NCBI GenBank assembly: GCA_002712765.1
Contig: PAUP01000054.1
Coordinates: 1-33,461, forward strand
Reading direction: 5' to 3'
DNA: 33,461 nucleotides
DNA from: Cytophagaceae bacterium
GTDB lineage: Bacteria; Bacteroidota; Bacteroidia; Flavobacteriales; Flavobacteriaceae
A program made the translations under genes and the position numbers. Positions 1-33,461 of this stretch are shown here, piece after piece; positions within the stretch are counted from its first letter, which is position 1, and the number at the start of each line of letters is the position of its first letter. Under the pieces are notes generated by a model. That model was not told where the DNA came from, ran no database searches, and saw nothing but the letters and a program-made list of their open reading frames with translations.

Positions 1-2267
1 GCCTTTATGGCCGATTTGGAAATAAGTGAGGCCCCTTTTTTAAAGTCAAGGCTTACGCCAGCTTCAATGGTTAAGACCTTGCTTTTAGGGATAACAAGAG
101 TTTGGTCTAGGGTATATGCGCCTCTAGCAATACGCAAGCTGTTCTCTGAGTCTTTAATGATAAAGTCAAAGCTGTCATAGTTAGGGGTTTCCCAGTCTTT
201 GTAGGTGCTGGTAAAGTCCTGTAGATCGCTCTCAAGCGCAAACGGCGCTATAGGGGCTTTGCGAGGGAGATCAATAACCTCGATCTGGTGATTTACTCTT
301 AATTTGGCGACGTCTTTAGGGTAATTAAAACTTCCTTTTTTGTTTTTTTTGGATACAAAAGCGTTTACAAAGTAACGGTTAAGGTCAAAGCGAATGGTTT
401 TTTTTTGACGTTTGCCCAATACAACACTGTCTTTGGTGGTGGTTCCAAGAGTGCGTCCGTCGGTGTGAGACAGTCCTGTGATCGCTACGGGATAATCTGA
501 TAAATTTTCAAGTGCAACCTCTAGCTGCTGCTCGTCGATGCTATGTAATCCTGCGCTAATAACATCTGAAGGATTGATCGCTTTTTTTATAAAATTGCTG
601 TTGTGTTCGAGTATGGTCAAATCTATGCCATTGCCCAATTCATAGCTCAGGTCTTTGTTAAGGCGAAGCAATTCTGTTTTATGGGTGGCAATTAGGGTGT
701 TGACAAATTTATTTTGGCTAAAACGTTCTAATTTTTCTAATACTGCCGCCGTGTATATTGGATCTTTTTCAGAAAATGGATACTGTATAATTCCTTCTAG
801 GGCTACCCCACTATTAGAATCATAAGAAATAGGTTCCAATTTGTTAGTAATGGGATTGTAATACACCCTGATATTGTGCCAAATCATCCCATGAGCGCCT
901 CCAAATAGATTGGTAAGGGCAACAAAGCTCGATAATTTGTCAAGATCAAAAACCTCAGAAATCTTGTAATCTCCTTTGCGTAAGCCGTCAAGCATTGATT
1001 TGGCCGTCGCAAATTGTTTGGCCAGAGCAGGGTCGCTTAACACCTTGTTTTGGTTATATACCTTGATTGGAGCAATCCTTGCGCTTTGAAGGGTACTCGC
1101 TACCTCGCGTACGGGTAGGTTGAGATCGTACTCTTTGGCCCGCTCATTCCATAAATAGGATTCATCAAAGGCCACAATTACGCCTGCTCTTCTGCGGTTG
1201 TGTTCGATTAGAATTTTGTCAAATGATTCTTCTAATGCCATAACACCTACCCCCTTGGTATGAATGTTGGTATTGGATGTGGTTTTAATGGTAAAATTCA
1301 CAAAATCATAGCGTAAACCAATGATATCCTGAGCCGTTAGCGCCTTATTGTAAAGCCACTCCCAAAGGTAATTTCTGGTTTTGGGATGTTGTACAGATAC
1401 TTTGCGCATGCCGTTTAAGGTATGACCATCTTGAATGAGAAAACGGTAGGACCATTTGCGATCGTCCAGCAAGTGATCTGTCCAATCACCTTTGAGACGT
1501 AATTCTGTGTCTAGGGTTTTTCCTTGGTAGGATAGGCTCCCTTTCACATAGTCATCGTCATCAGTGATTAGTAGCCCACGAGCTATCGCGTCATTTCTTT
1601 TAGTTCTAATTTTCTCAAACGCCGATGCCTTTAGCGTAAGCGTTAAAGAATCCAAACTATTGGTATACTTGTTTTGAAGTATGAGACTAGGGTCAAGACG
1701 TAGCTGGGCGATATCGTGAGACCTACCCATACCACTGCGATACCTGCCTGTATTGATATACGCAATATCATCTATATCTAGTGTGGCTTTTGGGTAATTA
1801 GCATGCTCAAGCAACCGATCAAAAACACTATATGAAACCCCGTTGTGGGTGATAATTTCAGGACTTTTAAAAAAGTCCAAATTGAGATATGCCGCCTGAT
1901 TCTTTAATGTGATTTTGTCTTTGACGTAGATGTGCAAGAAAAATAGGTCGGTTTGTAATCGTCCTTCTAAGGGATTTTTGTAGGCATAGATAAGATGAGG
2001 CTTACCCATATGACTGCTGAGATAAAGCGATACCAAACTATCGTTATAAACCTGTTGCTCTGGTTGATCCAAAACTTGGGTATAATCAATTTGGGCAGCG
2101 GTAATTACGGTGGGGACATTTAGGTCATAGGTTTTGCTCACCCCTGCTGTGACTCCAGTTTCTGAAGAAGTTTGACTCAGTACAAATACACTAAGGGCAA
2201 CAACCCCAAGGATCACTAGCGAAAGGACCCAGCGACTGTGGTTTGATTTGTCAGATTTTAATTGCAT
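1..2267 (-). CDS. CotH-kinase-like membrane-anchored protein, C-terminus cut by window edge
   Basis: An open frame of 755 codons runs from the ATG at 2267 to base 1 without a stop, so the C-terminus lies outside the window. Residues about 12-30 form one N-terminal membrane anchor, so most of the protein should be outside the cytoplasm. The middle follows the CotH kinase pattern: ELRLKGDWTDH, then NGMRKVSVQHPKTRNYLW, then an ALEESFDK segment, and later GAHGMIWHNIRVYYNP followed by PISYDSNSG. The family includes the spore-coat protein kinase CotH. The last visible part (IARGAYTLDQTLVIPKSKVL) resembles the start of a beta-helix domain. It lies 28 bases downstream of a DUF4956 gene on the same strand, a pairing known from other bacteria. 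Kinase activity is not established; the fold assignment is likely, the substrate unknown. Confidence 0.75.
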   Translation of the reverse strand, partial: MQLKSDKSNHSRWVLSLVILGVVALSVFVLSQTSSETGVTAGVSKTYDLNVPTVITAAQIDYTQVLDQPEQQVYNDSLVSLYLSSHMGKPHLIYAYKNPLEGRLQTDLFFLHIYVKDKITLKNQAAYLNLDFFKSPEIITHNGVSYSVFDRLLEHANYPKATLDIDDIAYINTGRYRSGMGRSHDIAQLRLDPSLILQNKYTNSLDSLTLTLKASAFEKIRTKRNDAIARGLLITDDDDYVKGSLSYQGKTLDTELRLKGDWTDHLLDDRKWSYRFLIQDGHTLNGMRKVSVQHPKTRNYLWEWLYNKALTAQDIIGLRYDFVNFTIKTTSNTNIHTKGVGVMALEESFDKILIEHNRRRAGVIVAFDESYLWNERAKEYDLNLPVREVASTLQSARIAPIKVYNQNKVLSDPALAKQFATAKSMLDGLRKGDYKISEVFDLDKLSSFVALTNLFGGAHGMIWHNIRVYYNPITNKLEPISYDSNSGVALEGIIQYPFSEKDPIYTAAVLEKLERFSQNKFVNTLIATHKTELLRLNKDLSYELGNGIDLTILEHNSNFIKKAINPSDVISAGLHSIDEQQLEVALENLSDYPVAITGLSHTDGRTLGTTTKDSVVLGKRQKKTIRFDLNRYFVNAFVSKKNKKGSFNYPKDVAKLRVNHQIEVIDLPRKAPIAPFALESDLQDFTSTYKDWETPNYDSFDFIIKDSENSLRIARGAYTLDQTLVIPKSKVLTIEAGVSLDFKKGASLISKSAIK

Positions 2268-2295
2268 GTATTGATGTACTAATTAAGCGGTATGA

Positions 2296-2970
2296 CTATA
2301 AGGTATTATCTATAAAGGTAATATCCATCGTTTTATCCAAGGCGCGTAATTCTGAATTCATTGTATTTAAGGCATCCATAGATGCTACTTTTATTAGGTA
2401 ATTAACCGTGATGAGCTCTTGGTTTTCCTGTATGCGTTTTAACTCGAGTTGACGGCTGTGTTTGCCTACAATGTCATTGATGGCATTGATCTGATTGGTC
2501 TGGGTAGAAGGCGTGCTTTGAATAAGCAGGTTTTGAGTAATACTACTGCCTTTACTTCCGCGTTGATACATGAATACAACAATACCCATCAAGACCACAA
2601 ACCCCAAAAGGGTAGGCAGCAATTGATTGGCGCCCATACCAAGCCCAATGGCGATGGCGATAAAAAAGTAACCTAACTCTTCAGGTTCTTTAATGGCTGT
2701 TCTAAAACGCACGATAGATAAGGCCCCTACCAGCCCCAGAGAGAGCGCTAAGGATGATTTTACAATAGAGATAATTATAAAGGTGGTCACCCCTACAATC
2801 ATTAACACCTTTGATAACTGCGCTCTATTAGACATCGATTGCCCATAGCGTTTATAGCCCAAGGCTAACACATAGAGCAAGAGTACACATATCAGGATAT
2901 AGGCGATATAATTGACAAGCGAGAAGGAATCTTCAAAATTTGCGGTAAGTTGATCTAATAGGTTATCCAT
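2296..2970 (-). CDS. DUF4956 family membrane protein
   Basis: A 224-residue protein with one hydrophobic helix near the N-terminus (YIAYILICVLLLYVLALGY) and a second hydrophobic block of three or more helices. Between the helices is the diagnostic segment GLVGALSIVRFRTAIKEPEE, which identifies DUF4956. The soluble C-terminal third probably faces the cytoplasm. The ATG at 2970 is preferred over an in-frame TTG four codons upstream at 2982. The gene is the first of a two-gene unit with the CotH-like gene. In other bacteria DUF4956, CotH and a VTC-type polyphosphate polymerase often occur together; the third member is not in this window. Function unknown. Confidence 0.85.
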   Translation of the reverse strand: MDNLLDQLTANFEDSFSLVNYIAYILICVLLLYVLALGYKRYGQSMSNRAQLSKVLMIVGVTTFIIISIVKSSLALSLGLVGALSIVRFRTAIKEPEELGYFFIAIAIGLGMGANQLLPTLLGFVVLMGIVVFMYQRGSKGSSITQNLLIQSTPSTQTNQINAINDIVGKHSRQLELKRIQENQELITVNYLIKVASMDALNTMNSELRALDKTMDITFIDNTL

Positions 2971-3230
2971 ATAATAGTTCAATAGTAATAAGGTGAGTAA
3001 AGATATTTACTAGCTGCAAAAAAACACAAAACTTTTGATTCTCAACAATAATCTGTCTAGAATAACAGCTATTGAGAGCGTTGTTAACATAATCTAGCAG
3101 TATTACAATCGGTGTAAATGGAAGCACCCTACAAGGCGATGCGCTCGTTGCAAAAAACAAATTGAGAAATGATGTCATTACAACTAGAAATAATTCCTAG
3201 ATATTGGTTTTTCTAAACGATTTAAAACAG

Positions 3231-3238
3231 TATCTTTG
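3231..3238 (+). promoter_or_regulatory. Flavobacterial -7 box for atpD (TATCTTTG)
   Basis: Exact match to the Bacteroidota TAnnTTTG -7 element. A TTG lies at 3204-3206, 24 bases upstream, slightly farther than the usual -33 spacing. Predicted transcription start is near 3243, giving a leader of about 70 bases. Confidence 0.65.
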
Positions 3239-3242
3239 CGCG

Positions 3243-3283
3243 GTGAAAAACGAGGTGTTTTTTTCACTCCCGATCAATCGGGA
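3243..3283 (+). promoter_or_regulatory. Two adjacent hairpins in the atpD leader
   Basis: GTGAAAAA (3243-3250) pairs with TTTTTCAC (3260-3267) around a 9-base loop. Immediately next, TCCCGAT (3268-3274) pairs with ATCGGGA (3277-3283) around CA. Both fall just after the predicted transcription start. They could stabilise the mRNA or control translation; no oligo-U tail follows the second, so termination is unlikely. Confidence 0.4.
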
Positions 3284-3305
3284 TATTTTGCTAAACATTA
3301 AATAG

Positions 3306-4820
<1,515 letters not shown>

Positions 4821-4855
4821 TAAATGGGTAATGGTGCTTGAGCGAGGTTTGTAAC

Positions 4856-4871
4856 CGCTTTCGCGAAAGCG
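4856..4871. repeat. Dispersed palindrome copy 1, CGCTTTCGCGAAAGCG (between atpD and atpC)
   Basis: A perfect 16-base palindrome in the 69-base gap between atpD and atpC. As RNA it can fold into a 6-base-pair stem with a CGCG loop. It ends 18 bases before the atpC start codon. Confidence 0.85.
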
Positions 4872-4889
4872 CACTCAAAAACAATAGAT

Positions 4890-5168
4890 ATGCATTTAGA
4901 AATTGTAACTCCTGAAGCTTCATTAGTAAGCGGCGAAGTCACTTCGGTGACGGTACCGGGAATGGATGGAGAATTCCAGATGTTAAATAATCACGCGGCT
5001 ATTGTAGCCTTGCTCGTTGAAGGAAAAGTATCTTTTGATGGCAATCCTACTATCGCCGAAGGATTTGAAAATAAGTTTGTCAAAGAAGCTAGCGGTAAAT
5101 GGTCGCTTGAAATTTCGAGCGGAACCGTTGAGATGAATAACAACAAAGTTATCGTCCTAGCCGACTAA
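4890..5168 (+). CDS. atpC: F1Fo ATP synthase subunit epsilon, short form
   Basis: The sequence begins MHLEIVTPEASLVSGEVTSV and continues with VPGMDGEFQMLNNHAAIVALL, the conserved beta-sandwich domain of epsilon. At 92 residues it stops after that domain and lacks the two-helix C-terminal domain that makes E. coli epsilon about 139 residues. The frame stops cleanly at a TAA followed by a terminator, so this is not a frameshift. Short epsilon subunits occur in other Bacteroidota. The protein should still link gamma to the c-ring, but cannot make the helical C-terminal inhibition known from other bacteria. Confidence 0.93.
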   Translation: MHLEIVTPEASLVSGEVTSVTVPGMDGEFQMLNNHAAIVALLVEGKVSFDGNPTIAEGFENKFVKEASGKWSLEISSGTVEMNNNKVIVLAD

Positions 5169-5188
5169 GACAAGAATCAACAACTATA

Positions 5189-5224
5189 AAAGCCCAAAAT
5201 CGATGCCGATTTTGGGCTTTTTTT
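5189..5224 (+). terminator. Rho-independent terminator after atpC
   Basis: Left arm AAAGCCCAAAATCG (5189-5202), loop ATGC, right arm CGATTTTGGGCTTT (5207-5220), then TTTT. The 14-pair stem is perfect. It begins 21 bases after the atpC stop. The convergent M61 peptidase gene ends at 5232, so the A-rich left flank could let it work in both directions. Confidence 0.9.
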
Positions 5225-5231
5225 ATGGAAT

Positions 5232-7013
5232 TTACTTTTTACCTAGCCAAGCTTTTCTCGCCTCCAAAGCGGCCTTACTAGGGTTGGGATCTAGCGCAAT
5301 ACTATAGGTTGGATCACTTGTAAGGGTTAAGGTAGTCTCTTGTGTTTCTCCAAATCGCATATAGCGCACTGAGACCTTATCACCTGGCTTTTTGCCTTCC
5401 AACCACTGCTCATAAGCTGCTTTGGTCATAAGCTCCTGATCGTCTATAGCGGTAATGATATCGCCTTTATCCAGCATTGCCTTGTAAGCAGGTGTATGCA
5501 AGGTCGTAGTTGCAGCTATTTGCAAACCTGTAGCTGTTTCTGTAAGGCGTAAGCCCGAAAAAGGGGTGTTGTCGTTGCGTTCTAAGCGAAGCCCAACAGT
5601 TTTAAACAGACCGTCATAATCTGGCATGCCGCTTTTATAAATGTAGGAGTCAAAGTAGGCTTTCGCGAAAGCGTTACCCGCATAATCTGCCAGCACCTGC
5701 TCTAGATCATTAACGGTATAAGCCACTTCGTTCTGACCGTGTTTTTCCCACACCTTTCTAAAATAAGTATCCAGATCGAGTCCTTTTTGACGCAGGCTCA
5801 AATCTAAAGCGAGGCCAAGCATACTGCCGTAGGAATAATAGGAGATAAAGGTATTGCCTCTATTTACAGGATCTACCGAGGTGGCCGCGTCTACAAAAGG
5901 CGCCTGATAACTCATCTCTATAGGATTAAAAAAATCTCTTGCGGGTGAGTTCCACACATAATTAAAAGTGCCATTAAGACGCTGTGCATAGGTAGAATCT
6001 GTAATAATTTGAGCACGCCGCAGCATTAGATTGGTGTAGTAACTGGTAAAGCCTTCGGCAAACCAAAGTGAGGCACTCATATTGGCAGCCGTAAAATCAA
6101 AAGGCTCTAAATCTGCAGGGCGTATGCGTTCTACATTCCAACTGTGAAAAAACTCATGGGCTACTGTACCAAGGTTGCGTTGCATCCCTCCACCTGCCAA
6201 GGTGCGGCTCGTGGTCAAAATAGTACTGTTGCGATGTTCCATGCCATCACCAGAAACATTAGGATCATAACAGGCCAAAAAGGTGTACCTGCCATAATCA
6301 AAATTGGGTAGTGACCCAAAGACTGCTTTTTCTTGCAGTACAAGGGCCTGCACCTGTTTCCAATACTGATCGAGATCTGCTTGGGTGTCTGGACCGTGCA
6401 GCACAAAAGCTATGGTCTGTCCATCTACGGTAAAACTACGCTCTTTAAAATTACTTAGCTCTGTAGGACTATCTAAAAAGTAGTACAGATCTGGAGCACT
6501 ATAGCGAGTGTCGCTTATTTTTTTGAGCTGGGTGGCCACTTTCCATTGGCTGTCTTTAGGAAGGTCAAACTCAATTTCGATAGGACGGGCTTCTGTAGAT
6601 TCCAAATACATAAAAGTTGCTGGCATATTGAGATGGGCGTGGGCAGTATTGATCTGAGAGTAAGTGCCGTCGGCTCTGTTGGCAAAAAGCGTATATGAAA
6701 CCGTCACTGTACCGTCGTGACCAGAAATAGTCCAAGAGTAAGGATCTTCACGTCGTATAGAAAGTGCTTCTCCTTTGCCATTAACAGCGTTGACCTCATA
6801 AACATTTTTGGCAAATTCGTGTAAGGCATAACGACCAGGAGAGGTGCGAGGCATGCGCACCACAACTTGGGCTTGTTTAATGTTTGGAAAATGAGCGGTG
6901 ATATTGGCCTGGTGATGTACGGCATTGTCAAAACTTACCGTATAGGTATTGGTTTGTGCCCAACTTGCCAGACTCAAAGACAAAAGACTACAAAAAATTA
7001 AGAATATTCGCAT
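5232..7013 (-). CDS. Secreted M61-family metallopeptidase with PDZ domain
   Basis: Zinc aminopeptidase of the M61 (glycyl aminopeptidase-like) family. With the ATG at 7013 it has 593 residues and a clear signal peptide, MRIFLIFCSLLSLSLASWAQ; a longer frame to 7079 would bury this signal. Residues 286-290 are HEFFH, the HExxH zinc site, and E320 in WFAEGFTSYY is the likely third ligand. The upstream GMEHRNST segment is typical of M61. The C-terminal part (about 480-580), containing KGDIITAIDD and GKKPGDKVSVRYMR, is a PDZ domain. It probably acts in the periplasm or at the surface. A palindrome copy lies inside the gene and is read as AFAKA. It is divergent from bioF with an 82-base gap. Confidence 0.92.
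   Translation of the reverse strand: MRIFLIFCSLLSLSLASWAQTNTYTVSFDNAVHHQANITAHFPNIKQAQVVVRMPRTSPGRYALHEFAKNVYEVNAVNGKGEALSIRREDPYSWTISGHDGTVTVSYTLFANRADGTYSQINTAHAHLNMPATFMYLESTEARPIEIEFDLPKDSQWKVATQLKKISDTRYSAPDLYYFLDSPTELSNFKERSFTVDGQTIAFVLHGPDTQADLDQYWKQVQALVLQEKAVFGSLPNFDYGRYTFLACYDPNVSGDGMEHRNSTILTTSRTLAGGGMQRNLGTVAHEFFHSWNVERIRPADLEPFDFTAANMSASLWFAEGFTSYYTNLMLRRAQIITDSTYAQRLNGTFNYVWNSPARDFFNPIEMSYQAPFVDAATSVDPVNRGNTFISYYSYGSMLGLALDLSLRQKGLDLDTYFRKVWEKHGQNEVAYTVNDLEQVLADYAGNAFAKAYFDSYIYKSGMPDYDGLFKTVGLRLERNDNTPFSGLRLTETATGLQIAATTTLHTPAYKAMLDKGDIITAIDDQELMTKAAYEQWLEGKKPGDKVSVRYMRFGETQETTLTLTSDPTYSIALDPNPSKAALEARKAWLGKK
5659..5672. repeat. Dispersed palindrome copy 2 (inside the M61 peptidase gene)
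   Basis: Perfect 14-base core GCTTTCGCGAAAGC. In the minus-strand reading frame it is translated as Ala-Phe-Ala-Lys-Ala within GNAFAKAYFD. It is followed on the plus strand by GTTAC, the same flank as the bioA copy. Confidence 0.8.
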
Positions 7014-7083
7014 AAGTGCTGTTTTGTATAAAAATAGGGAAGTCGGGTCAATAGTCCATACGGGAGATGTCAAAAGCAAAAAG

Positions 7084-7091
7084 TATCTTTA
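7084..7091 (+). promoter_or_regulatory. -7 box for bioF (TATCTTTA)
   Basis: One base off TAnnTTTG, ending 4 bases before the bioF ATG at 7096, so transcription should begin at or next to the start codon (leaderless). No clear TTG -33 element is seen. Confidence 0.5.
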
Positions 7092-7095
7092 CACT

Positions 7096-8253
7096 ATGTT
7101 ACCACCAAAACTTCAAAAAAAGTTAGCAGCCCGAGTCAAAAATGACAGCTTGCGTAGCTTAACACAAAGCAGTGAGCTGGTTGATTTGGCCTCCAATGAT
7201 TATTTGGGCCTTTCTAAAGTACCTGAAATTGCCAAGACAGCATCTACGTTGCTCAAAGCGCAAAAGCAAACGGCACATGGGGCTGGTGGGAGTAGACTCT
7301 TAACAGGCAATCACAGTTTATATCCTATTTGTGAGCAAACCGTAGCCTTGTTTCACAATCGTCAGAGCGCCTTACTTTTTAATAGCGGCTATGATGCCAA
7401 TATTGGGTTTTTTCAAGCTGTTTTACAACGAGGAGATATCATTCTCTTTGACCAATACATACACGCCAGTATAAGAGATGGTATACAAATGAGTCATGCC
7501 AAGGCGTATAAGTTTGCCCATAACCAACTCGATGATCTTGAGAAACAATGTCAATGGGCACGAGATAACAAAGCACCCGATGGCCAATTGTATATCGTTA
7601 CCGAAGCTGTTTTTTCTATGGATGGCGATAGCCCAGATCTCAAAGCCATTGCCCATCTGGCTACACGGTACCAGGGGTTGTTAATTGTAGATGAAGCGCA
7701 TGCTACAGGCGTATTGGGCAAAAAGGGCGAAGGATTGGTAGCACAATTAGGACTGGAAGATCAAGTGTTTGCTACGTTGGTCACTTTTGGAAAAGCCATG
7801 GGGGTTCACGGTGCTGCAATACTAAGCGATTATGATCTTAGAACCTATCTCATAAATTTTGCCAGATCCTTGATTTACACCACAGCGCTCCCACCGCATT
7901 CGGTGGCAATGATTGTGGCCGCCTATCGGTATTTGGGCGCTCAAGGCAGCTCGGTTTCTCCCGTTGCCCAATTAGAGCAATACATCACCTATTTTAAACA
8001 ACAAATAACCGCCTTTCAATTAGAGGCCTATTTTATAGCGAGTGATTCGGCCATTCAGGTGGCCGTTATTCCTGGGGTAGATCGCGTTAAAGCGCTTTCG
8101 CGAAAGCTGGAACAAAAAGGATATGATGTTAAACCTATTCTTTCTCCTACGGTAACCGAAGGACAGGAACGGCTGCGTTTTTGTTTACATAGTTTTAATC
8201 GTCCCAATGAGTTTAGAGACGTACTGCAAGCGGTTGCCAAGGCCTTGATGTAG
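7096..8253 (+). CDS. bioF: 8-amino-7-oxononanoate synthase
   Basis: PLP enzyme that condenses a pimeloyl thioester with alanine to give 8-amino-7-oxononanoate (KAPA), the first ring-assembly step of biotin synthesis. The ATG at 7096 gives 385 residues, the usual family size. Visible motifs are SNDYLGLS, HGAGGSRLLTGN, the HASIRDG segment, DEAHATGVLGKKG (199-211) and the PLP-lysine region TFGKAMGVHGAA with K233. An open frame extends 49 codons upstream, but that extension overlaps the divergent peptidase and its promoter. A palindrome copy near the 3' end is read in a different frame (ALSRKL). It starts the biotin cluster. Confidence 0.95.
   Translation: MLPPKLQKKLAARVKNDSLRSLTQSSELVDLASNDYLGLSKVPEIAKTASTLLKAQKQTAHGAGGSRLLTGNHSLYPICEQTVALFHNRQSALLFNSGYDANIGFFQAVLQRGDIILFDQYIHASIRDGIQMSHAKAYKFAHNQLDDLEKQCQWARDNKAPDGQLYIVTEAVFSMDGDSPDLKAIAHLATRYQGLLIVDEAHATGVLGKKGEGLVAQLGLEDQVFATLVTFGKAMGVHGAAILSDYDLRTYLINFARSLIYTTALPPHSVAMIVAAYRYLGAQGSSVSPVAQLEQYITYFKQQITAFQLEAYFIASDSAIQVAVIPGVDRVKALSRKLEQKGYDVKPILSPTVTEGQERLRFCLHSFNRPNEFRDVLQAVAKALM
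8094..8107. repeat. Dispersed palindrome copy 3 (inside bioF)
   Basis: Perfect 14-base core, extended at the left to CGCTTTCGCGAAAGC. Here the bioF frame reads it as Ala-Leu-Ser-Arg-Lys-Leu rather than AFAKA, so retention is not tied to one peptide. Confidence 0.8.
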
Positions 8254-8325
8254 CCCCTTAGATACAGGTGAGTAAAATGCCCAAATGAAATCACAAAGCA
8301 TATCGAAATTCTAGCACATCTTTGG

Positions 8326-8333
8326 TATTTTTG
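8326..8333 (+). promoter_or_regulatory. -7 box for bioD (TATTTTTG)
   Basis: Exact TAnnTTTG match, 19 bases before the bioD ATG at 8353, in the 99-base gap after bioF. It suggests bioD has its own transcription start. Confidence 0.5.
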
Positions 8334-8352
8334 ATACGTAAAACCAAAACCT

Positions 8353-8973
8353 ATGTCATCATATTTTATCACAGGCATATCTACCGAGGTAGGTAAAACT
8401 GTAGCCGCAGCCATTGTCACAGAGGCCTTGCAAGCCGATTATTGGAAACCCATACAGGCAGGTGATTTGGATCATTCGGATACGCACAAGGTTAAGGCTT
8501 GGGTAAAAAATGATATATCGCAATATCACGATAATGCATTTGCTTTACAGACTCCTATGAGTCCGCATGCAGCGGCAGCTATTGATAAGGTGCATATAGA
8601 TACCACTGTAATTAAACGCCCAAAAACCAAAAATAAGCTGGTTATTGAAGGCGCTGGAGGTATTTTGGTACCTATAAATGATCGGGAAACCATACTCGAT
8701 TTGATACACCCCTCAGATAAGGTCATTGTGGTGTCCCGACATTATTTGGGCAGTATTAATCATAGTCTAATGACCATCAAGACACTACAAGATCGCAATA
8801 TTCAAGTGGCAGGTATCCTATTTTCTGGCGCCGAACATCCCACAACCGAGTCTATAATAGAAAAGATGAGTGGTGTCCCAGTCATTGGCCGTATAGACGA
8901 AGAACCCTTTATAGATGCTAATGTAGTAAGTGAATATGCGGCCAGGTTTTCAAAGCAACTACAGCAACTCTAA
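8353..8973 (+). CDS. bioD: Dethiobiotin synthetase
   Basis: ATP-dependent carboxylase that closes the ureido ring of 7,8-diaminononanoate to dethiobiotin. The 206-residue protein begins MSSYFITGISTEVGKTVAAA; residues 8-16 are the P-loop (GxxTxVGKT type) of the family. VIEGAGGILVPIN is the conserved EGAGG nucleotide and metal-binding segment. The C-terminus has PVIGRIDEEPFID, typical of BioD. It lies between bioF and bioA, all on one strand. Confidence 0.95.
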   Translation: MSSYFITGISTEVGKTVAAAIVTEALQADYWKPIQAGDLDHSDTHKVKAWVKNDISQYHDNAFALQTPMSPHAAAAIDKVHIDTTVIKRPKTKNKLVIEGAGGILVPINDRETILDLIHPSDKVIVVSRHYLGSINHSLMTIKTLQDRNIQVAGILFSGAEHPTTESIIEKMSGVPVIGRIDEEPFIDANVVSEYAARFSKQLQQL

Positions 8974-9016
8974 CGCAATAGATGGCTGTTTGCTCAGCCG
9001 TCATAAGATCAATCCC

Positions 9017-9024
9017 TACCTTTG
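9017..9024 (+). promoter_or_regulatory. -7 box for bioA (TACCTTTG)
   Basis: Exact TAnnTTTG match 15 bases before the GTG start of bioA. A TTG at 8990-8992 lies 24 bases upstream and may be the -33 element. Confidence 0.6.
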
Positions 9025-9039
9025 TAAAAAATCAATGCC

Positions 9040-10305
9040 GTGAGTATTTCTGAACTTGACGCCAAACACATCTGGCATCCTTTGACTCAGCACCATACCA
9101 GTAGCCCGCCAATTCCTATAAAATGTGCCTCTGGCGCTGTATTATATGCCGAGGATGGTCGGGAGTTTATCGATGGGATTGCTTCTTGGTATACGGCGGT
9201 TTATGGGCATTGTCATCCAGATATTATCAAGGCGGTTAGTGAGCAAATGCAACAGCTCGATCAAGTAGTATTTACTGGTTTTACCCACGCCCCTGCTACA
9301 AAGCTAGCCCAGAAACTATTTGAGATATTACCGCCCAATCAACAAAAAATGTTTTTTAATGACAACGGCTCTACCGCAGTAGAGGCCGGTATTAAAATGG
9401 CGTTGCAATACCATCATAACAAAGGTCAAAAACGCAAGGTACTTATCGCATTAGAAGATGGTTTTCACGGCGATACCTTTGGGGCTATGTCTGTAAGTGG
9501 ATTGTCTGTATACAATGGGCCTTTTGAAGATTATTTTTTAAAGGTGGTGAGAATACCTACGCCCAAAGGTGCCAATAATGAGCAGGTAGCCAGCACACTC
9601 CAAGAGCTTATCGCCACTCATGATTGCGCTGCTTTTGTCTATGAGCCATTGGTTCAAGGCGCAGCAGGAATGAAGATGTATGATGCTGCGGGTCTTAGCC
9701 TACTTCTCGATATATGTAAAGCCAAAGACATTATCACCATCGCCGATGAGGTTATGACAGGTTTTGGTAAGACAGGGAAACACTTTGCATCCTTGCATAT
9801 CAATACTTATCCTGATATAATGTGTCTTAGTAAAGCACTTACGGCCGGTATGTTGCCTATGAGTTTAACTACCTGTTCTCAACATATTTATGATGCATTT
9901 TTGGATGAGGAAGTGACCAAAGGTTTTTTTCATGCCCATACCTACAGCGCCAATCCTTTAGCCTGTACCGCAGCTATAGCGGGTATAGATTTGTTGTTGA
10001 GCACTGGGATACAGGAACGCATAAAAGCTATTGAGCAGCAGCACCACGCTTTCGCGAAAGCGTTACTGAAGCATTCCAAGGCAAGCGGGGTACGTGTAAA
10101 AGGTGTTATTCTAGCCTTAGAACTGGAGGTAACCATGGAACGTTATGGCCAAAAACGGCAAGCGCTCTACGATTACTTTATGGATCTAGGAGTATGCTTA
10201 AGACCGCTGGGAAATACTATTTATGTACTGCCGCCCTATGTGATCACCGATACTCAATTAAAAAAAGTGTATACGGCAATAGAAAACGCCTTAGATCACT
10301 TCTGA
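9040..10305 (+). CDS. bioA: Adenosylmethionine-8-amino-7-oxononanoate aminotransferase
   Basis: Class III PLP aminotransferase that uses S-adenosylmethionine as amino donor to convert KAPA to 7,8-diaminononanoate. The 421-residue protein carries WHPLTQHHT (12-20), DGIASWYTAVYGHCHP, FNDNGSTAVEAGIKMA, DGFHGDTFGAM, the PLP aspartate in IADEVMTGFGKTGKHFA (D236) and the PLP lysine in CLSKALTAGMLP (K265). Translation starts at GTG 9040: the nearby ATG at 9035 is out of frame and hits a stop at once. A palindrome copy is translated as AFAKA around residue 338. The 3' end overlaps the convergent Coa1-like gene by 10 bases. Confidence 0.95.
   Translation: MSISELDAKHIWHPLTQHHTSSPPIPIKCASGAVLYAEDGREFIDGIASWYTAVYGHCHPDIIKAVSEQMQQLDQVVFTGFTHAPATKLAQKLFEILPPNQQKMFFNDNGSTAVEAGIKMALQYHHNKGQKRKVLIALEDGFHGDTFGAMSVSGLSVYNGPFEDYFLKVVRIPTPKGANNEQVASTLQELIATHDCAAFVYEPLVQGAAGMKMYDAAGLSLLLDICKAKDIITIADEVMTGFGKTGKHFASLHINTYPDIMCLSKALTAGMLPMSLTTCSQHIYDAFLDEEVTKGFFHAHTYSANPLACTAAIAGIDLLLSTGIQERIKAIEQQHHAFAKALLKHSKASGVRVKGVILALELEVTMERYGQKRQALYDYFMDLGVCLRPLGNTIYVLPPYVITDTQLKKVYTAIENALDHF
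10047..10062. repeat. Dispersed palindrome copy 4, CGCTTTCGCGAAAGCG (inside bioA)
   Basis: Perfect 16-base palindrome read as Ala-Phe-Ala-Lys-Ala in HHAFAKALLKH of BioA. The right flank GTTAC matches copy 2. Confidence 0.85.
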
Positions 10306-10757
10306 TCAATTGTCATTGGGTCTAAAGAGATTACCTGCTCTGTACCTTCGACATATACCTCAATTTTTTCATAGGTTAAGGTTTTGTCCTTGCCCAAGGT
10401 GATGAGATCAATAAGCGCCTCTCCATCGGGTCCTGAGATGCCAATGGTAACATGATTGCTGCGATCGCCGTTGTTAATTTTAATATTAAAGGTCTTAACC
10501 CCATCAGATGTAATAGGTGTACCAATGGCGTCTATAACCTCTTGATTTTGTTGCACCGCTTCGACCACTGGTTCATAACCCATATCTTCTTTAATTCCTT
10601 CGGCAAAAGAGTATAAACCTCCTACGACCACGACAATGGCAATGGTAATAATCGTTAGGCAACCTCCTGCGGGTAGCGCCCATTTCCAATTGCGTTTCCA
10701 CCAGCTAGGGGGTTTTACTAATTCATTTTGGTTGTCATAGTGTATATTTTGATCCAT
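10296..10757 (-). CDS. Coa1/Tim21-like single-pass membrane protein (paralogue 2)
   Basis: A 153-residue protein with a short N-terminus, the motif WWKRNWKWALPAGGCL, one membrane helix and a soluble C-terminal domain. This layout fits the Coa1/Tim21 group (cytochrome oxidase assembly factor 1 family), members of which occur in Bacteroidota. It is a tandem paralogue of the gene at 10782-11213: both share the WW-RNWKWALP-GGCL motif and a Q-N-EV-G-PI pattern after the helix. Its stop overlaps the end of bioA (TCACTTCTGA, 10296-10305) in convergent orientation. A role in oxidase assembly is only suggested by family resemblance. Confidence 0.65.
   Translation of the reverse strand: MDQNIHYDNQNELVKPPSWWKRNWKWALPAGGCLTIITIAIVVVVGGLYSFAEGIKEDMGYEPVVEAVQQNQEVIDAIGTPITSDGVKTFNIKINNGDRSNHVTIGISGPDGEALIDLITLGKDKTLTYEKIEVYVEGTEQVISLDPMTIDQK
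10660..10703. repeat. Direct repeat unit A of the tandem Coa1-like genes
   Basis: This 44-base stretch matches 11140-11183 at 40 of 44 positions. It encodes the WW-RNWKWALP-GGCL segment in both genes. The 480-base offset equals one gene unit, indicating tandem gene duplication. Confidence 0.8.
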
Positions 10758-10781
10758 AAAAGAAGTGTGTTGTGTTTTTTT

Positions 10782-11213
10782 CTACTGCTCAATTTGATCG
10801 GTGAGGTCAATGACCTGCTGGCTGTCATCAACGGTAACGGTGATGAGTTCATAGACCCATTGCTCATCAATTTTTCGGGCAATGACTTTAAGGGTGCCAT
10901 CGGCAGCTGTACCATCCAAATCAATTTCTAGATTCATTTCTTCTGGAGACCCCATAGGATCATAACCCTCGGCACGTATTTCGATAGGTTTACCCAATAC
11001 CTCGCCTACTTCTTCATTTTCTTGAACGGTTTTAATCACTTTGGCGAAAGCAAAAATGGAGGAGTTATTAGAAAATTTATCGGTCACTTTGTAAACACCA
11101 TAAGCTACCATAGCAACAAAGATGATTATGATGGTCAAACAACCTCCTGTAGGAAGCGCCCATTTCCAATTGCGTTGCCACCAATTTCTGTGATCCCCTT
11201 CTAGTGTATTCAT
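10782..11213 (-). CDS. Coa1/Tim21-like single-pass membrane protein (paralogue 1)
   Basis: A 143-residue protein starting MNTLEGDHRNWWQRNWKWAL, then PTGGCL, a membrane helix, and a soluble domain with VQENEEVGEVLGKPIEIRAEG. The pattern matches its neighbour at 10296-10757, with a 24-base gap, so the two are probably co-transcribed. It contains a degenerate palindrome copy (11038-11051) read as AFAKV; the aligned part of the neighbour has no such sequence. The pair separates bioA from the ketoacyl synthase gene and points against the biotin genes. Confidence 0.65.
   Translation of the reverse strand: MNTLEGDHRNWWQRNWKWALPTGGCLTIIIIFVAMVAYGVYKVTDKFSNNSSIFAFAKVIKTVQENEEVGEVLGKPIEIRAEGYDPMGSPEEMNLEIDLDGTAADGTLKVIARKIDEQWVYELITVTVDDSQQVIDLTDQIEQ
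11038..11051. repeat. Degenerate palindrome copy (inside Coa1-like paralogue 1)
   Basis: ACTTTGGCGAAAGC matches the 14-base core at 12 of 14 positions and is followed by AAAAA. In frame it reads Ala-Phe-Ala-Lys-Val. Possibly a decayed copy. Confidence 0.4.
11140..11183. repeat. Direct repeat unit B of the tandem Coa1-like genes
   Basis: Partner of 10660-10703, differing at four of 44 positions. See that entry. Confidence 0.8.
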
Positions 11214-11318
11214 ACTGTATTGATATGTTGATGTCAGATAAGTTGCAAAAGGAATGCAACTGTTACAATCCTATTCAATAAAAATACATTTTATTTAAGA
11301 CGTCCTTAGCGGAAGTAC

Positions 11319-11326
11319 TATTTTTG
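11319..11326 (+). promoter_or_regulatory. -7 box for the biotin-cluster ketoacyl synthase (TATTTTTG)
   Basis: Exact TAnnTTTG match. It overlaps a possible TTG start at 11324, which favours the later TTG at 11348 as the true start, giving a leader of roughly 15-20 bases. Confidence 0.55.
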
Positions 11327-11347
11327 TACTACTCAACGCGATTATTT

Positions 11348-12505
11348 TTGAAAACACCCATTGCAATTACTGGTATAGCAAGTTTGTCTGCCCTAGGTGA
11401 GACTAAAGCAGCACATGAGCTGGCATATAACAATGACCAAAGCGCGATTGTTTGGGATAAGACCTTATCGGCTTTCACAGCACCCCTTACTCAAAAAGCC
11501 AAGCAAGAGATTGATAAGTTGGCGGCGCAAAACGGGCATTATAAACGACTGGATCCTGCCGTTTTATACGGTATTTATTGCGGGCGTTTGGCCATTGCAG
11601 AGGCTGGATGGCGTGATGGTCAATTTGGGATCAATGTGGGTTCTTCTCGCGGGGCTACCCAACATTTTGAACAGTATCACGCTCATTTTATAGAAAACGC
11701 ATATGCGCCTACGCTGAGTTCTCCACACACTACCTTGGGCAATATTTCGTCATGGCTAGCACACGATCTCAAAAGTGAGGGGCCCGATATTTCGCATTCG
11801 ATAACGTGTAGCACAGCCTTACATGCGGTCTTAAATGGCGTGGCTTGGTTAGCATCTGGAATGGTTACTAGATTTCTGGTGGGTGGTACCGAGGCTGCGC
11901 TCACACCCTTTACCATTGCCCAAATGAAGGCGATGAAACTAACTCCAAATCAACAAACTAACTCCAACTACCCTTGTCAAACCCTCACCAATGGGAAAGC
12001 ACAAAATACAATGGTTCTAGGAGAGGGTGCTGCGATGATTTGTTTAGAAGCCAAAATTACAAACACGGCCTTGGCGTATATCAAGGGTTTAGGCTATGCC
12101 ACCGAGGTATTGCAACATTCGGTGTCTCTATCGGCAGAGGGAGACTGTTTTCAAAAAGCGATGACAGCGGCTTTGGCCATGGCCCAACTCACTAAAGTAG
12201 ATGCCATTGTCATGCATGCTCCCGGAACGATCAAAGGTGATGCTTCAGAGCTGGCTGCCATTAAAGCTATTTTTGGAGGGGATATGCCTTTTTTGACCAG
12301 TAATAAATGGAAATTGGGTCATACCTTTGGCGCCAGTGGTGGTTTGAGTCTGGCCATGGCGATACATATGTTACAATCACAACAAGCCATTACTATTCCT
12401 TTTATAAAAGCTCAGCCAATGCCCAAGCAACTTGATACAGTAATGGTTAATGCTGTTGGTTTTGGAGGTAATGCGGTGAGTGTCATAATTTCCAGAACAC
12501 CTTAA
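11348..12505 (+). CDS. FabF-like beta-ketoacyl synthase in the biotin cluster
   Basis: A 385-residue thiolase-fold condensing enzyme beginning MKTPIAITGIASLSALGETK from a TTG codon. The Cys-His-His triad of FabB/FabF-type enzymes is intact: C154 in SITCSTALHA, H290 in VMHAPGTIKGDASE and H325 in KLGHTFGASGG; K320 is the usual lysine. GFGGNAVSVI near the end corresponds to the FabF GFGGTN loop. It differs from housekeeping FabF in being short, in having HAPGT where HGTGT is usual, and in SITC replacing the common TACA. Its place between bioA and bioB suggests a role in making the pimeloyl chain, but this is inference. A general fatty-acid or polyketide role cannot be excluded. Confidence 0.85.
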   Translation: MKTPIAITGIASLSALGETKAAHELAYNNDQSAIVWDKTLSAFTAPLTQKAKQEIDKLAAQNGHYKRLDPAVLYGIYCGRLAIAEAGWRDGQFGINVGSSRGATQHFEQYHAHFIENAYAPTLSSPHTTLGNISSWLAHDLKSEGPDISHSITCSTALHAVLNGVAWLASGMVTRFLVGGTEAALTPFTIAQMKAMKLTPNQQTNSNYPCQTLTNGKAQNTMVLGEGAAMICLEAKITNTALAYIKGLGYATEVLQHSVSLSAEGDCFQKAMTAALAMAQLTKVDAIVMHAPGTIKGDASELAAIKAIFGGDMPFLTSNKWKLGHTFGASGGLSLAMAIHMLQSQQAITIPFIKAQPMPKQLDTVMVNAVGFGGNAVSVIISRTP

Positions 12506-12556
12506 GCGCTACTTAGACCCAATATATTTAACAAAAAAGAAGTGGTATTTTTTTTC

Positions 12557-12570
12557 GCTTTCGCGAAAGC
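12557..12570. repeat. Dispersed palindrome copy 5 (bioB promoter region)
   Basis: Perfect 14-base core, extended left to CGCTTTCGCGAAAGC and followed by AAAAC. It ends 15 bases before the TATTTTTG box of bioB, so it covers the expected -33 region. Confidence 0.8.
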
Positions 12571-12585
12571 AAAACAGCTTTTTAC

Positions 12586-12593
12586 TATTTTTG
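12586..12593 (+). promoter_or_regulatory. -7 box for bioB (TATTTTTG)
   Basis: Exact TAnnTTTG match ending 4 bases before the bioB ATG, predicting transcription that starts at or next to the start codon. Confidence 0.6.
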
Positions 12594-12597
12594 AAGC

Positions 12598-13686
12598 ATG
12601 AGTGAGATACGACACAACTGGACCAAGGAAGAAATTTTAGCCATTTACAACAAACCTTTAATGGAGCTCCTTTACGAGGCGGCTACGGTGCATCGCTTGC
12701 ATCACGATCCTAATACGGTTCAAGTATCAACCTTATTGTCAATCAAAACTGGCGGTTGTCCAGAAGATTGCGGGTACTGCCCTCAAGCGGCGAGATACCA
12801 CACCGATATTGAAGGTAATGACCTGATGTCTGTACAACAGGTAAAGGCACAAGCATTACGTGCCAAGTCATCTGGAAGTTCAAGAGTTTGTATGGGTGCT
12901 GCATGGCGCAATGTAAAAGACGGGCCAGAATTTGATAATGTATTGGAGATGGTACGCACCATCAACAAGCTAGACATGGAAGTGTGTTGTACCCTTGGTA
13001 TGGTCACAGAGAATCAGGCCAAACGCCTAGCCGAAGCTGGTTTGTATGCATACAATCACAATCTGGATACCTCAGAAGACTATTATAAAGATGTCATTTC
13101 GACTCGTGCCTTTGAAGATCGACTAGATACTATAGCCAATGTGCGTAAGACTAACGTTACTGTGTGTAGTGGAGGAATTATTGGTATGGGAGAAGCCTTA
13201 GAAGACCGAGCAGGAATGCTAGTTGCCTTGGCCACTTTAGATCCACAACCCGAATCTACGCCTATCAATGCGCTTGTCGCAGTACCAGGCACCCCTATGG
13301 AAGAGATTGAACCTGTTTCTATTTGGGATATGATTAGAATGGTAGCTACCACACGTATTGTCATGCCCCAAACCCAAGTGCGTTTGTCTGCCGGGCGTAC
13401 CGACATGTCTCGAGAAGGACAAGCGATGTGTTTCTTTGCCGGAGCTAATTCTATTTTTGCTGGAGACAAACTCCTTACGACCCCCAATCCAGATGTCAAT
13501 GAAGATATGAAGATGTTTGAACTCTTAGGATTGACACCCATGAAACCTTTTGTCAAAAAGGCCCAACCCGAAACTGTTGAAGCCAAGGATTCAAACTTGC
13601 AGCCCTTAGGCGAAAAGCCCAAGTGGACTCGTCCTGGCCACACGATCGAGCGTAACGAAGAAGCGCGATTAACGCGATCTAAATAA
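12598..13686 (+). CDS. bioB: Biotin synthase
   Basis: Radical-SAM enzyme that inserts sulfur into dethiobiotin to make biotin. The 362-residue protein has the [4Fe-4S] cysteines C54, C58 and C61 in GGCPEDCGYCPQAARYHT. The ligands expected for the second cluster are visible: C98 (RVCMGAAWRN), C130 (VCCTLGM), C190 (VTVCSGGIIGMGE) and R262 in VRLSAGR. ALVAVPGTPME and MCFFAGANSIFAGDKLLTT are standard BioB segments. The last 50 or so residues are a poorly conserved tail. It closes the biotin cluster and has its own promoter box. Confidence 0.98.
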   Translation: MSEIRHNWTKEEILAIYNKPLMELLYEAATVHRLHHDPNTVQVSTLLSIKTGGCPEDCGYCPQAARYHTDIEGNDLMSVQQVKAQALRAKSSGSSRVCMGAAWRNVKDGPEFDNVLEMVRTINKLDMEVCCTLGMVTENQAKRLAEAGLYAYNHNLDTSEDYYKDVISTRAFEDRLDTIANVRKTNVTVCSGGIIGMGEALEDRAGMLVALATLDPQPESTPINALVAVPGTPMEEIEPVSIWDMIRMVATTRIVMPQTQVRLSAGRTDMSREGQAMCFFAGANSIFAGDKLLTTPNPDVNEDMKMFELLGLTPMKPFVKKAQPETVEAKDSNLQPLGEKPKWTRPGHTIERNEEARLTRSK

Positions 13687-13786
13687 TAATAAGAGATAGC
13701 TTGACATCCTTGTCGTTGTCAAACTGTTTATGCCCATTGTTTACGCAAAGGCGCATAATCAGGGCTTATTCTCGTTTATCAGAAGT

Positions 13787-14650
13787 ATGCAGTTAAATCC
13801 TATAGAGAGAGTAGATCGTATTGGCCGTAAGGAGTTTCGCGAGCGCTATGTCAAGCCGCAAAAACCTGTGGTGATTAGACACCTCATAGACGATTGGCCT
13901 GCTTATGACAAATGGTCTTTAGAATATATAAAAGAGATCGCCGGAGATAAAGAAGTACCTCTATATGACGATCGCCCTGTGTCACATGACGAAGGGTTTA
14001 ATCAGGCGCATGCCACGATGCAAATGGCAGATTATATCGAGTTGCTCAAAAGAGAACCTACACAGTACCGCATCTTCTTGTACAATTTGATGAAGGAGGT
14101 ACCACAGCTCAAGTCAGATTTTAAATTTCCATCGATTGGATTGCGATTGCTCAAACAGATACCTATGTTATTTTTTGGTGGGACCAACAGCAAGGTATTT
14201 ATGCATCACGATATCGACTGGGCCAATATCCTACATTTTCACTTTGAAGGTAGAAAGCAATGCATACTTTTTGCGCCAAGCCAGACCAAACATTTGTATA
14301 AAGTACCTCACTCCTTGATCACGCGAGAAGATATCGACTTTGACCATCCCGATTATGAACGTTTTCCCGCTTTAAAAGAGGCTCAAGGACACATTTGTCA
14401 TCTCAATCACGGGGAGACGCTCTATATGCCAGAGGGGTACTGGCATTATATGAAATATGAAACCCCTGGTTTTAGTATGAGTTTACGCGCGCTTCCGCGA
14501 AATCCAAAACATTTGCGTTATGCTTTATACAATGTTTTTGTGATGCGTCATTACGACAACTTTATGCGACGCCGCAAGGGGCAGGCTTGGATAGACGAAA
14601 AAAATAAGCGTGCTATCCTTGAGACCCATAAGGCATTAGGGATTGCCTAA
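13787..14650 (+). CDS. JmjC/cupin_8-type Fe(II)/2-oxoglutarate oxygenase
   Basis: A 287-residue cupin-like protein of the JmjC-hydroxylase group. The early segment YVKPQKPVVIRHLIDDWPA is typical of cupin_8 proteins. The predicted iron ligands are H140 and D142 (FMHHDID) and H220 (GYWHYMKY); K157 in FEGRKQCILFAPSQ is positioned like the 2-oxoglutarate lysine. These residues suggest an active hydroxylase with an unknown, possibly protein, substrate. I chose ATG 13787 over the in-frame ATG at 13730 because family homology begins there. It follows bioB by 100 bases on the same strand and may be co-expressed with it; no direct link to biotin is evident. Confidence 0.85.
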   Translation: MQLNPIERVDRIGRKEFRERYVKPQKPVVIRHLIDDWPAYDKWSLEYIKEIAGDKEVPLYDDRPVSHDEGFNQAHATMQMADYIELLKREPTQYRIFLYNLMKEVPQLKSDFKFPSIGLRLLKQIPMLFFGGTNSKVFMHHDIDWANILHFHFEGRKQCILFAPSQTKHLYKVPHSLITREDIDFDHPDYERFPALKEAQGHICHLNHGETLYMPEGYWHYMKYETPGFSMSLRALPRNPKHLRYALYNVFVMRHYDNFMRRRKGQAWIDEKNKRAILETHKALGIA

Positions 14651-14725
14651 TGTGCTATCGTAAATCTTCTTCTCAAGTTCACGCAACCAAAAGGTAGTAT
14701 GGACATCTTTAGACTAAAAGCTACT

Positions 14726-15193
14726 ATGAGAAATTGGATATGGGGTCTAACCCTTTTTTTATTGGTTGGATGCGACAATGACGATGATTTTCAATGTATT
14801 GGTGATCCACTACCACAACCATTTCTCTTTGTAAATTTGGTCAATCAGGACGGGGTCAATCTCTTTGATAACGGCACTTATGATCCTGATGACATAGTAG
14901 TTCGGTTTGACGACATAACTATTCAGGGTCTCGTTTTTAGTGATATTCCCGAATTGGCTAAGCTAATCGCCATCCCATCGCTATTTCGAGATACGCCCGA
15001 TCCCATCCCATATTATATCGATTTATCTGCAACCCAGACCGACACCTTGATTATGGACGTGACTAGAATGCGACTAGGTGAGGGTCGTTGCAGTACTTTT
15101 CTCAACCAGATCAATGGGGCTATTTACAACAGCACAGTACAAAATTTAATTAGGGTAGAAGAAGGATTTCAAATTGATATAGAGAAGGAGTGA
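14726..15193 (+). CDS. Predicted lipoprotein of unknown function
   Basis: From the ATG at 14726 the protein has 155 residues and a lipoprotein signal ending LFLLVGC, so it should be lipidated on that cysteine. The cysteine is followed by DNDDDF; acidic residues there resemble the surface-export signal of Bacteroidota lipoproteins. The rest has a mature part rich in beta-type sequence with two further cysteines. An in-frame ATG at 14699 would add nine residues before the signal and is less likely. I recognise no family. It lies 75 bases after the oxygenase gene. Confidence 0.75.
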   Translation: MRNWIWGLTLFLLVGCDNDDDFQCIGDPLPQPFLFVNLVNQDGVNLFDNGTYDPDDIVVRFDDITIQGLVFSDIPELAKLIAIPSLFRDTPDPIPYYIDLSATQTDTLIMDVTRMRLGEGRCSTFLNQINGAIYNSTVQNLIRVEEGFQIDIEKE

Positions 15194-15282
15194 GAGGCAT
15201 CTGCCACCTCTTTACTAAGCCAATACAAGCATCAAATTCATATTGATTTTGACCTATATCGGTCTTATAACAGTTTTTATAC

Positions 15283-15864
15283 TTAATCTTTTGATTGGCG
15301 CAAAGGAATGGTTATCCCAATGGCAAATCCTCCAACTACTTGTTCGGCCGAGGGTTGGATATAATAACTAAGACCTAAGTCTACATTATTTGATTTTCCT
15401 AGTTCCAAACCAAAAGCGATGGGAATATGAAAAATAACTCCCTTTTTAGTAATATCAGTAAAAAAGGTTGTGGTTTCAAAAGTTCCAATAGAAGTTCCTA
15501 GACCTATTTCAAGGTAGGGAGCCACATAAGGTATAGGAGCGCGTACTCTTGCTTTTCCACCTAAAAAAAATGCCTTGGTCGTCGCTTTTTCATCGGTGGG
15601 ATTGTCATTTAAATCTGTGCCGTCAGAACTGGTTGTAAGATATCCTAGATAGGGTCTTAATTCAAACCAAGAAGTAGCTTGTAAGACCAATTCGCCCTGT
15701 ACATAAAAACCTGAGTCAGCAATATCGTCTGTACTGTTGTAAGGGACGCTAATAGCATATCCTATTAAAGCATTGATCGACTTTTCTTTGATAAATTGCC
15801 CTTGAACCGCAGTTGTATTTATTAGTAGAACGAGAAGGAAGATGATTTTTTTTACAGTTGTCAT
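15283..15864 (-). CDS. Predicted outer-membrane beta-barrel protein
   Basis: With the ATG at 15864 the protein has 193 residues and a signal peptide (KKIIFLLVLLINTTAVQGQ). The mature part alternates hydrophobic and polar residues with recurrent aromatic and glycine positions, and segments such as FELRPYLGYLTTSS, YVAPYLEIGLGTSIG and DLGLSYYIQPSAEQ, as in small outer-membrane barrels. The end is not a classical terminal aromatic. A longer frame to 16026 would place this signal inside the protein and is unlikely. Function unknown. Confidence 0.7.
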   Translation of the reverse strand: MTTVKKIIFLLVLLINTTAVQGQFIKEKSINALIGYAISVPYNSTDDIADSGFYVQGELVLQATSWFELRPYLGYLTTSSDGTDLNDNPTDEKATTKAFFLGGKARVRAPIPYVAPYLEIGLGTSIGTFETTTFFTDITKKGVIFHIPIAFGLELGKSNNVDLGLSYYIQPSAEQVVGGFAIGITIPLRQSKD

Positions 15865-16092
15865 TGGGGTGTTGATTGGGGAAACATTTTTGGGCAGAAA
15901 ACAGTGCGATTTTAAAACAATGCTAGCGTGCTTTTTCAAAATTTCTCGCAATAAACAAAATCGTATCAGACTGTCCAAATTTGTATTTAGAATAGTGGAA
16001 ATGCCCTTATTTACTGCTCTCCTCATTTTTGGTAGTCCTTTTTGAGGAGTTACCCCGCAACCTTATATCGGTAGTAGCTCTTTTCCATAGAC
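15865..16092. other. Intergenic gap, nothing recognised
   Basis: This 228-base gap separates the barrel gene from the end of the serine hydrolase gene upstream of it on the same strand. It presumably carries the barrel gene promoter, but I see no CAAAnnTA box and no convincing hairpin terminator. Confidence 0.4.
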
Positions 16093-17412
16093 TTACATCT
16101 GCGCTGGTGGTTGTACCACTTTTAATACTTCTGGATACCAGGCCACTTCTTCTCGATCTAAGGCTGTTAAAAATGCATCTGCAATTTGATAAACGTACTT
16201 CGAAAAATCTGGGAAGTGGGTAACGTTGGTATTTATTGCAGCATCGATAACCAAGTTGTAATTTGGAAAAATAACGAGAAAATTCTGTGAACCTTTACTC
16301 ACCCCTCCATGATGCACCATCCATACAGGCTCTTTTCCATTAAGCAATAAGGGATTGGTATAAGTTGGATAAGAACGCCAGCCTAAAGCGTATTGCTGTT
16401 GGTTAATCCTACCGTCATCTAGGGCTTGTGGAGTCCAAAAGCGTTGTTTGGTCTTGGCACTTAAAAAATGGTCATCATTTAAATAGGCATTTCCCATTTT
16501 AACCAAATCAGAAGGCGTCGAAATGATGCCACCACCGGCCCACTTATAACTAAGATTAATATCATATAATTGCTCAAAACTCCTAAACTCGCGATAGTAA
16601 CCATTATAGGTTTCATAAAAGGTGGCCATATGCATAGAAGGTGGTTTGGCATGATCTCCATAGGTTGCCCTCATGTCGAGAAGTTCTAGGACAGCTGTCT
16701 CGAGATAGGCTAAGAAAGGTTGGCCCGTGGCTTGAGATAAAACGACACTGGCAAGATTTATATCAAAGGTCGAATAAGCAAAATCACTTCCTGGTTCAAA
16801 GATGAGATCATATTGATTAAATACGTTGAGCCCTTGGGCGGCGGTGGTAAACTGATGGCAGTTACAAAGCGTATATTTGGCAGAAGCCAGTCCAAAATCG
16901 GTATAATTTCCAACGCCTGCCGTATGACTAAGTAACTGGCGCATTGTAAACGACCACCGTTTTTTGGGCCAGTTTTCAATAGTATCACCAATGGTAGCAT
17001 CCAGATCTAAAAGTCCTGCATCTACAGCTCGGGCAATAGCTGTAGCTGTCACCGCTTTTGAGGTACTCCCAATGCGGTATTGTGTATGTGGTGTAGCGGC
17101 AATGTTGCGATCTACATCCTGAAAACCCACCGCTGCATTCCATATAAGTTTATTACGATGTCCCACAGCAACAGAAAAACTCGGAAAGTCTTTCTGCCTA
17201 CTCAAACTATCAAGTACCAAAGTGGCTTTTTGGATAGATTTCCGATATGCTGAAGAGGCACTATCTTGAGTGATAGGAAAAGGGTCTGGGTCATAAGGGG
17301 TATAGGTGGTAAATAGATAGATATTCCAAAGGACAAAAAGGATAACGACAGTTGCTATACTGCGCCATAAGCGACGTCCTGAACGGTTTAATGTAAATTT
17401 TTTCATGCTCAT
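16093..17412 (-). CDS. LACTB-like serine hydrolase (class C beta-lactamase fold)
   Basis: Serine hydrolase of the penicillin-binding/beta-lactamase class C superfamily, 439 residues from ATG 17412 (a second ATG at 17406 is equally possible). One helix at about 18-36 anchors it in the membrane, with the enzyme outside. The active-site S116-x-x-K119 lies in YRIGSTSKAVTA, the second motif is Y213-S-T in FAYSTFDINL, and the third is represented by HHGGVSKGS. LLSHTAGVGNY is typical. These motifs match the LACTB and D-Ala-D-Ala peptidase-like branch more than true resistance enzymes. The substrate cannot be told from sequence. Confidence 0.88.
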   Translation of the reverse strand: MSMKKFTLNRSGRRLWRSIATVVILFVLWNIYLFTTYTPYDPDPFPITQDSASSAYRKSIQKATLVLDSLSRQKDFPSFSVAVGHRNKLIWNAAVGFQDVDRNIAATPHTQYRIGSTSKAVTATAIARAVDAGLLDLDATIGDTIENWPKKRWSFTMRQLLSHTAGVGNYTDFGLASAKYTLCNCHQFTTAAQGLNVFNQYDLIFEPGSDFAYSTFDINLASVVLSQATGQPFLAYLETAVLELLDMRATYGDHAKPPSMHMATFYETYNGYYREFRSFEQLYDINLSYKWAGGGIISTPSDLVKMGNAYLNDDHFLSAKTKQRFWTPQALDDGRINQQQYALGWRSYPTYTNPLLLNGKEPVWMVHHGGVSKGSQNFLVIFPNYNLVIDAAINTNVTHFPDFSKYVYQIADAFLTALDREEVAWYPEVLKVVQPPAQM

Positions 17413-17599
17413 TTTGTTTTGAATTAGGTCAAAGATGAGCCAATATTTGAACAGTTTTAAAAGAAATAGATCAGCATACAAAATGAGTCGATATAGGATT
17501 GTAGCATGGAGATAAAATGATTTGTCGACCTCAAAGCTTTATATGTCGATGCGTTTATCCAATTGATCGATTTGTACTACTTTTATCGGGCATAACCCA

Positions 17600-17607
17600 T
17601 ACCTTTA
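17600..17607 (+). promoter_or_regulatory. -7 box before the RibA-like gene (TACCTTTA)
   Basis: One base off TAnnTTTG, ending 4 bases before the ATG at 17612. TTG at 17572-17574 is 25 bases upstream. Confidence 0.45.
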
Positions 17608-17611
17608 TTCT

Positions 17612-18133
17612 ATGATTGTTTCCTTGGCTCAAGGCCAAATAAAAACTTTATACGGCACTTTTACAGAGCATTTATTCTATGATGGTATCAAAGAAAGTCA
17701 CGCCTTGGTGATGGGTCAGATTACAGAGCAAGAAGATGTGCTGTGTCGGGTACATTCGTCTTGCATATTTGCACATCATTTTAATAGTGTTGAATGCGAT
17801 TGCAGAGAGCAAATGGCTATTTCGCAACAGCTAATTCAAAAAGCCGGCAAGGGTATTATCATATGGTTGGATCAGGAAGCCAAAGGAAATGGGCATTATG
17901 CTTTATTACAAACCTTACCCTTAAAAAAGGAAGGGATGTCACAAGCAAAGGCGTATCAAAAAGTGGGTTTTCATAAAGACAAGCGCGATTTTTCTGCGGC
18001 AGCAAAAATTCTTCAACAGTTCAAGGTAGCTTCTATTACCATGATAACCTCCAATACCAATAAAACTAAGACACTTACCCAATATGGCATCAAGGTTAGC
18101 GGCATACAACCTACCGAGCTCGACCAGTACTAA
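17612..18133 (+). CDS. Divergent GTP cyclohydrolase II-like (RibA-like) protein
   Basis: A 173-residue protein with the fold signature of GTP cyclohydrolase II. The three zinc cysteines are present (C51, C62, C64 in the HSSC and ECDC segments), as are D123 and R125 in HKDKRDF, matching the catalytic Asp-Arg pair. Several substrate-contact positions differ: RVHSS replaces RVHSE, DQEAK replaces RQEGR, the region of the catalytic tyrosine reads LLQTLPL, and TSNTNK replaces TNNPKK. It also lacks the usual C-terminal extension. It is therefore probably not the housekeeping riboflavin enzyme; a different nucleotide substrate or a regulatory role is possible. The next gene, a sensor kinase, begins about 4 bases later. 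Confidence 0.75.
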   Translation: MIVSLAQGQIKTLYGTFTEHLFYDGIKESHALVMGQITEQEDVLCRVHSSCIFAHHFNSVECDCREQMAISQQLIQKAGKGIIIWLDQEAKGNGHYALLQTLPLKKEGMSQAKAYQKVGFHKDKRDFSAAAKILQQFKVASITMITSNTNKTKTLTQYGIKVSGIQPTELDQY

Positions 18134-18137
18134 CAAC

Positions 18138-19196
18138 TTGAAATCACAATTGTGGTTTTGGGGATGTCTAATGGCAACTTTTGCGATCATCCAATTTGTC
18201 AAAGAGGGAAATCAACAACATTTCCTCACCCTTTTTATTCAAAATTTAAGACATCTGCCAGCCTATCTTTTGGTGGCTTACATCTTTAACGATTATGTCT
18301 TGATTAGGCAGTACAAAAAGCAAAAGTATGTGCTTTTTACTGTGTCAAGTCTATTGTTGTTTTATTTAGGAAGTGCTTTTGATCGTCTTTTTACCGTTTA
18401 TGTCTATGAACCCATTTTTAGAGCGCCCCCTTTTGAGCAAGAGTCGGTTGTTGAGATCTTAAGAGATTGGGAGTTTCTAATAACAGGATATTTTACGCCC
18501 ATCTTACTAGCCACCTTTGCCATGACCTTAGATCGAATGATTCGGGCAAGAAATGAAAGCGAGAAGCGTATTTTACAGTTAGAGCGGGATAAAAATAAAG
18601 CGCAATTAGCGGCGCTCAAATCCCAGATACACCCTCATTTTTTGTTTAATACCCTCAATAGCTTATATGCCTTGAGTTTACAAAAGTCTGATAAGGCCCC
18701 AGCCATGGTTGCCGCCTTGGCCGAGTTACTCGATTATATGCTTTATCAATGTGATGATCAAGTAGTGCCACTAGAAAAGGAATTACACGTGCTCGATAAT
18801 TATATCGAATTAGAACGTTTGCGGTATGGGGATGCGCTAGATCTTAGTTTTTCGCCGAAAGGACAATCAGAAAGAGCTGTATTGACAAAGCAACTCCAGA
18901 TTGCTCCATTAGTACTGCTCTCGATAGTAGAAAATGCTTTTAAGCACGGAGCTAGCCAAGCCATAGCTATGCCTAAGATTAGCATAGATATTAGTCGCAA
19001 TGGTTCAGAATTATGTATTATAGTGGGAAATTCTCACCATGCAACAGATCACAAGCAAAATCAAGATAACGAACGAGGCATTGGCGTCAATAATATAAAA
19101 CAACAGCTCGAGTTACTTTACCCTGATCATAGCTATACGACAAAAACAACAGCGGGTTGGTATGAGGTCAACCTGAGGATTAATACCCAAATTTGA
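18138..19196 (+). CDS. LytS/YehU-type sensor histidine kinase
   Basis: Membrane sensor kinase with a four-helix N-terminal region (to about residue 130), a short coiled linker (RNESEKRILQLERDKNKAQL) and a His_kinase domain. The phosphoacceptor is H167 in SQIHPHFLFNTLNSLY. The ATPase part has SIVENAFKHG (N box) and GIGVNNIKQQLELLYP (G box). I chose the TTG at 18138, just after the preceding stop, giving 352 residues; an ATG at 18084 would overlap the previous gene by 50 bases, and the ATG at 18171 would cut into the first helix. It is followed one base after its stop by its LytTR regulator. Confidence 0.88.
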   Translation: MKSQLWFWGCLMATFAIIQFVKEGNQQHFLTLFIQNLRHLPAYLLVAYIFNDYVLIRQYKKQKYVLFTVSSLLLFYLGSAFDRLFTVYVYEPIFRAPPFEQESVVEILRDWEFLITGYFTPILLATFAMTLDRMIRARNESEKRILQLERDKNKAQLAALKSQIHPHFLFNTLNSLYALSLQKSDKAPAMVAALAELLDYMLYQCDDQVVPLEKELHVLDNYIELERLRYGDALDLSFSPKGQSERAVLTKQLQIAPLVLLSIVENAFKHGASQAIAMPKISIDISRNGSELCIIVGNSHHATDHKQNQDNERGIGVNNIKQQLELLYPDHSYTTKTTAGWYEVNLRINTQI

Positions 19197-19197
19197 G

Positions 19198-19908
19198 ATG
19201 ATACATTGTATAATCATAGACGATGAGCCACTGGCGCGTTCGATTTTGGAAGATCATATCAAACACCTTCCTATTGTCAAACATTTAGGTTCGTTTAAAA
19301 ATGCATTAGAAGCCACTGTCTTTTTAAAAACGAACAAGGTAGACTTGATTTTGCTCGACATTCATATGCCCAAACTAAGTGGGCTGGACTTTTTGAGAAG
19401 CTTAAATGAGCGGCCACATATCATACTTACTACAGCCTATCGGGAGTATGCCCTAGATGGCTACGAATTTCAAGTACATGATTATTTACTCAAGCCTATC
19501 ACTTTTGAACGATTTTATCGATCTGTGAGTAGGTTGGAACACACGCCAGCCCCTAATTTAAACTCCAGAAGTGAGCTAGTGGAAACACCAGTAAAAATAG
19601 CAGACCATCTCTTTGTATTACATCAAAATAAAAGAGTTAAAGTCACTTTTAAAGAGGTGCTATACATAGAAAGTATCAAAGATTATATAAAAATTCATTT
19701 GACAACGCAGCGGCTTGTGGTCAAAGCGCGCATAGGTCATTTTGAGTCGCTTTTGCCTAATCATGACTTTATCAGGGTACATCGTTCGTATATTGTAAGA
19801 TACGATCAGATCACTGCCTTTACACATCAAGATGTCGAGATAGGAGCCATCGAAATACCTATAGGAGGGCTTTATAAAGACAGGGTATTGTCGTTATTAA
19901 AACAGTAG
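19198..19908 (+). CDS. LytTR-family response regulator
   Basis: A 236-residue regulator with an N-terminal receiver domain: acidic pocket D8-D9, phosphoacceptor D54 (LLDIHMPKLSG), conserved T79 and K99 (DYLLKPI). The C-terminal half (about 135-235) is a LytTR DNA-binding domain, with VLYIESIKDYIKIHL and FIRVHRSYIV as its signature. It should be phosphorylated by the adjacent LytS-type kinase and bind short direct-repeat sites. Its stop overlaps the convergent transporter gene end (19897-19908). Confidence 0.94.
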   Translation: MIHCIIIDDEPLARSILEDHIKHLPIVKHLGSFKNALEATVFLKTNKVDLILLDIHMPKLSGLDFLRSLNERPHIILTTAYREYALDGYEFQVHDYLLKPITFERFYRSVSRLEHTPAPNLNSRSELVETPVKIADHLFVLHQNKRVKVTFKEVLYIESIKDYIKIHLTTQRLVVKARIGHFESLLPNHDFIRVHRSYIVRYDQITAFTHQDVEIGAIEIPIGGLYKDRVLSLLKQ

Positions 19909-21339
19909 GGGTACAACATAGTAGGCCAGAGCAAATAATAGACCCACACTAATTAAATTTAACAGAATTCCTATGCGAGCCATCTGATCTACCCTAACAT
20001 GCCCACTAGCAAATACAATCGCGTTGGGCGGTGTGGCCATTGGTAACATAAAGGCGCAACTAGAGGCGAGGGTCACTGGTATGACCATTTGTAAGATAGG
20101 CACATCCATGCCAATGGCGATACCAACCACTAAGGGGACCAAAATGGTCACCAAGGCTACATTACTCATAAGCTCGGTCATAAAGAGCATTAAGAAAATC
20201 AGGACTGCCGTTACTACCCATATACTCCAATCATCCTGAGCAGAAATATAGTTTCCAATCAAATCGATAAAACCAGATTGAGACAAACCAGATGCCAAAG
20301 CCAAACCTCCTCCAAAAAGGATCAAAATACCCCAAGGCAATCGGGCAGTATCACTCCAAGATAAAGGGAATTTGCCACGGTTTATGTCTAAGGGAACCGT
20401 AAACATAGCCAGAGCTGCAATGACGCTTATGGTAGTGTCTGAGAGTTGAATATTGGTGAGCAATCCATTAAGTGTACTTCTTAACATCCAAGCTAATGCA
20501 GTGCATATAAAAATACCCAACACGACTTTTTCACTTTTACTCATAGGGCCAAGTGCATCAAGTTCTTTTTGTATGATAGCATCAGAACCTCCAATACGTC
20601 CCAGACGATTTGGATAAAACACTCTGGTGATACACAAATAAGTTATGGTCAATAGCACTACAGCAAAAGGGACACCCATTTTCATCCATTGAAAAAACCC
20701 GATATCAATTTGATAAGAATTTTCTAGAAAGGCGAGCATCACCGAGTTAGGAGGAGTTCCTATTAGTGTAGACATGCCTCCAATATTTGCAGAAAATGCA
20801 ATTCCGAGCATGATTGACAATGAGAAATTTCGATCCTTTTTGGTAAAACCGTCGGCATCATCTATTAGTAATTGAATAACGGTTACAGCGATTGGGAGCA
20901 TTACCACTGTACTAGCTGTATTGGAAATCCACATGCTCATTAATGCGGTAGCTATCATGAAGCCCAAAATAATCCCATTGGCCTTAGTTCCTGTTATTTT
21001 TAAAATGGACAATGCGATACGTTTGTGCAATTGTACTTTTTCTAAAGCTAACGCGATGACAAATCCACCAAAGAACAAAAAAACTATAGGATGTGCATAA
21101 TTGCTTGCCACTGCGTCTAATTCTCCAATTCCCAGAAGCGGAAATATTACAAGGGGTATTAAGGCTGTTACAGAAATAGAGACCGCTTCGGTGATCCACC
21201 ATACGATCATCCATACAGCTACGGCTATTACGGGGTCTATACGGTCATTAATGAGTTCGAAAGGAAGAAATAATAGAAGGACACAGAGCAGAGGTCCTGA
21301 TAAAAATCCGATTTTGCGGGCTAGCGTAAATGTTTGCAT
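19897..21339 (-). CDS. DASS/SLC13-family anion symporter
   Basis: A 480-residue inner-membrane protein with about 11 or more hydrophobic helices. Family markers are the first SNT motif in WISNTASTVVMLP, the related second motif in LMSNVALVTILVP, the hairpin-loop segments GMSTLIGTPPNSV and MLPMATPPNAIVFASG, and PWGILILFGGGLAL. Members of the divalent anion:sodium symporter family carry succinate, malate, citrate or sulfate with sodium; the exact substrate cannot be read from sequence. It lies downstream of recQ on the same strand but has its own candidate promoter box. Confidence 0.92.
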   Translation of the reverse strand: MQTFTLARKIGFLSGPLLCVLLLFLPFELINDRIDPVIAVAVWMIVWWITEAVSISVTALIPLVIFPLLGIGELDAVASNYAHPIVFLFFGGFVIALALEKVQLHKRIALSILKITGTKANGIILGFMIATALMSMWISNTASTVVMLPIAVTVIQLLIDDADGFTKKDRNFSLSIMLGIAFSANIGGMSTLIGTPPNSVMLAFLENSYQIDIGFFQWMKMGVPFAVVLLTITYLCITRVFYPNRLGRIGGSDAIIQKELDALGPMSKSEKVVLGIFICTALAWMLRSTLNGLLTNIQLSDTTISVIAALAMFTVPLDINRGKFPLSWSDTARLPWGILILFGGGLALASGLSQSGFIDLIGNYISAQDDWSIWVVTAVLIFLMLFMTELMSNVALVTILVPLVVGIAIGMDVPILQMVIPVTLASSCAFMLPMATPPNAIVFASGHVRVDQMARIGILLNLISVGLLFALAYYVVPLLF

Positions 21340-21344
21340 ATGGC

Positions 21345-21352
21345 TAAAGCTA
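21345..21352 (-). promoter_or_regulatory. -7 box before the DASS transporter (TAGCTTTA)
   Basis: One base off TAnnTTTG on the minus strand, ending 5 bases before the ATG at 21339. It suggests a start independent of recQ and nearly no leader. Confidence 0.4.
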
Positions 21353-21406
21353 CAAAAAGATCATAGGAAGACAACAAGAATTTTTACCGTTCAGCACACG
21401 TCCAAT

Positions 21407-23581
21407 TTATGCTTCTTGCACCTCTTGGAGGTAGAGTGCGAGTTTTATTTTCCAATAAGGCATCTGCTCTTCAAAATGGAGATAGTAAGATTTTAATTTA
21501 TCAGGCTCATCGAGTTGTGCTTTGGCTTCGAGCACTTGTTTAATTTCTGAAGCATGGATCATAGGGTCAAAGTCAATGTCCATCCCCTGCTCGTGCAGTT
21601 TGATCAAATGATTATAGATGGAACTTATAGTTAACTGGCGAGTTTCTGCAATTTCTTCTAGAGAATACCCTTTTTCAATGAGTTTTTTGGTTTGGTCTAA
21701 AGTGTTATTTTTCCTTTTTTTAGTGGCTTTTATCTTGGTAGGCGCATCCTTAGGTTGATTGGAAACAAAGCTTTTAATAAGATGGATAAAATCTGGTGCA
21801 TAGCGTTCTAATTTGGCTTGTCCTACTCCAGATACCTGCTTAAATTCTTCAGGGGTTTGTGGTTGTTTGACTACCATATCCTTTAATGAAGCATCGCTAA
21901 ATATAATATATGCAGGGACGTTTTGATCTCGGGCTAGTTCAGCGCGCAGCAGGCGTAACTGTTCATAGAGTTCGGGATGTGCCTTTTTGACAACCGTTTT
22001 TTCTGATACTACAGCGTGCGTTTTGACGACCTTGGCCAATTTGACATAGGCACCCTTATATAGCACTTCATTGGATAAAGGTGTAAGAGCCAAACGTCCA
22101 TTTTTGGTAGGTCTCAGTGCTTTTGGATTATTTGGCGTCTCATGTAATGCTGCTTGAAAACGTATTTCTAAGTAACCTTGATTAATGAGTTGAATAATGT
22201 AGTGTTGCAAATCATTCCAGGCAACATCCTTGGCGGCTCCATAGGTTTTAATATGTTGATACCCTTTATCAAATACGATCGCATTTTGGGCACCTCTTAA
22301 GACATCGATCAAAGTTCCAAGAGGCGCTTGTTCTTGTAATCTGGTGACCGCAGATAATACTTTCTGGGCGATTAGCGTCCCGTCAAAATAGGTTGGAGGA
22401 TTCAGGCAAATATCACAGTGCTCACAGTCTTTTTGAATAAATTCTCCAAAATAGTTAAGCAATATCTTACGTCTACAGCTCAGTGCCTCTGCATACTGTT
22501 GCATGCGTTCTAATTTGGCAATTTGATAATTTTCATTGGAAGCCCCTTGAATAAATTGTCGTAGTTGAATCGTGTCTGCATAACTGTAAAAAAGTAACGT
22601 AGTCGCGGCTAGACCATCGCGCCCCGCGCGCCCTATTTCTTGATAATAGCCTTCTACATTTTTGGGCATATTATAGTGAATCACCCAACGTACATTGCTT
22701 TTGTCTATACCCATTCCAAAGGCTATAGTAGCCACAATTATTGGTGTACGATCATTGACAAAAGCCTCTTGGGCATCGGCTCTATCCTGAGCCGACATGC
22801 CTGCGTGATAGGCTTGTGCACGATGACCAGCACTGCTCAATTTGGCCGCTAGTTGTTCGGTGCTCTTTCGGCTCAAACAATATACAATACCACTTTCAAA
22901 AGGGTGGGCGTCCAAGAATTTTAAAATTTGTTGAAGACGCTTTTGACCAGGTCTCACTTCTAGAAATAGATTGGGGCGATCAAAGGACGATACAAAGCGC
23001 TTGGCCTCAGAGATACCGAGTTGAGCAGCGATATCGTCTTGGGTAGGTTTGTCTGCGGTGGCTGTTAAGGCAATAAGCGGCACCTCGGGAAATTGAACTT
23101 TCAATCGGCCCAACTGGGTGTAGGCTGGTCGAAAATCGTGCCCCCATGATGAAATACAATGCGCTTCATCAATTGCGATAAGACTCAAGGGGGTTTTTGC
23201 CAGTGTTGGAGCTAGCAATGCCAAGCTCTCTGGTGCTACATAAATCAAATCCAAATGACTGTTTTCTAGGGCACTTAAGACTTCTTCGATCTCTTCTTTG
23301 GCTTGTGTGCTATTGTAAAATGCCGCTTGAATACCGTTGGCCCGCAAGGCATCTACCTGATCTTTCATTAACGCAATCAAGGGAGAGATAACTAGTGCAG
23401 TACCTTTTAACGCCAAAGCCGGTAATTGAAAACACATCGATTTTCCTCCGCCAGTAGGCATAATAACCAGACTGTCTTTCCCGTCTAAAACATGTTCTAT
23501 GATTTGGAGCTGATTTTCGCGAAAGCGCTCATATCCAAAATGTTTTTTAAGTAATTGTAAAAGCGAGTCAGATTGGGTCAT
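21407..23581 (-). CDS. recQ: ATP-dependent DNA helicase RecQ
   Basis: Superfamily 2 3'-5' helicase for recombination and fork repair, 724 residues. Motif 0 is FGYERFRENQ, Walker A is TGGGKS (43-48), the DEAH box is at 138-141 followed by CISSWGHDFRPAY, and motif VI is YQEIGRAGRDG. A zinc site (CRRKILLNYFGEF, then CEHCDIC) and an RQC winged helix follow. The HRDC domain contains LRAELARDQNVPAYIIFSD. After a Lys-rich linker comes a C-terminal helix-turn-helix (YSLEEIAETRQLTISSIYNH), an extension absent from E. coli RecQ. A tail-less SSB paralogue lies 107 bases upstream on the same strand. A partial palindrome copy overlaps the motif 0 codons. Confidence 0.97.
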   Translation of the reverse strand: MTQSDSLLQLLKKHFGYERFRENQLQIIEHVLDGKDSLVIMPTGGGKSMCFQLPALALKGTALVISPLIALMKDQVDALRANGIQAAFYNSTQAKEEIEEVLSALENSHLDLIYVAPESLALLAPTLAKTPLSLIAIDEAHCISSWGHDFRPAYTQLGRLKVQFPEVPLIALTATADKPTQDDIAAQLGISEAKRFVSSFDRPNLFLEVRPGQKRLQQILKFLDAHPFESGIVYCLSRKSTEQLAAKLSSAGHRAQAYHAGMSAQDRADAQEAFVNDRTPIIVATIAFGMGIDKSNVRWVIHYNMPKNVEGYYQEIGRAGRDGLAATTLLFYSYADTIQLRQFIQGASNENYQIAKLERMQQYAEALSCRRKILLNYFGEFIQKDCEHCDICLNPPTYFDGTLIAQKVLSAVTRLQEQAPLGTLIDVLRGAQNAIVFDKGYQHIKTYGAAKDVAWNDLQHYIIQLINQGYLEIRFQAALHETPNNPKALRPTKNGRLALTPLSNEVLYKGAYVKLAKVVKTHAVVSEKTVVKKAHPELYEQLRLLRAELARDQNVPAYIIFSDASLKDMVVKQPQTPEEFKQVSGVGQAKLERYAPDFIHLIKSFVSNQPKDAPTKIKATKKRKNNTLDQTKKLIEKGYSLEEIAETRQLTISSIYNHLIKLHEQGMDIDFDPMIHASEIKQVLEAKAQLDEPDKLKSYYLHFEEQMPYWKIKLALYLQEVQEA
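23513..23526. repeat. Partial palindrome copy (inside recQ)
   Basis: ATTTTCGCGAAAGC, 12 of 14 core positions. It encodes part of the conserved RecQ segment RFRENQ, so it may be a chance match fixed by protein constraint rather than a true copy. Confidence 0.35.
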
Positions 23582-23585
23582 ATAG

Positions 23586-23593
23586 CAAAGGTA
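23586..23593 (-). promoter_or_regulatory. -7 box for recQ (TACCTTTG)
   Basis: Exact TAnnTTTG on the minus strand, ending 4 bases before the recQ ATG at 23581; predicts leaderless recQ mRNA separate from ssb transcription. Confidence 0.6.
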
Positions 23594-23688
23594 TCGATCA
23601 AGACGGCATAATCACAATAGAAAAGGAATATCGGTAGCTGGATTTTCTTGACAGGGTCCAATAAGGAAAGTCATCCAATATCAAACGG

Positions 23689-24033
23689 CTATACGGTTTG
23701 CTTACTTCCCAAAAGCAGTAGCTCGTTAACGACCACTTCTGTAATGTAGCGGGTTTGGCCCTCTTTGTCTTCATAGCTTCTCGAGGTTAATTTGCCTTCG
23801 ACGGCAATCTCTTTGCCTTTGGTCACGTATTGCTCTACAACATCTGCGGTTTTGTTCCAGGCAATGATATTATGCCATTGGGTATCGGTTACTTTTTCTC
23901 CCTGAGCATTTTTGTAATTTTCGTTGGTGGCTATAGCGAATTTGGCTAATTTTTTACCACTCTCTAGCGTAATGATTTCGGGGTCATTGCCCAAATTTCC
24001 GATTAGTTGTACTTTGTTTCTCAATGTTGCCAT
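23689..24033 (-). CDS. ssb: Single-stranded DNA-binding protein, short paralogue without acidic tail
   Basis: OB-fold SSB of 114 residues starting MATLRNKVQLIGNLGNDPEI at ATG 24033. W53 and W59 in DTQWHNIIAWNKTADVV are the usual stacking aromatics, and GKEIAVEGKLTSRSYEDKEG is the family beta-hairpin. The protein ends directly after the OB fold (LLLLGSKQTV) and has no linker or terminal DDDIPF-like acidic tip. Since that tip recruits partners such as RecQ in other bacteria, this is probably a second, specialised SSB. It lies upstream of recQ. The longer upstream frame to 24147 has no family homology. Confidence 0.93.
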   Translation of the reverse strand: MATLRNKVQLIGNLGNDPEIITLESGKKLAKFAIATNENYKNAQGEKVTDTQWHNIIAWNKTADVVEQYVTKGKEIAVEGKLTSRSYEDKEGQTRYITEVVVNELLLLGSKQTV

Positions 24034-24144
24034 AATAATAAGTTTTTTTTGCGGCTCGAGCATTCTCAAGCCCAAAGTGATGTGTAGTTTCAGGATTTTC
24101 CTAAAACCAATTAAGCCCAACGGCAAGCATACCCTTGAACATTT

Positions 24145-24152
24145 CAAACATA
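24145..24152 (-). promoter_or_regulatory. Possible -7 box for ssb (TATGTTTG)
   Basis: Exact TAnnTTTG pattern on the minus strand, about 111 bases before the ssb start. It lies in the 258-base divergent gap (24034-24291) to the sigma factor gene, where I see nothing else definite. Confidence 0.35.
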
Positions 24153-24291
24153 ATGGTATGGCAGTTGCTAATCTGACAGTCTACGTTTGGTTTTCGAATA
24201 TTGTCGCTTAAAACAACTGGTAAACGGCGAATTGAAAAAAATCAATGCCCTTGTCATATAAAAACGATTTTTGATAGACTAATCTATACCG

Positions 24292-24798
24292 ATGACACCA
24301 CAACCACTTAAAGACTTGCTTCAAACAACGCATAAAGAGGCCTATATCTGGGCCAAACAGTGTTGTCGATTTAATGAGGAGGAAGCCAAAGATGTGTTAC
24401 AGGTTGCCTACCTCAAAATAATGGAAGGTAAGGCGAGATATGATGGTCGTGCTGCGTTTAAGACTTGGTTGTTTTCGATAATTAGATTTACGGCTATTGA
24501 CCATTTTAAAAACAGGAAGATGTATGCGCCCTTAGAAGTAGTGAACCAACGTGCTATTGCGCCAGATGTAAATGAGGATATTGATCGTTTTAGGCTACTG
24601 TTGGCTAGGCTGCCTGATAGGCAAAGAGAAGTACTCGTATTAGCCTTTTATCACGATATGACCTTGGCGGCTATAGCCGATACATTAGACCTCCACATTG
24701 GAACCATACGCACACATTATGAGCGCGGTAAGGCGACTCTTAGAACCTATTTAGTAACTAATAACGATGGAAAACGAAAACGACACTACAGCGATTAA
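24292..24798 (+). CDS. ECF-type sigma-70 family RNA polymerase sigma factor
   Basis: A 168-residue sigma factor with region 2 (EEEAKDVLQVAYLKIMEGKA, then FKTWLFSIIRFTAIDHFKNR) and region 4 (LPDRQREVLVLAFYHDMTLA, then GTIRTHYERGKATLRTYL). The size and lack of regions 1 and 3 mark it as an extracytoplasmic-function factor. The next gene begins inside its last 32 bases, which indicates translational coupling with a membrane partner. It is the first gene of an apparent four-gene unit reaching 26822. Confidence 0.93.
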   Translation: MTPQPLKDLLQTTHKEAYIWAKQCCRFNEEEAKDVLQVAYLKIMEGKARYDGRAAFKTWLFSIIRFTAIDHFKNRKMYAPLEVVNQRAIAPDVNEDIDRFRLLLARLPDRQREVLVLAFYHDMTLAAIADTLDLHIGTIRTHYERGKATLRTYLVTNNDGKRKRHYSD

Positions 24799-25126
24799 GG
24801 CCATTTTTAATGCCTTGAAGCAGCGAGATGACGCCGAGCAAATACCTTCATTTGAAACATTTCTTCCTGCAGAAGATCCAAAGGTTGTTTCGGCCCTAGC
24901 GAGGCGTAGATGGTACAAATTAGGTATGGTAGCAGCTGCGGTAATAGGTGTGGCTTGGGGGAGTTATTATACCATGGTCTCCAACACACAAACAGTGGCT
25001 CCAGAAGAAATAGTAATTCTCATTGAGCTGCCAGATAACGACAGCAGTATACCAGAAGCTACGGGCTCTTCTGTCTTTGAATGGGAGGCGAGTAGTGATT
25101 TTTTAATAAGTGATATTAATCCATAA
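24767..25126 (+). CDS. Small single-pass membrane protein, probable anti-sigma partner
   Basis: A 119-residue protein with an acidic-to-neutral cytoplasmic N-terminus of about 50 residues, an RRRWYK positive stop, one helix (LGMVAAAVIGVAWGSYYTMV) and a 50-residue outer domain rich in Glu, Asp and Ser. No zinc-finger HxxxCxxC anti-sigma motif is present. The function is inferred from its overlap with the ECF sigma gene and its topology, which are typical of sigma-anti-sigma pairs. It could also be a different membrane sensor. Confidence 0.7.
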   Translation: MENENDTTAIKAIFNALKQRDDAEQIPSFETFLPAEDPKVVSALARRRWYKLGMVAAAVIGVAWGSYYTMVSNTQTVAPEEIVILIELPDNDSSIPEATGSSVFEWEASSDFLISDINP

Positions 25127-25137
25127 ATTTTAAAACT

Positions 25138-25803
25138 ATGAAAACAGTAATTTTTACAATACTCTACCTGCTTTTTGGCTTGGTTATATGGGCGCAAGAG
25201 TCCTATCAACAACAGTTGTTTCCTACCGATCAAGTATTGTCAAATCGAACAGAAATTGGACTAACTGATGCCCAATACGAAGCGGTAAAAAATATATATG
25301 GTGATCACATTAAGCCCTTTAGTAGCTTAAAGTCTGATTTGGACAAGGCACAGTTTGCACTCAAAAAAGAACTGGAACAGTCTTCTATAGACGAAGAAAA
25401 GGCCAGCATGCTTATGGAGCAAATCACTCAGATTGAGAGTAAACTTAAACAATTGAGAATGCGAATGCTGGTCAAGGTAAAGAATGAATTAACTCCAGAG
25501 CAACAGCAACGTCTAAAGGTCATAGCGACCACTAAAGAAGATGCCAATGCCCAGTTTGCAACCTCGCTTTCTAAACAGCCGCGTATTTCTATTAAGGGAA
25601 CAGGTTCAAAATCAGGGCCCCGGCCTATGTTTGTATTTTTTGATAGTAAAGGAAACCGTATCTTAGATACTAAAATTTCTATCGATGATCTAAACCCAAA
25701 TCAAATCGAATCTGTCACTGTATTAAAAGGCAAATCGGCCCAACGGTTATACGGTAAGGAAGGCAAAAATGGCATTATAGAGATCACACTAAAAGCAAAT
25801 TAA
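25138..25803 (+). CDS. Spy/CpxP-like periplasmic protein with C-terminal TonB-plug-like segment
   Basis: A 221-residue exported protein (signal KTVIFTILYLLFGLVIWAQ). Residues about 38-145 are helical and carry two LTxxQ motifs, LTDAQYEAVKNIY and LTPEQQQRLKV, the mark of the Spy/CpxP family of periplasmic chaperones and stress sensors. The last 45 residues are unlike that family: IESVTVLKGKSAQRLYGKEG followed by KNGIIEITLK matches the end of a TonB-receptor plug domain. This fusion is unusual. It is the third gene of the sigma unit and could be the periplasmic sensor or effector of the system. Confidence 0.8.
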   Translation: MKTVIFTILYLLFGLVIWAQESYQQQLFPTDQVLSNRTEIGLTDAQYEAVKNIYGDHIKPFSSLKSDLDKAQFALKKELEQSSIDEEKASMLMEQITQIESKLKQLRMRMLVKVKNELTPEQQQRLKVIATTKEDANAQFATSLSKQPRISIKGTGSKSGPRPMFVFFDSKGNRILDTKISIDDLNPNQIESVTVLKGKSAQRLYGKEGKNGIIEITLKAN

Positions 25804-25808
25804 TCGCA

Positions 25809-26822
25809 TTGTCAAAAATTAACTTTTGTATAGCCCTTTTCTTTTTTTCACTTGCGTGGAATTGCCTCGCGCAGGGTGTCTCGGGTTATGTTTTTGACAA
25901 CGCCACTAAGATGCCGCTCTCTGGAGCATCGGTATATTTTGAAGGTTCTACCCTTGGCGCAATTTCTAACGATGAAGGCTATTTTAACATAGAGACGACA
26001 AAAAGTATAAATAGCAATTTAATCATCAGTTATCTGGGCTACCAAGATAGGATCATTTCACAACCAAAAACACCATTAAAAGTACTGCTTCTCCCAGCCT
26101 TAGAGTCTTTAAACGAGGTAGTCATTAGATCGGGGAGCATGTTTAGCCGAGAGGAGATGCTTGCGGTGTTTAGAAATCAATTTCTAGGTAAAACCCGAGC
26201 AGGAAGAGCTTGTGAGATTCAGAACGAAGAAGACATTTATCTCGCCTACGATCCTAAAGCACACCGTCTCGTCGCTGAAACAGACCAACCTATAATCGTT
26301 ATTAATGCCTATTTGGGTTATGAGATTAGGTTCACGCTTTATGATTTTAGAATAGATTATACAAGAAATAGCCTGTCTTCGGGTAGCATAGTGCAAACCT
26401 ATTATGCTGGTACTACCTTTTATAAAGATTTGGATCCAGATAGACGGCTTTATCTCAATAGACGTTATCGCGCTTACAAAGGATCAATTTTAGAATTAAT
26501 GCGTGTCATTGCCACCGATGATTGGGCCAAGAAACCTTATGAGATTTATTCGGGTAGATTTCAAGTTGATCCCCATGCGGTATTTAAAGTAAAGGATACT
26601 TTGGGAATGAAATGGGTGCGACAAACCGAAAAAATCACGGTATACTACAATAGGAAACAGCAATCGGTCATGCAACCCAAACAATCTTTTACCATAGATG
26701 GTTATGGGTCATTTTATCCTCCTACGGCTATCGCCTTTGGAGGTGTGTTGGGTAATCAACGCTTGGGAGATGCCTTACCATTAGATTATGGGTTGGACAC
26801 TATCAATAGTGATAAGCCATAG
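25809..26822 (+). CDS. Exported protein with N-terminal CarboxypepD_reg-like domain
   Basis: A 337-residue protein starting at TTG 25809, five bases after the previous stop; no ATG is available before the signal peptide (KINFCIALFFFSLAWNCLAQ). Residues about 24-95 form a carboxypeptidase regulatory-like beta-sandwich (SGYVFDNATKMPLSGASVYF and NDEGYFNIE), the module that also begins SusC-type receptors. The rest, with many aromatic and basic residues, is typical of Bacteroidota proteins of unknown function. It is the last gene of the sigma unit. Confidence 0.75.
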   Translation: MSKINFCIALFFFSLAWNCLAQGVSGYVFDNATKMPLSGASVYFEGSTLGAISNDEGYFNIETTKSINSNLIISYLGYQDRIISQPKTPLKVLLLPALESLNEVVIRSGSMFSREEMLAVFRNQFLGKTRAGRACEIQNEEDIYLAYDPKAHRLVAETDQPIIVINAYLGYEIRFTLYDFRIDYTRNSLSSGSIVQTYYAGTTFYKDLDPDRRLYLNRRYRAYKGSILELMRVIATDDWAKKPYEIYSGRFQVDPHAVFKVKDTLGMKWVRQTEKITVYYNRKQQSVMQPKQSFTIDGYGSFYPPTAIAFGGVLGNQRLGDALPLDYGLDTINSDKP

Positions 26823-26885
26823 AGCGCCCATAGCCGCCACTTTGATGATTCAGAAATGCATCTCGGACCAATAGAACAGTTGTCG

Positions 26886-26893
26886 TACCTTTG
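26886..26893 (+). promoter_or_regulatory. -7 box for the Lys-rich mini-protein (TACCTTTG)
   Basis: Exact TAnnTTTG match, 17 bases before the ATG at 26911. Its last base is the GTG of a longer alternative frame, which argues for the ATG. Confidence 0.55.
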
Positions 26894-26910
26894 TGTCAAA
26901 ACAATGTCTC

Positions 26911-27078
26911 ATGGCCAAACCTGGTACGCCCAAGAATACTAAGAACAAGGCAAAGCATGCCAAGCTTATGGATCGCAAGAAAAATAAAGCCCGCGAGAAA
27001 AAAGCTGCTCATACCCAAAAAATGAAGGCACTCAACGCCAAAATTGCTGCTAGCGATAAAACGCAAGTCAACGATTAA
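26911..27078 (+). CDS. Lys-rich small basic protein
   Basis: A 55-residue protein from ATG 26911 with 15 lysines, including AKPGTPKNTKNKAKHAKLMD and RKKNKAREKKAAHTQKMKAL. It has no cysteine, no signal and few hydrophobic residues; the central part could form a charged helix. The composition suggests nucleic-acid binding, perhaps ribosome or nucleoid related, but I recognise no family. A dedicated promoter box supports that it is real. Confidence 0.65.
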   Translation: MAKPGTPKNTKNKAKHAKLMDRKKNKAREKKAAHTQKMKALNAKIAASDKTQVND

Positions 27079-27160
27079 AGGCTATTCAATACAATAAAAC
27101 TTTAGCCCTAAGGCAACTATTCTTAACTTGTTGTCGTCTTTATCAATAAACCAGATACCG

Positions 27161-28675
27161 ATGACAACAGTTACTTCCTTGCGATTCTCCTTTATTTTTA
27201 CCATCTCACTCATAGCCTTGCTATGTACTTCACAGGGCATACAGGCTCAGGATTTTACAGCCAGAGTTATAGATCAAAAAACGGCCACCCCTATCCCATT
27301 TGCAACGATTAAGCTAGGGCAGTACAGTGGGGTTGTTACCAATGAAGAAGGTTATTTTACCCTTACCAATGAGACTATTGCTCGTCTGTCTGACTCTATA
27401 CGCATATCATCTATGGGCTATGAAGGAAAACAGCTTTGGCTTCCTACTCAAAAGGATACCCTTATAGCTCTGGCTCCCGCCACTTTAGCTTTAAAGCCTG
27501 TTTTTTTAACAAACAATCCCTTGACGCCCGAGGAGATTGTCGAAAAGGTAAAACAGCAACTTGCGGTTAATTATGCTGACAACGGCTACACTCAAAAAAA
27601 CATATTTTTTAGACAGTCTGACCTCAATTCGATGTCTAAGACAGCTATAAATTTTAAAAAGTCGACCATAGAAGAGCTCGACAAAGAGCTCATGGATAGT
27701 ATTGCTGGGCTGATACCAAAGAAGACCGAATACTACCGAGAGACGGTAGGAACGTTCTACGGCAATTACAGACAGCAAAAGCTAAAAGTGACAAAAGCCG
27801 CTGAGCTCTATGACAAAACCAAAGATATCTCTGTGGATGGTCTTTCTGAAAAACTAGAACGCATATTTGAAGAAAATGTAAAACCCAATTCGTATTTAAA
27901 AATCAAATCGGGTATTTTCGGAACTAAGGTGCAGCTCGATTCGGCAATGGCAGCACAAGAAGAATCAAAAGAGGAGGTCATTAAAGTAGAGCGAGTCACA
28001 GCAGAAGATTTTAGCAATCAAATTAAAAATCGCATTTCAGAATTATATGCCCAATTGTTTTTTAATGAAGATTCAGAAATTGATGTGTTACGAAAATCCA
28101 ATCGCTATAGATTTACCTTGGATTCCTATACGATAATTGAAGATATCCCTGTCTATGTGGTTCGGTTTTCGCCAAAAGGCAAAAAAGACTTTAAAGGTGT
28201 GATGTATGTCAATACCGAAGATTATGCGGTAATGCGTCTAGAGTTTGAAAATGTAAGAAGATTGCGCTCCTTTGGGTTATTTGGTATTTCTTATGCCCAT
28301 ACTGTTTACCGAGGGAAGTCTATCTTTTCTAAAGATGCCAACGGGCGCTATAGTCCGCGGTATCTGGAACTAGAAGATGGCAATACTTTTGGCATTGACC
28401 GTCCATTAAAAGTGATAGAGAAAAACAAATTTGTCAAAGGGCGTAGGAAGCAAAATGAACTCTCTTTAGGAATAGATTTTCAAGGGGGGCAACTCAATAA
28501 ATACGAAATGGTTGTTTTTGATACAGAAGCTATAGATGAGGCAACCTATAAAGACGTTAACGAGGCTCAAGAAGTTCAACCAGTTTATCTGACCAAGTAT
28601 GATCCTACTTTCTGGGATGGATATACCATTATGGAGCCCAATAGTGCCATACAGTCTTTTGAGGTGCAACAGTAA
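27161..28675 (+). CDS. Exported CarboxypepD_reg-domain protein of about 500 residues
   Basis: From ATG 27161 the protein has 504 residues and a signal peptide ending IQAQ. Residues about 30-110 are a carboxypeptidase regulatory-like domain (FTARVIDQKTATPIPFATIK and NEEGYFTL). The long remainder contains a charged helical middle and a beta-rich end (YRFTLDSYTIIEDIPVYVVR, GVMYVNTEDYAVMRLEF), a layout common in Bacteroidota envelope proteins with no defined role. A TTG at 27128 would lengthen it by 11 residues before the signal and is less likely. It is not clearly part of the preceding operon. Confidence 0.8.
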   Translation: MTTVTSLRFSFIFTISLIALLCTSQGIQAQDFTARVIDQKTATPIPFATIKLGQYSGVVTNEEGYFTLTNETIARLSDSIRISSMGYEGKQLWLPTQKDTLIALAPATLALKPVFLTNNPLTPEEIVEKVKQQLAVNYADNGYTQKNIFFRQSDLNSMSKTAINFKKSTIEELDKELMDSIAGLIPKKTEYYRETVGTFYGNYRQQKLKVTKAAELYDKTKDISVDGLSEKLERIFEENVKPNSYLKIKSGIFGTKVQLDSAMAAQEESKEEVIKVERVTAEDFSNQIKNRISELYAQLFFNEDSEIDVLRKSNRYRFTLDSYTIIEDIPVYVVRFSPKGKKDFKGVMYVNTEDYAVMRLEFENVRRLRSFGLFGISYAHTVYRGKSIFSKDANGRYSPRYLELEDGNTFGIDRPLKVIEKNKFVKGRRKQNELSLGIDFQGGQLNKYEMVVFDTEAIDEATYKDVNEAQEVQPVYLTKYDPTFWDGYTIMEPNSAIQSFEVQQ

Positions 28676-28763
28676 TGATTGATGAAAGCGTATTTGCCCT
28701 AATGAGATGGCGCCATGTCCTGGCCTAAACCAATCCTAGTTCAGTTAGGAAATGAGGTATGGT

Positions 28764-30626
28764 CTATTGTGAGATTATGACAAATTCTGACCTTCGGTTG
28801 AGTTGGTGTTCTTCTTCGGTACAATCTTGTTTACAATCTACGGCAGGATCGGTTTCACCTCGCCCAATTCCTGTAATACGCCTTGCTGATATGCCTTGAG
28901 CGATAATATAGTCGCGCATCGATTTGGCACGTTTGTCAGATAAAATGAGGTTGTAATCGTTATCGCCTCTATTGTCTGTATGACTTTGGGCCGAGATGAC
29001 CATAGATGGATATCGCTGCATCACTGCTACCAGCCTATCTAGCTCTTGTGCTGCTAAGGGGGTAATATCCCATTTGTCAAAGTCAAAATATATTGGGTTG
29101 AGAAGGACTCGGTCTTTAGTAATCTCTACGTCAAGAGCGGTTTCTAATGCCAAATTCTCGACGACATTGGCTTGCCCTACAGCCACTGCTTGAGTGATCT
29201 CTTCATAGCCTTGGGCCATCACCTGTACGGTGTAGTTTTGATCGCATGGAGATGCAAAAACATAGCCGCCAAAGGCATCTGTTTTTACGATCTCAATGCG
29301 TTGATCTTTTTCATTGGTGATTATCAAATCGGCATTGGCCAGAGGGGCTCGTGTTTGATCTCTTACATAAAACGAAATATTAGCAGTACAAGGAGGGATA
29401 ACCTCAAAGCGATAAATGTCATCATCACTTCTGCGTTTTCTATTGGAAGCCAGATAACCAGAAACGCCATCTGGGTCAAAACGCATTGAAAAGTCGTCGG
29501 CACCCGTATTGATAGGAGCCCCTAGATTAAATACAATTTCGCCATCATACCCAAAAATATCAAAGCCTCCGAGGCCAACATGGCCATCGCTTGTAAAGTA
29601 TAACTGACCGTCTTCTTTTAGAAATGGAAAAGTTTCTTTACCAGCTGTATTAACAGGGGCTCCTAGATTTTCGGGTGTCCCAAAACTGCCGTCTTTGGCT
29701 ATATATACACGCCAGATATCTGCTTGTCCTAAACCTCCAGGACGATCTGATGAAAAGTACAGATAGGTTCCATCGTGGCTCAACATAGGGTGCCCTGAAG
29801 AATACTGATTATCATTAAAAGGTAGGGGTTCCGCTTTCGCGAAAGCGCCATTTTTCCGGTTGGCATAATACAATTGAAGCTGATTTACTCCTGTGCTATC
29901 TTTGACATATTTTCCGTTGGTAAAATTGTTACGGTCAAAATAGATGCGGTCACCCGCTGCAGTCATGGTTAGAATACCTTCATGATATTTGGTATTGATA
30001 CGTTCTGAGATCGGTTTTGATCTATTTATAGCTCCGTCAGGTCCAATGGTGGCGGTATAGATATCTAAAAACGATTGATCTGTCCAGCCGTGGTTTTTTT
30101 TCATTGGCGCTTTCGCGGAAGCAAAATAGAGGGTGTCTGCATAACGAACGGCACCAAAATCGGAAACTCTAGAATTAAAACCGCTACGGGCAACGGTATA
30201 CTTCGGTTTTTGAGCTCTAATACTTGTGAGTGTTTCTAAATCTGCCTTATACGACAGTGCTTTGGGATCTTCTGGCCGCATCTCGACAAATCGAAGCATT
30301 TGCCTGGTGTACTGGTCGTATTGGCCATTGGCCTTGAGCATTTGAGCCCAAGCGTATACATGACGGGGTTCGGCGTTTTTTCCTTTGGCCAAACGACGGT
30401 AATAGCGCTCGGCATCACTATAATTGGCGGTTTTTTTATAAGCAATAGCCAAACGTTCAAATACACGTGGAGTAGCCTTACCTTCTTTGATTTGTTGCAG
30501 GTAGTCTTCAATGGCATAAGCGTATTCGAGCCTGTCAAAGTGCTGATCGGCGGTAATTTTATTATAGTTTTGAGCACTTAGCGTCATGAAAAGTACACAG
30601 CAAAAAAAGCTAAGGAGTTGTTTCAT
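28764..30626 (-). CDS. OmpA-family protein with TPR and PD40 repeats (PorE-like layout)
   Basis: A 620-residue envelope protein from ATG 30626, with signal KQLLSFFCCVLFMTLSAQ. In order it has TPR-like repeats (about 30-130), PD40/WD40-like blades (YLYFSSDRPGGLGQADIWRV, QLYFTSDGHVGLGGFDIFG), a CarboxypepD_reg-like domain (about 415-480), and a C-terminal OmpA peptidoglycan-binding domain (IYFDFDKWDITPLA, SHTDNRGDNDYNLILSDKRA). The same order occurs in PorE of the type IX secretion system and in partners of SprF. It starts 2 bases after the PorP/SprF gene stop. Two palindrome copies lie within it, read as AFAKA and ASAKA. Confidence 0.9.
   Translation of the reverse strand: MKQLLSFFCCVLFMTLSAQNYNKITADQHFDRLEYAYAIEDYLQQIKEGKATPRVFERLAIAYKKTANYSDAERYYRRLAKGKNAEPRHVYAWAQMLKANGQYDQYTRQMLRFVEMRPEDPKALSYKADLETLTSIRAQKPKYTVARSGFNSRVSDFGAVRYADTLYFASAKAPMKKNHGWTDQSFLDIYTATIGPDGAINRSKPISERINTKYHEGILTMTAAGDRIYFDRNNFTNGKYVKDSTGVNQLQLYYANRKNGAFAKAEPLPFNDNQYSSGHPMLSHDGTYLYFSSDRPGGLGQADIWRVYIAKDGSFGTPENLGAPVNTAGKETFPFLKEDGQLYFTSDGHVGLGGFDIFGYDGEIVFNLGAPINTGADDFSMRFDPDGVSGYLASNRKRRSDDDIYRFEVIPPCTANISFYVRDQTRAPLANADLIITNEKDQRIEIVKTDAFGGYVFASPCDQNYTVQVMAQGYEEITQAVAVGQANVVENLALETALDVEITKDRVLLNPIYFDFDKWDITPLAAQELDRLVAVMQRYPSMVISAQSHTDNRGDNDYNLILSDKRAKSMRDYIIAQGISARRITGIGRGETDPAVDCKQDCTEEEHQLNRRSEFVIISQ
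29832..29847. repeat. Dispersed palindrome copy 6, CGCTTTCGCGAAAGCG (inside the OmpA-family gene)
   Basis: Perfect 16-base palindrome read as Ala-Phe-Ala-Lys-Ala in NGAFAKAEPLPF, between PD40 blades. Confidence 0.85.
30109..30122. repeat. Near-perfect palindrome copy 7 (inside the OmpA-family gene)
   Basis: GCTTTCGCGGAAGC, one mismatch to the core, followed by AAAA as in copy 5. Read as Ala-Ser-Ala-Lys-Ala in LYFASAKAPMKK. It lies 262 bases from copy 6, the closest pair in the window. Confidence 0.65.
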
Positions 30627-30628
30627 GA

Positions 30629-31567
30629 TCAAAAGAATCTAGGAGAGCGTAGCGCTTTGGGTTGTGGAAAAATGTCAAAAATGATAAAGGCCTCATAAGA
30701 TGTAGGGGCGACCGTATTAATTTCTGATATGACACTGTCATAGGCAAAGCCTACTTGCATCCATGGAGTGACCTCTACATTGACGAGCCCTGAAAACGAA
30801 TCGTCTAGACGATAGGAAGCACCAATTTCAAAACGGTCATAAAATTTAGCATTGAGATTGAGGTCATAAGATAGTGGCGCCTCAAAAGCCGTTTTGACAA
30901 AGAAAGAGGGTTTGAGCTTAAAGTTGGTATTCACATCAAAGACATAACCACCAGCGATAAAAAAGTGGCTCGTTTCATTACCGTAAGCGACACCATTCAC
31001 ATCGAGATGCTCACCTTTGAGAATATTTGGGATCGATAACGAGAGATAATACTGATCGGTATAATAAAATACACCAGTGCCAAAATTGATAAAGGTCTCT
31101 GAGCTGTTACTCGAAAAAGCGATATCGTCTTGGGTTATTAACGCCAAATCTATCAGGCCTACCTGATGCAAGGTGGCCCCAGCTTTAAGGCCAAAAGCCA
31201 ATCGATGACCCTCTGCAATCGAAATGGTATAGGAATAATCGAGATAAATATTTGTTTCTTCGACAGGTCCAATTTCGTCGACTATAGCCGAGACTCCAAT
31301 ACCCGTCTTTTCGCCCCAAGGCGTGTGAAAAAACAAGCTTGAGGTTTTAGGCGCTCCGTCAAACCCTGTCCATTGATTGCGGTGTAACAGTCCAATATTC
31401 ATGGTCTCCTTAGATCCTGCATAGGCCGGATTAATTACAGAGAGATTGTACATATACTGTGTATATTGAGGGTCTTGTTGCGCTTGCAATGTCATTGCCG
31501 TGTGGGCCAAAAAAGGGAGTCCTCCAGACAAAAGGCAAATTAGAAGTAGTTTTTTTATCACCCTCAA
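30629..31567 (-). CDS. PorP/SprF-family type IX secretion outer-membrane protein
   Basis: A 312-residue outer-membrane barrel. After the signal peptide comes QQDPQYTQYMYNLSVINPAY followed by AGSKE, the hallmark opening of the PorP/SprF family, and then LHRNQWTGFDGAPKTSSLFF. The frame begins at TTG 31567 (a GTG at 31561 is possible). SprF helps export the gliding adhesin SprB in Flavobacterium. These genes usually follow a giant adhesin gene; here the upstream neighbour is an unrelated hydrolase. It forms a two-gene unit with the OmpA-family gene. Confidence 0.93.
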   Translation of the reverse strand: MRVIKKLLLICLLSGGLPFLAHTAMTLQAQQDPQYTQYMYNLSVINPAYAGSKETMNIGLLHRNQWTGFDGAPKTSSLFFHTPWGEKTGIGVSAIVDEIGPVEETNIYLDYSYTISIAEGHRLAFGLKAGATLHQVGLIDLALITQDDIAFSSNSSETFINFGTGVFYYTDQYYLSLSIPNILKGEHLDVNGVAYGNETSHFFIAGGYVFDVNTNFKLKPSFFVKTAFEAPLSYDLNLNAKFYDRFEIGASYRLDDSFSGLVNVEVTPWMQVGFAYDSVISEINTVAPTSYEAFIIFDIFPQPKALRSPRFF

Positions 31568-31583
31568 TTTATTTAGGTCTAAG

Positions 31584-32597
31584 TTATTGATTAATATCCA
31601 ATATTACGTAAACGGGAAAATGATCACTATATCCACCCAAATACCGCTTACCGGCATAGGTTCTAAAAGGGTTACCTTTAAACTTGCCGCGATATTCGGT
31701 AAGCGCAACATCGTTATATATTTTAGACGAGCTATACCGCAAAGGGTTGCGGTGAAGACGCATAAAGTTAGTTGATAGTATGATTTGATCAAAGAGGTAC
31801 CACTCAAAGCGGTGGTTAAGACTACCTTCATATCGCGTACCTAAAAATACCATAGGATTATAAAAATCATGTTGTACCAAGTGATTTTTGACAGATTCGC
31901 TATGAGGGCCATCATTAAAATCGCCCATTATAATTATGCGAGCTTCTTTGTCCAATCCTTGTATATCGCTTATGATTTGTCTACATCGTCTGGCAACGGC
32001 AATTCGCTTATGCGCAGTCTCTTGGGCACCTTCTCTTCTCGAGGGCCAGTGATTAACGAGCACATGTACAGGATGCCCCATCAATTTGCCAGTGATGTAT
32101 AAAATATCACGCGTATAGTCACGAACGCCGGGTTCATTTTCTATATAAACCGCAAAAGTTTCAGATCGGGTTACTTCAAAATGGTCTTTGCGATACAAGA
32201 GCCCAACATCGATTCCTCTTTCGTCTGGAGAGTCATAGTGAACCACATTATACCCATACTCATAAAGTGTATTGGTAGTAGCTAGAGCCTCCATAACCTC
32301 AATGTTTTCTACCTCGGCCACGCCTACTAAGCTAGGTGGACCGCCTACCGTATCTGTCCCAATTTTGGAGATGACATTGGAGAGTTTACGCAGTTTTTTT
32401 TGGTAGCGCTTCCCATTCCAATTCTTTTTTCCTTCTGGCGTAAAATCGTCATCCAGCGTCCTGGGATCATCTGTAGTATCAAATAGATTTTCTAGGTTGT
32501 AAAAGGCAACACTTGCGATCTCTGGGTTTGATGAGGTATTGTTTGCCTCAGCCTTGCTAAGATGGTGCTGTTCTTGAGAGATATCACTTTGATTCAT
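31584..32597 (-). CDS. Endonuclease/exonuclease/phosphatase-fold hydrolase
   Basis: A 337-residue protein of the EEP superfamily (DNase I-like). Visible motifs are FYNLENLFD, VGVAEVENIEV with the metal-binding Glu, DERGIDVGLLYR, VNHWPSRR with the catalytic His, IIMGDFNDGP with the Asp-Asn pair, and YSDHFPVYVI with the terminal catalytic SDH. No signal peptide is evident from the ATG at 32597, so it may be cytoplasmic. The YNLENLFD opening is common to Bacteroidota members annotated only by fold; the substrate (nucleic acid or phosphoester) is unknown. It is divergent from hflX with a 50-base gap. Confidence 0.9.
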   Translation of the reverse strand: MNQSDISQEQHHLSKAEANNTSSNPEIASVAFYNLENLFDTTDDPRTLDDDFTPEGKKNWNGKRYQKKLRKLSNVISKIGTDTVGGPPSLVGVAEVENIEVMEALATTNTLYEYGYNVVHYDSPDERGIDVGLLYRKDHFEVTRSETFAVYIENEPGVRDYTRDILYITGKLMGHPVHVLVNHWPSRREGAQETAHKRIAVARRCRQIISDIQGLDKEARIIIMGDFNDGPHSESVKNHLVQHDFYNPMVFLGTRYEGSLNHRFEWYLFDQIILSTNFMRLHRNPLRYSSSKIYNDVALTEYRGKFKGNPFRTYAGKRYLGGYSDHFPVYVILDINQ

Positions 32598-32634
32598 CCT
32601 ACTAATTTACACAAAAGGGTAAGACTTGATTTGC

Positions 32635-32642
32635 TACCTTTG
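32635..32642 (+). promoter_or_regulatory. -7 box for hflX (TACCTTTG)
   Basis: Exact TAnnTTTG match ending 5 bases before the hflX ATG, predicting an almost leaderless transcript. Confidence 0.6.
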
Positions 32643-32647
32643 CAACT

Positions 32648-33461
32648 ATGTTAGAAAAAGAGAAGATAGACTATGAAAAGTGCGTCCTTGTGGGGTTGAC
32701 CACACGTCACCAAAGCGAGGATAAGATGAACGAGTATCTGGACGAGCTCGAATTTTTGGCGTATACCGCAGGAGGAGAAGTTATCAAGCGATTTACACAA
32801 AAAATGGATATGCCCAACCCAAAGACCTTTTTAGGGTCGGGTAAGCTAGAAGATGTACGAGCATTTGTAGAACAACATGAGATAGGTACCGTTATTTTTG
32901 ATGATGAGTTGACGCCAGGTCAACAACGCAATATAGAGGCTTTTTTAGGCGCCAAAATTGTAGATAGAACCTACCTCATACTCGATATTTTTGCACAACG
33001 TGCCAAAACCAGCTATGCTACCACTCAGGTAGAACTCGCTCAATATCAATACCTGTTACCGAGACTTACAGGTTTATGGACGCATTTAGAGCGACAACGA
33101 GGAGGTATAGGTATGCGTGGGCCTGGAGAGACTGAGATCGAGACCGATAGACGTATTGTAAGAGATCGGATTACATTACTCAAGAAGAAAATGGCTACTA
33201 TAGACAAGCAAATGTCTGTACAGCGAGGCAATCGTGGCGCCTTGGTACGCGTAGCGCTTGTAGGATATACCAATGTTGGGAAAAGCACTTTGATGAATGT
33301 AATTTCTAAAAGTGACGTTTTTGCCGAAAATAAGCTCTTTGCCACCTTAGATACGACGGTGAGAAAAGTGGTGATACGCAATCTTCCTTTTTTATTATCG
33401 GATACGGTTGGATTTATTAGAAAATTACCCACTCAACTTGTCGATTCTTTTAAAAGTACGC
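32648..33461 (+). CDS. hflX: Ribosome-associated GTPase HflX, C-terminus cut by window edge
   Basis: The first 271 residues of HflX, a GTPase that splits stalled or hibernating ribosomes under stress. The N-terminal domain has TFLGSGKLEDV and IFDDELTPGQQRN; the glycine-rich loop is RGGIGMRGPGETEIETDRR (151-169). The G domain shows G1 GYTNVGKS (206-213), the G2 region ATLDTT and G3 DTVG (252-255), followed by the switch segment FIRKLPTQLVDSFKST. The frame is open at the last base, and the rest lies beyond the window. Confidence 0.97.
   Translation, partial: MLEKEKIDYEKCVLVGLTTRHQSEDKMNEYLDELEFLAYTAGGEVIKRFTQKMDMPNPKTFLGSGKLEDVRAFVEQHEIGTVIFDDELTPGQQRNIEAFLGAKIVDRTYLILDIFAQRAKTSYATTQVELAQYQYLLPRLTGLWTHLERQRGGIGMRGPGETEIETDRRIVRDRITLLKKKMATIDKQMSVQRGNRGALVRVALVGYTNVGKSTLMNVISKSDVFAENKLFATLDTTVRKVVIRNLPFLLSDTVGFIRKLPTQLVDSFKST

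Follow-up and report, generated by a model that had tools for sequence, protein, structure and literature searches.

A FabF-like condensing enzyme encoded among flavobacterial biotin genes probably supplies the pimeloyl chain by an undescribed route

Biotin pathways vary most in how they obtain the pimeloyl chain, and the genes for this step are often missing. Gammaproteobacteria and Flavobacteria were named as primary biotin producers in a marine survey according to the last four genes of the pathway and, because producers were counted from these genes, the survey leaves the flavobacterial pimelate source open (PMC9561691). The same question is raised by the DNA stretch analyzed here, a window of 33,461 nucleotides, in whose biotin (bio) cluster no early-pathway (pimeloyl-chain) gene was found and which encodes a FabF-like 3-ketoacyl-ACP synthase (KAS) among the bio genes. 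This enzyme probably builds the seven-carbon precursor of biotin via a route so far undescribed; among the matches listed, no description of it was found in the open-access literature.

The biotin cluster and its condensing enzyme

The cluster follows the order bioF-bioD-bioA-KAS-bioB with all five genes on the plus strand (Table 1). The late-stage genes bioF, bioD, bioA, and bioB were recovered by NCBIfam models, and the original prediction that the usual pimeloyl-chain genes are missing from the window was borne out. Since two minus-strand genes split bioA from KAS, the operon in the window is likely KAS-bioB, with bioB beginning 92 bases 3' of KAS. Neither of the two small genes is believed to belong to the pathway; homologs of the Coa1-like gene occupy the same position in many near relatives. 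Likewise, the Cupin_8 gene 3' of bioB is frequent in near relatives. It was dropped as a pathway member, as five of the more distant KAS loci (L061, L065, L067, L068, and L069) have no homolog next to bioB.

Table 1. Biotin genes and neighboring features in the window.
Feature	Position	Strand	Evidence
bioF	ATG 7096..8253	+	ORF; NCBIfam TIGR00858 328.2 bits, below curated cut-off 426.45, yet top model
bioD, dethiobiotin synthase	8353..8973	+	TIGR00347 110.8 bits, cut-off 83.3 passed
bioA, DAPA aminotransferase	9040..10305	+	TIGR00508 535.2 bits, cut-off 405 passed
Small ORF between bioA and KAS	10296..10757	-	ORF; without Pfam match
Small Coa1-like gene between bioA and KAS	10782..11213	-	PF08695
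FabF-like KAS, putative condensing enzyme dedicated to pimeloyl supply	11348..12505	+	PF00109 and PF02801
bioB, biotin synthase	12598..13686	+	TIGR00433 397.1 bits, cut-off 225 passed
Cupin_8 gene, 3' of bioB	13730..14650	+	PF13621 122 bits

The longest open reading frame of KAS covers 11324-12505, with the TTG at 11348 as the likelier start; residue numbers used here count from 11324. In the Pfam search the protein matched PF00109 and PF02801 only, and not the KAS III (FabH) domains PF08545/PF08541. Of the 19 NCBIfam models matching it none reached its cut-off, the top model being fabF with 125.7 bits versus a cut-off of 493.75. In an alignment of 26 orthologs, C162, H298, H333, K328, and the GFGG loop never vary, which confirms the predicted FabF-like enzyme with an intact Cys-His-His set in the bio cluster. 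Domains and catalytic residues alike assign it to the KAS II type rather than to the KAS III type of BioZ, as had been proposed, and the Cys-His-Asn triad of BioZ is not present. The predicted structure (pLDDT 89.1) resembles FabF with TMq values of 0.84-0.89, among the matches listed, at about 19-25% identity. Furthermore, the KAS genes form a single clade separate from FabF paralogs with a support of 100/100.

Linkage to bio genes and exclusion of other routes

Two genome sets were used: a relatives set, in which 58 relatives join the window's own genome (59 in total), and a phylum set of 345 genomes. KAS is found among bio genes in Dokdonia and in most of the sampled biotin-making relatives. 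It lies near bio genes on the same strand at 34 of 36 relatives loci and at all four distant outliers, where its reading frame overlaps bioF in L119 and bioA in L120; in L118, bioA was located by tblastn between bioD and KAS. The linkage persists despite altered gene order. It was also seen at 80/80 genome-contig loci, which are no independent sample because they lie closest to the query and partly coincide with the relatives set. The expectation that the gene is kept only next to bio genes therefore holds for 34 of the 36 relatives loci and fails for L062 and L066, where KAS has no nearby bio gene and bioD is located elsewhere in both genomes.

Presence of KAS closely follows that of bioD. 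In the relatives set, KAS occurs in 38/59 genomes, 36 of which also carry bioD, the other two being incomplete. Just three genomes have bioD without KAS: G020, whose bio operon includes BioG-BioC, and G039 plus G052, each with an operon of the BioE/MocR type. Within the window's family (39 genomes of the phylum set), the 27 genomes with KAS are the same 27 that have bioD, and the remaining 12 are without KAS and without bioD over the cut-off. In the phylum set, where scoring for KAS and BioC was limited to the top 5 or 7 preliminary candidates of each genome, 31 genomes possess KAS and all 31 possess bioD. Of these, 27 belong to one family, and the co-occurrence statistics are confounded by phylogeny.

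The original prediction called for a genome-wide search for the known pimeloyl genes, and the search for BioC recovered none together with KAS. BioC over the cut-off was found in 0/38 KAS genomes of the relatives set (top score 83.4 bits) and, at E <= 1e-25, in 0/31 KAS genomes of the phylum set, where 104 genomes selected at this threshold gave BioC scores of 98.7 to 239.3 bits. The window's own genome (78% complete) likewise contains no BioC over the cut-off, with a best score of 51.7 versus 184.95 bits. A hidden BioC was thus rejected on profile scores. BioW was absent from all 59 genomes of the relatives set, by which this route was rejected as well. Alpha/beta hydrolases are a generic class, and BioH is not known to have a role in the absence of BioC. 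BioE, whose query had been chosen from the gene order of its operon together with a divergent MocR gene and not from the published sequence, was detected in 11 phylum-set genomes but in none of the 31 with KAS, so that the overlap of KAS with both BioC and BioE is zero in this set. BioE has been reported from some Flavobacteriaceae (PMC12915131); none was found in the 39 same-family genomes. With the KAS III of L134 as query, BioZ was found near KAS at 0/36, 0/80, and 0/4 loci, a search covering the KAS loci. A bioC-bioH pair elsewhere in the genome combined with a KAS gene away from bio genes, the scenario held against the prediction, was not encountered.

The exclusion of BioC and BioE by KAS is clean, and the list of routes is incomplete because 27 of the 158 bioD-bearing phylum genomes are without KAS, BioC, or BioE at the thresholds used. 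In a sample of these 27 (15 genomes, 13 of them inspected), one genome, G130, has a KAS III gene that adjoins bioA.

Acyl pocket, proposed mechanism and competing explanations

FabF residues 108 and 202 are described as gating residues of the acyl pocket (PMC7138838), and the I108F exchange inserts a residue into the acyl-binding pocket (PMC3996569). At the position of FabF Ile108, Arg is present in 55/55 KAS genes (R109 in the window); the same position is Ile, Val, or Thr in 24/24 paralog rows (23 genes). The 55 genes were those found by whole sequence (56 rows with the window twice), and the 80 genome-contig loci were left out of this count because one search pattern contained the Arg. At the position of Phe202, 128/136 rows feature Met, six Ile or Val, and two Phe, and several further pocket positions near 108 and 202 are changed to Thr or Gln. 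The hydrophobic acyl pocket of FabF (Ile108, Phe202) is hence not found in KAS in this comparison by sequence alignment. For BioZ, a similar contact of R147 with the glutaryl carboxylate was proposed (PMC8024396).

The replacement of a supply of the BioC/BioH type by KAS is well supported, the sequences establishing its linkage, the exclusion with BioC and BioE, the conserved catalytic residues, and the invariant Arg. With a probability of roughly 0.7, KAS would be a dedicated KAS II-type 3-ketoacyl-ACP synthase supplying the pimeloyl chain in place of BioC and BioH/BioG. The original suggestion of a separate, KAS II-like solution is supported by the linkage and the absence of BioC and BioW. 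We infer the reaction, the contact between Arg and carboxylate, and the primer as follows. A short dicarboxylic acyl thioester would transfer its acyl chain to Cys162, and the free omega-carboxylate of this chain would be bound by Arg109, which occupies the position of FabF Ile108 in the acyl pocket. His298, His333, and Lys328 would drive the decarboxylative condensation with malonyl-ACP, after which reduction of the 3-keto group by the ordinary FabG/FabZ/FabI would yield the pimeloyl-ACP that BioF uses. Because the product must be C7, the primer would be either glutaryl (glutaryl-CoA or glutaryl-ACP, one turn) or malonyl (malonyl-ACP, two turns). Moreover, Arg109 could bar longer or uncharged chains and in this way halt elongation at C7. 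The malonyl methyl ester starter considered earlier is now unlikely because BioC is absent and the Arg in the acyl pocket is invariant.

If this mechanism is true, one gene would account for biotin prototrophy in many Flavobacteriaceae, and KAS would be a marker separating biotin makers from auxotrophs; a scan of species genomes yielded at least 579 stretches (stretches, not genomes) encoding KAS relatives. The charge would be neutralized by the enzyme and not by methylation, an idea that could be probed through one residue.

Regarding the primer, glutaryl appears slightly more likely than malonyl. Tentatively, a single KAS II-type enzyme might take undecarboxylated malonyl-ACP through two turns to pimeloyl-ACP as a free dicarboxylic chain, with Arg109 replacing the methylation by BioC, and this might form the main biotin route of Flavobacteriaceae. 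If so, one gene would replace a methyltransferase and an esterase, and the primer would come from ordinary fatty acid synthesis, making lysine breakdown unneeded. The exact chemistry of BioZ, a sub-case of the preferred explanation in which a CaiB-type CoA transferase and lysine breakdown provide glutaryl-CoA, has its precedent in BioZ itself (PMC7645780) and is rather unlikely here. The C-domain of saccharopine dehydrogenase occurs in 36/38 KAS genomes versus 14/21 others, a distribution which weakly favors a lysine-derived glutaryl primer and is confounded by phylogeny. A CaiB-type transferase is nevertheless encoded in just 5/38 KAS genomes, so that CaiB-supplied glutaryl-CoA was rejected as the general primer source, and G044 (92% complete, with KAS and bioD) matches neither CaiB nor saccharopine dehydrogenase.

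Among the explanations that dispense with a free dicarboxylic primer, it is improbable that an unrecognized methyltransferase and an esterase encoded elsewhere retain the masked chain and that KAS is only a specialized elongase of the methyl ester. In E. coli the methyl-ester chain is indeed elongated by KAS I/II enzymes, and the genomes hold many generic methyltransferases, such as the one behind the best BioC match of the window's own genome. Against this explanation, the BioC scores of the 38 KAS genomes all stay below those of the 104 BioC genomes, none of which carries KAS, and the invariant pocket Arg is ill-suited to an uncharged methyl ester. Still less probable is another task of KAS, e.g., a regulatory or lipid role, in spite of its place in the cluster. 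Linkage alone gives no function, and L062 and L066 show KAS away from bio genes; yet KAS tracks bioD exactly in the family, the linkage survives changes in gene order and holds in the distant outliers, and no other pimelate supply was found in the KAS genomes in the searches for BioC, BioW (relatives set), and BioE (phylum set). Least likely of all, a BioI-like P450 or another oxygenase would cleave long acyl chains with KAS making or trimming the precursor, which could draw on the P450 in 30/59 genomes, the window's own included, and on the Cupin_8 protein of near relatives, but P450 (PF00067) was not found in 11/38 KAS genomes and, not being universal there, was rejected, the Cupin_8 gene does not extend to the five more distant clusters, BioE never accompanies KAS in 345 genomes, and the altered pocket is ill-suited to long chains.

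Comparison with known systems

The route via BioC and BioH/BioG likewise arrives at pimeloyl-ACP by fatty acid synthesis and fills the same slot in Bacteroidota genomes. In contrast to the proposed action of KAS, BioC and BioH mask and then unmask the carboxylate as a methyl ester, and in the genomes searched BioC was never found alongside KAS. The diiron oxygenase BioE of Elizabethkingia, Chryseobacterium, and Chlamydia also represents an early-stage replacement linked to bioF/bioD in Bacteroidota. It cleaves long acyl chains (PMC12915131), and a BioE-type gene and KAS were not found together in the 345 genomes. With FabF, the KAS II of fatty acid synthesis, KAS shares the fold, the Cys-His-His set, the equivalent of Lys335, and the GFGG gate; it differs by Arg in place of Ile108, by mostly Met in place of Phe202, and by several polar pocket positions, as well as by its separate clade, a score far below the NCBIfam fabF cut-off, and its bio-gene neighbors.

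The closest parallel is BioZ, a KAS III-type enzyme known from Agrobacterium, Rhizobiales, and a few others. In both cases, a condensing enzyme is encoded among bio genes in genomes without BioC or BioW, and in both a primer with a free omega-carboxyl group is proposed to be met by a pocket Arg. BioZ is primed by glutaryl-CoA, which it condenses with malonyl-ACP, and it rescues bioC and bioH mutants. Nevertheless, BioZ is FabH-like with a Cys-His-Asn triad, whereas KAS is FabF-like with Cys-His-His and PF00109/PF02801. KAS would thus work like BioZ without being a BioZ, an independent and convergent solution and, if true, the second case in which a condensing enzyme was independently recruited to the pimeloyl step.

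The synthase gene and its neighbours

In the window, bioF, bioD, bioA, the FabF-like synthase (hereafter the KAS) and bioB follow each other on one strand, with two small opposite-strand genes in the gap between bioA and the KAS and a spacing of 92 bases between the KAS and bioB. The Cupin_8 gene after bioB also occurs in near relatives. The closest named relatives belong to Dokdonia, and the source genome is a draft (78% complete, 2.77 Mb, 107 contigs).

Features of the window and of two loci from other genomes
Feature	Position	Strand	Remark
bioF	7096-8253	+
bioD	8353-8973	+
bioA	9040-10305	+
KAS	11348-12505	+	FabF-like
bioB	12598-13686	+
Cupin_8 gene	13730-14650		JmjC-like
GCTTTCGCGAAAGC, exact	4857, 5659, 8094, 10048, 12557, 29833		six copies
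GCTTTCGCGAAAGC, one mismatch	30109		seventh copy
Small protein, cluster c0	L042:11637-12053		locus of a relative
KAS III gene and bioA homolog	L134, about 4396-7025		locus of G130

In many relatives, a member of cluster c0, a group of 15 small proteins, lies between bioF and bioD; the window has none at this place. Besides, the 14-base perfect palindrome GCTTTCGCGAAAGC recurs across the 33.5 kb, both within bioF and bioA and in intergenic DNA, with seven copies at one mismatch allowed, against 0.01 in shuffles; we take it to resemble a highly iterated palindrome of the HIP1 type.

A same-strand bioA, bioB, bioD or bioF gene was found near the KAS in 34/36 loci of the relatives (29 within 1 kb), in all 80 genome_contigs loci, those nearest to the query, with 4.5-kb flanks (73 within 1 kb), in 26 of 29 phylum loci with flanks of only 1.5 kb, and in all four outliers (three within 1 kb), these locus sets overlapping one another. 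The two relatives' loci without such a neighbour (L062, L066) come from genomes carrying bioD elsewhere. Of the three phylum loci without a match, L114 is a shortened version of outlier L117, and in G210 and G359, the genomes of the remaining two, bioD is located about 4 to 5 kb away on the contig of the KAS. Gene order varies among the outliers: bioB-bioF-bioD-bioA-KAS in L118, the same with two small ORFs before the KAS in L117, and an overlap of the KAS with bioF in L119 and with bioA in L120.

Distribution of the KAS, BioC and BioE

The original prediction had pointed to the lack of bioC and bioW in the window. No BioC exceeded the cut-off in the source genome and, because that genome is incomplete, 58 relatives were included: BioC passed the cut-off in one of the 59 genomes (G020, 203.8 bits, operon order bioB-bioA-bioF-BioG-BioC-bioD), in which a search for the KAS found none, and BioW was found in none of them. 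Two further relatives (G039, G052) carry bioD without the KAS; in both, a gene of 207 residues immediately precedes bioF and a regulator of the MocR type is divergently encoded, a layout shared with the BioE-BioL arrangement as described in the available text of PMC12915131; their BioE assignment is thus based on gene arrangement. The remaining 36 bioD genomes all carry the KAS, which was also found without bioD in two relatives (G001 and G002, 85% and 76% complete).

A single set of 345 phylum genomes, sharing three genomes (G018, G039, G052) with the relatives apart from G000, was searched for the KAS, bioD, BioC and BioE. KAS scores were bimodal: 31 genomes reached E-values of 1.6e-73 or lower, and the next genome followed at 6.0e-48. 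There were 104 genomes with BioC (E <= 1e-25) and 11 with BioE, and no genome of the 345 combined any two of the three. The 158 genomes with bioD over cut-off included all 31 KAS genomes and split into 31 with the KAS, 89 with BioC, 11 with BioE and 27 with none. In the family of the window, the KAS and bioD occur in one and the same set of 27 genomes, the other 12 having no bioD over cut-off. Fisher p-values for co-occurrence, which ignore relatedness, were 5e-12 overall and 3e-10 within the family; four KAS genomes outside it (G096, G222, G234, G102) lend the pattern some independence. Scoring covered the best first-look candidates per genome (five for the KAS, seven for BioC), and therefore a highly divergent copy could escape these searches.

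Among bioD genomes without KAS, BioC or BioE at the thresholds used, G130 of the same phylum has a KAS III gene (PF08545/PF08541) overlapping a bioA homolog, a BioZ-like arrangement, and complete-looking clusters of bioB, bioF, bioD and bioA occur in others (L125, L131, L138). Within the KAS loci themselves, no KAS III-like gene was found in 36 relatives, 80 genome_contigs and four outlier loci.

Acyl pocket and proposed pimeloyl supply

The KAS features KAS I/II domains and, among solved structures, lies nearest to ordinary KAS II enzymes, while it reaches only 125.7 bits against the NCBIfam fabF model (cut-off 493.75). In a tree of 34 family members, 24 Bacteroidota paralog rows (23 genes) and E. 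coli FabF, which includes some long branches, a branch supported at 100/100 separates the KAS family from the other sequences. Cys162, His298, His333, Lys328 and Phe380, corresponding to FabF Cys163, His303, His340, Lys335 and Phe400, are unchanged in 56/56 rows. Where FabF has Ile108, all 55 distinct KAS genes retrieved by whole-sequence search have Arg, whereas the 24 paralog rows all have Ile, Val or Thr. Likewise, FabF Phe202 is replaced by Met in 128 of 136 KAS rows, and at least 55 of 56 rows have Thr in place of Leu111, Ile138 and Ala162 and Gln in place of Gly201. In FabF, residues 108 and 202 gate the acyl pocket (PMC7138838, in excerpt), and the I108F mutation places a residue inside it (PMC3996569, in excerpt). 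The AlphaFold2 model of the KAS (mean pLDDT 89.1, pTM 0.91) matches FabF structures at TMq 0.84-0.89 among the matches listed.

The pocket of ordinary KAS enzymes is hydrophobic, which is why BioC and BioH exist: in E. coli, a methyl ester conceals the carboxylate while the pimeloyl chain is built. Judged by its residues, a KAS with a pocket Arg should need no such mask, and the Arg would take over the role of BioC/BioH masking. Since the product must be C7, the primer would be either glutaryl (C5), elongated in a single turn, or malonyl (C3), elongated in two. We lean slightly towards glutaryl, which has a precedent in BioZ and is consistent with a saccharopine dehydrogenase domain in 36/38 KAS genomes versus 14/21 others. 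However, the CaiB-type transferase used by the Agrobacterium route, according to the available text of PMC7645780, occurs in only 5/38 KAS genomes, and G044 has neither a transferase nor a dehydrogenase match. Malonyl is the slightly less likely alternative.

Comparison with known systems

Among the open-access matches listed, none names a dedicated pimelate-supply enzyme of the KAS II type, nor do the available portions of PMC9909488, PMC9859067 and PMC6168606 describe one; the last reports Riemerella without bioC, H, I and W. A close parallel is BioZ, whose Arg147 and two serines would, by one proposal, neutralise the free carboxylate of glutaryl-CoA (PMC8024396, in excerpt). BioZ is a condensing enzyme recruited to pimelate supply, and the KAS of the window would be another, drawn from the other KAS class.
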